Positions 1 to 64,000 of a DNA stretch of 64,000 bases are shown here, piece by piece. A model generated the notes under the pieces. The model was not told where the DNA came from. It made no database searches and was given only the letters and a program-made list of their open reading frames with translations. The position numbers and the translations under genes are program-made. Positions within the stretch are counted from its first letter, which is position 1. Each line of letters begins with the position of its first letter. This DNA is from Gammaproteobacteria bacterium. GTDB lineage: Bacteria; Pseudomonadota; Gammaproteobacteria; Ga0077554; Ga007554. The DNA is taken from assembly GCA_040183005.1 (NCBI GenBank), contig JAMPIW010000007.1, forward strand, positions 862,188 through 926,187, in the 5' to 3' direction.

Positions 1-697
1 CCTCCTCAGCGTGCCGCATCAGATCAGCCAGATCCTTGAGTGGCTTGGTCATGCGTGTGATAATAAATTGCAACAACAAAAGCAGGATGCCCGCCATCGT
101 CAGCGCAGTGACTCCGTTTCTCACCAAAATATTGGTTTGCAGCGTGCTCAAGCTGTCCTTGCTCATTACTACATGGACATGGCCCAGCAATTCGCGCGTT
201 TGTATTTTTCTGGTAAAGGGTGAGTCACTCTCAGAGGATGAGGAATCCGCGTATACCGGCGCCAGGAAGTGCCATTGCTCACCGGTCTCATGTGCCAGCA
301 CAGCGGCGTCATCTTTGCTCGCCCACTGGGATGGCGCTACCCAATCCGCAACTTTTCCCTTGGTGAGAAGTGAAACACCGTTCTGTTCATAAACCGACAC
401 ATGAGCGATATTGGGGAATGCCAGCGTTGCAGCAGCGGGAATTTGGGCATTTTCTTCCGCGCCATACAACAGTGCGAGCTCGCTCTGCCTGGCGAAATTG
501 CCGGTGATCTGCATGCCCTGCTGGATCAAATTGTCGCGGATATCCCGGCTTGCCTGCCAGGAAGTTACCAATGAGGATACCAAGGCAAGAACGGCGACGC
601 CCACGGTAAACGCAATCGACAATTGGCGGCGGAAACCCATCGTGCGGGGAAACAGCCGTGCGATTAATTGATCAAACCATTTTACAAACAGTGTCAT
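1..697 (-). CDS. Membrane sensor with CHASE8-like periplasmic domain and HAMP start (partial, C-terminus beyond window)
   Basis: An open frame starts at the ATG at 697 and runs off the left edge, giving about 232 codons. A short cytoplasmic N-terminus is followed by a membrane segment near residues 25-45 and a periplasmic stretch that begins DNLIQQGMQITGNFARQSEL and LLYGAEENA, a pattern typical of CHASE8 sensor domains. A second membrane segment lies near residues 198-218, then RMTKPLKDLADLM, the start of a HAMP domain. CHASE8-HAMP proteins usually end in a GGDEF diguanylate cyclase, less often in a histidine kinase; the output domain is outside the window. The same-strand TonB receptor and ABC-type binding protein upstream form a common genomic partner set for such cyclases. 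The cyclase call is inference; the membrane sensor architecture is visible. Confidence 0.75.
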   Translation of the reverse strand, partial: MTLFVKWFDQLIARLFPRTMGFRRQLSIAFTVGVAVLALVSSLVTSWQASRDIRDNLIQQGMQITGNFARQSELALLYGAEENAQIPAAATLAFPNIAHVSVYEQNGVSLLTKGKVADWVAPSQWASKDDAAVLAHETGEQWHFLAPVYADSSSSESDSPFTRKIQTRELLGHVHVVMSKDSLSTLQTNILVRNGVTALTMAGILLLLLQFIITRMTKPLKDLADLMRHAEE

Positions 698-716
698 AAA
701 CCTTAAAACCGCTTTT

Positions 717-850
717 TATCCACGAAAAACACGAAATTCACGAAATAAAACAAAAACATGGATTGCTTCAGCAATTCACCGGATGGGTAGCAAGTAAAAT
801 CGCGATATGTATTTGAATATTTTCGTGTTTTTTCGTGACTTTCGTGGATA
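717..850. repeat. Inverted-repeat pair of the ccacgaaaaacacgaaa type without an ORF
   Basis: The left arm at 717-747 (TATCCACGAAAAACACGAAA and continuation) is matched in reverse complement by 821-850. The roughly 70 bases between the arms hold no ORF of note. The arms belong to the same sequence family as those around the neighbouring GxxExxY gene, so this may be a small non-coding relative of that cassette. It lies between the CHASE8 sensor gene and the cassette. Confidence 0.6.
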
Positions 851-892
851 ACTGACTTTTTTAGGATAAACCATGTATCAATATTAAGACTT

Positions 893-1363
893 GATGTTAC
901 GCAGCGTCCACGAAAAACACGAAAGGCACGAAAAACCTTCATAGCACAATCCGTTCGACCGTTGCTTTCGGATAGCAACCGAAGTTGACCAGCAAACCCA
1001 AGTGCATTCCCGTTGCTTTCAGGTAGTTCAACACCTGTGCCTTATGTGCTCCAGTTGTGACAGAAAGCGCTTTAAGTTCAACAATAATGGATTCATGGCA
1101 AATAAAGTCAGGAATATAGGTTTGCTGCAACGTTTCCCCCTTGTAGAAAAGCTTCAGCTCTTGGTGTACGACAAAAGGAACACCGCGTTTTGACAACTCC
1201 TTTTCCAGGCATTCTTGATAGACAGCCTCAAGAAAACCACAGCCCATTTCCCGATACACATCAAACACAGCACCTTGTATCTGATAACACTCTTCTCTGT
1301 GCCAAACTTCCCCACCCATTTTTTTCGTGTCTTTCGTGTTTTTCGTGGACGGTGCGTAACGTC
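893..1363. mobile_element. Putative mini-cassette: GxxExxY ORF framed by 43-45 bp inverted repeats
   Basis: The left arm 893-935 and the reverse complement of the right arm 1319-1363 agree at all but about three of 43 aligned positions. Both contain the core GTCCACGAAAAACACGAAAG. The ORF starts at the inner edge of the right arm (ATG at 1319) and its stop lies four bases from the left arm. No target duplication could be recognised with confidence, and no transposase is encoded, so mobility is inferred from the repeat architecture and from its position inside what looks like an operon. Confidence 0.5.
939..1319 (-). CDS. GxxExxY family protein
   Basis: This 126-residue protein matches the small GxxExxY family: GCGFLEAVYQECLEKEL near residues 27-43 holds the family-defining G-x-x-E-x-x-Y (GFLEAVY). 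It is followed by a conserved core with FICHESIIVELKAL (residues about 77-90) that resembles the strand carrying D/E-x-K in PD-(D/E)XK nuclease folds. A nuclease-like fold is family knowledge; the biochemical role is unknown. No clear Shine-Dalgarno precedes the ATG, because the inverted repeat abuts it directly. The length agrees with the family average of about 130 residues. Its placement between two genes of an apparent TonB/ABC/sensor operon suggests insertion. Confidence 0.8.
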   Translation of the reverse strand: MGGEVWHREECYQIQGAVFDVYREMGCGFLEAVYQECLEKELSKRGVPFVVHQELKLFYKGETLQQTYIPDFICHESIIVELKALSVTTGAHKAQVLNYLKATGMHLGLLVNFGCYPKATVERIVL

Positions 1364-1371
1364 AGCTAAGA

Positions 1372-2340
1372 CTATGGAAACGTCAGATCAAAGCCGCGCT
1401 GTTGCTGAATGCGGGCGTCGAGATTTAAATGCTCGGCAGTGCGCAGGTTCACCGCAATCAAAAAATCCTGCAATGGACTCAGCGTTGCGCTACGGCCTTT
1501 GGCCAGATTCATGGCCATGGATGCCAGGCTGCGTCCCATCGTGTAATTATCGGGATACAAGGCAAACAGCGCGCCCCGTTTGACATGTGAGGCATTACTG
1601 GAAAACACAATCACATTGCGCTCCCATGCCTCTTGCAGCACCATGGGTAAAACTGTCCTTTCATCCAGGCCATCACTATCCGGTGGCAGCCATAGCGCGT
1701 CCGCAACACCGCGTGCCATGCCAAACACGTCGCGGTAAAGTCGCGCCGCGGCCCGTATATCGCGCGCTTCATAAACCATCAACTCCAACCCCTGGCTTCG
1801 CGCCGCCTCCCGAGCAAGGCCAATCAACCAGGCATTGGTATCCGGGTTCAATATCAGATGAACATGTTTAACCTGCGGCGCCAGTTGCCGCAACCGCCCA
1901 AACAGGATAGCAGGATCGGGAGCAAGGCTAATTCCGGAAAATCCACTGGGAGTGGATTCCGGCGTTATCATCATTGCACCGATAACAACGGGTTTGTCCA
2001 CCCTCAATGCCTTCACCATCTCCATGCCACGCCTACCCAACCCGACAATCACCCCGCCATCCTGCTTCACCAAACGCTGCCGCACATCACCTACATCAAA
2101 TCCATCAGATATCGGATAACTATTGACACGGTTTTTGGTTTCATCGGTTATACCCGCAACTATCTGCTCCAGCACACCACGGTAAGGAGGCTGGACATCG
2201 GGATAAAGAACAGTTACCGGCAGCATCTGTTCCGCCATGGCGGCAGTCAACAAACAGAAATTGAAAAACACCACCCCCAGCCAGAACAGGCCGCGGGCAA
2301 GAGGACGTATTTTTATTATATTTTTCGAGGCAACCATCAT
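1372..2340 (-). CDS. Periplasmic ABC-type substrate-binding protein (PF04392-like)
   Basis: The 322-residue product has an N-terminal signal segment (hydrophobic residues about 17-35, ending TAAMAEQ) and then the two-lobe pattern of ABC_sub_bind proteins: a first lobe with VIVGLGRRGMEMVKAL, a hinge near PVVIGAMMITPE, and a second lobe with HVHLILNPDTNAWLIGLA. No permease or ATPase is adjacent. Such orphan binding proteins next to a TonB receptor and a CHASE8/HAMP sensor usually act as periplasmic signal-input modules rather than in transport. That role is inferred from context. The ligand is unknown. The gene follows the TonB receptor gene by about 65 bases on the same strand. Confidence 0.75.
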   Translation of the reverse strand: MMVASKNIIKIRPLARGLFWLGVVFFNFCLLTAAMAEQMLPVTVLYPDVQPPYRGVLEQIVAGITDETKNRVNSYPISDGFDVGDVRQRLVKQDGGVIVGLGRRGMEMVKALRVDKPVVIGAMMITPESTPSGFSGISLAPDPAILFGRLRQLAPQVKHVHLILNPDTNAWLIGLAREAARSQGLELMVYEARDIRAAARLYRDVFGMARGVADALWLPPDSDGLDERTVLPMVLQEAWERNVIVFSSNASHVKRGALFALYPDNYTMGRSLASMAMNLAKGRSATLSPLQDFLIAVNLRTAEHLNLDARIQQQRGFDLTFP

Positions 2341-2405
2341 AATGGAAAGGACTCACATTCTTACGATTCAAAGGCAATGACCGTACCAACAAAAGTGCGC
2401 CCTAT

Positions 2406-4502
2406 TCACATGCTATAACGTACCTCGAGATAGACAGTCCGCCCCGGCAGGGGCAGATCGTAGCGTATGAACCCCGGCGCAGAGCTGGGCTCGCGCGCAT
2501 CGGCGTTCAGCAAATTGTACGCGAGCAGCGCCACATCCCAGTTTCGTATGACCTGCTTGCGCCGCAGCGTCATGTTTACCAAGGTGTAATCGGGCACGGA
2601 GGCACGGCTATCGCCTGCCGCGCGCGCACGATCCATGATGCGTTTGACCTGCGTGTTTATGTGCCAGTCCGGCAGAAATCGCCAGTCCGCTTGGGCATAG
2701 ATCTGCTGGCCCGGCGCGCCGGGAACAACCCGATCCGTGAGGTTGTCCGTGGAACGCTGCCAGGCATAATTGGCCTTCACGTCCACGCTGCGGCCTGCGG
2801 CCCAGCGCAACTCCCACTCCAGCCCGTGGCCGTCTTGCCCACCGCTGTTTTGCGCAGTCTTGCTTCCACTGGGTGGCGGATTGCCGACGAAGCGGATAAT
2901 GTCCTTCATCTCGTAACGAAACATATTGAAGCGCGTGGTGACATCGCTCGTGGGCTGATAATCGAAGGCCAGCTCCACCGTGTCGATGGTCTCCGGCTTG
3001 AGGCTGGAATTACCCAGCGCCACGGGATTGTTGATGTTATAGAGTTCGGCAAAGGCCGGGGCGCGGAACGCGCGGCCATAAAGCAGTTTCGTGGTCAGGT
3101 TGTAACGGGTCTGCCACACCAGCGCCAGGCGCGGGTTGGTGGTGGAGCCGAAATCGGAGTAATGGTCGTAGCGCAGCCCGGCGGTGAGGCTCCAGTCCGG
3201 CGTGAAAGACCACTCGTCCTGCGCCAGGGCATACACCACTTGCCGGTTGTGCGGGCGGATGAACACCAGGCTGGGATCGTTGCTGACATCGATGACCGGC
3301 CCAATCGGATTGAAACCGGCGTCGTAATTCTTCGATTCGCCCACCTTGTACAACTCGCCGTTATTGAAGCCCGTCCCAAGGCGGATGCGGTGGCGGGCGA
3401 TGCCGGTGTAAACACCCGCGGCGGACAACCGGGCGTGGCGCTCGTAGACATCGGGGTTGCCGGCCATGCCGTCGGGAAAGCGATTAATGCCTCCGTAATT
3501 GAAGGCGCCAGGCGGGAACAGCGTCAGATCATATCTGGTACTGACATCGAAATAGCTCAGTTGCGCGGTGACATCCCAGTTGTCGCTGAAGCCCTGTTTG
3601 TCATACGTCACATCGGCATTGATGCGGTCGCTGGCACCCCGTCCCACTGGGTCTAGCGCTTGTCCATAACCTCCCCCGGTACCGATGTCACGCCGTCCCT
3701 GATAACCCAGGCGCAGCCGCCAGTCGTTGCGCGCAAGGTCCAGCCGCGCCTCCACGGCATCGCGCCGGGTATTCACCGGGCCGGGCGCGAGCGAGGCGCG
3801 CGTGCCGAACTGTGTGTCGTAAAAACTCTGCGCGTCGGCATCGATGGTGCGCTTCTGGCCGTCAGTGGCGCGCCATTCCAGCGACACCGCCGCATCGAAC
3901 CCGCCCCAGCGCCCACCGTGCTGCAGCCATGCCTCACGGGTGTTGAAGGAACCGGCGCGTGCGCCGGCCTCGGTGCCGCGGATATCCTCCGCCGTCTTGG
4001 TAACGATGTTGATGGTGCCGGCAAAGGCATCCGCGCCGTACAGTGCCGAACCCGGCCCGCGGATCACCTCGATGCGCGCGATGCCGTTTATCGCCATGCC
4101 GCCCCAACCCTGTCCACGGTCACCGGCGAACAGGTTCGTCACTGGGATGCCATTGATCAGCACCAATACTTGTGGGTTGGTATCCGAGACGATGCCGCGC
4201 ATCACATAAATCGAGTTATATCCTAGCGGGGAATAGGATACATGCAGCCCGGGCACCGCCGCCAACACCTGATCCAGATCGACTGCGCCCATCGACCGGA
4301 TGTCGGCAGCGGTAATCACCGTGGCGATGGAAGGCGCCCGGCTCAGCGACTGGCGGGTGCCCGTAGCCAGCGCAATCATTTCCTCGCCGCCATAGACACG
4401 CGCCAGATCCTCTTCGTCCGTCGGCGCCGCGGAGACACCACTACTGGCCACCGCCAGTACCGCGCACAGCCCACCCACTGCAATCGTTACCCGCCAATTC
4501 AT
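2406..4502 (-). CDS. TonB-dependent outer-membrane receptor
   Basis: The start is taken at the ATG at 4502, giving MNWRVTIAVGGLCAVLAV and a clear signal peptide ending at VSAAP; the longer frame would place 18 unlikely residues in front. The plug domain follows (VITAADIRSMGAVDLDQVLA, GVVLINGIPV-like LVLINGIPVTNLF, and IEVIRGPGSALYGADAFAG). A beta-barrel of about 500 residues ends with an aromatic-rich C-terminal strand (GRTVYLEVRYSM). At about 698 residues it fits the family. No classical TonB box could be assigned. The substrate is unknown; siderophore, cobalamin and organic ligands are all possible. It heads the minus-strand cluster with the binding protein. Confidence 0.9.
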   Translation of the reverse strand: MNWRVTIAVGGLCAVLAVASSGVSAAPTDEEDLARVYGGEEMIALATGTRQSLSRAPSIATVITAADIRSMGAVDLDQVLAAVPGLHVSYSPLGYNSIYVMRGIVSDTNPQVLVLINGIPVTNLFAGDRGQGWGGMAINGIARIEVIRGPGSALYGADAFAGTINIVTKTAEDIRGTEAGARAGSFNTREAWLQHGGRWGGFDAAVSLEWRATDGQKRTIDADAQSFYDTQFGTRASLAPGPVNTRRDAVEARLDLARNDWRLRLGYQGRRDIGTGGGYGQALDPVGRGASDRINADVTYDKQGFSDNWDVTAQLSYFDVSTRYDLTLFPPGAFNYGGINRFPDGMAGNPDVYERHARLSAAGVYTGIARHRIRLGTGFNNGELYKVGESKNYDAGFNPIGPVIDVSNDPSLVFIRPHNRQVVYALAQDEWSFTPDWSLTAGLRYDHYSDFGSTTNPRLALVWQTRYNLTTKLLYGRAFRAPAFAELYNINNPVALGNSSLKPETIDTVELAFDYQPTSDVTTRFNMFRYEMKDIIRFVGNPPPSGSKTAQNSGGQDGHGLEWELRWAAGRSVDVKANYAWQRSTDNLTDRVVPGAPGQQIYAQADWRFLPDWHINTQVKRIMDRARAAGDSRASVPDYTLVNMTLRRKQVIRNWDVALLAYNLLNADAREPSSAPGFIRYDLPLPGRTVYLEVRYSM

Positions 4503-4507
4503 TCTGA

Positions 4508-5341
4508 TCACCCCCATTCCCGCCGCGCCACACCCTCGTATATGACACGTCCACACCGCAACGGGAAAAACGCGCCTTCCGCCTGCTCGCTAGCATCCTT
4601 AAAACAAGGTGGCATTCCAGCAAAAAAGTACAAAGCCAAAAAAAGATAATAGTCCCTGGATGTGAAACCCATATCGGCGGCCAGCGCTGCCCCTAGCGCA
4701 GCGATATTCATTTGCAACCGTGGTCCTCTTTCGAGCAGCAGCTGTTCCACATCGAAAGCCAATCGCACACAAAAACCTTTATCAAAACCAAGTTCCTTAG
4801 CCAGCCGCAGCATGTGTGGGATGCGTTCGTCTGTTCTAGCGATGGGCCTACCATAACCATAAATTCGGCCGAATTTTTCTACTTCCTGCTTCACAAAATC
4901 GCTCAGAATCTTTCCCTCATCCAGGGCTTTTTTCGTCCTGCAGAAAAAATCAATGGCTTGAATAGCAGGGCGATGACCATAAATACTCGCCTCGGACACA
5001 GCAACTGCCGCACCCAAGGCCAGTGTCGCCGTACTGCGTGCCGTGCCGGCCAGCGCCACAACCCGGTTATTCCAAATACGTGGATCGGGATAACTGGTAT
5101 TGGTCCAGATCGCGTTGAGCATCTTCAGTTGTTTCTCGTCGAAACGCCGCCCGGTGATGCCGAAGAGATATAACGCCATCCAGTCCATATCCGCCAGGTC
5201 CACATGCAGATCCTGGCCACGGTAAACCACCCGCTCACCGGAAAACCACTTACCCATCCGCGTCACCCAGCGGTCTTCACATTCCAGCAGTTTTTCAGGC
5301 CCGCGCATTGTGTGTGCTCCAGTCATCATTACCCCCGCCAT
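4508..5341 (-). CDS. Citrate synthase-family protein A (citryl-CoA lyase-like)
   Basis: About 277 residues of mostly helical sequence follow the citrate synthase/citryl-CoA lyase pattern. SIYGHRPAIQAIDFF corresponds to the first active-site His loop. IYGYGRPIARTDER corresponds to the GFGH loop, but with Arg or Gly where the second His is expected. RLQMNIAALGAALAADMGF corresponds to the catalytic Asp segment, with no Asp at the expected place. The upstream sequence is filled with palindromic repeats, so the ATG at 5341 (AAAGG four bases upstream) is preferred. It is paralogous to the protein encoded at 5562-6392. Catalysis is doubtful; it may be one half of a heteromer. Residue equivalences were made by eye. 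Confidence 0.65.
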   Translation of the reverse strand: MAGVMMTGAHTMRGPEKLLECEDRWVTRMGKWFSGERVVYRGQDLHVDLADMDWMALYLFGITGRRFDEKQLKMLNAIWTNTSYPDPRIWNNRVVALAGTARSTATLALGAAVAVSEASIYGHRPAIQAIDFFCRTKKALDEGKILSDFVKQEVEKFGRIYGYGRPIARTDERIPHMLRLAKELGFDKGFCVRLAFDVEQLLLERGPRLQMNIAALGAALAADMGFTSRDYYLFLALYFFAGMPPCFKDASEQAEGAFFPLRCGRVIYEGVARREWG

Positions 5342-5344
5342 CTT

Positions 5345-5561
5345 ACCTTTGCTTGCCTTGGTGCGTGAGACGCACCCTACGCCCACTTGTTGTGGTGCGC
5401 ATGACCCGCACGTAGGGTGCGCTGTGCGCACCATCACCCGGTCACATGCGGCACAACCCCGTCATGCTTGTTGTGGTGCGTATGACGCACCCTACACCCG
5501 CTTGTTGTGGCTCGCATGACGACCCACACCGTAGGGTGCGCCGCGCGCACCACTGTTTTTG
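5345..5561. repeat. Cluster of GTAG-headed palindromic repeats (REP-like)
   Basis: The 220 bases between the two citrate-synthase-like genes consist almost entirely of degenerate copies in both orientations of GTAGGGTGCG plus a short palindrome (for example 5412-5431, 5476-5495 and 5531-5551). Each resembles a REP unit: a conserved GTAG at the foot of an imperfect hairpin. A transposase of the REP-associated family is encoded about 1 kb away. Confidence 0.75.
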
Positions 5562-6392
5562 TCACGCCGGCGCAACCCTCGTCCCCGGATCATCGAGCAA
5601 TTCAATACCGTCGTGAAAAAACGGAAAATTGCGCCAGCCGTATTTCTCCTGTTCCAGGGCATGCACCGCCGCCCCCGGCAGGCGCAGCAGCAGATAAAGC
5701 ATTTCACCCTCGCGGGGAGCAAATCCAAGATCGGTGAGCGCAGCTGCGGCTACGCCCGTCATTGCCAGCGGACATTCCACTGCCTGTTCCAGCTCTGTGC
5801 GATTTTGCGCCAGCCATGCGAGTGCGCCATTAGGACAGCACTGCTCCAGATACTCCAGCGTCTGGCGCACCGGCGTGGCACAACTCGCCCCATGCGGGTC
5901 GAACCCCGGTGGGTGTTCCATCGGCAGCCAGATGTCGGCGCGCTCTTCCTGGGGGGGATTGCTCAACCGTTCACGCCACGCGCCCAAGTCCTGCCCGCAC
6001 GTCATCCAGCAGTCCATGGCGATCGCCACTTCATGCGCCCCGCCCAATTGCCCTGCACCCACCCCCAGCGCCGCCATCAGGCAGGCGGCATAGGTAGAGC
6101 CCCCCACCCCGCCGCACATCGCGGCATGGATGCTATGATCGCGCGGGCCGGGATTGGCCAGTGCGATGGCAAGCTTTTCCAATAATTTTGCTTGTGCGGG
6201 AGCAGGACGCTCCCGCTTGAACAACAGATAAAGATATTCACTCCAACTTGCCTTGGGCAGGATGTCGCCATAGACATCGTAACCGCTGCAATAGCAGGCC
6301 TTGGCGGCGAAGGGGTTATCTTCTTCGGGGATTTCTTCCCAGATTTTGCTGCGAATGGTTTCGGTTTTTTTGTCGGCCATCGTTTCCCCCAT
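5562..6392 (-). CDS. Citrate synthase-family protein B (citryl-CoA lyase-like)
   Basis: About 276 residues from the ATG at 6392 (MGETMADKKT; AAGGGA upstream). MADKKT at 6380 is an alternative start. Family signals: RDHSIHAAMCGGVGGSTYA, then QLGGAHEVAIAMDCW (equivalent to the GPLHGGAN His loop), then HPPGFDPHGAS (equivalent to the GFGH loop, His retained), then PLAMTGVAAAALTDLGF where NVDxxSG is expected, with no Asp. It is homologous to protein A throughout, yet complementary in which active-site residues survive. The gene lies upstream of protein A on the same strand with only repeats between, so the two may be co-transcribed. Function is unknown; citryl-CoA lyase-like or a structural partner are the leading options. 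Confidence 0.65.
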   Translation of the reverse strand: MGETMADKKTETIRSKIWEEIPEEDNPFAAKACYCSGYDVYGDILPKASWSEYLYLLFKRERPAPAQAKLLEKLAIALANPGPRDHSIHAAMCGGVGGSTYAACLMAALGVGAGQLGGAHEVAIAMDCWMTCGQDLGAWRERLSNPPQEERADIWLPMEHPPGFDPHGASCATPVRQTLEYLEQCCPNGALAWLAQNRTELEQAVECPLAMTGVAAAALTDLGFAPREGEMLYLLLRLPGAAVHALEQEKYGWRNFPFFHDGIELLDDPGTRVAPA

Positions 6393-6405
6393 CTTTCCCT
6401 TGTCT

Positions 6406-6585
6406 GTATTGATGCGCGGCATACACCCTGCGTAATGTAGGGTGCGCCGCGCGCACCAGTGCCCGGTAGACGCCAATCGTACATCTTGGTGCGTGGGACG
6501 CCCCCTACGACCGTATCGAACAACGCATCACCATAGGGTGCGCCGCGCGCACCATTGCTCGGTGCGTAAGACGCACCCTACACTT
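6406..6585. repeat. GTAG-headed palindromic repeats upstream of citrate-synthase-like gene B
   Basis: At least three copies of the GTAGGGTGCG palindrome family lie here, for example around 6436-6457, 6532-6554 and 6563-6582. They occupy nearly the whole spacer between the transposase gene and citrate-synthase-like gene B. Confidence 0.75.
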
Positions 6586-7137
6586 TCATTCGCCAAATGA
6601 ACCGTTCATGTGCAACTGGGCCTCGCTACCGCCCCAGTCGAGCGGATGATGACCCTCCTTCACAAAGCGGTGAAAGGTCGAATATGGCCAATCTTTCACA
6701 TGCTGCACATGACCGTGCTTGACCGGGTTCCAATGGATATAATCAACATGCCGCTGGTAATCCTCTTCATCCCGGATCTGGTGTTCCCAAAAACGCCGCT
6801 GCCAGAGGCCCGCTTCCTTGCGCTTGGATCGCGAGGCGCTTAATCTTTGAGGGTGACAGTATCGCGCCGCACATTGCTGGCTCACATAACGTTTAATCAC
6901 TCCCCAGCGCGCGGAAAAATCGGCATCCCCTTCCGGCAGCGTCCATATACAATGCAAATGGTCTGGCAACAGCACCCAGGCATCAATCTTGAACGGGAAC
7001 CGCTCTTTCGTCTTGCGGATACCTTCCCGCAATGCATGCCGCACATCGTCCTGCGTCAATAGCGGCTGCCGCCGGTGGGTAGTGACAGTGAAAAAATAGG
7101 TACCGCCTGTCACATTAGCTCTGCGATAGTCCGGCAT
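6586..7137 (-). CDS. REP-associated tyrosine transposase (RAYT, IS200/IS605-like Y1)
   Basis: The 183-residue protein has the RAYT pattern: an N-terminal MPDYRRANVTGGTYFFTVTT strand, the HUH metal site in LLPDHLHCIWTLP (about residues 56-68), WGVIKRYVSQ, and the catalytic tyrosine in RHVDYIHWNPVKHG (about residues 128-141). RAYTs are single-copy domesticated relatives of IS200 transposases that process REP palindromes bearing a GTAG or GGAG foot. Here the gene is bordered on both sides by such palindromes, as expected for a REP/RAYT locus. The length and motifs look intact. Confidence 0.92.
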   Translation of the reverse strand: MPDYRRANVTGGTYFFTVTTHRRQPLLTQDDVRHALREGIRKTKERFPFKIDAWVLLPDHLHCIWTLPEGDADFSARWGVIKRYVSQQCAARYCHPQRLSASRSKRKEAGLWQRRFWEHQIRDEEDYQRHVDYIHWNPVKHGHVQHVKDWPYSTFHRFVKEGHHPLDWGGSEAQLHMNGSFGE

Positions 7138-7154
7138 TCGATCCCGTGTGTTTT

Positions 7155-7266
7155 ATGGTGCGTATGACGCACCCTACAAAAATCATCGGCATACCGTAGG
7201 GTGCGTCATACGTACCACACAAGTTACCCACGCCACGCAATACCGGTGCGTATGACACATCCTACG
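7155..7266. repeat. GTAG-headed palindromic repeats downstream of the TPP enzyme gene
   Basis: Three copies lie between the RAYT start and the thiamine-diphosphate enzyme stop: one near 7158-7178, one near 7196-7216 and a degenerate one near 7245-7265. The last overlaps the 3' end of the enzyme gene, and the adjacent pair is in inverted orientation. Confidence 0.75.
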
Positions 7267-9199
7267 CCATCCCCAGCGACTTCATCCGCATCCCCATCGG
7301 CGGGACTTCTTTCGGGTCGATATACACGTCCAACAGGGTTGGCCTGTGGCGTTCGCACATGGCGGCGATGTCCAGCGCCTCCATGTCGCGGGGCGAATGA
7401 ATCGAATAGGCGTCGGCGCCCATCGCGCGCGCCATGGCGGCGAAATCGACCCTGGGCAATTCAATGCCCACCTGCTCCGCGCCCGCCAAACGTTGACCAT
7501 GCTTGGCAGTACCCAACGCCGCGTCGTTGAGAACCACAAAAATCACCGGCAATTTTTCGGCAACGGCCACGGTGATTTCCTGGCCGCTCATCAAAAAGCT
7601 GCCATCACCGGTGATGCACACCACGGTGCGGCGTTTGTCTCCCAGCGCCGTGCCGACCGCGGCGCCAATGGCCCAGCCCATCGAAGAAAAACCCATATTG
7701 ACCCTAAACGCCCCCCCACCGGACGGGCGCTGTCCGGTGATGCGGCGATCGAAGGGATGCAAATAATGAATGGCCCAAATATAGCTGTTTCCGGTATCTA
7801 CGACGAAACGGGTGTCGGGCGGAAATAGGCGGGCGAGATCATACATCAACCGCTGGGGCTTGATGGGCGTGGCATCGTCCAGGTATTTTTTCTCGTCTTG
7901 CAGCGCGAAATGACGCGCGGGCAGGCGTGCTCCGTCCACCTGCAGACTGTCCGGCCCGCGCTCTGCCACTAGACACAGCATTGGCGGCGCCGCAAGATTA
8001 CCCATTCTTTCCATGCCGCGCCTTTCCATCGGCACGGCATCCTGTGCAGGCGTATCCAGCCTCCCTCTCTCCTCGCCTGGCGGGGAGAGGGTTGGCGTAA
8101 GGGACGCCATCGGCGGCGCGCTGCGGTAACGCTCGAGCAATGCCTCGAACACCGTGCGTATCCTACCAGCCACATGTGTACGCGCCATTGGTGAACGGGT
8201 AAAGTTTCGTTCCAAGGAATCGATATGAATCAGCCTATCATTCAGTAACGTATTCCCATCCCAGCCATTGGTGGAAAATTCATCCAGATTCGTGCCTATC
8301 GCCAGCACCAGGTCCACGCGCGGGTCTTGCAATGCCTCTACGGCGCTGGCATGGCCGGCAAAACCGAACACACCCCTGAAGTTGGGATGATAAGGATTGA
8401 CGAGCCCCTTTCCTTGGGGCATGGCGACTATGCAGGCGTCCTTCAGCAGGGCAAATTCAAGAATATCGCCGACCGCCTCGCGGCACCCCTCTCCCACCAC
8501 CAGCACGATACGCCTGGCCTCATCGATGGCGACACACAGCTTTTCGAAGGCGGTGCGATCCATCATGTTCGCCGGGTGCAACAGTTCTTGCAGCGAATAA
8601 GCGGGCGCAGCGCTCGGCAGCGGGGTACGCAATATATCAAGGGGAATGCTCAGGTGGGCTGGGCCATGCGAGGTGCGGCAAGCCGTAACGATGGCATCGA
8701 CGAGCTTGACCTCCAGTTGCGCGACGTGGGACACCAGGGATGAATAGCGCGTGCAATGCTGGAACATCGCCACGGTATTGACGCCACTGCACGATGAATC
8801 CTGGATAGGCCCCCTGCCGAAGGTGGTGATAGGTGCTTGCGCGGTGATCACCAGCAGGGGAATGTTTTCCTGATAGGCGGAGGCGACGCCGGTGATCAGG
8901 TTGGTGGCGCCTGGCCCTGTAGTGGCGCAGCACACGCCCAGCCTGCCCGTTTCACGTGCATAACCTTCCGCCATGAAGGCAGCGCCGGTTTCATGACGCG
9001 CCACAATAGGGTGCGGCCCGCCACGCCGTGCGCTGCGCGCCAAGGCATTATATAAAGGCTCGATGGCCCCGCCCGGCACGCCGAAGACATATTCAACGCC
9101 AATTTGCGCCAGATAATTGACTAGCAAATCGCCCGCTTCTGCTACGGGCGCGGGTACTATGGCTGCATTCTCGATATCGGCGGGCAAAACAGAAGACAT
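7262..9199 (-). CDS. Thiamine diphosphate-dependent enzyme, acetolactate synthase-like
   Basis: The 645-residue protein has the three-domain layout of the acetolactate synthase group. The Pyr domain carries the catalytic Glu (IVARHETGAAFMAEGYA, about residues 66-82). A central FAD/NAD-fold-like domain contains VVGEGCREAV. The PP domain carries CITGDGSFLMSGQE with NDAALG further on, the TPP/Mg motif. A good Shine-Dalgarno (AAGGAGA) precedes the ATG at 9199. Between the middle and C-terminal domains (about residues 365-410) sits an unusual proline-rich insert beginning SLTPTLSPPGEERG, encoded by a palindromic repeat. Substrate specificity cannot be read; acetolactate synthase, glyoxylate carboligase or acetyltransferase-type reactions are all possible. 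No small regulatory subunit gene is adjacent. Confidence 0.85.
   Translation of the reverse strand: MSSVLPADIENAAIVPAPVAEAGDLLVNYLAQIGVEYVFGVPGGAIEPLYNALARSARRGGPHPIVARHETGAAFMAEGYARETGRLGVCCATTGPGATNLITGVASAYQENIPLLVITAQAPITTFGRGPIQDSSCSGVNTVAMFQHCTRYSSLVSHVAQLEVKLVDAIVTACRTSHGPAHLSIPLDILRTPLPSAAPAYSLQELLHPANMMDRTAFEKLCVAIDEARRIVLVVGEGCREAVGDILEFALLKDACIVAMPQGKGLVNPYHPNFRGVFGFAGHASAVEALQDPRVDLVLAIGTNLDEFSTNGWDGNTLLNDRLIHIDSLERNFTRSPMARTHVAGRIRTVFEALLERYRSAPPMASLTPTLSPPGEERGRLDTPAQDAVPMERRGMERMGNLAAPPMLCLVAERGPDSLQVDGARLPARHFALQDEKKYLDDATPIKPQRLMYDLARLFPPDTRFVVDTGNSYIWAIHYLHPFDRRITGQRPSGGGAFRVNMGFSSMGWAIGAAVGTALGDKRRTVVCITGDGSFLMSGQEITVAVAEKLPVIFVVLNDAALGTAKHGQRLAGAEQVGIELPRVDFAAMARAMGADAYSIHSPRDMEALDIAAMCERHRPTLLDVYIDPKEVPPMGMRMKSLGMA
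8063..8091. repeat. In-frame palindromic repeat inside the TPP enzyme gene
   Basis: An imperfect palindrome (CCTCGCC with GGCGGGGAGAGGG as partner arm) encodes the PTLSPPGEERG stretch. Peptides of this type are a well-known product of intergenic repeat units translated in frame. The position between two structural domains makes the insertion tolerable. Confidence 0.6.
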
Positions 9200-9303
9200 G
9201 ACTTTCTCCTTGTGTGCATTGGCATGCGGTTTTTTTTGACGCCATGACCAACAACGTCAAAATAGCGTCACCCCGCAGCTTGATGCAATATATATGCCTC
9301 GCC

Positions 9304-11040
9304 TCAATACCTCCAGAAATAGACCGCCTCGGCAATATTGCCACTCCCGGAAAATTGAATGCTGTCACACAGATCCCGCACCAATCCAATACCACGCCCA
9401 CTGGCAATGGTGCCTTCATTCAGAACAAATGACTTCTTCTGGTGGTCGAAACCAGGGCCGCTGTCTTCAACCCTTATGACCAACTTGCCGCCCGTATCGT
9501 ATGGGGCATGGGCAAGATCAATCCTGATCCGGCCCTGTTGCAACGCCGCAAGCCCTCTCGCCCGTAATTGATAATATTCCGCAAAGCCATGCGGGGTTGC
9601 CTTAAGAGCAGAATCCAGGCCCAGCAGTCCGTGATCCAGCGAGTTTGAAAAAAGTTCCGCGATTATTGTGTACAAATGTTCGCGGTGTCCACGCAGCCCC
9701 TGGATCTCCATTAACATATGAATCAACAATGGCAGCGGGTCGAAATTGCGCAGGATATCCGGCCCGAATTCCAGCGTTATTTGCCATTCCATGGCGGAAA
9801 CAGATGACTGCATCACCCTCCCCTGTTCAGCAACATCAAAATGATGCGCAGCCAGTCCGTCACAGGTAAGCTCAATCAAGGTGATATCATCGGAATGACT
9901 CTGATCTCCGATAAAGTTCAGCAACCCGTTGCGAATTCCATTAAACCGGTTTTCGGCGCCCTCGTTACTCAGCAGGAATTGCTCAAGACGGGCTTGCCCG
10001 AACATCTCTCCACGTGGATTCCATGCCTCAATCACCCCGTCCGTATACAAATAAATGGAGTCTCCATTGCTAAACTCGCTGTATTCCAGGGCAGTGTCAA
10101 ACTTGTCGTCCCCCACCACGCCCAAAGGCAGGTGTCTTGATATAAAGCGCTGATGAATGCCCCTGCCGTCGCCAAGCACCAAAACGTCAGGAACGCCACC
10201 ATTCCAGGCAGAGATTTGATGTTCACCAGGGTCCAGATCAAGAAGGCATGCCGCGCAAAACAGGCCCGGAGGAAGGATCATCCTCAACTTACGGTTGATC
10301 TCGGTGACAATCTCCCCGATGGAGAAACCCTTGGCAGTCATACGATAAAAAATATCGGCGACAGGTATGGCGCCTATTGCAGCGGACAATCCATGACCAG
10401 TAAAATCCCCCAGCATCACCCGCATCCCGCCCGAGGGCTTGCGCGCGGCAAGCAACAAATCGCCATTGAACAACGCCATCGGTGACAGCAGATATTTTAT
10501 GCAAGGCTCACTGAGGCTGCTGGAGTGCATAATATTGGAAAATACCTTCTGAGCGACCTCCTGTTCCTTCAGTATCCTGTCTTGGTGGTAAACCAACTCA
10601 TCCCGTTGCAGCTTCACAGTGGAATGCAGTTTACTGGCGCGGGCCAAAGCATCAATTTTTGCCTGAAGGATTACGCGGCTATAGGGTTTCGTGAGGAAGT
10701 CGTCCCCCCCGCACTCCACACACTTGGCAAGCGCCCGCTCATCGTCCAGGGCCGTCAGAAATATCACGGGAACAAAACGTTCTCCAGCACGCTTCTTGAT
10801 CTGCCGCGTCGCCTCATACCCATCCATGCCTGGCATCATGACATCCATCAATACCATGTCAGGCTGCTCCCGCTCAAAAGCAGCTACCGCCTCACCACCA
10901 TCCCTGGCCATAATGGCGTGATGACCAGCACTTGATAAAATCGCTTTAAGCAATAAAAGATTGCTGAGCTCATCATCAACAATCAAAATATTCAGCGAAA
11001 AGCCAGCCACAACATCCTTACCATTGTTGAAAGACAGCAT
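9304..11040 (-). CDS. HsbR/RsbU-like regulator: receiver, PP2C-type phosphatase, HATPase
   Basis: The 578-residue cytoplasmic protein has an N-terminal receiver (ILIVDDE, phospho-acceptor Asp in MVLMDVMMPGMDG, Lys in FLTKPYS), a central SpoIIE/PP2C phosphatase domain (VMLGDFTGHGLSAAIGA, and a second metal Asp in IYLYTDGVIEAW) and a C-terminal GHKL kinase-like domain (ELFSNSLDHGLL, RVEDSGPGFD, GRGIGLVRDLCD). This is the arrangement of Pseudomonas HsbR, which dephosphorylates and phosphorylates the STAS antagonist HsbA. The STAS gene lies 37 bases upstream on the same strand, supporting a partner-switch pair. HsbA is known to bind FlgM in Pseudomonas; flgM is encoded at 50728-51048. Confidence 0.85.
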   Translation of the reverse strand: MLSFNNGKDVVAGFSLNILIVDDELSNLLLLKAILSSAGHHAIMARDGGEAVAAFEREQPDMVLMDVMMPGMDGYEATRQIKKRAGERFVPVIFLTALDDERALAKCVECGGDDFLTKPYSRVILQAKIDALARASKLHSTVKLQRDELVYHQDRILKEQEVAQKVFSNIMHSSSLSEPCIKYLLSPMALFNGDLLLAARKPSGGMRVMLGDFTGHGLSAAIGAIPVADIFYRMTAKGFSIGEIVTEINRKLRMILPPGLFCAACLLDLDPGEHQISAWNGGVPDVLVLGDGRGIHQRFISRHLPLGVVGDDKFDTALEYSEFSNGDSIYLYTDGVIEAWNPRGEMFGQARLEQFLLSNEGAENRFNGIRNGLLNFIGDQSHSDDITLIELTCDGLAAHHFDVAEQGRVMQSSVSAMEWQITLEFGPDILRNFDPLPLLIHMLMEIQGLRGHREHLYTIIAELFSNSLDHGLLGLDSALKATPHGFAEYYQLRARGLAALQQGRIRIDLAHAPYDTGGKLVIRVEDSGPGFDHQKKSFVLNEGTIASGRGIGLVRDLCDSIQFSGSGNIAEAVYFWRY

Positions 11041-11077
11041 AAATTAAAGGCCTCGGCCCATGCACTTCCGTGCTAAA

Positions 11078-11383
11078 TCAATCAATATTAAACAGTTTAT
11101 TGAAATTGGCTATTTCAAGGATTTTTTTGATTTCCTTGCTGCTGTTAATTATCCTTATATCGGATGCCTCCCCACCCGCATGATCACGCAACAACAATAG
11201 CATCCCAAGAGCCGAACTATCCATATACTCAGTTCCCTTCATATCGATTACATATTTTTTTATACCATCTCCCGCTTTCTCATAGGCCTGACGAAAATCG
11301 CTGTGAATATTAAAGTCAAACCGTCCGACAACACTCATCGTAACAGTATCGCCATCCGCTGATTTTTGCGCTGTCAATGCCAT
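11078..11383 (-). CDS. STAS-domain anti-sigma factor antagonist (HsbA-like)
   Basis: The 101-residue product is a single STAS domain: GRFDFNIHSDFRQAYE near the N-terminus and YMDSSALGMLLLLRDHA (about residues 53-69) with the usual phosphorylatable Ser in the DSSALG loop. It should cycle between phosphorylated and unphosphorylated forms under control of the HsbR-like protein encoded just downstream. Its target could be FlgM or a diguanylate cyclase, as for Pseudomonas HsbA; this is inference. Confidence 0.88.
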   Translation of the reverse strand: MALTAQKSADGDTVTMSVVGRFDFNIHSDFRQAYEKAGDGIKKYVIDMKGTEYMDSSALGMLLLLRDHAGGEASDIRIINSSKEIKKILEIANFNKLFNID

Positions 11384-11430
11384 GTCACATCTCCATTATC
11401 ATAAAATAAATACTGCTTCATTACTTAAAT

Positions 11431-12639
11431 CTAGAAAAGCTCAATGTCACCAGAATTCATGGAACTCTGGGCTACGGGATTATGTATTTGTTTATCCCAC
11501 TCCTTTCGCATATTAGAGATTTCAGATCTCATTCCTCTCATAAAGAGAATATACTCCATTGCCGTCTCTGCTTTTGTTGCTAAAGTTCTTTTTTCAGCGT
11601 CACTTATGAAGCTTTCAACATTATCAAGCCGAGCCATGATATAACCCATCAATTGTCCGGCGATGTCCTCAAACTGCAATGCCCTTACCGCCATATTGAC
11701 ATCCTCATTGATTTTCTTGGCAACGCCTCCAATATCACCCAGCTTTTGCGACACGATCAAATCCATTTCACCAATTTCACAAAGCATGTCATTGACCCGC
11801 CCTTTGGCCGAAATGGCAATGTTCATATCTCTTTTAGCCACTTCAGCAACAATATCACGCGCATCGCCAATGGTTGACTTCATTTTTTGCGCTTGAAACC
11901 GTATCTGGTCGTTAAATCGGGTGGAATGCTGAGAAAGCTTGCGTACTTCCGACGCCACGACGGCAAATCCGCGGCCTGCCTCACCTGCCCTGGCCGCTTC
12001 AATCGCTGCATTAAGAGCCAGCAAATTGGTTTGGTCGGCGATCATTTTAACATCCGACAACAACGAAAATATCCCATCCATCTCCTGTACTATATCGTCA
12101 ATTTTATAGACAGTCTTTACGCTTTGCTTGCCTGTATCCACAAGAATGTCGATAAGATACTGCAAAACAGAACCCGCTTCGCCAATAAAGTCCTTGATGT
12201 TTACGTTCTTATTTTCCCCATCACCTGACATTCCAGAGGCATTGTCAATCAAAACGCGCACCATGCCCTCCTGCGCCTGCGTTTCGTTATTCAATCCATT
12301 AAAGCTATCGCTCAACTGAACAACCGCATCGCGCACCAGCTCCCGTGATTTATCAAGGTCGCTTCGTATACTCGCAACTTCATCATGAATTAGTAGATTC
12401 ATCTCTCCCAACAAGTGACGCATCTCTTGATCGATGGAATAAATGTCATTTTCATTGCCATTTCCATTAATGTTACTCTTGCTGGAAAATATGGCAAAAG
12501 AAGTCCAAGCCCAGGTCAAAGAAGTTGCTAGTATCAAAAATAACGACAGCCAGACATTAGAGGACAGAAACTGCCCCCCCAGGGATACTACGCTGACAAG
12601 AATGGCCGGCCAGTACATTTTTATGAAATTAATCGCCAT
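11431..12639 (-). CDS. Membrane-anchored chemoreceptor-like protein with CheZ-like DxxxQ motif
   Basis: The 402-residue protein has two closely spaced N-terminal membrane segments (about residues 8-26 and 30-50) and no periplasmic ligand domain. A methyl-accepting hairpin tip is plain ([20 protein letters not shown], then [14 protein letters not shown]). After the signalling core, [20 protein letters not shown] resembles the active-site helix of CheZ, in which Asp and Gln spaced D-x-x-x-Q dephosphorylate CheY-P. The C-terminus is SGDIELF, with no xWxxF pentapeptide for CheR/CheB tethering. A similar SGEVDLF ends CheD, encoded nearby. The gene lies between cheB and the HsbA-like gene. Receptor-like identity is sure; phosphatase function is inference. 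Confidence 0.85.
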
Positions 12640-12660
12640 CCCCTACGGCCCCTATTAAAC

Positions 12661-13743
12661 TTACTTAACTAATGAGAAAATCTTTGCGGCAATTTTCTCA
12701 AGGGGCAATATACTATCCACCCCTCCCATTTTTACAGCCTCCCCGGGCATACCCCACACCACGCTGGTCTTTTCATCCTGAGCTATAGTAGGAGATCCGG
12801 CATCGTGCATCTCCTTGAGCCCGCACGCTCCGTCATCGCCCATACCTGTAAGTATCACTCCCACAGCATTGGGGCCGACATTCTGCGCCACGGAACGGAA
12901 CATCACATCGACAGAGGGCCGATGGCGATTAACGGGAGGACCATCGTTTAGTCGGCACACGTAACGGGCGCCATCACGCATCACAAGCAGGTGGCGATTA
13001 CCGGGGGCAATATAGGCGTGGCCTGGGAGAACAATCTGTCCATCCTGCGCCTCGCACACCGTCATTGCCGAAACACTGTCCATGCGTTTGGCAAAGGGCG
13101 CACTGAATGCCTCGGGGATATGCTGGGTAATGACTGTGCCGGGCGAATCGGCGGGCATACGAATCAATACCTCTTTAATCGCCTCCGTTCCACCCGTGGA
13201 GGCGCCAATCGCGATGATGCACTCGGTGGTTTTAAAGTGTTTATTAGGATGCTGCCCGGACAATATCGCATCTGCACTGTATTTTGGCTGTACAGGGGCA
13301 GGTTTGGCAGAACTTTTCTCCAGCGTCCTTACCTTCACGGCCGCGGCCATTTTAACTTTAGCGATTATCTCTTCCGTATAATCGGCAAGGGAATAGGCAA
13401 GATCCGTCTTTGGCTTGGACACAAAGTCGACGGCACCCAGCTCAAGCGCCTGCAGAGTTATATCCGCCCCTTTTTCCGTCAGGGACGACACCATAACGAC
13501 AGGCATGGGATGCAGCCGCATCAGATTACCAAGAAATGTAAGTCCATCCATGCGCGGCATTTCAACGTCTAGCGTTATAACATCAGGATTAAGCTGTTTT
13601 ATCTTCTCCCTGGCGATAAATGGATCTGATGCCGTAGCCACCACTTCTATGGCACGGTCAGAGTTAAGTATTTCCGTCAACATCTTCCGCACCAGAGCCG
13701 AATCATCGACAACCAATACGCGTATTTTACTCATTGCATTCAT
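12661..13743 (-). CDS. cheB: Chemotaxis response regulator protein-glutamate methylesterase CheB
   Basis: The 360-residue protein has an N-terminal receiver ([15 protein letters not shown], acceptor Asp in [14 protein letters not shown]) and a C-terminal methylesterase with the catalytic Ser in [13 protein letters not shown], His in [11 protein letters not shown] and Asp in [11 protein letters not shown]. It removes methyl groups from receptors and may deamidate them. Start at ATG 13743; MSKIRVLVV nine bases in is an alternative. It follows cheD in the operon by 21 bases. Confidence 0.96.
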
Positions 13744-13764
13744 TGCCCTATTCCAGAAAATGAT

Positions 13765-14418
13765 TCAGAAAAGATCGACCTCTCCCGACACGGGCTCCAT
13801 CTTCAATTTATCAACATAGGCATTTTCACGCTCGGCTATTGTATTATTATGTATCGCATGCAGCTTCTTGATCATAACCTTTCCTGTCATCGGAAAATAA
13901 AGCACCTTTCGTGGAAAAATGTCGCCAGTATCTTCCCCCGCAAGCCTCAACTCTTCGAGACGAATGTAATTCTTCACAAACTCTATATTGCGCCGGCCCA
14001 CATCCGTCGCATGTGCCAGAATCCTCCCCCCGCCAAATATTTTTACCTCCAGATTATTACGGCTTCCCCCATGCTTAAGGATGGCATTTACAAGATGCTC
14101 CATGGCGTAGTTTCCATACCGCGCAGACTCACTTACCACGCTATTCCCCCAACTATTTGCATCGCCACTTACATTGCCAGGCAACATAAAATGATTCATT
14201 CCACCTATACCAAAGACCGTGTCCCTGATGCAGGCTGAGATGCATGACCCAAGCACCGTGGCGATCATTTCGTTACGCGCCGTTACATAATATTCACCAG
14301 GTAGAATCTTGGCCCCGTAGGCATTCCGGGTTGGGTCCCAGTAGTGATTGATGTGCTCAAAACCGGGCAATACCTCCGGGAACTCATACGCAACACTCTC
14401 AGCTTTCCGGACTCTCAT
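13765..14418 (-). CDS. cheD: Chemoreceptor glutamine deamidase CheD
   Basis: About 217 residues from the ATG at 14418, which has AGGGGCGG just upstream; the longer frame begins at a TTG inside cheR. The catalytic Cys is in TVLGSCISACIRD and the His in GIGGMNHFMLP, the CheD signature. CheD deamidates receptor glutamines. The C-terminal tail MEPVSGEVDLF is noteworthy because a similar tail ends the receptor-like protein at 11431-12639. It lies between cheR and cheB. Confidence 0.95.
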   Translation of the reverse strand: MRVRKAESVAYEFPEVLPGFEHINHYWDPTRNAYGAKILPGEYYVTARNEMIATVLGSCISACIRDTVFGIGGMNHFMLPGNVSGDANSWGNSVVSESARYGNYAMEHLVNAILKHGGSRNNLEVKIFGGGRILAHATDVGRRNIEFVKNYIRLEELRLAGEDTGDIFPRKVLYFPMTGKVMIKKLHAIHNNTIAERENAYVDKLKMEPVSGEVDLF

Positions 14419-14425
14419 ACCGCCC

Positions 14426-15255
14426 CTATTTAACTCTTTTGTATATTGTTTTTCCAAGCAAATCGAAGCGATCCGACACTCTATGCAACGATTCGGAATG
14501 CCCTATAAAGAGATGCCCTGTTATATCAATCAAGTCGGCAAAGCGGTTAAATATCTTCTTTTGCGTCTCCTTATCAAAATAGATAACGACATTCCTGCAA
14601 AAAATGATGTCCAGAGGCCCATGAACTGGCCATTTTTCCATGAGATTTAACTGCTGAAATGTGATCATATCTCGCAACTCAGACGAAACGCGAACCACTC
14701 CATCATTACTCCCCTTTCCTTTCATAAACCATCGTTTTAAGTAGTGCTGTTGCATTCCCTTGACCCTATCTTCGTTATACAGGCCTTCCTGAGCCGTAGC
14801 GAGCACGTTGGAATCAATGTCGGTAGCCAGTATCTTGACATCCCAGTCCCGCGGCACACTTTCCTTGACGACCATCGCTATCGAATAAGGTTCCTCTCCC
14901 GTTGAACACCCGGCGGACCATATACGCAGCCGCCGGGTATGGCCTTTTTTTTTAACAGCTCAGGAAGCACAATAGTTTTCATATGATCAAAATGATGCAT
15001 CTCCCTGAAAAAAGCCGTAAGATTAGTAGTAATGGCGTTAGTGAAATTTATCATTTCCCCTTCATCGCCATCTTGCAGCAATACGCAATAATCTTTAAAA
15101 CTATCCAGGCCGATTTTCCTTAACCTCCTCGACAAGCGGCTGTATACCAGTTCCCTCTTGGATTCCGACAAGGTGATACCCATCCGCTGGTAGGCCAGCT
15201 CACGGAGCCAATTGAAATCCTTGTCGGTGAATATAAATTCCCGCTCTTGTTCCAT
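14426..15255 (-). pseudogene. cheR: Chemotaxis methyltransferase CheR with a frameshift at an A9 tract
   Basis: The N-terminal part from ATG 15255 (MEQEREFIFTDKDFNWLREL, good AAGGAG-type site) gives the all-alpha CheR domain with SRLSRRLRKIGLDSF, then leaves frame after LLKKK at nine consecutive A residues (nine T at 14945-14953 on the given strand). The frame that continues reads RLRIWSAGCSTGEEPYSIA, the SAM-binding core, followed by DIIFCRNVVIYFD to the end at 14426. One extra A would restore a single CheR of about 277 residues. The lesion could be real, a homopolymer sequencing error, or a site of transcriptional slippage or phase variation. An intact second cheR lies at 47923-48810. Confidence 0.88.
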
Positions 15256-15272
15256 TATCCTTATCTCCTTGC

Positions 15273-18200
15273 TTAAAACTCTTCCCACTCACCATCGTCC
15301 TTGCTGGACTTTGGTGATGGGCTGGCCTTCTCGCTGCTGCGTGAGGTTCCGGAAAACCTCTCCCGCGACGATGGCGCCATTCCCTGTCTTCCAGGACTGC
15401 CTTTATTGCTGCTGCCATTCCCGCGTACAGCCGATGCGGTCTTGCCGTTTATGCTTCTTCCCACACTTGCCGAACTTTGGCGAGAGGAATTGGCGATACG
15501 TCTGTCGATCTGCGAGGGTTCCCGTCCCTCTTCACTAATTTTGAAAAACTCCATTAATTGCCCCAGACCCTTCGCCTGCTCATCCATCGCCTCACTGGCC
15601 GCCGCTGCTTCCTCTACCAGGGCGGCATTCTGCTGGGTGACCTCATCCATTTGCATGACGGCCTTGTTAACCTGATCAATGCCAGCCGACTGCTCCTGAC
15701 TGGCCGCTGCAATTTCCGCGATGATATCACTGACCTTTTTCACGGAGCCGACTATTTCGCTGAGTGTCTTGCCTGACGCATCAACCAGACGAGTCCCTTC
15801 ATCGACTTTCTCCACACTGTCCTTGATCAGGCTCTTAATCTCCTTGGCAGCCGTGGCACTGCGCTGCGCCAGATTGCGGACTTCGGCAGCCACCACCGCG
15901 AACCCTCTGCCTTGCTCACCGGCACGCGCCGCTTCGACTGCGGCATTCAACGCCAGAAGATTGGTCTGGAAGGCAATCTCGTCGATGACACCGATGATGT
16001 CGGAAATTTTCTTACTGCTGCTATTGATGGCCCCCATGGCGGAAATCGCGCTACCGACCACTTCGCCGCCCTTTTCGGCCTGCTCTCGCGCATTAGACGC
16101 CAACTGATTGGCCTGGCGGGCATTATCGGCATTTTGTTTTACGGTACTGGTCAGCTCCTCCATGCTGGAGGCGGTCTCTTCCAGCGAAGAGGCCTGCTCC
16201 TCGGTACGCTGACTGAGATCCGTGTTGCCTTGTGCAATTTCCGTGGCCGCCGAGGAAATATTGACAGTCGCCTCACGGATATCACCAACCATCTTGAAGA
16301 GATTATCAATCGAGGTATTGATGCTGTCGCTCAGCTCGGCAAACTCACCCTTGAAATCACCCTCCATCTTCTGGGTCAGATCACCCTCGGCCAACAAGCC
16401 TATTACCCGTGAGCTCTCGCGGACAGGCGATACAATGGTCTCCATAAGCTGATTGATGCTGTCAGCCATCTTCCGTATGGATCCATCATAGCGGGATACA
16501 TCAATACGATTGTCAAGCTTACCTAACAGAGCCGTGTCTATAAGTGTTTGAATCTGGCGCTCGGCATCCTTCTGTTGACTGATATCCGTGGCATATTTGA
16601 CCACTTTGAACGGCTTGCCAGTGAGATCATAGATCGGGTTATAACTGGCCTGAATCCAGACCTCCTTGCCACCCTTGCCAATCCGCATGTACTGCCCGGC
16701 ATCGTATTCACCACGGTTGAGCCTCTCCCAGAAGGCGCGGTATTCAGGACTCTGACGATACCCGGCCTCCACAAACATGCTGTGGTGCTGCCCCTGTATT
16801 TCCTTCAAGGTATACCCCAGCGCATTAAGGAAATTCTCATTCGCCGAGATGATCGTCCCGTCCATATTGAATTCGATTATCGCCTGTGCCTTGCTAATTG
16901 CCGCGATCTGGCCATCATAGTCGGCATTTTTCTCTTCCTTTTGGCGAAGATCGGTTACATCATGCCATTCAAGACAATTCCCGATGTAGCCTCCTTGCAC
17001 ATCACAGAGGGCCGTGACATTGATCCTGAACACTAAAGGCCCTACTTTAATATCGGTCGAGTACGGAAGATTTGCTGGATCACCTAATACTTTTCTCTGA
17101 TGAGCGGGATTTTTATGGAAAATGTCGATACACGTTCCGGCCAACTTACTTACGTTGAATCCAGGATAAAGCGATCTTAATGTCTGCTCGTGTTTCGATA
17201 ACAGGGCTACTGTCGATTCATTCGCATAGGTTATCACCAGATCTCTGTCAATCATCATGATCGGCGTCATGGCACGTTCAACCGCCGACTGGAGCTTGAC
17301 AACCTCACCTTCCTTTTTCCTCAGATCGGTTACATCAGACCACTCCAGACAATTCCCGGTGTACTCTCCGGCGCTATTAATCAAGGCTGTGACATTGATC
17401 CGGAATGTCAACGGACCGACCTTGATATCGGTGAAGTAGGGAAGGTTCCCCGGGTCGCCCAACATCCTCCTCTGGTGAGTGGGATTCTTATGGAAAATGT
17501 CGATACACGTTCCGATCAGATTATTTACGCTGAATCCAGGATAAAGCGATCTTAGCGTCTGTTCGTGTTTCGACAATAGATCCACCGTCGATTCATTCGC
17601 ATAGGTAATCACCAGATCTCTGTCAATCATCATGATTGGCGTCATGGCGCCACCTACCGACGACTGGAGCCTGGCAACCTCGTTTTCATTCTTTCTCAGG
17701 TCAGTCACGTCTGACCATTCCAGGCAGTTTCCGATATACTCCCTGGAATTATCCAGCAATGCCGTCACGTTAATACGGAATGTCAAGGGGCCGACCTTTA
17801 TATCCGTTGAGTAGGGAAGATTGTTCGGATCACTTAACATCTTCCTCTGATGAGAGGGGTTCTTATGAAATATGTCTATACATGTTCCGACGACATTGTC
17901 GACCTTGAATCCAGGATACAATTTACGCAATGTTTCTTCATTTTTTCTTAAAATATTAATAGTGGCTTCATTTGCGTAGGTAATGACCAAATCCCTGTCG
18001 ATCATCATAATCGGCGTCATGGCGCCAGAAACAGCGGACTTCATTTTCATCATCTCATGATCAACGCCAGCATCATGGATATCCTTGGTGGATTGACGAC
18101 CTCTTGTGGACATGCCTTTGTTCTCCTGTGAATATGCCTTCAACATAATGGATGTAACTGTATTTAACGCCCCGGACCAGGCTGCATGAACCTTATCCGT

Positions 18201-18566
18201 CCATGCGTCCCCCGCCACCTCTGCCATGACATCAAGCAAGGTTTCGACTACGGCCTGATAATGCTCTTTCTTTGCCCCATACTTCTGGTGCTTCTTCCCC
18301 AGACCGGACAGAATTTCTCCGAGAGACTCTGGATTTCTTATGTTTTTTACGACAAGGGAAAGTGCCGCTAGCAATTTCCTCTGCTGTTCATGTATCGAGA
18401 TTTTTCCGAACAGAGGTTTTACCTGAGGATATCTTTCAAAGAGTTCTTCGTAGAACCTCTTGACCAGATAATCTCCCTTTGGCGATAGCCTATTAAACGT
18501 CTTTTCAATGATAGAAACATCAAAACCGGCTTTTTCTGGCTCTTCTGAAGTCAGCTTCTTTCTCAT
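15273..18566 (-). CDS. Soluble globin-coupled chemoreceptor with three repeated PAS units plus a fourth PAS
   Basis: The 1,097-residue protein lacks membrane segments. Residues about 15-145 form a globin ([19 protein letters not shown]; candidate proximal His in [11 protein letters not shown]). Residues 177-551 are three near-identical 125-residue PAS units, each with [31 protein letters not shown] and GNCLEW-DVTDLR. Residues about 555-665 are a divergent PAS, 680-760 a HAMP-like linker, and 760-1030 the methyl-accepting domain. The C-terminus is GEWEEF, a canonical xWxxF pentapeptide for CheR/CheB docking. The globin suggests oxygen or gas sensing. The FHKNP histidine and the conserved Trp recall heme-PAS receptors of the Aer2 type, which is inference. 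It sits between the small ORF at 18633 and cheR. Confidence 0.93.
16914..18038 (-). repeat. Three tandem 375-bp repeats encoding PAS units
   Basis: Approximate repeat boundaries are 17664-18038, 17289-17663 and 16914-17288. The second and third units share the longest identical peptide stretches (for example [15 protein letters not shown]), so they appear to be the most recent duplicates. The reading frame is preserved through all three. Confidence 0.85.
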
Positions 18567-18632
18567 ATTAATTATCCTGAATTTAATAAATTCACATATA
18601 TGGTTTAAAACATGGCTACAAAAGGGGTTTCA

Positions 18633-18788
18633 TTACCCATTCCAAGCCATGCTAGAAAATATTTCTTCAATAAAGCTCTCTTCCGTCAATTTCTCATGGA
18701 ATACTAATGATCCTATTTCAGGGTCATCTCCATCCTTTCCGGAAACACTATTTTCGAAAGATTTTTCGAAATTATCGATTGAGTTCAT
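18633..18788 (-). CDS. Small hypothetical protein (51 residues) in the chemotaxis operon
   Basis: An ATG at 18788 preceded by AAGGA opens a 51-codon frame that begins MNSIDNFEKSFENSVSG and ends IEEIFSSMAWNG. It lies between cheW (15 bases upstream) and the globin receptor gene. It is acidic, has no signal peptide or membrane segment, and resembles nothing I recognise. Support comes from operon position, ribosome-binding site and filling an otherwise empty 237-base gap; codon bias in so short a frame proves little. Confidence 0.5.
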   Translation of the reverse strand: MNSIDNFEKSFENSVSGKDGDDPEIGSLVFHEKLTEESFIEEIFSSMAWNG

Positions 18789-18803
18789 AATTAATCCTTA
18801 AGA

Positions 18804-19319
18804 TCAATTAACTGGTATATCGAGAGGGAGCGCGACAGATGAGTTAAGAAGGTGATCTATATCAAGAATAATCACCATTTTCTCTGATACCGCCGCCAAT
18901 CCTTTTATAAAGTCGACGCTCATCGCCCTGCCAAAATCAGGTGGCTGTTTTATTTCATCCGCCGACACGTTATAAACATCTGAAACGGCATCCACAACAA
19001 TCCCAACCGTCCTGTTACCATCACCACCGACAACCTTAAGAACAATCACCACAGTCGTTGGCCCATACTCGGCGTCTTCCAGACCAAATCGGCTTCTCAA
19101 ATCAACTATGGGAACGATAGTTCCTCTAAGATTGATCACACCCTTAATGTATTCAGGAGTGTTTGGAATGACCGTAGCCTTATTCCACCCTTTTATCTCC
19201 TGCACCCTGAGAATATCTACCCCATACTCTTCTCCGGCCAGCATGAATGTCAGATATTGGTTTGAGTAAACTAGGGACTCATTGGTATATATATGTTGTT
19301 CAAGTTGATTGTTATTCAT
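18804..19319 (-). CDS. cheW: Chemotaxis coupling protein CheW
   Basis: The 171-residue single-domain protein has the CheW pattern: YLTFMLAGEEYGVDILRVQE, GWNKATVIPNTPEYIKGVIN, LRGTIVPIVDLRSRFGL and VGIVVDAVSDVYNV. It links receptors to CheA in the array. It follows cheA by 12 bases in the operon. Confidence 0.96.
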   Translation of the reverse strand: MNNNQLEQHIYTNESLVYSNQYLTFMLAGEEYGVDILRVQEIKGWNKATVIPNTPEYIKGVINLRGTIVPIVDLRSRFGLEDAEYGPTTVVIVLKVVGGDGNRTVGIVVDAVSDVYNVSADEIKQPPDFGRAMSVDFIKGLAAVSEKMVIILDIDHLLNSSVALPLDIPVN

Positions 19320-19331
19320 GGCGCGTTCTCC

Positions 19332-21413
19332 TTATGCTGCCTTGCCATTGGCAATAAATGTAGGTGTCTTTGAGATAGGCAAGCCTGTCTGATGAGACAG
19401 TCGAATTAGACTGGATACATCCATAATCAGGGCCACAGTGCCATCTCCAAGTATGGTAGCCCCCGAAACACCTTCCACACGCTTAAAGTTCGTCTCCAGA
19501 CTCTTGATAACGACTTGCTGCTGATCCAGCAAGTCATCAACTAAAATCCCTGCTTTCTTTCCATCTCCTTCGACAACCACCAAGAGACCGCCATTCAGAT
19601 TCGTGTTTTTTGAGGGGATATTGAATACGTCATAAAGCCTGATGATAGGTATATATTCGTCCCTGATTTTGTACACTTCCGCCTTTCCTGCAATTAAACT
19701 CATATTTTTTTCACTTATCTGTAACGATTCAATGATCGAAACAAGGGGTACGATGTATATCTGATCCCCGGCACTGACCAATTGTCCATCAAGAATCGCC
19801 AGGGTCAGGGGTAGCCTGATAACGAATGAAGTTCCCTTACCCTCTTTCGACACAACCTCTATCTTCCCACCCAGGTCGTGAATATTCCTCTTCACAACAT
19901 CCATTCCGACGCCGCGCCCTGACACATCACTGACTATTTCTGCGGTTGAGAACCCTGGCAAGAATATTAAGTCGTTTATTTGTTCTTCAGACAGTAATTC
20001 ATCTTCCTTGATAAGGCCTCTATCTTTTGCCTTTTTCGTAATTTTCTCCCTATTGAGGCCGCTCCCATCGTCGCTTATTTCTATCATAATGTTTCCACCC
20101 TTATGATAGGCGTTAAGATGGAGCAATCCAGCCGATGGCTTGCCGGCCGCCTTTCTATCGTTAGGCATTTCAATACCATGATCAATGGAGTTGCGCACCA
20201 AATGTACAAGGGGGTCGCCTATCTTCTCCATAACCGTCTTGTCCATCTCTGTGCTTTCCCCAGACATCTTTAACTCAATTTCTTTTCCAAGCTTCTGGCT
20301 AAGATCATGCACCATACGCGGGAATCGATTGAAGGCGAAGCTAATAGGCAGCATCCGAATGCGCATGACGCTTTCCTGAAGCTCCCTAGTATTGCGCTCC
20401 AACTGTGAAAGCCCATCACGCAACATGGCGATCTGACTGTTATCAAAATCCTTTCCTAACTGGGCCAGCATGGATTGAATGATGACTAACTCTCCGACCA
20501 TATTTATCAGATCGTCAACCTTATCTATACTTACTCTAATAGAGCTATTTTCCACCGAACCTGAAGATACCCTCCTTTCGGGAGAAAGTCTCTTTTCTTC
20601 AATTAATGGAAGATCATGAGGGTTATCGTCTTTTGTTTTTTCATCATTAACATGACCAATATTATTATCATTTCTTGCTATTGATTCTTTTTCATACTCG
20701 TGCAGTATTTTTTCTATTTTTAAATCGCACTCGCCATCAACCCAATCGAACACTTCAGATATTTTTTCACTTGAAACATCCGAGTTTATCGATATTCTCC
20801 ATGATAAATAGCATTCTTCAGGATTCATATCGCTGAATCCCGGCATCTTTGACGAATCTACTTTTACTGAAATCTCACCTAAAGAACTTAACTCTCCGAA
20901 CATCCTTACAGGATCGTTCCCTGTTATTAGCATATTCACATACGGAATGAATTCTATATCCCAGCCTTTCCCGCGAGTTTTTTCTACTTTTATATCTTTA
21001 TAATCACATGAACCCCCTTCTTTTTTATCGGAAAGAAGATTTTCTAGTTTTTGTTGTATATCAACCACTCTGGGAGCATCCACAGCAGATCCGTCACGTG
21101 CCGATACAAGCAGATCACGCAGGCAATCTACGGATAGCAACAACAGGTTAACGGCATCTTCCGTTACATTCCTTCGTTGATCCCGCATTTCATCAAGCAA
21201 CGTTTCCATCACGTGAGTAAAACCAGCCACACTGGAAAATCCAAAGGTTGCCGCCCCTCCTTTTATTGAGTGCGCCGCGCGGAATATGGCATTTACCACA
21301 TCGACATCCGCCATACCAACATCAAGATTAAGGAGCCCCGACTCCATAACCCCAAGCCCTTCGAAGCTTTCTTCAAAGAACGTCTGGTGAAATTGAGACA
21401 TATCTATTGACAT
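19332..21413 (-). CDS. cheA: Chemotaxis histidine kinase CheA
   Basis: From the ATG at 21413, four bases after cheY, the protein has 693 residues. P1 carries the phosphorylated His48 (FRAAHSIKGGAATFGF). A P2-like domain follows (GWDIEFIPYVNMLITGNDPV to CYLSWRISI). The P3 dimerisation helices contain VDDLINMVGELVIIQSM. P4 has the N-box HLVRNSIDHGIEMP and G-boxes DDGSGLNREKI and GRGVGMDVVKRNI. P5 is CheW-like and ends near the C-terminus. It phosphorylates CheY and CheB. AT-rich codon use sets this gene apart from the flagellar genes. Confidence 0.97.
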   Translation of the reverse strand: MSIDMSQFHQTFFEESFEGLGVMESGLLNLDVGMADVDVVNAIFRAAHSIKGGAATFGFSSVAGFTHVMETLLDEMRDQRRNVTEDAVNLLLLSVDCLRDLLVSARDGSAVDAPRVVDIQQKLENLLSDKKEGGSCDYKDIKVEKTRGKGWDIEFIPYVNMLITGNDPVRMFGELSSLGEISVKVDSSKMPGFSDMNPEECYLSWRISINSDVSSEKISEVFDWVDGECDLKIEKILHEYEKESIARNDNNIGHVNDEKTKDDNPHDLPLIEEKRLSPERRVSSGSVENSSIRVSIDKVDDLINMVGELVIIQSMLAQLGKDFDNSQIAMLRDGLSQLERNTRELQESVMRIRMLPISFAFNRFPRMVHDLSQKLGKEIELKMSGESTEMDKTVMEKIGDPLVHLVRNSIDHGIEMPNDRKAAGKPSAGLLHLNAYHKGGNIMIEISDDGSGLNREKITKKAKDRGLIKEDELLSEEQINDLIFLPGFSTAEIVSDVSGRGVGMDVVKRNIHDLGGKIEVVSKEGKGTSFVIRLPLTLAILDGQLVSAGDQIYIVPLVSIIESLQISEKNMSLIAGKAEVYKIRDEYIPIIRLYDVFNIPSKNTNLNGGLLVVVEGDGKKAGILVDDLLDQQQVVIKSLETNFKRVEGVSGATILGDGTVALIMDVSSLIRLSHQTGLPISKTPTFIANGKAA

Positions 21414-21417
21414 TGTT

Positions 21418-21780
21418 TTATCCCAAAACTTTCTTGATAGTGGCAATAAGCTGCTCTGGATTAAATGGCTTTACCAACCAGCCGGTGGCCCCTGCCGCTT
21501 TGCCTTCATTCTTTTTATTATCAGCCGACTCCGTAGTCAGCATCAGCATGGGAGTGAACTTGTAGTTTGGAAGGGCTCTTAGTTGTCGAATCAAGGTTAT
21601 TCCGTCCATGTTTGGCATATTCACATCCGTCAAAACAAGATTAACCTTTTCTGTTTGTGCTTTTTTTAAGGCATCTTGCCCATCAACCGCTTCAACAACT
21701 TCAAAACCTGCGCCTTTAAGTGTAAATGACACCATTTGACGCATGGATGCGGAATCATCAACAGCCAGTATCTTTGTCAT
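21418..21780 (-). CDS. cheY: Chemotaxis response regulator CheY
   Basis: The 120-residue stand-alone receiver has the acidic pair ILAVDDS (residues 8-9), acceptor Asp52 in LVLTDVNMPNMDG, switch Thr in MLTTES and Lys in WLVKPFN. It should bind the flagellar switch when phosphorylated by CheA. It is placed directly before cheA; no cheZ follows. Confidence 0.95.
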   Translation of the reverse strand: MTKILAVDDSASMRQMVSFTLKGAGFEVVEAVDGQDALKKAQTEKVNLVLTDVNMPNMDGITLIRQLRALPNYKFTPMLMLTTESADNKKNEGKAAGATGWLVKPFNPEQLIATIKKVLG

Positions 21781-21822
21781 TTCTATTTTTCCTGATTAAA
21801 AGAAGCTTCTTATAATCTATAA

Positions 21823-22116
21823 TCATTTAAGCCTAAGAGCCTCATCAACTCCAATTATCCGCGCTGAAACACGCAATCTTTCGGATGGATTATTCCATGA
21901 AACATCTATTCCTCTGGATGAAGCCTCTTGAAAAAATGAATACAAAACCTGCAATATTGCAGTATCTGCTCTCTCAACATTTTCCGCATCAATTGTGATA
22001 GGAACATTCATTTCCATTGATTTTTTTAATTTTTTGTAGAAATCACCGGCAACTGATATATCCATAATTTCTTCGCAGGATATTTTTTCAATCATTATTG
22101 ATTGGCTGTTATTCAT
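21823..22116 (-). CDS. STAS-domain protein at the head of the chemotaxis operon
   Basis: The 97-residue STAS-like domain has ITIDAENVERADTAILQVLY (about residues 41-60), with Thr in the loop where anti-sigma antagonists have Ser. It is the first gene after the sigma-28 promoter. Small STAS proteins of this type precede cheY-cheA in several chemotaxis clusters. Their role is not settled; scaffold or antagonist are both possible. Confidence 0.8.
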   Translation of the reverse strand: MNNSQSIMIEKISCEEIMDISVAGDFYKKLKKSMEMNVPITIDAENVERADTAILQVLYSFFQEASSRGIDVSWNNPSERLRVSARIIGVDEALRLK

Positions 22117-22196
22117 TATTCCCCCTCTGAATTACCTTTCTAAAACACAGTTTCTTTACATGTTGTTAATATTTGTTAATTAATCATATGCTGTTA

Positions 22197-22223
22197 ATAT
22201 CGGTATTTATAACGGTAACTTTA
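22197..22223 (-). promoter_or_regulatory. Sigma-28 (FliA) promoter of the chemotaxis operon
   Basis: Reading the minus strand: TAAA, 15 bases, ACCGATAT, close to the FliA consensus TAAA-N15-GCCGATAA. It lies about 80 bases before the STAS gene. Its -35 box overlaps the fliJ stop codon, so the operon abuts the flagellar cluster with no spare sequence. Confidence 0.8.
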
Positions 22224-22667
22224 GCTATCTCGATCATTTTCTTTGATCAGGGAATATCTCTCGTCCTCCGCGCTTTGCTCGCGCCGTGTTTCGGCTCTCG
22301 TCTCTTCTTTATGGTGCTTTGCAACAACGCTGTTCAGCGCCTTGGACCTACTGCGCGCCTGATACCATATACGTAGTTTTCCTTCAAATTCACGCTGACT
22401 ATTTTCGATGAGCTTTTCCTGGTGGACGATTGCGGCATTCAGGTTAGCAAGGAACACTCTATATTCATGCAGTTGGATTGCGGGGATTCCGTTCTTTCCC
22501 CATGCACTGAAGCGCGCGGTGTATTCTTCACGATAGGTATTAAGATCGGCAAGCCTGGCCTGCCGCTCGGTAAGGATGCGCTTGCTTTCCGCCAGGGCTC
22601 TGGCAGTATCGCGCTCTTTGGTATCTGAGGCCTTAATAACTGGCTTCAGGCGTTGTGATTTGGTCAT
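22221..22667 (-). CDS. fliJ: Flagellar export chaperone FliJ
   Basis: From the ATG at 22667 (MTKSQRLKPVIKASDTKERD) the product is about 148 residues of continuous coiled coil, rich in Glu, Arg, Lys and Ala, as expected for FliJ. FliJ associates with the FliI ATPase. The assignment rests on position right after fliI and coiled-coil character, since FliJ sequences diverge strongly. The reading frame extends further upstream but that part crosses dispersed repeats. Confidence 0.85.
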   Translation of the reverse strand: MTKSQRLKPVIKASDTKERDTARALAESKRILTERQARLADLNTYREEYTARFSAWGKNGIPAIQLHEYRVFLANLNAAIVHQEKLIENSQREFEGKLRIWYQARSRSKALNSVVAKHHKEETRAETRREQSAEDERYSLIKENDRDS

Positions 22668-22690
22668 AGGAAATCCACCAGATACTTTTA

Positions 22691-22750
22691 TGTAGGGTGG
22701 GTTAGCATTTTTTGCGTAACCCACCAAGCGTTGCGAAGCAACACAACGTA
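22691..22750 (+). repeat. Dispersed repeat, GTAGGGTGGGTTA family, copy 1
   Basis: About 60 bases starting TGTAGGGTGGGTTAGC, with GGGTGGGTTA pairing with TAACCCACC to form a hairpin, followed by AAGCGTTGCGAAGCAACACAA. A nearly identical copy occurs in reverse at 37271-37330. It sits in the fliI-fliJ spacer. Confidence 0.8.
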
Positions 22751-22780
22751 TTATTTGATGAGCGCCTGTCGGCATATCCC

Positions 22781-22800
22781 GTGCGCACGGCGCACCCTAC
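22781..22800 (-). repeat. Single GTAG-headed palindromic repeat
   Basis: On the minus strand this reads GTAGGGTGCGCCGTGCGCAC, the same family as the units around the RAYT gene. It lies between fliI and fliJ next to the repeat at 22691-22750. Confidence 0.75.
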
Positions 22801-22812
22801 ATTTAACTTTAG

Positions 22813-24177
22813 TTACTGCACCTTTATTAGCATATTCAGCTCATTGATACTCCCTGCCAATGGCACAGGCTGGTGCATACCCTGATGGAGAAAGTCCAGG
22901 AGGCGCGGATGGTAGTCGATAGCCTGATCAATATTGGCGTCATTGCCACGACTGTATGCACCTATGGATATCAGGTCGCGGTTTTGCTGGTATGCGGAGT
23001 AAAGTTGTTTGAAACGACGTGCCGAGCTCTGGTGGGCCGAATCTGTAACTTCTGTCATGACACGGCTGATGGAGGCTTCGATATCAATTGCCGGATAGTG
23101 GCCCGCTTCCGCCAACTGGCGGCTTAATACAACATGGCCGTCGAGTATGGCGCGCGCGGCGTCGGCGATGGGATCTTGCTGGTCATCGCCTTCGGCAAGC
23201 ACGGTGTAAAATGCCGTGATGGAACCCCCGGTTTCGTCGCTGTTCCCGGCACGCTCCACCAGTTGCGGCAGTTTGGCAAATACCGATGGCGGATAACCCT
23301 TGGTGGCAGGGGGTTCGCCTATGGCAAGCGCAATCTCGCGCTGGGCCTGTGCAAAGCGTGTCAGGGAATCCATCAACAGCAGCACTTGCTTGCCCTGATC
23401 GCGGAAATATTCGGCAATACTGGTCGCCAGCATCGCACCGTGCAGACGCATCATCGGCGCATGATCCGCCGGAGAGGCAACTACCACCGACCGTGCCATG
23501 CCCTCGGCACCGAGGATGTTTTCAATAAACTCTTTCACTTCACGGCCACGCTCGCCGATCAGTCCGACGACGATGACATCGGCATTGGTGAAGCGCGTCA
23601 TCATACCCAGCAATACGCTTTTTCCCACACCACTGCCGGCGAACAGGCCCATGCGCTGGCCGCGCCCCACCGTCAGCAAGGCATTAATGGCGCGTACACC
23701 GACATCCAGGGGCTCTCGTATCGGACGGCGTGCCAGCGGGTTGAGAGGGCGCCCAGATAGTGGGATGGTTGTTTCGGTGCGTAACGGACCGCCACCATCC
23801 AGTGGCCGGCCGCCACCGTCCAGCACACGGCCCAGCAAAGCGTCACCCACCGCCACATCATAGGCGCGCCGCACCGGGATCACCCGCGAGTTGGGCATCA
23901 AGCCACGGATTTCGCCGGTGGGCATAAGAAAGGTTTTGTTTCCGGAAAAGCCTACCACCTCGGTTTCCACCCGTTCGCCGCCTGGGCCTATCACCACGCA
24001 ACGCTCGCCTATTGCCGCCTGACACCCCACCGCCTCTAGTGTCAACCCGACCATGCGGGTCAGTTTTCCTTCTACGATGAGTGGCGGCGGTGAGTCAAGG
24101 CGTGCGCGATGCCATGCTAAACGTTCGCGCCACGCTGCTCCACGCTGAGTATCAATGGCCGGGGTTTTCGTGTCCAC
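22813..24177 (-). CDS. fliI: Flagellum-specific ATPase FliI
   Basis: The GTG at 24177 is chosen because GGGAGG lies five bases upstream and no better start occurs in the longer frame; this gives about 454 residues and overlaps the end of fliH. The Walker A is [17 protein letters not shown], Walker B is [16 protein letters not shown], and [15 protein letters not shown]-like [15 protein letters not shown] is typical of type III export ATPases. It energises flagellar protein export with FliH and FliJ. Confidence 0.96.
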
Positions 24178-24811
24178 GCGCGCCTCCCAGTATGGATGCG
24201 GCAATTGCCGCGATGCGGCTGTCGAGACTAGCATCAATCTGGGAAGTGTCGGTCACGACACGGCAGCCGCCACGCGTCAATACCGGGTCTTCGACAATCC
24301 GCCAGATTTTATCGCCTTCCGTCAGTGACAGCGCGGCGCGCACCAGAGCTGCATCTTCGGGATGAAGGTGCAGGTGAATATTGCGTGAAGCCAGCGGCAA
24401 ACTTGCAACGCCCTCGCGCACCACCGCGACTATCTGGCCCGGGTCTGTTTTGATCTCGCGCCGCACAATCTGACGCGCGATGGCGATGGACAGGGACACC
24501 AGCTCCTTTTCAACATCCTCGTCAAGCTGCGCCAATGGCACGCCAAGCGTGTTCAGCAACTGCTCCAGACGTTGCGCCTGTGCCTGCATTTCCGCCAGTC
24601 CTGCTATATGCCCTTTTTCGCGTCCTTGCTGCAATCCTTGGGCATACCCCTCTTCATAGGCTTGTTTCTGGATCTGCTCGATTTGGTCGGCCGTAGGGAG
24701 TGGCTGCACAGGGGCTGTGGGCAAATCCGCTTGCATAAGCGGTGCTTCCCAGCGCTGATAGGCGCTCAAATCATCGCCCGTGATGATTCTATTGGGAATG
24801 ATTTTAGACAA
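24152..24811 (-). CDS. fliH: Flagellar assembly protein FliH
   Basis: The 219-residue protein has the FliH layout: a charged, Gln-rich middle with glycine-spaced repeats ([21 protein letters not shown]) and a C-terminal domain with [14 protein letters not shown] and [19 protein letters not shown]. It negatively regulates FliI. It overlaps fliG by eight bases upstream and fliI downstream. Confidence 0.93.
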
Positions 24812-25814
24812 AATCCTCTCCTTTTCCGCCGAGCGATATTTCGCCTGCCTCGGACATGCGCCGTGCTATAGCGAGAATCTCTTTCTGTGCGGCCTCTACT
24901 TCGCTGAGGCGTGCCGGGCCTTTGGCCTCCAGATCGTCACGCAGCATTTCTGCGGCGCGCTTGGACATATTCTTGAATATCTTTTCCTTGAGATCTTCAT
25001 CGGCGCCTTTCAATGCCATAATCAATACCTCACCCGATATCTCGCGCAATATCGCCTGCATGCCACGATCATCCACTGAAGCCAGATCATCGAACACAAA
25101 CATCAAGTCTTCAATTTTCTGACCAATATCGGCATCGACATCCTTGATGGTTTCCATAATCTTTACTTCACGTGCGCTGTCTATGAAGTTGAGGATATTC
25201 GCTGCTGTTTTGATGCCTCCAACACTGGCTGATTTAACATTGGCGGTATTTCCTGCGAACTGTCTTTCCATGATGTCATCCAGTTCACGCAAGGCAGAGG
25301 GCTGAATCCCATCCAGCGTGGCGATACGCATCAACAAATCCGACTGCATGCGCTCCGGCATCTGCTTCAGTACCTCGGCGGACTGATCGCTATCAAGATA
25401 GGACAATACGATAGCAATAATTTGTGGATGCTCCAGGCGAATGATTTCCGCGACTGCGCGCGGATCCATCCATTTCAGGGCTTCCAGCCCTTTGGTGTTA
25501 CGGCCGATCAGGATACGGTCAATCAAGCCGCTCGCTTTATCTGCGCCGAGCGCCTGGTTGAGTACTTTACGAATATAATCTTCCGCGCCAACCCCTAGAG
25601 ATGTCTGGCCATCCACCGAGGAAATCAACTCATCCAGAACCTCCGACACTTGAACTTTGCTCACATTGCTTAGTCCCGCCATGGCTTGCCCCAGCTTCTG
25701 CACTTCCTTGGGTCCCATATGCTTCAATATTTCGGCGGCGTCCTTCTCGCCCAGGCTCATTAGAAGAATGGCCGCGCGCTCCGTACCGGATAACTGTGCA
25801 TTGTTCTCAGGCAT
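24804..25814 (-). CDS. fliG: Flagellar motor switch protein FliG
   Basis: The 336-residue product has all three FliG regions: N-terminal AAILLMSLGEKDAAEILKHM, middle LEHPQIIAIVLSYLDSDQSA with the EHPQ motif, and the torque-generating C-terminal domain MFVFDDLASVDDRGMQAILR with its charged helix. It starts within the last codons of fliF. Confidence 0.97.
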   Translation of the reverse strand: MPENNAQLSGTERAAILLMSLGEKDAAEILKHMGPKEVQKLGQAMAGLSNVSKVQVSEVLDELISSVDGQTSLGVGAEDYIRKVLNQALGADKASGLIDRILIGRNTKGLEALKWMDPRAVAEIIRLEHPQIIAIVLSYLDSDQSAEVLKQMPERMQSDLLMRIATLDGIQPSALRELDDIMERQFAGNTANVKSASVGGIKTAANILNFIDSAREVKIMETIKDVDADIGQKIEDLMFVFDDLASVDDRGMQAILREISGEVLIMALKGADEDLKEKIFKNMSKRAAEMLRDDLEAKGPARLSEVEAAQKEILAIARRMSEAGEISLGGKGEDFV

Positions 25815-27501
25815 CGCTAGCCACCCAACCTTTCACCACTTGTGCAACACGCTTGGGATCTTGCCCTACCAGCGTTCTGGCAGCATCAAGTTGCGACTCA
25901 TAATTTTGCGAGGGCGCGGCAAGTTGCGCGGTGCCTTGTGCTGTTGAGTTCATACCAGGCAGGCTAATGCGATCCTCCATCAAGCCTGGTAGTTCATCCA
26001 TGTGAGCCGTAGCGTGTTGCGTCGCAACAAGTGAGGATTCCTTGCCCTTCTCCGCAAGACTACGCAGCACTGGGCGCAGCACGCCGAATATCAGGAACAA
26101 TACCGCCAAACCACCCAGTGCCTGTTTCGCCACATCCCAAATCCAGGGCTGCTCCAGCAATTTAGGCTCCGGCATGGGCGTTTCCGCCGCCACTGTAAAC
26201 GGTGCATTAATCACGTTCAGAGTGTCACCGCGTTGTGTGCTGAAACCCACCGCCTCCTTGACCAGCGAGGTAATGCGCGCAATTTCTTCAGGCTTCAGCG
26301 CGGTGCGCACCACTTCGCCTTTTTTATTCGCTTTCTGGTGGTCATCGACAACCACGGCCACTGATAATTTGCGTACCGAGCCACTTGGCATTTGGGTATG
26401 ACTGATGACTTTATCCAGCTCAAAATTGCGCGTCGCACGTTTGGTGCTGTTGAGCGGCATCTGCGCGGTACCCGTCGTGTTTGCGGCAGGCAAGGCGCCC
26501 TTGGCATTCGGCGCGGCGGGGCTGGGGGTAGACACTGTGCCTCCTGACGGTGGTTGATTGGTCAATGCACCTGGAACGCCTGCCACCGCGGTGGCTCCCG
26601 CCGACTGCTCATCCAGTGTTTGCTCGCTACGTATCGCCGGTTGATCTGGATTGTATGTTTCCTGGGTCTGTTCTGTGACGCTGAAATCCAGATCCGCTAC
26701 TACCTGCGCCCGTACCCCGCCAACGCCGGCGATGGGCGAGATGATATCTTCGATGCGCTTGATGTAGTTTTCCTCAAGTCGGCGCCGGTAATCGAACTGA
26801 CTGGCGGTGAGCTGCATGCTTTGAGAGGTTTCCGGCGAAGTCAGCAGACGGCCCTTCTGGTCAATCACCGTCACATGGTCTGCATTCAGGTTGGGAACAC
26901 TGGAGGCAAGCAAATGCACTATCGACGCGACCTGTCCTTCTTCCAGGCTGCGTCCTGGATAGAGGTTGATCAACACCGAGGCGCTGGGCGGTTCGCGGTT
27001 GCGAATAAACACCGACTGCTTGGGGATGGCCAAATGCACGCGCGCTCCCTGCACATTGCCCAATTCGGAAATCGTGCGCCCCAGCTCACCTTCCAAGGCA
27101 TGCTGGTAACGCGCGTTTTCCATGAACTGGCTGGTTCCGAAGGTGGGCTGCTCGTTGAGCAGAGCAAAGCCTTCCACCGTCCCTTTGGGCAGCCCCTGTG
27201 AAGCCATCTTGAGGCGCGCAGTATGCACCTGATCGGCGGACACCATCACAGCGCCGCTGTTTTCATCGACCTTGTAGGCAATACCATCCTTCTGTAAAGC
27301 ATCGGCGATCTGGGTTGCGTCCTGCGCGGCAAGGCCACTGTACAAAACGCGATAATTCGGCGCCTGAGACCACAAAACAACGGCCACACCCAGCGCCACA
27401 CTGGCCGCCAAGCCAATCATCAATCCCATTTGGCGCAGCGCTGGCAGACCGCTAAAGCCGCGCATCTGGGCTGTCATATTTTCTGCTTTTATTAGCGCCA
27501 T
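25807..27501 (-). CDS. fliF: Flagellar MS-ring protein FliF
   Basis: The 564-residue protein has an N-terminal membrane segment (GLMIGLAASVALGVAVVLW), ring-building motifs (YRVLYSGLAAQDATQIADAL, RVHLAIPKQSVFIRN, ASVLINLYPGRSLEEGQVAS) and a second membrane segment near residue 450 (LGGLAVLFLIFGVLRPVLR). The C-terminal tail binds FliG. A proline/alanine-rich insert at about residues 300-340 is normal for the family. Confidence 0.97.
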   Translation of the reverse strand: MALIKAENMTAQMRGFSGLPALRQMGLMIGLAASVALGVAVVLWSQAPNYRVLYSGLAAQDATQIADALQKDGIAYKVDENSGAVMVSADQVHTARLKMASQGLPKGTVEGFALLNEQPTFGTSQFMENARYQHALEGELGRTISELGNVQGARVHLAIPKQSVFIRNREPPSASVLINLYPGRSLEEGQVASIVHLLASSVPNLNADHVTVIDQKGRLLTSPETSQSMQLTASQFDYRRRLEENYIKRIEDIISPIAGVGGVRAQVVADLDFSVTEQTQETYNPDQPAIRSEQTLDEQSAGATAVAGVPGALTNQPPSGGTVSTPSPAAPNAKGALPAANTTGTAQMPLNSTKRATRNFELDKVISHTQMPSGSVRKLSVAVVVDDHQKANKKGEVVRTALKPEEIARITSLVKEAVGFSTQRGDTLNVINAPFTVAAETPMPEPKLLEQPWIWDVAKQALGGLAVLFLIFGVLRPVLRSLAEKGKESSLVATQHATAHMDELPGLMEDRISLPGMNSTAQGTAQLAAPSQNYESQLDAARTLVGQDPKRVAQVVKGWVASDA

Positions 27502-27573
27502 TTTTGAGTATCTAGTTCTGAATTTCTATAATTGATGTCACACACCGTCCACATCAATACGTCACACGCCGCA

Positions 27574-27900
27574 TTAAATCGGCATACTCATGACTTCCTG
27601 ATAGGCCGACACCAGCTTGTTGCGCACCTGCGTCATGGCCTGAAAGGAAAGGCTCGCCTTCTGTAATCCCACCATCACTTCAGTAAGCTCGACCTTGGAA
27701 TCGCCCGCTTCAAAGGCCTGCGCCAAATTTCCGGCTTGCTGCTGTACGTCGTTGACTTTCTCAATGGCGCTTTTAAACAAGCTGGAAAAATCCGGATTGG
27801 CCGCAGAATTTGCTTCCGCAACAGATGGCTTTGACTGAGCCTGTGCAGCCATGGCGCGCATTTGCGCCAGCAATTGGGTTGTGTCTATGGTGTTATTCAT
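27574..27900 (-). CDS. fliE: Flagellar hook-basal body protein FliE
   Basis: The 108-residue protein shows the FliE C-terminal signature SLSFQAMTQVRNKLVSAYQEVMSMPI and a middle FSSLFKSAIEKVNDVQQQA. FliE joins the MS ring to the rod. It is the first gene of fliEFGHIJ, about 100 bases after fleR. Confidence 0.96.
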   Translation of the reverse strand: MNNTIDTTQLLAQMRAMAAQAQSKPSVAEANSAANPDFSSLFKSAIEKVNDVQQQAGNLAQAFEAGDSKVELTEVMVGLQKASLSFQAMTQVRNKLVSAYQEVMSMPI

Positions 27901-27961
27901 ATGCTCTCCTTATTGTTGGGTCCGGAGCAACGCTACTTGAACCAACCCGCATGTATTTTCA

Positions 27962-27977
27962 TGCACATTCCGCACCA
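27962..27977 (-). promoter_or_regulatory. Possible sigma-54 promoter of fliE
   Basis: The minus strand reads TGGTGCGGAATGTGCA, which has GG and GC ten bases apart as in sigma-54 sites, 62 bases before fliE. The flanking match to TGGCAC-N5-TTGCA is weaker than at flgB. Confidence 0.45.
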
Positions 27978-27996
27978 GCCCCGTCAGAACCCGTTC

Positions 27997-29349
27997 TTAA
28001 TCAGGTATCGCCACGCCTGCCTCGCGCAATCGCGCCAATTTGTAACGCAATGTGCGCGGGCTAATGCCAAGCCGTTCGGCAACCTCTTTGCGATTGCCCT
28101 TTGCCGTGCGCAATGCCTCAATAATCAACAGTTGTTCATGGGATTTAAGATCGTCATCGAGACATATCTCTTCGTTTGGGGTTTCCTGGTCTGATGAGAT
28201 GAGCGGCGCGGTACACGCCGCGTCCGTTTCGAAGTGCAAATCAGCCGGACTAATGATTGCGCACGACTTCATAATCAAGGCACGCTGGATCACGTTATCG
28301 AGCTCGCGCACGTTGCCTGGCCAGGCATATACCCGCAGACGCCGCGCCGCTTCATCAGACAACACAGCCAAGGGATATGCGCCATGACTATGGCGTTCGA
28401 TGAGCCGCCGCGCGATGGGGAGGATGTCTTCTTTACGTTCTCGCAACGCAGGCAGAGGCAGAGGAAACACATTCAAGCGATAGAACAGATCCTCACGGAA
28501 ACGTCCCGCAGCGACTTCCGCACGCAGGTTGCGGTTGGATGTCGCCAGCACGCGCACATTCAGCGGGATCAGCTTCTGTCCGCCAAGACGCTCCACCTCG
28601 CGCTCCTGCACTACACGTAACAATTTGGCCTGCAGTGCCAGACTCATCTCGGATATTTCATCGAGCAATAATGTTCCATTCTGAGCCTGCTCGAATTTGC
28701 CCGGTGCGGCATGGTATGCGCCGGTGAATGCGCCTTTTTCATAGCCAAACAACACCGCTTCCAGCATGTTCTCTGGTATCGCTGCGCAGTTGATAGCGAC
28801 AAACGGGCCTGAGGCGCGATTGGAATGGCGGTGAATAAACCTGGCGAAAACCTCCTTGCCCGTACCGCTTTCCCCGGTAATCAATACGGTGGCATCACTT
28901 CCCGCCACACGCTGTGCGAGCTCTGCCGCCTCGCGCGTGCGCGCGTCCACCGCCACCAGATCGGCGTCTTCTGTAGCAACGTCGGGGGACAAAATATAGC
29001 GGCTCACCATCGAAATCAGTACTTCGGCCTCAAATGGCTTGACCATGTAATCCGCAGCGCCATCATGCATTGCTTCAACTGCACTGGGGATTGATCCATG
29101 AGCAGTCATCAAAACCACCGGTACATCCGCGCGCTGGGCCTTGATGCGTTTGAGTAAGGTATAGCCATCCATGGGGCGCATCTGGACATCACTCAGCACC
29201 ATGCCCACTTCGCCCGATTCCAGCCGGGCCAGTGCGGCTTGCCCGTCTTCAGCCGCAATAACGCGATACCCCGCCAATTCCAGCGTATCGCACAGCGCCT
29301 CGCGCAGCGCCGCATCGTCTTCTACCACCAGCACCGTCGCTGAACTCAT
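27997..29349 (-). CDS. fleR: Sigma-54-dependent response regulator FleR/FlrC
   Basis: From ATG 29349, four bases overlapping fleS, about 450 residues: receiver (VLVVEDDAALREAL, Asp in MVLSDVQMRPMDG), AAA+ domain with Walker [14 protein letters not shown] and the sigma-54 loop GAFTGA, and a C-terminal Fis-type helix-turn-helix (RKEVAERLGISPRTLRYKLA). With FleS it activates mid-class flagellar promoters. Confidence 0.95.
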   Translation of the reverse strand: MSSATVLVVEDDAALREALCDTLELAGYRVIAAEDGQAALARLESGEVGMVLSDVQMRPMDGYTLLKRIKAQRADVPVVLMTAHGSIPSAVEAMHDGAADYMVKPFEAEVLISMVSRYILSPDVATEDADLVAVDARTREAAELAQRVAGSDATVLITGESGTGKEVFARFIHRHSNRASGPFVAINCAAIPENMLEAVLFGYEKGAFTGAYHAAPGKFEQAQNGTLLLDEISEMSLALQAKLLRVVQEREVERLGGQKLIPLNVRVLATSNRNLRAEVAAGRFREDLFYRLNVFPLPLPALRERKEDILPIARRLIERHSHGAYPLAVLSDEAARRLRVYAWPGNVRELDNVIQRALIMKSCAIISPADLHFETDAACTAPLISSDQETPNEEICLDDDLKSHEQLLIIEALRTAKGNRKEVAERLGISPRTLRYKLARLREAGVAIPD

Positions 29350-30530
29350 GTGATACCTCGATCTTCTTTTATGACAGGTAGCCGCAACGTAAATGTGCAA
29401 CCTGATCCAGGCTGTGTGTCCAGCCAGATCTCACCGTGGTGACCTTCCACTACTGCTCGTACCACCGCCAACCCCAGTCCCGTACCGGAAGACTTGGTAG
29501 TGAAAAAAGGTTCAAAAATTCGACCCCGGATTTCCTCGGCAATGCCAGGCCCGTTGTCGCTCAACTGCAAATACACCACCTCATCGCCATCACTCACCGC
29601 TATCAGATGCAATTCGACACCTGTACCGCAAGCCTGTATGGCGTTAGTAGCAAGATTCAATAGCGCACCCAGCAATGATTCACGATTGCCGCGCATCATC
29701 ACACCGGATGTCCTGTCCATCACTTCCAGGCGTCCCGCGCAGGCATGCAACTGAGGCTCCAGCACCTGGTGGAATTCGCTTATCAAATCTGACGGTGCAA
29801 TATCATCCCCGCACACGCTTCCACCGCGCACAAACATCAGCATGTCATTCACCATCTTTTCGATGAGGCGCAGGCTGGCGAGACTTTTTTCTGAAAAACG
29901 GCGGATATCGGCGCCATCGAGATTGGATCGTGAGAAGTGGGAGGTATAAAGCAGTGCGGAAGATAAAGGTGTGCGGATCTGATGTGCCAGGGAGGCTGCC
30001 ATCTCGCCCATCGCAGACAGACGCTGGTGACGGCTGAGATTTTCCTGCAAGGCACGGGTTTCGGTGAGATCGGTAATGAGCAGAATCTGGCCGGGTTCGT
30101 CACCCAGCGAGCTGGTGGAGATGCCAACGCGCCGGCCATCGTGCAACGACACTTCATGGCCATCATCGGAACGAGGCGCGAAGGCACGCCCGATCACTTC
30201 GCGCCACACTGTGCCTTGCAGGGGTTCCCCCAGCAACGCCAGCGCGGCGGGGTTACATTCCTGAACGCATCCGCCGCCATCCAGCACCACTACCCCACCG
30301 GGCAAGGTATTCAGCAAGCGCTCCAGACGATTTGCCAGACGTTCATTTTCGGCGGCAGCGCTGGTCTGCTCAAGACGCGCGGCAGCAAGCTCCGCGTTGA
30401 GCTGATCAACACGTTTTTCAAGAATCTGATAGGAGGCGGCGAGCTGCTGAGAAAGCTGATTGAAGGTATTAAAAGCGCCCGCCAGATTCTGGGACGAATC
30501 CTGATTTTGTTGCGCGCCTTGTAGAGCCAT
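29346..30530 (-). CDS. fleS: Sensor histidine kinase FleS/FlrB
   Basis: The ATG at 30530 gives about 394 residues with no membrane segment: an N-terminal helix, a PAS domain (about residues 70-170, GGVVVLDGGGCVQECNPAAL), an H-box MGEMAASLAHQIRTPLSSA, an N-box LLNLATNAIQA and G-boxes DNGPGIAEEI and GTGLGLAVVRA. Cytoplasmic FleS phosphorylates FleR. A sigma-54-like site lies upstream. Confidence 0.95.
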   Translation of the reverse strand: MALQGAQQNQDSSQNLAGAFNTFNQLSQQLAASYQILEKRVDQLNAELAAARLEQTSAAAENERLANRLERLLNTLPGGVVVLDGGGCVQECNPAALALLGEPLQGTVWREVIGRAFAPRSDDGHEVSLHDGRRVGISTSSLGDEPGQILLITDLTETRALQENLSRHQRLSAMGEMAASLAHQIRTPLSSALLYTSHFSRSNLDGADIRRFSEKSLASLRLIEKMVNDMLMFVRGGSVCGDDIAPSDLISEFHQVLEPQLHACAGRLEVMDRTSGVMMRGNRESLLGALLNLATNAIQACGTGVELHLIAVSDGDEVVYLQLSDNGPGIAEEIRGRIFEPFFTTKSSGTGLGLAVVRAVVEGHHGEIWLDTQPGSGCTFTLRLPVIKEDRGIT

Positions 30531-30600
30531 GCCGATTCTTGCTCCCGCCGTTCTGAAAAACCATGAGTACGGGGTTTCCCCCCTTCGCACAGAAGGAGTT

Positions 30601-30616
30601 AGCAAGAATCGCGCCT
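30601..30616 (-). promoter_or_regulatory. Sigma-54 promoter of fleSR
   Basis: The minus strand reads AGGCGCGATTCTTGCT with GG and GC separated by ten bases, 71 bases before fleS. This fits the known dependence of fleSR on FleQ and sigma-54. Confidence 0.6.
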
Positions 30617-30677
30617 AACCTACAAAGTCATAAAATTCATTGTGTTATATATGGATAGTCAAATAAAACAGTCAAAA

Positions 30678-32105
30678 TCACGGCGCATCATCACCGCGAT
30701 GCAAACCATATTTGCGCAGCTTTTCAACCAGGGTGGTGCGACGCAGTTTGAGCCGCTCGGCGGCGTGAGCCACCACCCCGCCCGCATCGTCCAGCGCCTG
30801 GCGGATCAGATCGTATTCCAGGGTGTTGAGATGTTCCTTGAGATCCAGGCCTTCGCGCGGAAGGCGCGGCGGCACGTCAAAGGTGCGCGAAGGTGTTTCC
30901 TCCGGCAAAACGACATTAGGCGGGAGCGTGGCGCCTGCACCCGCCCCCCGGAATTTTTCCGGAAAATCCTGCACATCCACGACACCGTGCGGGTGCATTA
31001 TCACCAGGCGCTCTATGAAGTTGGCAAGCTCGCGCACGTTACCCGGCCAGCGGTAATGGCACAATGCGATCACCGCCGCCGGCGTAAGCCGAACCGAACC
31101 GCGGTTTTCGTGTTCAAGACGGGTAATCAACTCATTGATTAGCAGCGGAGTATCCTCAAGACGCTCGCGCAGCGGGGGCATTTCTATAGGAAAGACATTA
31201 AGGCGGTAATACAGATCTTCGCGGAACTTGCCCTCCTTGATCGCCTCTTCGAGGTTGCGGTGCGTGGCGGCAATGATCCGCACATTGGCGGAGATGGTTT
31301 TGTTGCTGCCAACCCTCTCAAAGGTACGTTCCTGAAGCACGCGCAACAGTTTGACCTGCATGTGCAGGCTCATGTCGCCAATCTCGTCGAGAAACAGCGT
31401 GCCGCCTTCGGCCATTTCAAAACGCCCCTGCCGGGCGCTGATGGCCCCGGTAAATGCGCCCTTCTCATGACCAAACAGCTCGCTTTCCAGCAGTTCGGCA
31501 GGGATTGCCCCGCAATTGATGGGGACGAAAGGCTTGTTGCGACGGGTAGAGTAATAATGCAGATTACGCGCCACCACTTCTTTACCCGTGCCTGACTCAC
31601 CCAATATCAATACAGTGGCGTCAGAACTGGCCACTTGCTCAATCAATTTTCGAACCTGGCGAATCATTGGGCTGTTGCCCACCAGGCTGCGGAACAATTC
31701 CAGCGAGCGATCCACAGGTTTTTGCCGAGGGGATTCGCGAGATGCCTGCGCCTGTTGCAGCAGTGCCGTCAATTGCCGCTGCTTCGGCGGCGTATCGACA
31801 TAGCCAAATACGCCCGTCTTGATCTCTTCAGGGGGTGGCGCCTCTTCCCTGGCATCGCTCATTAGCAGGACAGGGATTTGGGAATCCCACGCCTTAATAG
31901 CATGGAACACTTTTATTAATGTTTCTTCAGAACCACAGTTGCCAAGCAAAATCGCAAGAATGGCATCGGCCGGCGGAAGCCCTTCTTTCCAGGCCTCGCC
32001 GCCCGCTAAATGCACCGGCCCATATTCCATAAACTCAAGTATGGCCTTGAGATTCAGACGCCTTTGCTCATCCGCATCAATAATCAACACACCGGATGAC
32101 GACAT
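30678..32105 (-). CDS. fleQ: Flagellar master regulator FleQ/FlrA (sigma-54 activator)
   Basis: From ATG 32105 about 475 residues: an atypical receiver-like domain ([20 protein letters not shown]), an AAA+ domain with Walker [14 protein letters not shown], the GAFTGA loop ([16 protein letters not shown]) and an R-finger region, and a C-terminal Fis-like helix-turn-helix ([20 protein letters not shown]). In Pseudomonas FleQ binds c-di-GMP and switches between flagellar and biofilm genes. Start placement follows the usual FleQ N-terminus. Confidence 0.95.
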
Positions 32106-32213
32106 TGAAACACCCCCGCTCACTACATATACATTATGTGTTGTAGTTAAGCACTGACTGAGGAAGAAGTCAAAATTTTGTCGCTTTATGGCAGACAATG
32201 AAGAACAGGAATT

Positions 32214-32238
32214 GTAGGGTGCGCCGTGCGCACCCTAC
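32214..32238. repeat. Perfect GTAG palindrome between fleQ and pilZ-like gene
   Basis: Two 11-base arms, GTAGGGTGCGC and its exact complement, enclose a three-base loop. It is the cleanest unit of the REP-like family seen here and lies eight bases after the PilZ-like stop codon, where it may also act as a transcript 3' hairpin. Confidence 0.85.
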
Positions 32239-32245
32239 ACATCTT

Positions 32246-32803
32246 TTAACCGCGGCGGGCGTGGGCGATACTGCGGCGGTGGTGCCGGAAAATAAACTTC
32301 TCAAGCCCGTCCCGAACCACCTCACTCATCCCCTCAAGCGCCACCGTCATTCTGAAGCCACCCGGCACGGTGCTCACCTGCTGTACCTGACCATAAAACA
32401 TAATGGATCGGGGATATTTCCGGCTGAGAAAAAGTTCAACATTAAGATAGCTACCCACATCAGGCGCCACCTGTGCATCCCACTGTATGGTTTTGGCGCT
32501 CAAGCTGACAGGTAGCGGTTCAGGCAAAATCGAATGATGCGCAAGCACCTGACCCACCAGATCGAGCAGCAGATTAATCTTGAAATCCATGCGCTGTAGC
32601 TCTTGAGTGGCCGCGTCATGCTCTAAGACGGCCTCACTCGGATGCTCTTCCAGCACCGTTATTGTGCGCAAAACCTCTGCGTTGGATTCCTGGATGCGTA
32701 TCTGCTGAGCATCTGAAGGTGCCGCGCTTGCCGCAACCCAGCGCAACGGCAGGGCGTCCTCATAAGTCAGGCCGGTAATGCCGTGGTTTGATGTATCGCT
32801 CAT
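32246..32803 (-). CDS. Atypical PilZ-type c-di-GMP-related protein
   Basis: From ATG 32803 about 185 residues. The middle helix region (MDFKINLLLDLVGQVLAHHS) and the following beta-rich part (LNVELFLSRKYPRSIMFYGQ) resemble tetrameric atypical PilZ proteins in which a heptad helix precedes the barrel. A standard RxxxR and DxSxxG pair is not evident, so c-di-GMP binding is uncertain. The gene follows fliT and precedes fleQ, a position where gammaproteobacterial flagellar clusters often carry a PilZ gene. Confidence 0.6.
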   Translation of the reverse strand: MSDTSNHGITGLTYEDALPLRWVAASAAPSDAQQIRIQESNAEVLRTITVLEEHPSEAVLEHDAATQELQRMDFKINLLLDLVGQVLAHHSILPEPLPVSLSAKTIQWDAQVAPDVGSYLNVELFLSRKYPRSIMFYGQVQQVSTVPGGFRMTVALEGMSEVVRDGLEKFIFRHHRRSIAHARRG

Positions 32804-32846
32804 AATTGAACAACATACCAGCAGGCGGGACAAGTTTCAAATCCTC

Positions 32847-33218
32847 TCACTCACCCTGCTCATAGGCGAGCGCCGCGCGGTGGGCATAATTAAGCTGCCG
32901 TATCCCGTCGGCAGCCTCCTGGTACGCCACTTCGCTCAAGGCAATAATCTGTTTGTCTATTGCCAGAATATCCGCGATCACGGCCTCAACTGCCGCTACT
33001 TCCCCAGCTTGAACCGGTTGAGAAAAAAAAGCGGCCAGCTTGTGACTCCGGCTTTCCTCCAGTGACGCGAGGGTTTCCCAATCCTTGATCTGAGCCATGA
33101 GCACCATGTTACGGCTTAACTCAAGAATAACATCAAGTTGCTCGACATGAGAGCGGGAGTCCAACTGAAAGATATCTTGTGCCGCCAAAGGTGATGCTCC
33201 CACGTCCGATGAAGCCAA
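32847..33218 (-). CDS. fliT: Flagellar chaperone FliT-like protein
   Basis: The 123-residue all-helical product (MVLMAQIKDWETLASLEESR, then IADILAIDKQIIAL) fits FliT, the export chaperone for FliD. The frame opens at a TTG at 33218; a GTG at 33203 is an alternative, and neither has a strong ribosome-binding site. Placement after fliS supports the call. Confidence 0.75.
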   Translation of the reverse strand: MASSDVGASPLAAQDIFQLDSRSHVEQLDVILELSRNMVLMAQIKDWETLASLEESRSHKLAAFFSQPVQAGEVAAVEAVIADILAIDKQIIALSEVAYQEAADGIRQLNYAHRAALAYEQGE

Positions 33219-33275
33219 TTATACCGAAGCGCCACCTGATAACACTTGCGCTCCAGGAACGGAATTTTTCGCCGT

Positions 33276-33662
33276 TTATGCTATAGCGTCCCAGGCGTCT
33301 TTGATCTGATGCAACAATTCACATACTTCATTGAGCATCTCGGGATCATTTTTGAGATTGGCCTCAAGCAGGCGGTTCTCCATATAGTCGTACAAAGCGC
33401 CCAGGTTCTGGGCGACTTCCCCACCGGCCTGTCGGTCGAGACTCATGCGCAGCCCTTCAACAATCGAAATCGCCCAACTGATGTGACTGCCCTTCTGGGC
33501 AATATCACCCCGCAACATATGTCCTCGGGCAAGGGCAATTTTATCCAGAGCACCATCCAACAACATCTGAATCAAGCGATGTGGACTGGCATAGGCAACG
33601 CCTGTTTGTGCACCTACCTGACTGTATTGCTGCAAAGCAGCTTGTGGCTTTGAGTAACTCAC
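33276..33662 (-). CDS. fliS: Flagellin chaperone FliS
   Basis: The 128-residue product shows the FliS signature YSQVGAQTGVAYASPHRLIQMLLDGAL-type start (here QYSQVGAQTGVAYASPHRLI), then ISWAISIVEGLRMSLD and GALYDYMENRLLEAN. It starts at GTG 33662 with AGGGG upstream. It prevents flagellin polymerising in the cytoplasm. Confidence 0.95.
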   Translation of the reverse strand: MSYSKPQAALQQYSQVGAQTGVAYASPHRLIQMLLDGALDKIALARGHMLRGDIAQKGSHISWAISIVEGLRMSLDRQAGGEVAQNLGALYDYMENRLLEANLKNDPEMLNEVCELLHQIKDAWDAIA

Positions 33663-33711
33663 GTCTCACCCCTTCATGGAACTGTTTTTACGCCGTTTTA
33701 TAAAATCCGAA

Positions 33712-35754
33712 TTATCTCGTCGCCGACAACTGACGAGACAAAAAATCACTGGTGCTGCGTAACTTCCCCAACAGGCTATCCAGTGCCGTGAACTGATCCC
33801 TATAACGCTTTTCAATATCGTCAAGCCGCCGGTTCAGGGCATCTCGCCTGTCATCAAGAGACTTGATACTGCTACTAATGCCGTCTGTACGGCTGGAGAT
33901 TGAACCGGAGCTGTCTAAAAGTTTGCCCATAAGTTTATCCAGTTGATATGCGTAACCTTGCGAGTAACTGATAGTGCCACGGCTACCGGTAGCGGTTCCG
34001 ATAATTTCCAGCTTCAACCCTTCGGCGGCATTGCCGGCGGCTCCCGTAAGATTGCGCCCGGAGCCAGTCGCTGCAAAACCGTTTATAGTTCCCGCTACAT
34101 CCAGGCCCGCCGCGCCAACGCCAACACTGAATCCCAGGGTAGTGCCTGTATTGGTGTTCACCGCCGTCAATTCGACGGTGGATGCCGAACCGTAGCGGTT
34201 AGAAGTGATTTTCAGGGTGTTTGATGAACTATCCAGCGTGACCGAAGCTGCAACTCCCGCCGCCTTCAAGGCAGCGTCACCATTGATTTTGGATTGAATC
34301 TCCGCCGTCAATGCCGCAGCCGTAGCGTAGTTTCCCTGCGTAAGGGTGATAGCGCCGGATTGAACGCCATCCATTTTAAGGATGAATGTATCGTTATTGG
34401 CATCTACGGTAAAGGCTGTATTGAATGAGCCTGCGGTACTTGCCAACGCGGCGCTACTTGCGCCAGTGTTATAGCCCTGTGCCGCAGCTTGAGAAACCGA
34501 CACGGCATAACTACCGGGCTGAGTCTTGTCAGTGGCACTGACAAAGCTCACCAAACTGTGACTGGGCGTGCCTTGCGCGGCAAAAAGCGCGGCAATGTCG
34601 CTAAAATTAGTCTCCATGGCTTTTTGCAGCTTTGCGGAGTCAAGCGCGAGCACACCATCCGCCTTAAAAGACACACCGGCTTGCGAGAGCACCGTATATG
34701 CACCGCTTGCGCCTGCCACCGGAGCCGAGAGCGCGCGGCGAATCTGCGACATTACCGACAATGTAGTGGAGTCGCCCTGCAAAACCGCGCCCTGTTTGGT
34801 GGCGGGATTATAGGCCGTGAGGTCCCTGATCGTTTTATTGATATCGTTGTATGACTTGACAAAACCTTCCACCGCGGACTGGATCGCCGTGGTATCGCGC
34901 GCCACAGTGAGAGTGGCGGGCGTATTCGTGGGACTTTGCTTGAGAAGATTTAGCGTCACACCTTGAATAACATCGGTGACGGTATTGCTCGACTTGCTGA
35001 TATTGTCAATCCCGTCCACTTTCAAAAGTGCATTCTGTGCAGCCACGGTTTGGGTTAAATTCTTCCCGTTGCCTGCTGTCCCCGCAGGATCATAAGCCAA
35101 CTGTGACAAACCGGCATCATCGGTATTGCTGGCATCACTGGTATCGCTCACCGTGACTTTGATGCTATTTGCAGCCCCCGTGTCCTTGGAGGTAAGCACC
35201 AATTTATTGCCGCTGCCATCATTCAGTATGGAAGCACTTACGCCGATATTCGCCGCGTTAATGGCATCGCGCACACCACCGAGACTGCTGCGGGCGCTGT
35301 CGATAGTAATGGTTTGTGCCGCTTTATCGCTATTGGCTGTAAACGTACCACCGCTAAACGTACCGAACTGAATAGTCAGCGTTCCAGTGCCCACCGTGTC
35401 CGTCACATTGGTAAAACCCTTGGACACAATTTTCTGGGCTTGCGCCAACTGTTTCACTTCGACGGAATAGCTTCCAGGCGCTGAATTTGCGGAAGAGGAC
35501 GCGGTATATACGCTGGTATCCGCCGAGGTTGCGGAAAATACCTGAAATTTCGCGGAACTGCTTAATGCACGCATCCCATCCTGAAAGGATGACAAGGCGC
35601 TTTTAAACGAACCATAGGCACTGAGCTTAGCCTTGTAAGCAGTTTCCTGGGCTGCCATAGCCTGCAAAGGCTGACGCTCCACCGCCATTAACTGAGTTAC
35701 TATCCCATTAACATCCAGTCCGGAACCGATGCCTGCCGCTGAGATTGTTGCCAT
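33712..35754 (-). CDS. fliD: Flagellar filament cap protein FliD
   Basis: The 680-residue product begins GIGSGLDVNGIVTQLMAVER, the FliD N-terminal signature, and ends in coiled-coil RTDGISSSIKSLDDRRDALN and LDSLLGKLRSTSDFLSRQL. A Ser/Thr/Ala-rich middle forms the variable domains. It caps the filament and helps flagellin incorporate. Confidence 0.96.
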   Translation of the reverse strand: MATISAAGIGSGLDVNGIVTQLMAVERQPLQAMAAQETAYKAKLSAYGSFKSALSSFQDGMRALSSSAKFQVFSATSADTSVYTASSSANSAPGSYSVEVKQLAQAQKIVSKGFTNVTDTVGTGTLTIQFGTFSGGTFTANSDKAAQTITIDSARSSLGGVRDAINAANIGVSASILNDGSGNKLVLTSKDTGAANSIKVTVSDTSDASNTDDAGLSQLAYDPAGTAGNGKNLTQTVAAQNALLKVDGIDNISKSSNTVTDVIQGVTLNLLKQSPTNTPATLTVARDTTAIQSAVEGFVKSYNDINKTIRDLTAYNPATKQGAVLQGDSTTLSVMSQIRRALSAPVAGASGAYTVLSQAGVSFKADGVLALDSAKLQKAMETNFSDIAALFAAQGTPSHSLVSFVSATDKTQPGSYAVSVSQAAAQGYNTGASSAALASTAGSFNTAFTVDANNDTFILKMDGVQSGAITLTQGNYATAAALTAEIQSKINGDAALKAAGVAASVTLDSSSNTLKITSNRYGSASTVELTAVNTNTGTTLGFSVGVGAAGLDVAGTINGFAATGSGRNLTGAAGNAAEGLKLEIIGTATGSRGTISYSQGYAYQLDKLMGKLLDSSGSISSRTDGISSSIKSLDDRRDALNRRLDDIEKRYRDQFTALDSLLGKLRSTSDFLSRQLSATR

Positions 35755-35784
35755 GAGATTAGCCTGAGATGTTGATCATACGAT

Positions 35785-36171
35785 TCATGCCTGCGCGCGC
35801 AACAACATGCCATTGGATTTTTCCAATCCGCGCGCCATGGCCAATGCGTCTTCGGAGGGGATTTGACGAATCACCTCTTTGGTTTGTGTGTCTACCACTT
35901 TAACAACAACCTGGCCGCTTCCATCATCGATACTGAAGTGCAAATCGCGCCGAAAACTTTGAATATAATCATTCAAATGGCTGACGGCCTTGTTTAGATC
36001 ATCGGTATTATCCACGCTTTTTTCCGGCTCATGGACTGTTTTATCGTCTTGCCTGGTAATTTGTACAGCCCCAGTGATGTTGACTGCATCCGTTTTCGAA
36101 ACATTCGATGCAACTGGTAATCTGGAAATAAAAGAAGGTGCCGGGACTTGTGTAGAAATATTAGATACCAT
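35785..36171 (-). CDS. flaG: FlaG family protein
   Basis: The 128-residue protein has the FlaG C-terminal pattern: LNDYIQSFRRDLHFSIDDGS, VVKVVDTQTKEVIRQIPSED and ALAMARGLE. FlaG proteins influence filament length. It is placed between fliC and fliD, as in Pseudomonas. Confidence 0.93.
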   Translation of the reverse strand: MVSNISTQVPAPSFISRLPVASNVSKTDAVNITGAVQITRQDDKTVHEPEKSVDNTDDLNKAVSHLNDYIQSFRRDLHFSIDDGSGQVVVKVVDTQTKEVIRQIPSEDALAMARGLEKSNGMLLRAQA

Positions 36172-36196
36172 GATATCTACCTCATATCATCGCTGG

Positions 36197-36228
36197 AAAA
36201 ATCCGCCCGGGCGTCCCGGCCCAGGCGG
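36197..36228 (-). terminator. Rho-independent terminator of fliC
   Basis: On the minus strand a 10-bp stem (CCGCCTGGGC with GCCCGGGCGG, one wobble) with a six-base loop is followed by ATTTTT, 13 bases after the fliC stop. It should separate the abundant flagellin transcript from flaG-fliD. Confidence 0.85.
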
Positions 36229-36241
36229 CTCCATTATCGAC

Positions 36242-37072
36242 TTAGCGCAACAATGACAGCACACTGTTGGGCAGCGCATTGGCCTGGGCCAACATCGCTG
36301 TTCCGGCCTGCTGCAGAATCTGGTTGCGCGTCATGGTGGAAGTTTCCGTGGCAAAGTCGGCATCCATGATACGGCCACGCGAAGCGGCCTGATTTTCAGA
36401 GGCTACGCGCAAATTACCAATCACGGAATCAAAGCGATTCTGTGCAGCACCGAACGTTGAACGGGCAGTGGTGATCTCTCCAATGGCGGTATCCAGGCTA
36501 TCGACGGCAGCTTGAGCAGTTGCCTGCGAGGTACTGATATTTGCAGCGACCGCAGCCGCAACACCCGCGCCTGTAGAAACATTTGTTGTTGCCACATCTA
36601 TCTGGTCAGTGGCGACATTGTTCGCTCCTACCTGGAAGGTCAAGGTTGCAGCTGTACTCAGCAGATCGGTACCGTTAAACTTGGTGCCGGTTAGAACGCG
36701 AGTTACTTCAGAGCTCAATTGCGAATATTCCGCCTGCAGATTGGTACGATCACTTGCCGAGTTTGTTGCGTTGGCGGATTGCACTGCCAGTTCACGCATG
36801 CGCTGTAGGGAGTCACCGACCTTACCCAATGCACCCTCAGCGGTCTGAGACAGGGAGATGGCATCGTTGGCGTTGCGTATGGCGACGTTCATGCCCTTGA
36901 CCTGTGAATTCATACGCTCTGCAATGGCAAGGCCTGCGGCGTCATCCTTGGCGCTGTTGACACGCAAACCGGAAGACAGGCGCTGCAGCGATGTTGCCAG
37001 GTCTCCCTGTGATGTTGCGAGGTTACGTTGGGCGTTCAGTGATGCAACATTGGTATTAATGCTAAGAGCCAT
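36242..37072 (-). CDS. fliC: Flagellin
   Basis: The 276-residue protein has conserved N-terminal ([40 protein letters not shown]) and C-terminal ([25 protein letters not shown] end) D0/D1 domains and a very short variable region, so the filament surface is minimal. It is exported by the flagellar apparatus with FliS. A sigma-28 promoter lies upstream and a strong terminator downstream, as expected for a single-gene, highly expressed unit. Confidence 0.98.
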
Positions 37073-37183
37073 GATATTTTCTCCTCATATCCTCTGGTGG
37101 CGTAGTGTGGGCCACACGTGAGGTTGGGGTTGATATTTAGCGGACATATTTCTCATTCGAAATATTCACCGCTTCCGATAAAG

Positions 37184-37211
37184 TTATCGGTCTTTCTGGA
37201 TGGGAACTTTA
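37184..37211 (-). promoter_or_regulatory. Sigma-28 (FliA) promoter of fliC
   Basis: The minus strand reads TAAAGTTC, then 12 bases to ACCGATAA (16 bases between TAAA and ACCGATAA). It lies about 112 bases before the start codon. The -10 is part of a small palindrome CCGATAA-GTTATCGG. Confidence 0.85.
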
Positions 37212-37270
37212 GGAGAAAGAGAAAAGATTTTTTGGAGATTGTCAGGTCGGTATGAACAGCACACACAAGT

Positions 37271-37330
37271 ATTGTGTTGCTGCGCAACGCTTGGTGGGTT
37301 ACGCAAAAAAATCGCTAACCCACCCTACAT
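37271..37330 (-). repeat. Dispersed repeat, GTAGGGTGGGTTA family, copy 2
   Basis: In reverse orientation this 60-base block matches the copy at 22691-22750 except for a few bases near the loop and at the end. It lies four bases from the flgL stop, between flgL and the fliC promoter, and can form a long hairpin that could end flgL transcripts. Confidence 0.8.
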
Positions 37331-37333
37331 TAG

Positions 37334-38542
37334 TTACCGCAAGAAATTAAACAGCGACAATCCCTGTATTTTGATAAACGACTGTTGCGCCGCCTGTAGT
37401 CCTGTCATTTGCAAGTTGAGACGGCTAACGGCTTCGGCGTAGTCAAGATCCTGGAGATTGGACAGGGTTTGCTGCACCTGGAGTGTAAAACCATCATTGA
37501 TACCTTTCTGGGCATCAATCGCATTCATCCGCGCCCCTATCTTGGCACGCACGTCGAGAATATTCGTCAGGCCATTATCCAGATCACCTAAAACACGGCT
37601 CATGGCATTATTAAAATGCGCCTGAGATGCTGGATTGGTGACGGGTGTCTCCAATGCCTGTACAAAATCTTGCACGGTGGTAAAGATATCCTGATTGGCA
37701 CTGGGGGCCACCGTGAAGCTATCGCCGTTGGCAGGGGAGCCCTTCACTTGAACTTTAGCACCGCCAAACGCGATACTGCTGCCCGCGGCATAGGTGCCCG
37801 CGGCCACTGCGCCACTCACGGCACCCGTGACGGTGTAGGTCACAGGATCGGTAGGCAACACCTGCACAAAGGAAATGGTATAACTATCCGGCACAAAGGT
37901 ACCGCTGACTGTGCCGGGGTCGATCACGCCGCTGCCGATGTTGGCCGGGCTTTCCTGCGCGCTAAAAATACCATTGCCATTGCGGATGGCGCGGAAAACA
38001 TCGGTGCCTGAATCGCCAACCGCTACCTGGCGTGTCGGCCCTATCTGTAAATAGCGCTGCCCCTCGTCACCGTTATAGTCGAAGCCGCCTGCGGCGTTGC
38101 GATTGAAAGGTTGGGTGGTTCCCTGGTAGCCCGAGAACAGATATTCGTTATTAGCATCCCTGGTGTTGGCCAGGCTCAGTAACTCATCCAGCCTAAGCCG
38201 CGCTTCTGCCGCTATACTGGCGCGATTTGCATTATTAAGGGTGCTGTTGTTGGCCTGAATCGCCAACTCCTTCAGCCGCTGCATTACATCACCCGCACCC
38301 GTCAAAGCCTGTTCTTCCAGCGAGAGCCGCCCACGTGCCGCGTCGGCATTTGACTGATACTGTCCGGTGACTTCCTTTTCCTGCATCAAGTTCAACACTT
38401 GTGCCGCAGCGGCGGGATCATCCGCCGGGGTGAGGATGCGCTTGCCGGTGGAAACTTGTAATTGCGTTTTGGCGAGCAGGGCCTGCTGCTCCAGCATGGA
38501 ATTTACGCCTTGCTGCTGCATTTGATTGGTGGAGATACGCAT
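37334..38542 (-). CDS. flgL: Hook-filament junction protein FlgL
   Basis: The 402-residue protein begins MRISTNQMQQQGVNSMLEQQ and has the flagellin-like N-terminus (VSTGKRILTPADDPAAA) and C-terminus (DYAEAVSRLNLQMTGLQAAQ), the FlgL pattern. AGGAG lies upstream of the ATG. It joins hook and filament with FlgK, encoded three bases upstream. Confidence 0.96.
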   Translation of the reverse strand: MRISTNQMQQQGVNSMLEQQALLAKTQLQVSTGKRILTPADDPAAAAQVLNLMQEKEVTGQYQSNADAARGRLSLEEQALTGAGDVMQRLKELAIQANNSTLNNANRASIAAEARLRLDELLSLANTRDANNEYLFSGYQGTTQPFNRNAAGGFDYNGDEGQRYLQIGPTRQVAVGDSGTDVFRAIRNGNGIFSAQESPANIGSGVIDPGTVSGTFVPDSYTISFVQVLPTDPVTYTVTGAVSGAVAAGTYAAGSSIAFGGAKVQVKGSPANGDSFTVAPSANQDIFTTVQDFVQALETPVTNPASQAHFNNAMSRVLGDLDNGLTNILDVRAKIGARMNAIDAQKGINDGFTLQVQQTLSNLQDLDYAEAVSRLNLQMTGLQAAQQSFIKIQGLSLFNFLR

Positions 38543-38545
38543 ATA

Positions 38546-40465
38546 TTATCTCCTGATTGCGCCCATAAGGGTTTGGAAGAGATTGTCCGTCGTTGAAATC
38601 ACCTGCGCGGCAGCCTGATAAGCCTGCTGCAGGCGCACCATGTTGGCGGCCTCTTCGTCAAGATTGACGCCTGATACGGCATCGCGCGCCTCTATCGACT
38701 GCTTGCGCAATACATCTTGCGCATTGCGGGTAATATCCGCTTGATGGGCTTGTGTTCCAATATTGGCTACCAGTTCACCATAGGCGTCCTGATATGTGGC
38801 TGTGCCGCCTCCCAGACTTTGTTGTTTCTGCAATTGGCCCAGCAGCAACGCGTTACGGTTGTCACTCACGCCACCGGTATTTGCGCCGACAGAAAATACA
38901 TCACCTGCTGCGGCAGAACCACTGATCATTGCCGTCCAGCCGTTGTAGCTGATGGCCTGACCGGAGACATAGGGAACATTCGTCGCAAGCGTACCGTTGG
39001 TTGCGTCAACGACATTAAAGAGTCCGGGTGAGGTAAATGTGATGCTTACTGTGTTGCGCAGATCAGGATCTTGCGCACTCGCCACACCAGGGCTGATGGT
39101 GGCGGCACTGGTATTCGCCAGAGCGGCGGATGTGCGTATCGGCGCGGCGGCGGCGATGCTTTTGGCGTCGTTGATCACCATGCCGATGGTCTGCGCGCCC
39201 TGGCGCGTGGGTTGGATCAAAAAACTGTCGTTGACCGCCGCACCTGCGGTGATGTTCAGCGAAAACCCGTCAATCGCCGCGCTGGCATAGGGATAGCTAC
39301 CACCGGTATTTATGGCGGATGTTTGATTATCGGAAAGTCGGGTGAGCGTGTAGTTGTTGCTGCCTGTATAAGTCAAGCGGTAATCGCTGGTGGTCAACCC
39401 GTTGGCATCCGCCAGCGTGGCCGTCACCGCGCTGGTGCCGGTATTGAGCGATCTTGCCTGAACCTGGAGATTGGGCGCCTTAAAAAAATCACTGCCCAGC
39501 GCGCCGTTCAAATCCTGGCCGAGCTTATGCTGGTCATTAAAGTTGTCTGCCAGACCAATCGCTACGCGGCCCAGGGTATTTTGCGCCACATCCAGCACGC
39601 GGTTGCGGAAATCCAGCACGCCGCCCAACTTTCCGCCGCTCAATTGATTCGAAATATTGATTGTATCCGTGCCCATTTGGTAACCGACTTCCAGTCGCGT
39701 CGCATCGAACTGGTTGCTCATCACACTCAGGGATTGCGCACGAAACCCAGCAACCAGCGCCTGCCCATTGCCGATAAAGACATTAAGAGAGCCATCGTCT
39801 TGCGGCACGGTGGTGACGGCGACACGTTCCGACAATTGCGCAATCAACGCATCACGCTTATCAAGAAGGTCGTTCGGCAGGTTTCCCGATGCTCTGCCAG
39901 GGGCGACGGAAATATCGTGGTTTACACTGGCAAGCGACTGGGCAAGGCCGTTAATTTCGGTAACACGATTTTGCACCTCGGCATTTGCACCATTACGCAA
40001 TTCGCCAAGGCGTTGGTCCATGTAATGAAACCGATCAACCAATGAGCCAGACTCGGACAGCAGCACCTGCCTCGCCGCGCCTGAACTTGGGTCGTTTGCG
40101 ACGCCCTGGACGGCGTTGAAAAAACTTTGCAGGCCGGGCGTGAGGCCTGCCTGAGGATCAGCCAGCAAGTTGTCGACGCGATTGGTGAGTGTGTAATAAT
40201 TTTCCGTCTGGCTATAGGAAGCCGTGTTCGTTTGCACCTGGGCAGTGAGGAAGTCATCGTACAGGCGCCGCACGCCACCGACTGCCACACCCGTGCCCAC
40301 GTAGCCATCGCCGGAAAATTGCGGCGTACTGGTAACGACATCCACACGCTGACGGCTATAGCCTTCAGTGTTGACGTTGCTGATGTTCTGGCTCACTGTT
40401 GACAGTGAGCGCTGCGCTGTCAGCAGTCCGGAAATACCTATGGCAAGTGAGTCACCGACGGGCAT
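38546..40465 (-). CDS. flgK: Hook-associated protein FlgK
   Basis: The 639-residue protein starts with LAIGISGLLTAQRSLSTVSQ and ISNVNTEGYSRQRVD, the FlgK signature, and ends SGVNLDEEAANMVRLQQAYQ, typical of rod/hook-family C-termini. The large middle is variable. Upstream on the minus strand lie a hairpin (GGGCAGA at 40491 with its complement at 40505) and a sigma-28-like site. Confidence 0.97.
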   Translation of the reverse strand: MPVGDSLAIGISGLLTAQRSLSTVSQNISNVNTEGYSRQRVDVVTSTPQFSGDGYVGTGVAVGGVRRLYDDFLTAQVQTNTASYSQTENYYTLTNRVDNLLADPQAGLTPGLQSFFNAVQGVANDPSSGAARQVLLSESGSLVDRFHYMDQRLGELRNGANAEVQNRVTEINGLAQSLASVNHDISVAPGRASGNLPNDLLDKRDALIAQLSERVAVTTVPQDDGSLNVFIGNGQALVAGFRAQSLSVMSNQFDATRLEVGYQMGTDTINISNQLSGGKLGGVLDFRNRVLDVAQNTLGRVAIGLADNFNDQHKLGQDLNGALGSDFFKAPNLQVQARSLNTGTSAVTATLADANGLTTSDYRLTYTGSNNYTLTRLSDNQTSAINTGGSYPYASAAIDGFSLNITAGAAVNDSFLIQPTRQGAQTIGMVINDAKSIAAAAPIRTSAALANTSAATISPGVASAQDPDLRNTVSITFTSPGLFNVVDATNGTLATNVPYVSGQAISYNGWTAMISGSAAAGDVFSVGANTGGVSDNRNALLLGQLQKQQSLGGGTATYQDAYGELVANIGTQAHQADITRNAQDVLRKQSIEARDAVSGVNLDEEAANMVRLQQAYQAAAQVISTTDNLFQTLMGAIRR

Positions 40466-40518
40466 GGCAAAACCTCATTAATATTCACAAGGGCAGACTC
40501 TAAATCTGCCCCTACTGT

Positions 40519-41391
40519 TCATGTTATCGGCCTGCTGCTGAACATCTTAAGTGTGTCACCGTGCAGAATCGCGCTGATTTTGCGCGCATAGGCAGGGTCA
40601 GTGGCATAGCCCGCATCCTGCAAGGCATTGGCAAACGCCTGTGGGTCGCCCGCCACAGCCAACGCCTGACCGTAGCGCGGATTGGCGCGCAGAAAATTGG
40701 CATAATCGGTGAAACTGGCGGAAAACGAATCGTAAGAGCGGAATGCCTCATTGCGCCTGACCGCCTTGCCATCGGTGTACTCCAGTGTTGGCATGGAGAG
40801 ACGCTCTCCCTGCCAACGGGCATCAGCCTTGATGCCAAACAGGTTGTGACTGCTGCGGCCATCGGGATGACGCATGACAGACTGCCCCCACCCGCTCTCC
40901 AGCGCCGCCTGGGCCAGCAACGCCGCAGGTGCAACGCCAAGTTCCTTGCCAGCCTGTTGCGCGTGGGGCCAAAGTGATTTCACGAATTCTTCGGGGGAAC
41001 TGAATGAGGGTGGTGATGGAGCCACTGCTACCGCCGGAATTTCGCGTGGCACGGACAGCCCGGAAATATTTTTATCGCCATCCTTCGCTGTCGCGGCAAG
41101 CTTTCCGCCAAGCTGTTTCACCAGCATATCCGCCAGCCCCATACCGCGCCCCTGGCTAAGGGTCGTGGATAATTGCTGATCGAACATGCCCTGATAAAAT
41201 TCGGTCTGTTCGCTGTCCATGATGCCGTCACCCAGGCTGGCCTCGCGCATTCCTTTCAGCATCATCTGCAAAAAAATCCCCTCAAATTGCTTGGCAACCG
41301 CACGCAATGCCTCGGGGGAATTTTCACGCGCCTGGGTGCGAAGGCGAGCCAAGCTTTGAAAATCGGTGTAAATGTCTGGGCTGGGTATCAT
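40519..41391 (-). CDS. flgJ: Flagellar rod assembly protein/muramidase FlgJ
   Basis: The 290-residue protein has the N-terminal rod-capping domain (AVAKQFEGIFLQMMLKGMRE, EFYQGMFDQQLS) and a C-terminal glucosaminidase-type peptidoglycan hydrolase (ALLAQAALESGWGQSVMRHP with the catalytic Glu, SHNLFGIKAD, YANFLRANPRYG). This is the two-domain form found in beta and gamma proteobacteria. Confidence 0.96.
   Translation of the reverse strand: MIPSPDIYTDFQSLARLRTQARENSPEALRAVAKQFEGIFLQMMLKGMREASLGDGIMDSEQTEFYQGMFDQQLSTTLSQGRGMGLADMLVKQLGGKLAATAKDGDKNISGLSVPREIPAVAVAPSPPSFSSPEEFVKSLWPHAQQAGKELGVAPAALLAQAALESGWGQSVMRHPDGRSSHNLFGIKADARWQGERLSMPTLEYTDGKAVRRNEAFRSYDSFSASFTDYANFLRANPRYGQALAVAGDPQAFANALQDAGYATDPAYARKISAILHGDTLKMFSSRPIT
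40524..40550 (-). promoter_or_regulatory. Possible sigma-28 promoter of flgKL
   Basis: The minus strand reads TTAA, 15 bases, GCCGATAA at the very end of flgJ, 59 bases before flgK. The -10 is a perfect FliA match; the -35 differs by one base from TAAA. FliA control of flgKL is known in enteric bacteria. Confidence 0.6.
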
Positions 41392-41403
41392 TTCTTTTAG
41401 GCT

Positions 41404-42513
41404 TCAAATCACTATCAATTCCGCGCGCAACGCGCCCGCTTCTTTCAGCGCCTGGAGTATCGCCACCAGATCGCCTGGCGCCGCGCCAACTTGGTTGACG
41501 GCGCGCACGATATCACCCAGAGAAACGCCGGGGTCAAACAAAAACATGCGGCGGTTTTCCTCTTTAACCTGGATCTCCGAGGTGGGCACGACCACCGTGG
41601 AGCCGCCCGAGAACGCGCCAGGCTGGCTGATGCGCGGCCTTTCCGAAATGGTGACCACCAGATTGCCATGCGACACAGCGGCGGGCGTGACGCGCACATG
41701 ACTGCCGATCACCACGGTTCCGGTGCGCGAGTTGATGATGACTTTGGCGGCGCCTTCGCCGGGCTCCAGCGTTAGATTTTCCAGCACGGAGATAAATGCC
41801 ACGCGCTGCGCTTGATCCTGAGGGGCGGCAACCTTGATCGACGAGCCATCTAGCGGCTGAGCCGTACCCGCACCGATGGCGGTGTTGATGGATTCCGCCA
41901 AACGTTTGGCGGTAGTGAAATCGGAGGTATGCAGATTGAACACCAGCGAATCGGAATCACCAAACGAGGTGGGCGCGGGACGCTCCACCGTGGCGCCGTT
42001 GGGAATCCGCCCCACGCTGGGAACATTCACGGTGATTTTCGATCCATCGCTGCCAGACACGCCCAGGCCACCCACTGCCAGATTGCCTTGGGCGATGGCG
42101 TACACCTGGCCATCCGCGCCCTTGAGCGGCGTCATAAGCAGACTACCGCCGCGCAGGCTTTTGGCATTACCCAGTGACGAGACGGTAATGTCCACGGTCT
42201 GTCCCGGTTTGGCAAACGGCGGCAATTCGGCATGGATGGAAACTGCCGCGACATTTTTGAGCTGGGGATTTACAGTGGGCGGCAACACAATGCCAAATTG
42301 CGATAACATGCTTTTCATGCTTTGCACGGTGAATGGCGCTTGCGTGGTCTGATCGCCGCTGCCGTCCAGCCCCACCACCAGACCGTAGCCCACCAGTTGG
42401 TTGACGCGCACGCCATCCACGGATGCGACATCCTTGATGCGCTCGGCATGGGCGAAGCCGGTCAATGAGACCAGCCAGGACAGCAGCAGTAATTTCAGGG
42501 CAAATCTATTCAT
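41404..42513 (-). CDS. flgI: Flagellar P-ring protein FlgI
   Basis: The 369-residue periplasmic protein has a signal peptide ([20 protein letters not shown]) and the FlgI core [32 protein letters not shown] and [20 protein letters not shown]. FlgI forms the P ring around the rod. It is 12 bases before flgJ. Confidence 0.97.
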
Positions 42514-42528
42514 ACGCCCAACCTGTTA

Positions 42529-43239
42529 TTAAAAAGGCCACCAACCACTGTTAAAGAATCTCGCCAGCCATCCCGAGGTGTTGGAATCGGCAATCACGCC
42601 GTCACCGGCATAGGTGATTTTGGCATCCGCCACCAGACTCGACAGTAAGGTGTTGTCGCGTTGAATATCGACTGGGCGAACGATTCCGGAAAACCGCACA
42701 TATTCGTTGCCCTGATTGATAGCCAGCAGCTTTTCGCCACGCACCACCAGATTTCCATTAGGCAAGACCTCGGACACCGTGACGCTGATGCGTCCATTCA
42801 GGCTGTTGCTTTGACTGCTATCGCCTTGACCCGAAAAACTCTGGTCAGAATTCAGCTTGGCGCTAAAATCATTATTGACGTTGCTTGCCAGCGGGATCAG
42901 CCCCGGCGCACCGAATGTCAGCGCAGACCCTAAAATGACGGGGGCGGAAACATCCACACCGGTCTTTTTCTTGGAATTCGTACCCGCTTTCTTGCTGGCA
43001 TCAGTCTTTTCTACCAGTATCACTGTAAGTATGTCGCCGACACGGCGCGCCTTATTGTCCTCGAACAGTGCAAGCCCATACCCTGTCTGATAAATGGCAC
43101 CATTGCTTCGCGTGGCGGGCGGCGGCGCGGCGGGGCGCACCGGCGCATAGGCGGGATCACTCTGCGGCGGCGTGGTAGTACAACCCGCCAGCATCAGCAA
43201 CCCCAACAAGACACGAAAACTTTTCCAGATCTGTTTCAT
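42529..43239 (-). CDS. flgH: Flagellar L-ring lipoprotein FlgH
   Basis: The 236-residue product has a lipobox (LLGLLMLAGCTTTPP) for acylation at Cys20 and the FlgH core ALFEDNKARRVGDILTVILV, VVRGEKLLAINQGNEYVRFS and GIVRPVDI. It anchors the L ring in the outer membrane. Confidence 0.97.
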   Translation of the reverse strand: MKQIWKSFRVLLGLLMLAGCTTTPPQSDPAYAPVRPAAPPPATRSNGAIYQTGYGLALFEDNKARRVGDILTVILVEKTDASKKAGTNSKKKTGVDVSAPVILGSALTFGAPGLIPLASNVNNDFSAKLNSDQSFSGQGDSSQSNSLNGRISVTVSEVLPNGNLVVRGEKLLAINQGNEYVRFSGIVRPVDIQRDNTLLSSLVADAKITYAGDGVIADSNTSGWLARFFNSGWWPF

Positions 43240-43312
43240 TTGTGATCTCTGTACTCACTGAAACCCGTCTACACTTAGAAATATGCAACATCCTTGCCGT
43301 CGGCTACTGTTC

Positions 43313-44098
43313 TTACAAATTATTTGTCACAAACTTCAACATCTGATCTGCGGCGGCAATCGCCTTGGAGTCCATTTCATAGGCACGCTGGGTTTCGATC
43401 ATATTGACCAGCTCTTCCACAACATTGACATTGGAACTTTCCACTGAGCCCTGTGCCAAGGTACCCAACCCTGTAATACCCGGCGCACCGGTTTGTGGAG
43501 AGCCGCTGGCGGCAGACTCGCGGTATACATTCTGGCCAACCGGCATCAAGCCGACGGGATTGATGAAATCCGCCAACTGGATTGAGCCCACCTGCGTCGG
43601 TGCGGTTGAACCCGGCAATAGCACTCCCACCGTGCCATCGGAACCCACGGTGATGCTCTGTGCATTTTCAGGAATGCTGATCGCGGGCTGCACCACGTAG
43701 CCGCTGGCGGTAACAAGTTGCCCTTGCGCATTCACCTGAAATGAACCATCGCGCGTGTAGCCCAGCGTGCCATCCGGCGTCAGTACCTGAAAAAAACCGC
43801 GCCCCTGTATCCCCATATCCAGGGGATTGCCGGTTTGCACAATGTTGCCTTGCGTAAACAGCTTTTCCGTAGCCACCGTGCGCACGCCAGTACCTAGCAT
43901 CAAGCCAGACGGCAATGCTGTCTCTTGAGTGCTTTGCGCGCCCACTTGGCGTACATTCTGGTAAAGCAGATCCTCGAACACCGCCCTGCCGCGCTTGAAG
44001 CCGGTGGTATTGACGTTGGCCAGATTGTTGGAAATCACCGCCATGCGCGTCTGCTGTGCGTCGAGGCCGGTCTTGGCAATCCATAGTGCGGGATTCAT
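43313..44098 (-). CDS. flgG: Distal rod protein FlgG
   Basis: The 261-residue protein has the rod N-terminus ([40 protein letters not shown]) and C-terminus ([20 protein letters not shown]) with full family length, matching FlgG. Confidence 0.97.
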
Positions 44099-44152
44099 TG
44101 CGTATTCCTTTTTTAAAAAAAAATCTGGTTAAAAAGAAATCGTGGAAGATTT

Positions 44153-44893
44153 CTAACCCATTCTCATCAATTGCGCCGACGCTGCATCATTTTCCTGTGC
44201 GGCGCGCATCATCTTGATCTGCGTTTCGAACTGACGACCCAGCTCGATCATCCTCACCATCGCCTCCACGGCGTTGACGTTGCTCGACTCGAGTACGCCG
44301 CTGGACAACTGTACCGCCGCATCTGCCACGGCGCTCTTCCCGTCCTTAACGCGCATCAAGCCATCCGTGCCTTTCTCCATTTGGCCCAGTGGTGGATTAA
44401 CCAGCTTGATCCTGTCTACCACCGCCAATGCGTTCGCCGCCTGCCCTACGGGTCGGATCGAGATTGTGCCATCGGCGCCGATCTCCAGCTTCTCGAATGG
44501 CGGTACGGCAATCGGCCCGCCATTGCCCATCACCGGACGCCCCGCTCCGGTTTCCAGCTGGCCGTTGACCGTCACACGCAAATCACCGGCACGGGTGTAT
44601 GCCTCACTGCCATCTGCGGCCTGCACAGCGATCCATCCCGCACCATTAACCGCGACATCAAGTTCACGTCCGGTGGTGGATAATGTCCCTGCAAGCAAAT
44701 CCGTACCCGGCGTTTCCGTCTGCGCATACACCCGGCTAGGGTATCCTGGGCCATACACCGGCAGGCTGCGAAACGCCTCAAGATCAGAGCGAAACCCTGT
44801 GGTATTCACATTCGCCAGATTATTGGTGTTCACCGCCTGCGCAAGCATGGTCTGCTTGGCACCGGACATTGCTACATAAAGCATGCGGTCCAT
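44153..44893 (-). CDS. flgF: Proximal rod protein FlgF
   Basis: The 246-residue protein starts MDRMLYVAMSGAKQTMLAQA, the FlgF signature, with [20 protein letters not shown] and a C-terminal SNVNAVEAMVRMIELGRQFE. Confidence 0.97.
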   Translation of the reverse strand: MDRMLYVAMSGAKQTMLAQAVNTNNLANVNTTGFRSDLEAFRSLPVYGPGYPSRVYAQTETPGTDLLAGTLSTTGRELDVAVNGAGWIAVQAADGSEAYTRAGDLRVTVNGQLETGAGRPVMGNGGPIAVPPFEKLEIGADGTISIRPVGQAANALAVVDRIKLVNPPLGQMEKGTDGLMRVKDGKSAVADAAVQLSSGVLESSNVNAVEAMVRMIELGRQFETQIKMMRAAQENDAASAQLMRMG

Positions 44894-44918
44894 GGTTATC
44901 GCTCTCGATTAATTATTT

Positions 44919-46196
44919 TTAGCGGATATTAATAATGGTCTGGGTAATCGCATCTGCGGTGGTAATCACCTGCGCATTGGCTTGAAAATTACGTTGCGCT
45001 GTAATCATGGTGACCAATTGTTCCGTAAGATCCACGTTCGATCCTTCCAGCGCACCCGATTGCACCAAACCTAGACTACCCGAGCCCGGTTGACCAACCA
45101 GTGCTGCACCCGAATCATAGGTCTCGGCCCAGGCGGTGTCACCTAACTGGCGCAGCCCCTGGGGATTACTGAAATTGGCCGTGGCAACTTGTCCCAGGGC
45201 ACGTGATTGGCCATTCGTAAAACGTGACTGCACAATGCCTGTGTCACTAATGTCAATTCCGCTCAAACGGCCCGTGGCAAACCCATCTTGAGTAAGGGCG
45301 TTGACACTGAAAGGGCTACCATACTGTGTAGTTTTAGAATAATTCACATCGAACGACATGTTCGCCGCACCGGTCTGCGGATTAACTGGGGCGTAATCAA
45401 CCGTCAGCGCGCCCGCCAGAGAAGGCGTGACCGATGTGATTCCACCGGTAGACGAAAAGGTCAGGTTGGCGGGCTGCCCCGCTACATTACCGTTCGGAAC
45501 AACCTCAATCGGCGTACCCGCGCCATTGGTCATCCATAGATGAGATTCGTACTCGTTGGCATTGCTTGTCTTGCGATAGTACATCGTACCGAGATTTGCG
45601 TTGCCCAGTGAGTCGTAGAGAGTCACCGCAGTTGAGTTGGTGTAACTGGTCGGATCAGTGCGGTCAAACGCCGGCAAGGCTGGATACGGTGCAAACGGTG
45701 TGGCATTGGCATTGAGGTTGGCGGCCACAGTGACAGCCGTCGATGCGCGCGGCGAGATATCCGACGTGCTTAACTGCAAGTCACCACGCGAACCGGTAAT
45801 ATTACCATTCACATCAGCCTGAAATGCCGTTAAACGCTGATTCTGGCTGTTGACTATATAGCCTTCACGATCCGCCTGGAACGCGCCGGAGCGGGTATAA
45901 GCCGGCACACCGCCGTCATTCAGAACGAAGAATCCCTGCCCGTTAATGGCAAGGTCGAGATTGTTGTTGGTGAAGCCGATATTCCCCTGGGTGAACTGCT
46001 GCGCTACCGCCGCCACGCGCGCACCGCTGCCGATAGCATTCTGAGAAATACCAAGGTTGCTTGTTGCATAAACGTCGGCAAATTCGGCGCGCGATTTTTT
46101 GAATCCGGTCGTGCTTGCATTGGCTACGTTGTTACCTATGACTTTCAGTTCGGCTGATGCTGCGTTAATACCGCTTAAAGCAATACGAAATGGCAT
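44919..46196 (-). CDS. flgE: Flagellar hook protein FlgE
   Basis: The 425-residue protein has ALSGINAASAELKVIGNNVA, NASTTGFKKSRAEFADVYA, the middle hook domains and SNVDLTEQLVTMITAQRNFQ, typical of FlgE. It assembles on the FlgD cap to form the hook. Confidence 0.97.
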   Translation of the reverse strand: MPFRIALSGINAASAELKVIGNNVANASTTGFKKSRAEFADVYATSNLGISQNAIGSGARVAAVAQQFTQGNIGFTNNNLDLAINGQGFFVLNDGGVPAYTRSGAFQADREGYIVNSQNQRLTAFQADVNGNITGSRGDLQLSTSDISPRASTAVTVAANLNANATPFAPYPALPAFDRTDPTSYTNSTAVTLYDSLGNANLGTMYYRKTSNANEYESHLWMTNGAGTPIEVVPNGNVAGQPANLTFSSTGGITSVTPSLAGALTVDYAPVNPQTGAANMSFDVNYSKTTQYGSPFSVNALTQDGFATGRLSGIDISDTGIVQSRFTNGQSRALGQVATANFSNPQGLRQLGDTAWAETYDSGAALVGQPGSGSLGLVQSGALEGSNVDLTEQLVTMITAQRNFQANAQVITTADAITQTIINIR

Positions 46197-46223
46197 ATCA
46201 TTTATCCTCTTGTAAAAACCTGA

Positions 46224-46898
46224 TCACATAATCTGCCGGACGCTGGATAAATCCAGAGGACCCAATCCAGTTACATTCAACGTCGGTCCCTGAGCTCCCC
46301 GTCCGAGCGTGACACTCTCAACCGTCGCAGCCATCAGCGTGTCAACCGCCGCCGTTCTGCCTTCCATCGTCGCGCTGGCACCGACCTTGTATTTCCCTGC
46401 CGGCGCGGTATCCCCGGCATCGGTCTTGCCATCCCACGTAAAGCTGGCCAGCCCAGCAGGCTGCGGCCCCATTTCCAGGCGTCTGACCACCTGGCCGGCC
46501 TGGTTATAGACCGACAGCGAAACACCTGATGTACTGGCAGGCAAATCCACCGCTCCACTCAAACTACCGCCTTGTGCCAGCACACCCGCCTCGCCCGGCA
46601 CCAGCACCGACCGGCCCACCAGTGCCGAGGCCTGTAGCGCCTGGCTGGATTGCATTGCGGTTGCAAACTGGCTGAACGAGGTTTGCAATTCTTTAATACC
46701 CGTCACGGCACTAAACTGCGCCATCTGCCCCATGAATTCACCGTTTTGCATAGGCTTCATGGGATCCTGGTTTTTCAACTGAGTAACCATCAGTTTCAGG
46801 AACTCATCCTGTCCCAGACGATTATTGTTTGGCGCCTGCTCCGGTTTCTTCGTCAGACCCAGGCTTTCCAGCGTGCCGGTATCAATTTTTGTACTCAT
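46224..46898 (-). CDS. flgD: Hook cap/assembly protein FlgD
   Basis: The 224-residue protein has LGQDEFLKLMVTQLKNQDPM and KPMQNGEFMGQMAQFSAVTG, the FlgD N-terminal signature, then VLVPGEAGV, a FlgD Ig-like fold and a C-terminal tail. It scaffolds hook polymerisation. Confidence 0.96.
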   Translation of the reverse strand: MSTKIDTGTLESLGLTKKPEQAPNNNRLGQDEFLKLMVTQLKNQDPMKPMQNGEFMGQMAQFSAVTGIKELQTSFSQFATAMQSSQALQASALVGRSVLVPGEAGVLAQGGSLSGAVDLPASTSGVSLSVYNQAGQVVRRLEMGPQPAGLASFTWDGKTDAGDTAPAGKYKVGASATMEGRTAAVDTLMAATVESVTLGRGAQGPTLNVTGLGPLDLSSVRQIM

Positions 46899-46921
46899 AA
46901 CTATTCTCCTTGGACGACTGC

Positions 46922-47332
46922 TTACTGGCCCAGCCTCAGCGTTGCCAGCAAAAGCTGTTTGGAGGTATTCATCACCTCCACATTGTTCTGATAAGAGCGG
47001 GAGGCGGAAATCATATTAGCCATTTGCTCTACCACATTCACATTCGGCAGATAGATATAGCCCTGCGCATCCGCCAGCGGGTGACCCGGCTCATAACGGC
47101 TTTGCACTGGCGCGTCGTTTTCAACCACGCCCAAAACACGCACACTGGCGGCATCATCACCGGCCAGCTTATCCATTACCGCCGAAAAGACCGGCTCACG
47201 TGCTCTATACACACCCGCTGCGTTGCCGCTGATGCTCTCGGCATTGGCCAGATTGCTGGCCGTCACGTTGAGGCGCAGCGACTGCGCGCTCATTCCCGAA
47301 CCTGCAATATCAAATATTTTGAAAGAAGACAT
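46922..47332 (-). CDS. flgC: Proximal rod protein FlgC
   Basis: The 136-residue protein has FDIAGSGMSAQSLRLNVTAS, NLANAESISGNAAGVYRARE and NVNVVEQMANMISASRSYQN, the FlgC pattern. It lies three bases after flgB. Confidence 0.97.
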   Translation of the reverse strand: MSSFKIFDIAGSGMSAQSLRLNVTASNLANAESISGNAAGVYRAREPVFSAVMDKLAGDDAASVRVLGVVENDAPVQSRYEPGHPLADAQGYIYLPNVNVVEQMANMISASRSYQNNVEVMNTSKQLLLATLRLGQ

Positions 47333-47335
47333 GGA

Positions 47336-47740
47336 TTAATCGCCCCTGATAGCCGTCATTAATGTTTTTATCTTGCCATTGAGGAATGAAAGTGAGGCCT
47401 GATATTGAATAGCATTGCGGGCAAACTCCGCCTGCTCTACCTGGTCGTCGACGGTATTTCCATCCAGAGACGACTGATCCGGGACGCGGTACATCACTGA
47501 ATCAGAGGATCCATCAAAACCAGTGGAAAGATGTGCCGCATTGGTGCGCATCAACGCTGCGGCATCGCTACTTGATTGATCCCTGGCCTGATTCAACACC
47601 GCTTTGAAGTCGATATCCTTAGCCTTGTAATTTGGTGTATCCGCATTGGCCATATTGGCCGCCAGAACTTCCGCGCGGTGCGCGCGCAAAGCCAGAGCCT
47701 GGGGGTGTATTCCTAATGCTTTATCGAGATTGATTGGCAT
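47336..47740 (-). CDS. flgB: Proximal rod protein FlgB
   Basis: The 134-residue protein has LRAHRAEVLAANMANADTPN, YKAKDIDFKAVL and the C-terminal QYQASLSFLNGKIKTLMTAI, as in FlgB. It is the first gene of the flgBCDEFGHIJ operon and has a sigma-54 site upstream. Confidence 0.97.
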   Translation of the reverse strand: MPINLDKALGIHPQALALRAHRAEVLAANMANADTPNYKAKDIDFKAVLNQARDQSSSDAAALMRTNAAHLSTGFDGSSDSVMYRVPDQSSLDGNTVDDQVEQAEFARNAIQYQASLSFLNGKIKTLMTAIRGD

Positions 47741-47778
47741 CGCTTGACTCCATCCTTACTATACTTGCCAAGGATTAA

Positions 47779-47794
47779 TGCAGAGTCTGTGCCA
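47779..47794 (-). promoter_or_regulatory. Sigma-54 promoter of the flgBCDEFGHIJ operon
   Basis: The minus strand reads TGGCACAGACTCTGCA, a near-consensus match to TGGCAC-N5-TTGCA, with its GG and GC elements ten bases apart, 39 bases before flgB. Confidence 0.85.
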
Positions 47795-47922
47795 ACATTT
47801 ATATAACATATTAAAACAAGGAGTTATATTGAAAAGAGAGGAGAGAGTTCGTATCCTGCGGCAATATACTTCCGCCTTGCGGCAAACCTTGCAGGCGCGG
47901 GTTTCCATCCCTGCCGGGGTAT

Positions 47923-48810
47923 TTACTTCTTTTTGAGACGATACACCATTCCACCTTGGCAGCGAACGGTGTCAAAAGCATCTGAATAGTTTGATACGGA
48001 TTCGGATGCCCCAAGAAATAGATAACCTCCCGGCACCAGCGCCTGAGAAAAACGCGCAATGATGTCTCTCTTAAGGTCGCTGGAGAAATAGATCAACACG
48101 TTGCGGCAAAATATCACGTCAAACTTACCCAGCCCGGAATAATCTTTTTTCATCAGATTTAATTCCGCGAAAGTGACACGTTTGCGTATTTCATTTTTGA
48201 CCTCCCACAGGGAACCTTTTAGGTCAAAAAATCGCTTCCTACGTTCATCAGACATGCCACGTGCCAACGCCATGGAATCGTATAGCCCCGACTTGGCATC
48301 CTTGAGCATGGTGGGTGAGATATCAGTGGCGGATATCTGCACCCCTGCGGGAAAACTGCCCGGCTTACCGCTCAAATACTCCTGTACCACAATACTAATG
48401 GAATAGGGTTCTTGCCCTGACGAACAAGCCGCCGACCAGATCCGCGCCGGACGTACGGACTTTCCCGCCAGCTCCGGCAGAATGTGTCCCTTGAGTATCT
48501 CGAAAGGCGCCTGATCACGAAACCAGAGGGTTTCGTTGGTCGTCATGGCATCCACAATGCGTTCGCGCAAACCGGATTTTGCATCACGTTCGAGACGTGC
48601 CACGAGTTCGCCAATTGACGGGATTCCTGCCTCCTCCAAGAGCCGGTTCAGGCGGCTGATCACCAAATAGTGTTTGTTGTCGCCTAGCGTAATACCGCAG
48701 GCGGACTCAAGAAAACTGCAAAAGGCTGCATACTCTTGAGGAGGGATAGTTTGGTTTGGCACGGGACTCCCTGGCAATTTAATCGACCATTGCGCTTTGG
48801 CAATCCGCAT
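47923..48810 (-). CDS. cheR: Chemotaxis methyltransferase CheR (intact second copy)
   Basis: The 295-residue protein has the N-terminal helical domain (YLVISRLNRLLEEAGIPSIG) and the SAM-binding domain (RIWSAACSSGQEPYSISIVV, LKDAKSGLYDS, DVIFCRNVLIYFS, GGYLFLGASES). It methylates receptors. It follows cheV by 32 bases and precedes flgB, the normal arrangement in Pseudomonas. This copy could supply methylation if the frameshifted cheR at 14426-15255 is inactive. Confidence 0.95.
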   Translation of the reverse strand: MRIAKAQWSIKLPGSPVPNQTIPPQEYAAFCSFLESACGITLGDNKHYLVISRLNRLLEEAGIPSIGELVARLERDAKSGLRERIVDAMTTNETLWFRDQAPFEILKGHILPELAGKSVRPARIWSAACSSGQEPYSISIVVQEYLSGKPGSFPAGVQISATDISPTMLKDAKSGLYDSMALARGMSDERRKRFFDLKGSLWEVKNEIRKRVTFAELNLMKKDYSGLGKFDVIFCRNVLIYFSSDLKRDIIARFSQALVPGGYLFLGASESVSNYSDAFDTVRCQGGMVYRLKKK

Positions 48811-48842
48811 ACACCATGCGATAGATGGTGCTCATGAAATAC

Positions 48843-49790
48843 TCAGGCGGCCTGCATTTTCCCCGCGCTGTACGACTTTATCCTCTTCAAGGCCGCCGCT
48901 GCAAGGTCATCTGCACTGAATTTTGCGATAAACTCATCCGCGCCAACCTTTTTCACCATGGCGTCATTGAATACGCCACTTAATGACGAATGCAGCATGA
49001 CATAGAGGCCGCGTAAACGTTCGTCCTTGCGGATCTCGGTCGTCAACGTATAACCGTCCATTTCAGGCATTTCAATATCGGAAATCACCAGGCTCAGACG
49101 CTGCAGGAGAGGGTCTTGAGTATCAGCCCATTTTTTCAACAGCTCCAGCGCCTCACGGCCATCCGGCGCAAGGGTATACGAAATTTTGATCTGCTCAAGA
49201 GTGCGCTTGATCTGATTCCGCGCCACACTGGAATCATCCACAATCAACACATGCGGTTGTATGCCATGTTGCGCATCACCCTCTTCAGCCAATTCCCCGG
49301 AAATCTCCATGGAACAGTGGATAATCTCGGCAAATACTTTCTCCACATCAAGGATCTCGATCAATTGGTCATTGAGCCGCGTCACTGCCGTCAGATAACT
49401 GCTGGAACCCGTGCCTTTGGGCGGCGCCAGCACCGACTCCCAATTCATATTGACGATACGTTCCATGCCATTTACCAATAGCCCCTGTACCGATCGGTTA
49501 TATTCCGTGACAATCACATAACCACGCGTCGGATCTACCATTGGCGCCAAGCCTATAGCCATGGACAGGTCAATCACGGGGATGGTTTTTCCGCGTATGG
49601 TAGCAACGCCACATATTGAAGGATGGGCCTTTGGCAAATGCGCCAGCGGAGGACATTGAATAACTTCACGCACCTTAAAGACATTGATGCCAAAGTGCTG
49701 TGTGCCATTCAACCGGAACAATAACAGCTCCAGCCGATTCTGCCCCACCATCTGGGTACGCTTGTCCACATCATCCAACATGCTTGCCAT
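48843..49790 (-). CDS. cheV: Chemotaxis coupling/response regulator hybrid CheV
   Basis: From ATG 49790 (AAGGAG upstream) about 315 residues: a CheW-like domain (LLFRLNGTQHFGINVFKVRE, TIRGKTIPVIDLSMAIGL) and a receiver (VLIVDDSSVARNQIKRTL, Asp in LVISDIEMPEMDGYTL). CheV couples receptors to CheA and is itself phosphorylated. A sigma-28-like promoter lies upstream. Confidence 0.95.
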   Translation of the reverse strand: MASMLDDVDKRTQMVGQNRLELLLFRLNGTQHFGINVFKVREVIQCPPLAHLPKAHPSICGVATIRGKTIPVIDLSMAIGLAPMVDPTRGYVIVTEYNRSVQGLLVNGMERIVNMNWESVLAPPKGTGSSSYLTAVTRLNDQLIEILDVEKVFAEIIHCSMEISGELAEEGDAQHGIQPHVLIVDDSSVARNQIKRTLEQIKISYTLAPDGREALELLKKWADTQDPLLQRLSLVISDIEMPEMDGYTLTTEIRKDERLRGLYVMLHSSLSGVFNDAMVKKVGADEFIAKFSADDLAAAALKRIKSYSAGKMQAA

Positions 49791-49828
49791 GCCATTCTCC
49801 TTAAGAACGTCATTTATTGATATGCGAA

Positions 49829-49855
49829 GTATCGGCACGGCAACTCGATACTTAA
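49829..49855 (-). promoter_or_regulatory. Sigma-28 (FliA) promoter of cheV-cheR
   Basis: The minus strand reads TTAA, 15 bases, GCCGATAC, about 39 bases before cheV. The spacing equals that of the other FliA sites in the window, except fliC. Confidence 0.7.
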
Positions 49856-49900
49856 CCCGGATATTTCATAAATCACAGGGCACCATTCTCAAATTCCGAT

Positions 49901-49916
49901 TGGCTCATATTTTGCT
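49901..49916 (+). promoter_or_regulatory. Sigma-54 promoter of flgA
   Basis: TGGCTCATATTTTGCT has GG and GC ten bases apart and a good TTGCT downstream half. The expected transcript start falls about one or two bases before the flgA ATG at 49928, so the message may be nearly leaderless. Confidence 0.7.
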
Positions 49917-49927
49917 TACTCAGGGGC

Positions 49928-50641
49928 ATGCCATACCGTACAGATCTCTTGATAGTTATTTTTTTCGCAGCATTCACATCACTGCCACGGCAAGCCCATG
50001 CCGAAACGTATCAATCCCATGATTCGCTGCGCGAAATCGCCAAAGCTTTCGTGCTACAACAAATCCAGAGCCCGCCTACAGTGCCATATGTGGAGGTTGG
50101 CGCACTGGACGCTCGCTTACGTCTATCTCGGTGCGAGGACAAACTGGAGGCATTCCTGCCATCTGGTAGCCGTATTCTGGGTTCATCCAGCGTTGGGATA
50201 CGTTGCCATAGCCCGAAGACTTGGTCATTGTATGTGCCCGTCACCGTCAAAATTTTTGCGCCGGTCTTGGTTGCCAGCCACGCCATGAACCGTGGCAGCC
50301 AGATAACCACCCAGGATTTCCAGTCCGTCGAAGTGAACGTAGCCTCCCTTTCCGGCAGTTACCTAAGCATGCCAGAACAAATCCTCGGCATGACTTTGAA
50401 ACACTCGATAAACGCCGGCGCCGTATATACTCCCGCCATGCTTGAGGCCCCGATCATAGTCCGCCGGGGAAAACAAGTCACCATTCTCGCGGAAGTCGCT
50501 GGAATCGAAGTACGCATGACAGGAAAATCACTCATGGACGGCAGCGCCGGGGCATTAATCCAGGTCCGCAATCTCGCATCACAACGGGTCATTGAGGGAA
50601 CGGTAATTGCTGAGGGAATGGTTAAAGTGACGGGGAATTGA
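49928..50641 (+). CDS. flgA: P-ring chaperone FlgA
   Basis: The 237-residue protein has a signal peptide (LLIVIFFAAFTSLPRQAHAE) and the FlgA SAF-type domain (YVEVGALDARLRLSRCEDKL, VPVTVKIFAPVLVASHAM, GAVYTPAMLEAPIIVRRGKQ, ALIQVRNLASQRVIEGTVIA). It assists P-ring assembly in the periplasm. The gene is divergent from cheV and followed by flgM. Confidence 0.95.
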   Translation: MPYRTDLLIVIFFAAFTSLPRQAHAETYQSHDSLREIAKAFVLQQIQSPPTVPYVEVGALDARLRLSRCEDKLEAFLPSGSRILGSSSVGIRCHSPKTWSLYVPVTVKIFAPVLVASHAMNRGSQITTQDFQSVEVNVASLSGSYLSMPEQILGMTLKHSINAGAVYTPAMLEAPIIVRRGKQVTILAEVAGIEVRMTGKSLMDGSAGALIQVRNLASQRVIEGTVIAEGMVKVTGN

Positions 50642-50669
50642 CTATTTTGTTTGCTGTGCATGCACGACT

Positions 50670-50696
50670 TAAAGTAATCGCCGAATCAGCCGCTAT
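50670..50696 (+). promoter_or_regulatory. Sigma-28 (FliA) promoter of flgMN
   Basis: TAAA, 15 bases, GCCGCTAT, 31 bases before flgM. The spacing equals the consensus and one or two positions differ in the -10. This gives FlgM autoregulation through FliA. Confidence 0.75.
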
Positions 50697-50727
50697 CCTA
50701 TGCACAGCATCTGAAGAGGTATAGAAC

Positions 50728-51048
50728 ATGCCCATTGAAATCACCGGAAAATCACCCGTCAATTCGACTCCAGCGGCCGCTGCCGAAGCGTCTGCAGTCC
50801 GCCAGCCCAACGCGGCGCAGCGGGAGACCGGCAAATCCTCCACGGTGGATACTGTCAGCTTCACGGACACCGCCGCACGGCTGCGCGGCCTGGAAAAGAC
50901 ACTGTCCGCTCTGCCCGTGGTCGATATTCACCGCGTCGAAGGCGTCAAGCAAGCCATCGCAAGTGGCGCATTTGAGATTAACCCTATGCGCGTGGCCGAT
51001 AGACTCCTGAACTTCGAAAGCTCACTGCACCTCCGGCGTGCCGCGTAA
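50728..51048 (+). CDS. flgM: Anti-sigma-28 factor FlgM
   Basis: The 106-residue protein is disordered at the N-terminus (MPIEITGKSPVNSTPAAAAE) and has the FlgM C-terminal helices: DTVSFTDTAARLRGLEKTLS, VVDIHRVEGVKQAIASGAFE and INPMRVADRLLNFES. It holds FliA until the hook is complete. Sigma-28-like promoter upstream. Confidence 0.93.
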   Translation: MPIEITGKSPVNSTPAAAAEASAVRQPNAAQRETGKSSTVDTVSFTDTAARLRGLEKTLSALPVVDIHRVEGVKQAIASGAFEINPMRVADRLLNFESSLHLRRAA

Positions 51049-51064
51049 ATCTAAGGATATGCAA

Positions 51065-51556
51065 ATGGTCGAGGCGGAACATCAACAGCTAATCAGCGCG
51101 TTGTTTGAGCATGAAATCAACGCCGCATCGGCTCTGTTTGATACCTTGCGGCAAGAACATGCCGCCCTTGCCGGCAACGACATACCCGCCATCGAGCAGG
51201 CCGTTGCCGGCAAACAACCCCTGGCCTCCCGGCTGGACATACTGATCAAACAGCATGAAGAGATGCTGCGCTCGGTTGGCTATTCCGCCGAACCGGCAGG
51301 CATCGAAAGTTATATTCGTGAACGTGACCCGCATGGCGTTCACCGCCTAAACCTCACCTGGGAGAAGCTTCGCGCGCTAAGCGCCGCGTGCCGGTACCAG
51401 AATCAGGTCAACGGCGCGGTCATCGCCATCAACCGTATCAATGTGCAACGGGCGCTCTCCATCCTGCGCGGACACCCTCCTGAAAGCGAGGGTTGCTACA
51501 GCGCCAGCGGCGCTACACAACCAAAATCCCGCGCACAATCGCTGGGACGAGCATAA
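51065..51556 (+). CDS. flgN: Flagellar chaperone FlgN
   Basis: The ATG at 51065 has AAGGA seven bases upstream; the frame opens 27 bases earlier inside flgM and a second ATG lies at 51059. About 163 residues, all helical, with LFDTLRQEHAALAGNDIPAI and YQNQVNGAVIAINRINVQRA, the FlgN C-terminal motif. FlgN chaperones FlgK and FlgL. It follows flgM closely. Confidence 0.88.
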   Translation: MVEAEHQQLISALFEHEINAASALFDTLRQEHAALAGNDIPAIEQAVAGKQPLASRLDILIKQHEEMLRSVGYSAEPAGIESYIRERDPHGVHRLNLTWEKLRALSAACRYQNQVNGAVIAINRINVQRALSILRGHPPESEGCYSASGATQPKSRAQSLGRA

Positions 51557-51591
51557 GAGCCTATCCGTGCTTTATTATTAGCGGGAGAATC

Positions 51592-52296
51592 ATGGACAGA
51601 ATCACTCTTGCCCCCTTCATAATGGGCCTTTTAAAGCGCATCCAAAATCAGCGCGCAATGCTCACTATCACCCTGCCCGGCTCGGACAAGAACTACAACA
51701 GTGCCATACTTGAAATAAACGAAGAGCGCGCGTATCTCGTCATAGATGAACTGAGCCCGGAAACTGGCCATCCCTTGCTCCTGGATGTCAAAGAGTTGCG
51801 CGCACGGACACGTGTGGAAGGTGCCAGGATCAGCTTTTCCACCACACTGATCGACGCCGGCCGCGAATCCGGCATTGCCTATTACAACCTGGCACTGCCA
51901 TCGGAGATCGACTACCTGCAACAACGCGCTTCTTACCGCGTCAAAACAGGGGTAGCACAACCTGTCCCAGTAACTCTTATCCATGAGGAAAACCAGGCAA
52001 TAAAGGGGGAGTTGCAAGACCTTTCGGTAGGCGGCCTTTCCATCCGGGTCGCGCACAAGCAACTGCCTGCCACGCTCAAAACCACCGACACCCTGCCCTG
52101 CTGCTTTCGCTTAACGCAGAATGAAGAAGTAACATGTGCCCTGGAAATCCGCTCCATCCGCAGCAAGGACAACAACATCCCTGTCCGCCTCGGTTGCCGC
52201 TTCATTAATCTACCGGCACCGCAACAGAAAATCATCCAGCGCTATATCATCGCCCTGGAACGGGAGCACATCAAAAAAATGCCTAAGGGTGGATAG
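51592..52296 (+). CDS. ycgR: YcgR-like PilZ flagellar brake protein
   Basis: From ATG 51592 (GGGAG upstream) about 234 residues: an N-terminal YcgR-type beta domain and a C-terminal PilZ domain with the c-di-GMP motif RASYRV (RxxxR) and DLSVGGLSIRV (DxSxxG). It should slow or bias the motor when c-di-GMP rises. It lies in the flgMN unit. Confidence 0.9.
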   Translation: MDRITLAPFIMGLLKRIQNQRAMLTITLPGSDKNYNSAILEINEERAYLVIDELSPETGHPLLLDVKELRARTRVEGARISFSTTLIDAGRESGIAYYNLALPSEIDYLQQRASYRVKTGVAQPVPVTLIHEENQAIKGELQDLSVGGLSIRVAHKQLPATLKTTDTLPCCFRLTQNEEVTCALEIRSIRSKDNNIPVRLGCRFINLPAPQQKIIQRYIIALEREHIKKMPKGG

Positions 52297-52375
52297 CCTC
52301 CAACATATCCCAATGGTACAATGCGGCATAATTTTAGATGTCCGGCTTTTTTGTCACTCAAGCCAACCCACTTTT

Positions 52376-52451
<76 letters not shown>

Positions 52452-52491
52452 ATCCCGCCCAAGCCGGGGCATCATTGACTCCTCTCTTCAC

Positions 52492-52568
52492 GCCCCGGTA
52501 GCTCAGCTGGATAGAGCATCCCCCTCCTAAGGGGAAGGTCGTACGTTCAAATCGTATCCGGGGCACCA
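52492..52568 (+). tRNA. tRNA-Arg (anticodon CCT)
   Basis: A 77-base cloverleaf with acceptor GCCCCGG pairing with CCGGGGC, loop CTCCTAA with anticodon CCT, T-loop GTTCAAATC and encoded CCA. It lies 40 bases after the alanine tRNA, so the two may be cotranscribed. Confidence 0.95.
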
Positions 52569-53167
52569 ATAATCCTAGCGACCTATCGCGTAAAAATGGA
52601 TTTCTCTCCTAATGTTTACGGCAGATTCGAGCTAAATTCGATAAACTGCTTGTTACCGTCGCCACTAAGGCATCACATGGGAAAAAACATCGACTGACTT
52701 CGATCCGCGCGTGACAACATCTTAACCGGCTCGCCACTACAGGCTTCAAACCGCGACTCAATCCCACCATGGCGCCTCCTCGGAGACTGTTCCGTGCGTC
52801 ACTCAAACTTCTCCATCCATGGACTCGCCCGCCTTGCCCCGAGTCAAAATGCTGTGGGAAATAAGCTCGCCATTCATGTCATGGCGACATCTCACCCCCT
52901 GATCCCCCGCCGTTAATTTTTGCTCCATCTACGGGAAAACCCTGATCTAGCTACGGATAGCCTCTGATTTTCCGGATGAAATATCCAATAGTTGACTTGT
53001 AATAATTTCGTCACAATTCAGTCACGATATTGCAATGTTTGTCTGGCTCGAATGGAAGGCCCGGATATTTTGGCGAGAAATCAGCCACTAAACCCCGGGT
53101 TAAAAATGCAGCCAGGGACGAAGTGCGAAACAAAAGTGTCATAAAGCGCCATGGAGAGGCAATCAAA
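52569..53167 (+). other. Non-coding stretch after the tRNAs; no recognisable gene
   Basis: About 600 bases without a supported gene. A 65-codon minus-strand frame at 52609-52806 resembles nothing I recognise. The last part (52990-53167) should hold the promoter of the DASS transporter, but no clear -35/-10 pair was seen. No direct repeat of the tRNA-Arg 3' end or integrase gene was found. Confidence 0.6.
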
Positions 53168-54739
53168 ATGATTATGTCCCAAGGAATGAGCAAACTGCCA
53201 GCAACGGAGCAGTCCGGGTGGCCATTTCAGCGGCATTACCGGCTAATAGCCGTTAGTCTGGCAGCGGTGGTGATCACGGCCGCCATCTGGTTCGGGTTGC
53301 CTGAACTCAAAGTGGGGGCACGCCTTGCCTTCATTACTTTCAGTCTGGCGCTTTTAGGATGGTGCTTCACCGCGATCAATGATACTTACATCGCACTGGT
53401 CGCGGCGATAATTCCCAGCGTAATAGGTACTGGCGCGCCCAACGAATTTTTCGAGGCATTGGGTGATTCCATGATCTGGTTGCTGTTTGCGGCATTCATC
53501 ATCGCCGCAGCGGTAAATTCGTCAGGCCTCTCGCGCCGTTTGACGATGGCGGTAGCCACTCGAGCACACTCTGTAAATCAATTGTTTTATGCACTGAACG
53601 CCGCGATTATCGTCACAGCTTTCGTCATTCCTTCCACGTCAGGCCGCGCGGCGCTGATGTTGCCAATTTTCATTGCGCTGAGCACCACTATCGGTGATGC
53701 GCGCATCACCAAAGCGTTGGCACTGCTTTTCCCCACAGTGATCTTGCTGTCGGCGGTCGCATCACTGATTGGTGCGGGCGCCCATCTGGTGACTGCCGAT
53801 ATCCTGCTACACATGACCGGGCAACACATTGGTTTCTGGGAGTGGATGGTATGGGGTCTGCCGTTTGCGCTGGTGAGTTGTTTCCTTTCAACATTTTTGA
53901 TCTTGCGTCTTTTTTTAAACAAGGAAGAACGCCGGAAGCCCTTGCAATTCAGTGCGGCGCAACTTGAAAAGCGGGACGATGGATCTGATCCAAAGGCATT
54001 TTCCAGGCATGAGCGCACCATGTTGATGCTGGTGGTGGCTCTGGTCACGCTGTGGGCCACAGAACCGCTGCACGGCATCAATAATACCGTCGTCGCCATT
54101 GTGGGGGCCTTGCTTGCGACGGCACCACGGTTTGGCGTGTTTTCGTTCATGGAGGGCGTCAAGAAGGTCGAGTGGAGCTTGCTGATCTTCCTGGCGGCGA
54201 CAATGGAAATAGGCGAGTCCTTGACCGAATCGGGTGGCGCCAAATGGCTGGTAGATCACCTCTTCACAATGCTGCAAGGTGGGGCTGCATCCTCTGCGTG
54301 GTTTGTGGTTTCTGTCGTTACGGTGGTTTCGTTACTCTCGCATCTGCTTATCAATTCGCGCACCGCGCGCTCCTCGGTACTCATTCCGATGGTGGTTTTG
54401 CTGGGCTTATCGCTGGGATATCAGCCGGCGGGACTGGCGTTTATCTCCACCGCGGCGGCCGGTTTTTGCCTGACGCTGATGGTCAGCGCAAAACCCGTCT
54501 CCCTGTTTGGCCAGATCGAGACGCCCACCTATACCGCACAGGATCTGCTGCGATTGAGCGCCGTGCTGCTGCCGGTGCATTTCGTATTGCTCGTGGCATT
54601 CGCCTTTTTTGTTTGGCCTTATCTGGGACTGGAGTTTTTGCCTAACCCGGCCGAGGTGCATCAGGCACCGACGTGGACGGAAGGGCAACCTTCATCTGCG
54701 CAGACGTCGGCGGTCGCTGTTGATGCGCATCGTGATTGA
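53168..54739 (+). CDS. DASS/SLC13-type anion transporter
   Basis: The ATG at 53168 (GGAGAGG eight bases upstream) gives about 523 residues and 11-12 membrane segments. SLC13 features include FVIPSTSGRAALMLPIFIAL (the conserved substrate loop with Ser-Thr-Ser), LIGAGAHLVTADILL and LLINSRTARSSVLIPMVVLL (a second SNT-like loop, here INS). Family members move di- and tricarboxylates or sulfate, often with sodium. The frame extends 138 bases upstream without a ribosome-binding site. Its neighbour encodes glycerate kinase, so a related hydroxy acid is a candidate substrate; this is inference. Confidence 0.87.
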   Translation: MIMSQGMSKLPATEQSGWPFQRHYRLIAVSLAAVVITAAIWFGLPELKVGARLAFITFSLALLGWCFTAINDTYIALVAAIIPSVIGTGAPNEFFEALGDSMIWLLFAAFIIAAAVNSSGLSRRLTMAVATRAHSVNQLFYALNAAIIVTAFVIPSTSGRAALMLPIFIALSTTIGDARITKALALLFPTVILLSAVASLIGAGAHLVTADILLHMTGQHIGFWEWMVWGLPFALVSCFLSTFLILRLFLNKEERRKPLQFSAAQLEKRDDGSDPKAFSRHERTMLMLVVALVTLWATEPLHGINNTVVAIVGALLATAPRFGVFSFMEGVKKVEWSLLIFLAATMEIGESLTESGGAKWLVDHLFTMLQGGAASSAWFVVSVVTVVSLLSHLLINSRTARSSVLIPMVVLLGLSLGYQPAGLAFISTAAAGFCLTLMVSAKPVSLFGQIETPTYTAQDLLRLSAVLLPVHFVLLVAFAFFVWPYLGLEFLPNPAEVHQAPTWTEGQPSSAQTSAVAVDAHRD

Positions 54740-54758
54740 TCATAAGGAGGACTTATTT

Positions 54759-56024
54759 ATGAAATTGAATGTATTGATAGCACCGTCTGGCTTTAAAGAG
54801 AGTCTGGGTGCCGATGAGGTGACGGACTGCATCGCTGCCGGAGTGCTGCGGGTGTTGCCCGAAGCCAGGATCATGAAAGCCCCCTTGGTGGATGGCGGCG
54901 AAGGCTTTACCAAGGCGTTGGTTGCAGCCACGGGCGGAACGCTGCACGACGTTGTAGTCACCGGCCCGATCGGCCAGCCTGTGCAGTCGCACTTTGGTTT
55001 TCTCGGCGGAGAGGGACCCAAAACCGCTGTGCTGGAGATGGCCGCTGCCGCCGGGTTGCGCCTGGTGCCACGTGAGTGCCGTGACCCTTTTGTCACCACC
55101 ACATTTGGTGTGGGCGAGTTGATCAAGGCCGCGCTTAATTCTGGTGCGGAACGTTTGCTGATCGGCTGCGGAGATTCCGGCACCAACGACGGCGGCGCCG
55201 GCATGGCTCAGGCACTCGGCATACGCCTGCTGGACAACACCAACAAGGAGATCGGCCGGGGCGGCGGCGCGCTGACCAGGCTGGCGCGGATTGATCTCTC
55301 GAGCCGTGATCCGCGCATTGACCAGGTACGCATCGATGTGGCGTGCAACTGGCACAACGTGTTGTGTGGCCCTAATGGAGTGGCGCGCGTCTTTGGCCCG
55401 CAAAAGGGCGCCTCGCCGGAGACCGTCGAACGGCTCGCCGCGGCGCTCGATCGTTATGCCGGAGTGCTCAAGGATGCTACAGGGATCGATGTGCGCGGCA
55501 TGCCAGGTGGAGGTGCCTCCGGTGGTTTGGGTGCGGGATTATGTGCCTTGCTCGGGGCACGATTACACCCACGCTATGAGATTGTGATGCAATACCTGGA
55601 ACTCGATAGCCTGCTGGCTCAGGCCGATGTAGTATTTACCGCAGAGGGAGCCATTGATTTTCAAACCCCGCGCGGAAAAATTCCCGCCGAGGTCGCGCGC
55701 CGCGCCAAGAAATACGGATTGCCGGTGATTACCCTGGCGGGAACTATTGGCAAAAATGCTTGTGTCAATCTGGAATGCGGTATTGATGCTTATTCGAGCA
55801 TTATGGAGGCCCCCTGCACCCTTGCCGAGGCCATTGAAGATGCCCCTCGCCTTTTGGAGGCGGCGGCGGAGCATGTTATGCGCATGATCCTGATAGGCAC
55901 GCACCTGCGCCGGGCAGGATGCCCAAGTGCAGTGGGCGCAGGGATGCGCGAGAACCGCGAACCCAAGTCCGCTTTTTTGCCGCACCGAACTGAGTCTGTT
56001 GTGGGTCAGCGGGCGATGGCGTAA
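54759..56024 (+). CDS. Glycerate 2-kinase (GlxK/GarK type)
   Basis: ATG 54759 has AAGGAGG upstream. The protein of about 421 residues opens with LNVLIAPSGFKESLGADEVT, has VDGGEGFTKALVAATGG and IGCGDSGTNDGGAGMAQALG, the conserved glycerate kinase motifs, and a C-terminal GGASGGLGAGLCALLGARL. It phosphorylates glycerate to 2-phosphoglycerate, feeding lower glycolysis. It follows the transporter by 19 bases, indicating an operon. The C-terminal tail after residue about 380 is longer than usual. Confidence 0.93.
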   Translation: MKLNVLIAPSGFKESLGADEVTDCIAAGVLRVLPEARIMKAPLVDGGEGFTKALVAATGGTLHDVVVTGPIGQPVQSHFGFLGGEGPKTAVLEMAAAAGLRLVPRECRDPFVTTTFGVGELIKAALNSGAERLLIGCGDSGTNDGGAGMAQALGIRLLDNTNKEIGRGGGALTRLARIDLSSRDPRIDQVRIDVACNWHNVLCGPNGVARVFGPQKGASPETVERLAAALDRYAGVLKDATGIDVRGMPGGGASGGLGAGLCALLGARLHPRYEIVMQYLELDSLLAQADVVFTAEGAIDFQTPRGKIPAEVARRAKKYGLPVITLAGTIGKNACVNLECGIDAYSSIMEAPCTLAEAIEDAPRLLEAAAEHVMRMILIGTHLRRAGCPSAVGAGMRENREPKSAFLPHRTESVVGQRAMA

Positions 56025-56099
56025 AAGCGGTGGTAGCTGTGCGTCTGATGCCACATTTTCAGCGAGATTAAGGACAAAATGAAACGGAGGAGTAAACAC

Positions 56100-56336
56100 A
56101 TGAATGGAGACATCATCGACAAGAAAGAATCCCAGAGACACTTGGGTTTTATACACCGTATCGCAGAGGCCAGCGGTGTGCCGGACGAGGAAGTGGAAAA
56201 AATTTATAACGCGGAATTGGAGAAGCTTAAGGATGGGGCGCGAGTGAGCAACTTTCTTCCGGTGCTTGCGGGCAGCAAGACGAGGGAAATCCTGCGGCGT
56301 AATAATGCCCGGCTTATTTATTCCCATGTTCGTTAA
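56100..56336 (+). CDS. DUF3562-like small protein
   Basis: ATG 56100 with GGAGGAG upstream gives 78 residues. The helical sequence contains VPDEEVEKIYNAELEKLKDG and ARVSNFLPVLAGSKTREILR, the pattern of DUF3562. The function is unknown. It follows the glycerate kinase gene by 75 bases and precedes a strong hairpin. Confidence 0.75.
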   Translation: MNGDIIDKKESQRHLGFIHRIAEASGVPDEEVEKIYNAELEKLKDGARVSNFLPVLAGSKTREILRRNNARLIYSHVR

Positions 56337-56365
56337 AAACAACACCCGCCATTAAAACACAACAA

Positions 56366-56410
56366 AAGGTAGAGCAGAGGGCGAGTGAAACCCGCTCTCT
56401 GCCCTACCTT
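56366..56410. terminator. Intergenic hairpin between convergent genes
   Basis: Two arms, AAGGTAGAGCAGAGGGCGAG and a near-complementary CTCTCTGCCCTACCTT, form a long stem. The minus-strand side is followed by a T-rich run, so it should end the DUF1611-like transcript and may also stop the other one. Confidence 0.7.
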
Positions 56411-56445
56411 ACTTTCCTTATCAAAATCAAACGGAATGCCTGGAA

Positions 56446-57519
56446 TTAACCCGCTTTCAGCACAGGCATGATTGAGATGAGGTTATCCATCATTGCCTGG
56501 GCAATTTCGGCGCTTTCCAGTTGCGCCAGAGTTAACACGGGTAACCCTGTCGCAGTGTGGATCTCGCGTATTGCCAAGGGAGAAAGTGTCAGCAGGCCAC
56601 TGACGCCGATCACCGGCGCTTGGTGCTGCCGTAGCCATTCCACGCCCGCCGCGCCACCCATCGCATCGCTGGCAGCGAAAAGCACACCGTCGATGTTCGC
56701 CAGGAAGCTGTGAGAACTCATCAAGTAGCCGGTTTCCTGCTGGAACAGGCCATCGGCGATTTCCAGAACAATAACGTCCACGCCGTGGCGGCCGAGTTCG
56801 TGAATGAGCTGGCCAGCAACCTTTTCCACTTTATCGCTGGATAGAAGATAGGTCGAGGGAACACCTGCGTCAATAAAATCGAGTACCTGCGTGGCACCTG
56901 CATCACGCATCAACCAGGTATCTCTGCCCGAACCGGTGCCAGTGATCTTGGCAGCGCCCACCTTGAGGCCTGCGCGAACCAGGCCCTTGATGAGATAGGC
57001 CGCCGTGGTGGTCTTGCCCGCGTTCATGGACGTGCCGACAATCGCGATAGTGGGTGGAGGATTGGCGTGGTAGGCGCCTCGGGGTAATGCCCAGTCGGCC
57101 AGATTGAGTACCTGACTATTGCGATCACCGATCAATCCGAGAGGGGTGATGGCGGTGGGGTGGCCGGTCTTGCCGTAACGGTGAACGACCTGGGAGGCAA
57201 TTCCGCCCGAAGCGGCCAGATGACATGGGCCAAGATGGTCAGGTACCACAGATTCGTATTGGTCTGGGGCGTAACGATTGCCGTAGACGACGGTGATGAG
57301 ATCTCCGGTAAAGAGTTGTGAGCGGCGGCCATCGGCGAGTTCCAGGCATTTGTGCTGGCCTACCTTATCCACACGTGCCAAAACCAGATCACCGGGGCAG
57401 GGCACGATGTCGCACCGTAAGGTTATCATCGCCTCGCGAGGTAGGCGACGCGTGGTGTAAGCGCTTTTAATCAGGGCATTGTCTTTAGGGAATAACTGTG
57501 TAACGTCATTGTGTTCCAT
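56446..57519 (-). CDS. DUF1611-like P-loop protein
   Basis: The chosen ATG at 57519 follows GGAGAG by about seven bases; earlier in-frame starts exist at 57534 and 57558. About 357 residues. The N-terminal part has a beta-rich domain; a Walker A motif IAIVGTSMNAGKTTTAAYLI lies at about residues 158-177, with VDVIVLEIADGLFQQE as a possible Walker B. The layout resembles DUF1611 proteins and dethiobiotin/MobB-type ATPases. The function is unknown. Confidence 0.7.
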   Translation of the reverse strand: MEHNDVTQLFPKDNALIKSAYTTRRLPREAMITLRCDIVPCPGDLVLARVDKVGQHKCLELADGRRSQLFTGDLITVVYGNRYAPDQYESVVPDHLGPCHLAASGGIASQVVHRYGKTGHPTAITPLGLIGDRNSQVLNLADWALPRGAYHANPPPTIAIVGTSMNAGKTTTAAYLIKGLVRAGLKVGAAKITGTGSGRDTWLMRDAGATQVLDFIDAGVPSTYLLSSDKVEKVAGQLIHELGRHGVDVIVLEIADGLFQQETGYLMSSHSFLANIDGVLFAASDAMGGAAGVEWLRQHQAPVIGVSGLLTLSPLAIREIHTATGLPVLTLAQLESAEIAQAMMDNLISIMPVLKAG

Positions 57520-57654
57520 GTCTTCTCTCTCCATGATTGATGAATTCGCTTTTTCCAATTACTGATCTTTGCTCGGGGTTTTCAATAACCACGGCATGGA
57601 TGCACTGTAGATATTTTTCACTGCGATAGTAATTGGGACGTATCCGCAGCAGAG

Positions 57655-58269
57655 TCAGGGTTTACCTTTATGGCGCAGCACCATCTCCACCAGTTTTGAC
57701 AAGGTGCTGGCCTGCATTTTTTCCATGATTTTGGCGCGATGCACCTCTACGGTTTTGATGCTGATGTTGAGGTCGGCGGCGATTTGCTTGTTGAGCTGGC
57801 CTGCCACGACATGCTCCATCACCTCCCGTTCCCTTGGCGTGAGCAATGCAATGCGGGCGGTGACGATTTCGCGCTCGATGTTGCTGAGGCGTGCTTCCTC
57901 ATCCTTGCCGAGCGCCTGCTGAATGCGATCAAGCAACAACTGATCGTTGAAGGGCTTTTCGATGAAATCAACCGCCCCAATTTTCATCGCCCGCACGGCC
58001 ATTGCAACATCACCATGGCCAGTGATAATGATAATCGGGATGGGGATACGATTGGTGGCGAGTTTCTCTTGCAACTCCAAGCCACTCATGCCCGGCATGC
58101 GTACATCCGCCACGAGGCAACCCGGCCTGGCGGGGTGGTAATTGGCGAGAAAATCCGCTGCTGAGGGATAGGTTTCGACATGCAATCCGATTGACTCTAC
58201 CAACCAGCACAATGAGTTGCGCATAGCCGGATCATCGTCGACGACAAAAACGGTGGATTCATGATTCAT
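57655..58269 (-). CDS. FixJ/TtrR-type response regulator
   Basis: The 204-residue protein has an N-terminal receiver (VFVVDDDPAMRNSLCWLV, Asp in CLVADVRMPGMSGLEL, Lys in FIEKPFNDQ) and a C-terminal LuxR-type HTH (LTPREREVMEHVVAGQLNKQ, IKTVEVHRAKIMEKM). Its start overlaps the end of the sensor kinase gene by 11 bases. With the kinase broken, activation by its cognate signal is doubtful. Confidence 0.94.
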   Translation of the reverse strand: MNHESTVFVVDDDPAMRNSLCWLVESIGLHVETYPSAADFLANYHPARPGCLVADVRMPGMSGLELQEKLATNRIPIPIIIITGHGDVAMAVRAMKIGAVDFIEKPFNDQLLLDRIQQALGKDEEARLSNIEREIVTARIALLTPREREVMEHVVAGQLNKQIAADLNISIKTVEVHRAKIMEKMQASTLSKLVEMVLRHKGKP

Positions 58270-59410
58270 GGGGCATGCTCTCCTTTGCGAGAGGAAGTTT
58301 TACATGGAATGTTAAGCCACAATCGGAATTCCGGGCGACCCAGATATGGCCACCGTGAGACTCAACAATCGACCTGGAAATGGCCAGACCCATTCCCATC
58401 CCCTCCGGTTTTCGGGTAAAGAATGCGTCAAAGATGCATTGCAGATCCTCATTGGCAAGACCGGGACCCGTGTCGCGTACAGCAATTTCGGCGTAATTTT
58501 CGTCGATACGCGAGCTGGAAAACTCGATCTCGCGGCGTGTGGAATTGCTGCTGGTGATGGCTTCGATGGCGTTGATGATTAAGTTCCATAGCACTTGATT
58601 GATTTGGATTCTGTCAACGACTACCGGCAGGGCTTCACTGGAAGTCGCAAAATTCATGCTGATGTTGTGTCGCCTTGTTTCGAAATCGGCTATAACAGCT
58701 ACATCATGGATGATCTGGCTAATATCCGCGAGTGTTCGCTCTGGCTCTACTCCGCGCGAAAAATTACGGATGCGCCGGATGATTTTTGCTGCCCTCTCAG
58801 CCTGAGCGCCAATTTGTTTCAACGCCTCACTCAGATCTGTCTTGTTGATGTTCCCCGACACCAGGCGCCGCTCACATCCCCGCGTATAATTTATGATAGC
58901 GGATTGTTGATCTCGTGGGCAATGTTGGTGGCCATTTCACTGACCGTGCTGAGGCGCAGCACATGCGCGAGTTGAGACTGATGCTGGCGTGCCTTTTCTT
59001 CCGCCAGCATGCGTTCACTACTTTCGATGGCTAGCGCTCTGTTTTTGCTCTCCAGCGATGACTGGATCACAAGCAAGTCATGCCGTTGTGATACCAGATT
59101 CTCAGCCATTTTATTGAAGCAATTTGCCAGCTCTGAAAATTCATCCGCGCCATCATGAGAGATGCGGTGGCCGAGGTCGCCGGCACTGATCGCCAAGGTA
59201 CCCTGTATGAGTTTTTTGACGGGTTTGGTGATGGCGCGCACCATGAACCAGCCTATGAACATGGTCAAGGCCAGAGTGAAAATAGACGTTGCTATCGCCA
59301 GCATGATCAAGCGTTCACCGAGCGTAACGAGCATGGCGTCTATCTCATCAACTTCGTATCTTTCACCTTGTACCAATTGATAGAGCAGACCTTTTAATTG
59401 CCCTTTAAAC
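58259..59410 (-). pseudogene. Sensor histidine kinase, C-terminal fragment (cut by IS, plus internal frameshift)
   Basis: This fragment carries the end of the membrane domain (LIMLAIATSIFTLALTMFIG), HAMP (RAITKPVKKLIQGTLAISAG), a coiled coil and the H-box VSEMATNIAHEINNPLS, then a stop at 58888. Reading continues in another frame with AIINYTRGCERRLV, N-box INQVLWNLIINAIEA and G-boxes. The family reading NPLSAIINY implies that seven bases are missing, which fits loss of one copy of GCTATC. The kinase class is FixL/TtrS-like. Upstream it ends at the 8-bp target duplication of the IS. Confidence 0.9.
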
Positions 59411-61121
59411 GTAACTACTCACTCCCTTCACACGAAAAATAACTTAAAAATCTCTTGACAGGTTTTTTCTATCGAAAAAACCACTTCCTTATCTCGGTGT
59501 AAAATCTATTCTCTATTGCCGCTGGCAGGGGCTTTGATCTCTTCAATGAGCCGCCTTGCCATTTCAAGTCGAAAAAACCATTTCAGCCTGATCTGACCGT
59601 TATCAGGGGGTCGAAAAATGCCATGTTATCCTTTGGCTATTCCAAACGTATAGCCCCCCTTATTAATGGCAAGCCTAGACAAAACCTCGGTCAGAAACGA
59701 AGTCAGCCGGTTGAAAGCGGATTTTGAGCAGCTCAGTTGCGACGGTAAAGTGCCTCGCGAAACTCAGGTGCTTATGAATAGCATGTTCATGATGATGGAG
59801 CTGATGCTCTCCATTTTTCTGGAAAGAATAACCAAGAAAGACAGCCGCAACTCCAGCAAGCCCTCCTCCCAAACGGAAAAGGACGACTCCTCGTTGAGTC
59901 ATCCGGGGAGCCAGGGTAAGGGGAAAAACGAAAACGGCGCCCTGCTGAAAAACACGCGCGTCAAAGAGAGTGTGACTCTTTCTAGAGTCCGCCTCTGCGA
60001 TGTATGTGGCGAAGATCTGGATAATACGCCCTGTAGTCACCATGAAAGACGGACGAAGATCGATATTGTTTTTGAGAAAGTCGTTGAGCATGTGGATGCC
60101 GAGGTCAAGCAGTGCCCGGTCTGCGATGCGACGGTCAAAGGGAAGTTCCCGGCGGATATGCACGGCCCGTTGCAATACGGCGATGGCTTAAAGGCCTTTG
60201 TCATCAATTTACTGGTGTCTCAGATGGTCGCGATCAATCGCGCGCAAACGCTGCTGACCTCCATGATCGGTGTTGTGATCTCTGAAGCCACTCTTCTGGC
60301 TTTTGTGCTGCGGCTTCATCGTGCCTTGGAGCGGTGGGAGCAGCACGCCACCGCACAGCTGCTGAAAGCACCCTCTATGCATGTGGATGAGACCTCCTTG
60401 CGGGTGGATAAGCAAAACCACTGGATACACGTGTACTCCGCAGGGGAGATCACCCTCAAGTTTTTACATCGAAAACGGGGCACGGCAGCGATCACGTCGA
60501 TCGATATTATTCCGCGCTACGATGGCGTCATCATTCATGACTGCTGGTCATCCTACTTGTCCTATGATCACTGCTCTCACGGCCTGTGCGGTTCGCATCT
60601 GCTGCGCGAATTGACGTTCATTGTTGACGCCAATGACTATGCCTGGGCGCGCCACATGAAACGCCTTTTACAGGAGAGCTGCGCCACCGTCTCCAGAAGC
60701 ACGGAAAAGAGATTGACCGATGAAGCACTGGCGCGGTTGCAAAAGCGCTACCGCACGATTCTCACCCGTGGCGAAAAAGAGCTTCCACCTATTCCCCAAA
60801 AGCCCAGCGGGAAACGCGGCAAACTCGCCAAGTCAGATGCACACAATCTGCTGGACCGATTGCAAAAACATGAGGCATCCGTCCTGCTGTTCGCCAAAAA
60901 CCCTCATGTCGCCTTCACCAATAACCGGGCCGAGCGTGATTTGAGAATGTCCAAGGTGAAGCAAAAGGTCTCTGGCTGTTTCCGCTCAGAGATTTATGCT
61001 CAGGCTTATTGCCGAATATCAAGCTATCTGCAAACTATGGCCAACAAGGGACATAATCCTCTTATTGCGATTCAAATGGCTCTCGCGGGTGAGGTCAACT
61101 TAATCGGGGGTGAGTAGTTAC
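59411..61121 (+). mobile_element. IS66-family insertion sequence (ISBst12-like, TnpC only)
   Basis: The 1,711-bp element is bounded by inverted ends GTAACTACTCACTCCC and GTAACTACTCACCCCC (one mismatch), with the GTAA start typical of IS66 elements. The direct 8-bp duplication CTTTAAAC flanks it at 59403-59410 and 61122-61129. Only one transposase gene is present; tnpA and tnpB are absent, as in the ISBst12 subgroup. It splits a sensor kinase gene and its precise removal would rejoin the frame (IELKFK-GQLKG). Confidence 0.95.
59666..61117 (+). CDS. tnpC: IS66-family transposase (TnpC-like)
   Basis: The 483-residue protein has a zinc-finger-like RVRLCDVCGEDL and VKQCPVCDATVK, and DDE residues in PSMHVDETSLRVD, VIIHDCWSSYLS and FTNNRAERDLRMSKVKQK. 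It looks full length. The TAG stop lies in the right terminal repeat. Confidence 0.95.
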   Translation: MASLDKTSVRNEVSRLKADFEQLSCDGKVPRETQVLMNSMFMMMELMLSIFLERITKKDSRNSSKPSSQTEKDDSSLSHPGSQGKGKNENGALLKNTRVKESVTLSRVRLCDVCGEDLDNTPCSHHERRTKIDIVFEKVVEHVDAEVKQCPVCDATVKGKFPADMHGPLQYGDGLKAFVINLLVSQMVAINRAQTLLTSMIGVVISEATLLAFVLRLHRALERWEQHATAQLLKAPSMHVDETSLRVDKQNHWIHVYSAGEITLKFLHRKRGTAAITSIDIIPRYDGVIIHDCWSSYLSYDHCSHGLCGSHLLRELTFIVDANDYAWARHMKRLLQESCATVSRSTEKRLTDEALARLQKRYRTILTRGEKELPPIPQKPSGKRGKLAKSDAHNLLDRLQKHEASVLLFAKNPHVAFTNNRAERDLRMSKVKQKVSGCFRSEIYAQAYCRISSYLQTMANKGHNPLIAIQMALAGEVNLIGGE

Positions 61122-61629
61122 CTTTAAACTTTAGCTCTATGGTATTTTGTAAAAACCGTAGCGCCTGTTCTTGATATCCTGCGCTGTGCAGTAGCAAAGC
61201 CTGATTAACATAATGAACACTGTCGTTATAGGCAGCGCGGATTTCTTGCAATAATTGCAATTCCTGTTTTTGTTTTTCCTTGTCTTCCCCTTCCCTGTTG
61301 GCGATTTCTTGGCGAATATTTTTCTCCAAGAGATCCATAATCAGCTTGGTCTTTTTTGCAATGCTCTTGAGATGGATAGGGCTTCTTCCCTCACCACTCT
61401 CAGAGGCCGATAGGTCGTACGGGACGACCATGTAATCGTAAGTTTTCATGAAGTAGCGGTACATTTCGCCGGAAAGGCGAAGGCTGCTTTCCAGTACGCC
61501 GTGGGATAGCGCATTGAGCGTGATCAGGCGCTCTTCCCGTTTAATGCCTATATACAATGCCGCCAGCGTCACCAACGTCAGCGCGGCGATCATGGTTAGC
61601 ATGATTAACATTTTGAATCTAATTGTCAT
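61122..61629 (-). pseudogene. Sensor histidine kinase, N-terminal fragment
   Basis: ATG 61629 opens a membrane protein (MLIMLTMIAALTLVTLAALY) with a periplasmic helical domain containing VPYDLSASESGEGRSPIHLK and EIANREGEDKEKQKQEL. After LRFLQNTIELKFK the frame enters the IS, adds 16 residues and stops. It is the first part of the kinase completed at 58259-59410. Helical periplasmic content suggests a ligand-sensing bundle; the signal is unknown. Confidence 0.9.
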
Positions 61630-61684
61630 TTTTACGATGCTATATATTTATCAAGGGTGCGTGATAGCGAACATTTTCATGTAT

Positions 61685-62950
61685 TTAAAATTCATACTGC
61701 ACGCGGCCCAACAGCATTTTCGGGCGCTCATCTCCATTTCTGGTGTGGGCAGTGACCCATATATAGTTCACCATGAATCGCCACTGAGAGCTAATATGCC
61801 AGTTGAGTCCTGCGGTAATATTACTTTGTTTTCCGCCCCTGATTGGGCCGTCATTCAGATCCAGCGTGGAATAGCGTAGCGCCAGTTCCCAGGCGCCAAT
61901 CTTACGCTTGGGCTTGATACGCTCGAAGCTGCCGATTTTGGCATTGTAGGGGCGCGATTCCCCGGTCATCAGCCAACTGGCGTAAACATAGCCTCCTTCG
62001 AAGTCGAGTGTCTCATGGCCGCTTTTGCGCATGATCCTGGTTTTTGTCGCTTCGCCTTGCAGTGAAAACGGGCCGTGCGCCACAGCGCCTTCGAAGTTCG
62101 TTCCGCCGTAGCGGTCGACATGGGCGATAGTATGTGTGTCGACGAACTCCACTTCAGCGAGATCGGCTTCAGGCTCGGACTGGAAACGGATTGTCTGCCG
62201 CGCGTCCGGTTCGCGGTAGGTGGCGGAGAGTCCGAGGTGCATGGTATCCAGCGAGACAGAGGGGGCGAGGGTAAAGCGGCCAGTCACGCCGCGTTCCACG
62301 GAGTAAACACGGTTGGTTGTGAGTCTCTCATCCTCCCAAAACAGGCCACCACTGGCGCTCCAGCGCTTGCCCCCGGTCTGCATCACGGCGCCCAAGTTAT
62401 AGCCGGGCGCAAGGGCACCCGGCAGGGCGCGTTCCATAAAGGGAATAAGGCGCGTGCTGGTGGCTTGCTCCATCCCGAAAGGTTCTCTTTGCAAACCCAG
62501 CTTGATCGTTGTGTCGCGCAGGCCGGTATAGCTCAGCGTAGTTGCCCTGAACCCGGGCTCATCGCCGGTGAATTCGTAACTGGCGGCGTAGCGCCAGTGA
62601 CGCCCGGCGGTGCCACTTAGCCCCAGACGCGCGCTTGATAATTCGCCGCGATTCTCCAGCGGCGTTTGATCTGCCGCTCCTGCGCATCCCGCGCCCGCGC
62701 ATTCCCGCACGTTGTCAAATATCGCACCATCCGCCCTGAGGCGGCCGGTCACGCGGAAGGTAAATGGTTTGTGTTGCTCGGCTTCCACACTTTGCGCGGC
62801 GGCCGCTCCTGCGCCTCCTGCGCTCGCGGCACTTGTGCGTCCCTGCACGGCGGCATCTTGATCGGTTGATGATGCTGCCGCTCCTGCACATTCTGTACAT
62901 GCCGTGACGCAGAGAACAAGCGGTAGCAGATATGCTCTAACGTTCACCAT
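61685..62950 (-). CDS. Porin, phosphate-selective porin O/P-like
   Basis: ATG 62950 gives MVNVRAYLLPLVLCVTACTE and a signal peptide, then an Ala-rich linker, and a beta-barrel with RLGLSGTAGRHWRYAASYEF, TTIKLGLQREPFGMEQATS and a final GRVQYEF C-terminal aromatic strand. About 421 residues. PF07396-type porins need not carry phosphate. It is followed by the split sensor kinase (56-base gap) in a likely operon. Confidence 0.82.
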   Translation of the reverse strand: MVNVRAYLLPLVLCVTACTECAGAAASSTDQDAAVQGRTSAASAGGAGAAAAQSVEAEQHKPFTFRVTGRLRADGAIFDNVRECAGAGCAGAADQTPLENRGELSSARLGLSGTAGRHWRYAASYEFTGDEPGFRATTLSYTGLRDTTIKLGLQREPFGMEQATSTRLIPFMERALPGALAPGYNLGAVMQTGGKRWSASGGLFWEDERLTTNRVYSVERGVTGRFTLAPSVSLDTMHLGLSATYREPDARQTIRFQSEPEADLAEVEFVDTHTIAHVDRYGGTNFEGAVAHGPFSLQGEATKTRIMRKSGHETLDFEGGYVYASWLMTGESRPYNAKIGSFERIKPKRKIGAWELALRYSTLDLNDGPIRGGKQSNITAGLNWHISSQWRFMVNYIWVTAHTRNGDERPKMLLGRVQYEF

Positions 62951-63842
62951 CAGGTGCGCCGAACAGATATTCGAATACATACTTCCCCATGCCGCGGCGC
63001 ATGCCGCGCCGGAAAGAATGGCCGCAGCGCGGAAGGATGTGCATAACATAGCGGGTATCCAGCCCTCGATCATGTGCGGCGGCGGTCATGGCCTCGGCCC
63101 AGCGCTGGGCGCGTGCCAGCCGGTTACGCCCTTGTTGTTCTGCCAGGCGTGGCGCCTTGTTGAGCGCGCTGCCTGCCTTGATGTCGCGTTCACCCACCAC
63201 CACGCCGCCCGGCACCTTCAGAAAGCGCTCTGGTTCGAGGCGCACATCCGGTAAATCACGTCGCTGTTTTATACCGCGTGGATATTTGAGTGTGGCGTCG
63301 GGGAAGGTATACCATCCCGCCGCGCCGACCATGAATCTTGCCACACGCTCAGGGTAGGCCATGGCGTAGCGGTGCACGAATTGCCCCCCGCCGGAGAATC
63401 CAAACAGGTACACACTGTCGACGGCGGCACCGGTGAGCGTTTGTACTTCGGCGAGTATCTGGTGCAGCGTCTGATCGGCGCGTTTCCCGTGGCCCGCCTT
63501 CCCGAGCTGCTGGTATTTGGCGAAGCGGTTGGCGGAAAATATCGGGGCAACCAACACCACGCCATAGCGTTCGACAAAGGGTGCGAACAGCCGTGCGTGC
63601 TCCTCGGCATTGCGAGAAATACCGTGAACAGTGACGAACACCCGCGCCGTACATGGATGCACAAGTGTCGCGGGAGGAAGGATGCCGTGAGCGACCGCCC
63701 CTACGTTGATCTGAGGTAGATACAGATAGTAGCGCTGGAATGGGTCGTCACGCAGGGTGCAGAGTTGGATGTTGGGTTTCGGGGTCGACGTTGCCGCAAT
63801 TTCAGTAAACGCGGCGGCGGTATTGTTGTGGAGCATGAGCAT
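62937..63842 (-). CDS. Alpha/beta hydrolase (esterase/depolymerase-like)
   Basis: About 301 residues from ATG 63842; the frame opens at a TTG five codons earlier. HGISRNAEEHARLFAPFVER, nucleophile elbow VYLFGFSGGGQFVHRYAM (catalytic Ser) and a C-terminal PRCGHSF with the presumed catalytic His resemble PHB-depolymerase/esterase-like hydrolases. No signal peptide is evident. It overlaps the porin start by 14 bases. Confidence 0.83.
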   Translation of the reverse strand: MLMLHNNTAAAFTEIAATSTPKPNIQLCTLRDDPFQRYYLYLPQINVGAVAHGILPPATLVHPCTARVFVTVHGISRNAEEHARLFAPFVERYGVVLVAPIFSANRFAKYQQLGKAGHGKRADQTLHQILAEVQTLTGAAVDSVYLFGFSGGGQFVHRYAMAYPERVARFMVGAAGWYTFPDATLKYPRGIKQRRDLPDVRLEPERFLKVPGGVVVGERDIKAGSALNKAPRLAEQQGRNRLARAQRWAEAMTAAAHDRGLDTRYVMHILPRCGHSFRRGMRRGMGKYVFEYLFGAPDGER

Positions 63843-63853
63843 GCCTGTGTCGA

Positions 63854-64000
63854 TCAACTGGCTTTTCTGGAACGCACATCGTGGAACAGACTCAAGGTTG
63901 GGCCATCACGATTCAGCAGTTCCCGCGCTGGACCACTGTCGATGAGCCGCCCATCTTGCAGATACCAAATAACATCCGCCTTGGCCGCATATTCCAGGCG
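63854..64000 (-). CDS. ABC transporter ATPase, C-terminal end (partial)
   Basis: The frame entering from the right edge ends with RLEYAAKADVIWYLQDGRLI, DSGPARELL and FHDVRSRKAS. This matches the sequence after the H-loop of ABC ATPases, probably of an exporter with fused membrane domain. The rest lies outside the window. Stop at 63854, 11 bases before the hydrolase start. Confidence 0.75.
   Translation of the reverse strand, partial: RLEYAAKADVIWYLQDGRLIDSGPARELLNRDGPTLSLFHDVRSRKAS

Follow-up and report, generated by a model that had tools for sequence, protein, structure and literature searches.

The F7-type cluster and its McpA-like receptor

The window, as the whole stretch of 64,000 nucleotides analysed here is called, carries a chemosensory cluster whose genes all lie on the reverse strand, in the order STAS, CheY, CheA, CheW, Aer2-like receptor, CheR, CheD, CheB, McpA-like receptor, STAS, and a regulator combining receiver, SpoIIE and HATPase domains. 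This arrangement corresponds to that published for F7 systems of stage 1 (STAS, cheY, cheA, cheW, aer2-like, cheR, cheD, cheB, mcpA-like, STAS, serine phosphatase; PMC7184735), although the published order contains two cheW genes and the cluster of the window only one. In a Vibrio sp. (L014), the homologue of the McpA-like receptor lies in a cluster with a gene order identical to that of the window. The genes, and the features of the receptor, are as follows.

9304..11040 (-): response regulator with receiver, SpoIIE (PP2C) and HATPase domains; candidate alternative substrate
11078..11383 (-): STAS protein (anti-sigma-factor antagonist-like), neighbour of the receptor
11431..12639 (-): McpA-like membrane chemoreceptor with a CheZ-type DxxxQ module, 402 residues
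11434..11451 (-): C-terminal peptide GDIELF of the receptor, residues 397-402, common to CheD
11653..11679 (-): LQFEDIAGQ, residues 321-329, with the proposed catalytic D325 (codon 11665-11667) and Q329 (codon 11653-11655)
11923..12030 (-): tip of the MCP hairpin, residues 204-239
12301..12327 (-): partner-helix segment, residues 105-113 (A105, L109, S112, F113), conserved in stand-alone proteins too
12490..12612 (-): pair of hydrophobic N-terminal helices predicted at residues 10-50 (10-25 and 29-59 in the structure model)
12661..13743 (-): CheB
13765..14457 (-): CheD, ending in SGEVDLF
14426..15288 (-): CheR, split across two frames
15273..18566 (-): Aer2-like receptor (globin, PAS, HAMP and MCP domains), ending in GEWEEF
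18804..19319 (-): CheW
19332..21446 (-): CheA
21421..21795 (-): the cluster's own CheY, candidate substrate
21826..22131 (-): STAS-like protein, the second one here, with which the cluster begins

The reading frame at 11431-12639 was confirmed as a real gene, with an ATG start. Its product belongs to the MCPs and, among them, to the McpA-like receptors: residues 170-314 match the MCPsignal family (PF00015) with 95 bits (E 5.6e-27), and the protein ends in SGDIELF. A scan with domain models found neither a HAMP domain nor a kinase domain in it. In a single-chain AlphaFold model (pTM 0.42), a helix break is predicted at residue 322, with the catalytic helix beginning at F323.

Receptors at this position of the stage-1 order are known as 'McpA-like' (24H), and include VCA1088/Mlp44 in V. 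cholerae and PA0180/McpA/CttP in P. aeruginosa. The likeness to the receptor of the window, drawn from the descriptions given in the available text of PMC7184735 and PMC7534058, comprises the gene position, the transmembrane start and the MCP hairpin. According to the same text, F7 arrays are unaffected by deletion of the McpA-like receptor and VCA1088 has not been the subject of any experimental report; both proteins are presented there as receptors of an uncategorised class, with no mention in these portions of a DxxxQ module or of a tail shared with CheD. It is also stated, in the part of PMC7184735 consulted, that F7 clusters of stages 1 and 2 contain cheY and lack cheZ, the latter being found only in F6 clusters. 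The first-pass annotation had remarked that the operon contains no cheZ, which is true of the operon itself, but an ordinary, full CheZ (252 bits, E 7e-75) is encoded on the same contig, 153 kb from the receptor.

Two further genes of the cluster deserve comment. The N-terminal globin and the several PAS domains of the Aer2-like receptor (15273-18566, reverse strand) indicate that it is probably a heme-based gas sensor. The gene cheR (14426-15288, reverse strand) is read in two frames, the split falling at an A9 run (TTAAAAAAAAAG). Split and run recur unchanged in two further genomes from this group (L012 around 5417, L013 around 5681), with both halves conserved, which makes a sequencing error less likely; this looks like a conserved transcriptional slippage or -1 ribosomal frameshift.

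Similarity of the C-terminal region to CheZ

In CheZ, a glutamine positions the attacking water molecule and an aspartate pairs with the lysine of the receiver (PMC3035606), and both residues are part of the conserved signature A-x-x-F-Q-D-x-x-x-Q (PMC7750401). This signature has a counterpart segment in the receptor, where D325 and Q329 align with D143 and Q147 of CheZ. Within 29 F7-type homologues, Q322, F323, D325, Q329, L401 and F402 are invariant. When a second clade is added, giving 41 relatives with identities down to 18%, Q322, F323, D325, Q329 and the terminal F402 are the sole invariant residues outside the tip of the MCP hairpin. The catalytic D-x-x-x-Q and the preceding A-x-x-F-Q element of CheZ are thus both represented, with D325, Q329 and F323 unchanging; the position five residues before the aspartate is A or S, and the one immediately before it is E in the receptor of the window and Q in the second clade.

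The spacing of these residues is also fixed. The aspartate is exactly 115, and the glutamine exactly 119, residues beyond the asparagine of the hairpin tip in 47 of the 49 members that have a hairpin, an arrangement found in one of 42 other MCPs collected in the same way. This single exception is probably L154 (IQFQDVTRQ, ending in NDIELF), which itself looks like a family member missed by the search pattern. Among the other MCPs that a sequence search located in the genome, F-x-D-x-x-x-Q was absent from all those whose frame was read. The initial reading had regarded a receptor with a built-in phosphatase as an unusual arrangement; what emerges instead is a widespread family, with matches at E below 1e-20 in 69 of the 274 genomes sampled in the class. 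One member (L159:6439-7431, reverse strand), located beside cheB and cheD, has a decayed MCP tip and keeps the DxxxQ motif and the tail.

Profile comparisons with CheZ gave results that depend on the method. Against the Pfam CheZ model (PF04344), the C-terminal fragment of the receptor reached 13 bits, under the cut-off of 30.7, and the full-length protein had no match. The best relative scored E 5e-5, and in the genome search the CheZ model matched relatives at E 1e-4 to 3e-6. Taking into account that unrelated coiled-coil and helical families match members at similar E-values, the Pfam matches alone prove little, and were dropped as proof of CheZ homology; nor should the receptor be filed as CheZ, since it falls below the Pfam threshold.

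With hhalign, and a CheZ profile built from 27 sequences, the C-terminal region aligned with a probability of 97.9% and a score of 79.4 over 107 columns, placing D325 and Q329 on the catalytic D and Q of CheZ. The controls, a reversed CheZ and 60 heptad-block shuffles, reached 26 and at most 45.8, respectively. The similarity extends beyond the motif: masking residues 319-331 left a score of 41.9, and the full cytoplasmic domain scored 164, against no more than 55 for shuffles. The proposal that the segment downstream of the hairpin resembles the active-site helix of CheZ, weak as a single-sequence match, stands on the relatives, with the invariance and alignment of its D and Q, and the comparison with CheZ suggested at that time holds for profile against profile, although not at the PF04344 cut-off.

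The comparison also works in the reverse direction. The C-terminal profile picks up genuine CheZ proteins in genomes (L147, L148, L149 and L151), the first of which ends with the CheZ tail VDDLLSSLGF, while the other three carry FQD[IL]TGQRIS. In a search of 177,635 PDB sequences, its best natural match was E. coli CheZ (1KMI), with D and Q in register and an E-value of 0.012, weak in absolute terms. The entries ranked above it, which were set aside, are designed proteins, namely a coiled coil made by design and Tako8, in the repeats of which AVTSLQFND occurs by chance. In structure searches, the matches are dominated by the MCP fold (including 2CH7) and by generic long helices, CheZ being absent from the lists, an uninformative outcome that is to be expected for long helices.

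D-x-x-x-Q helices that serve receiver dephosphorylation also occur in the DxxxQ-type histidine kinases (HisKA_3), from which the receptor differs in that no kinase domain was found in it. The phosphatases CheC, CheX and FliY do the same job in systems without CheZ, through an unrelated fold and an E/D-x-x-N motif. A comparison of mechanism is given in PMC3035606.

Stand-alone proteins and the shared C-terminal tail

The C-terminal profile also detected proteins of 158-207 residues that have neither the MCP hairpin nor a membrane segment. They are encoded near cheY, are unannotated, and gave no convincing match to Pfam or NCBIfam models.

L145:2866-3339: stand-alone DxxxQ protein (these four measure about 160-205 residues)
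L146:2825-3313: stand-alone DxxxQ protein
L143:3103-3717: stand-alone DxxxQ protein
L144:3398-4018: stand-alone DxxxQ protein

These proteins retain the partner helix (A..L..xF), the LQFxDxxxQ helix and the tail, and a single-chain model (pTM 0.54) predicts a two-helix hairpin followed by a linker and the tail. Compared with CheZ they score 50.1, where shuffles reach no more than 31.0; the score is 101 with the McpA profile and only 16.7 with other MCPs. They occur in 50 of the 80 genera sampled within one family of the same class, where the gene lies directly upstream of cheY-cheA-cheW, the cluster then continuing with cheR, cheD and cheB. A genome examined with this form has a separate cheY-cheZ pair elsewhere (L178), which fits the published stage 3 of F7 systems. 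They constitute a previously unrecognised protein family. Since they keep the module without the receptor, it appears that the receptor part can be dispensed with while the DxxxQ module is retained. A more distant architecture of the same module is seen in a protein of 582 residues (L155:2609-4354, forward strand), with no MCP match, MQFDDITAQ in mid-sequence and the ending GGDIELF.

The tail requires a separate interpretation. The ending of the receptor had been likened to the CheY-binding tail of CheZ; a short conserved tail does exist, and it is carried by the stand-alone proteins too, but it is not specific to CheZ. The CheD of the window ends in SGEVDLF, and CheD ends similarly in most F7-type clusters examined, so SGDIELF was rejected as a CheZ signature. 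Among those reading frames of the first loci fetched to which a role could be assigned, the tail is confined to the receptor and CheD. In these two it varies together: F7-like clusters have ELF or DLF, both proteins of L106 end in TFF, and both of L100 in IELF. Being common to CheD, it points to a cluster-wide docking peptide and is no proof of a CheZ tail. The simplest reading is that of a docking peptide shared for a common partner, for which CheY would be the best candidate.

As the main alternative it is possible, if on balance doubtful, that GDIELF is instead a variant of the pentapeptide that tethers CheR and CheB. The GEWEEF ending of the Aer2-like receptor of the cluster has the same position and length, and shares with it the G, an acidic residue and the terminal F. 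However, CheD bears the same tail and is no methylation substrate, tails of the GDIELF type have I or V where the established peptide has W, and the stand-alone proteins, which are not receptors, bear the tail as well.

Proposed function, alternatives and meaning

Taken together, the invariant catalytic residues, the profile similarity in both directions, the receptor-less versions beside cheY and the gene neighbourhood sustain, and strengthen, the original suggestion that an active site of the CheZ type is built into a receptor, and there is good evidence for a CheZ-like mode of action. We consider it probable that the receptor contains a built-in CheZ-type (DxxxQ) receiver phosphatase module, acting on the CheY of the cluster and possibly on the adjacent SpoIIE-type regulator. 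This McpA-like F7 receptor would be a CheZ-like module into which the MCP signalling hairpin is inserted, the module consisting of a membrane-proximal helix (around F113), a second helix that begins with the LQFxDxxxQ motif, and, after a flexible linker, the short C-terminal docking peptide. The tail would hold a phosphorylated receiver, most likely that of the cluster's own CheY; D325 would pair with the active-site lysine of the receiver, and Q329 would enter its active site and orient the water molecule for attack on the phospho-aspartate, both as in CheZ. The receptor would in this way switch off F7 signalling at the membrane, perhaps controlled by the hairpin. The conserved, CheZ-related anatomy, the association with receiver genes and the stand-alone versions are what the sequences show; catalysis, substrate and control by the receptor part are inferred. 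In the literature searched, subscription papers lying outside it, there is no report of a phosphatase function for McpA-like receptors, nor of the stand-alone proteins.

With CheZ (PF04344; E. coli CheZ 1KMI), the module shares the F-x-D-x-x-x-Q active-site helix, the two-helix build, the linker, the short C-terminal peptide and, in its stand-alone forms, the position next to cheY. In contrast to CheZ, the receptor form has the two halves parted by the MCP hairpin, is membrane-anchored and scores below the Pfam cut-off, and its tail has another sequence, the one common to CheD.

The gene neighbourhood bears on the identity of the substrate, which the first reading had taken to be CheY. Across 61 loci with the module, and with a threshold of 250 bp, cheY is found within this distance and on the same strand in 24, and a STAS gene in 23, usually followed by the SpoIIE regulator. 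In the window, cheY lies 8.8 kb from the receptor, whose immediate neighbours include the STAS and SpoIIE-regulator genes. In the second clade, of which the published F9 receptor VC1394 is likely a member, judged by its described topology, the receptor gene directly adjoins cheY, mostly followed by cheA. CheY has the support of the loci where its gene is close by, but the receiver of the adjacent SpoIIE-type regulator may be the substrate instead. That it would be the main one, the receptor then controlling a partner-switching output through the STAS protein and the PP2C domain, seems unlikely. Such a role would fit the tight triad that receptor, STAS and SpoIIE-regulator genes form in loci of the F7 stage-1 type, the triads with no other che genes nearby in the region retrieved (L077, L084, L087 and L088), and the account of stages 2 and 3 in the available part of PMC7184735, where the three genes move or vanish together. 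Nevertheless, the other clades and the stand-alone proteins adjoin cheY and not a SpoIIE regulator, and five genomes with the receptor but without cheA at the fetched locus still encode an F7-like CheA elsewhere. A CheA related to that of the window was indeed present in all 12 genomes checked, including ones without cheA at the fetched locus, most at 58-60% identity.

If the module were a non-catalytic docking site, its helix and tail would recruit CheY or CheD to the membrane and leave the phosphate in place. The tail, common to CheD and covarying with it, points to recruitment by a common partner, which speaks for this proposal; it is nonetheless quite improbable, being hard to square with the strict invariance of both catalytic residue types at the spacing of CheZ, also in the stand-alone proteins. 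Still less credit can be given to an ordinary chemoreceptor of the HAMP-less class, in which LQFEDIxxQ would be a structural element of the membrane-proximal bundle and would resemble CheZ because both are helical bundles. The dominance of the MCP fold among structure matches speaks for it, coiled coils do yield spurious profile matches, and other MCP hairpins align with CheZ too. Against this, reversed and heptad-shuffled CheZ score far lower, and none of the invariant polar residues in question is part of the signalling hairpin. Moreover, the module exists without any MCP part in the stand-alone proteins, whose score is 50 against CheZ but 17 against other MCPs.

The alignment of hairpins has a further implication. 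Profiles of CheZ (L001, L044-L072) and of generic MCP hairpins align tip to tip with a score of 79.8 (shuffles at most 35.8), which raises the possibility of kinship, with McpA-like proteins as intermediates. We advance only tentatively, as a rather unlikely scenario, that CheZ and the MCP hairpin descend from a common ancestor, with the McpA-like proteins as the link that has survived, soluble CheZ-like enzymes having arisen by loss of the receptor, or the hairpin having been inserted; F7 and F9 systems, which are believed to lack a phosphatase, would then each have one of their own.

F7 systems are ancestral to the chemotaxis machinery of E. coli, yet their stages 1 and 2 have been described with CheY and without CheZ. 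If the phosphatase module proposed here is real, its presence in the McpA-like receptor, or in a small protein that lacks the receptor part and lies beside the F7 cheY, would account for the way in which these systems terminate their signal. Receptors that have no known part in forming arrays would thereby gain a function, and a protein family still without annotation would be added to those known. In sum, a receptor bearing the catalytic signature of CheZ, together with dozens of relatives that include small, receptor-less versions, suggests how chemosensory systems considered phosphatase-less may switch off their signal.
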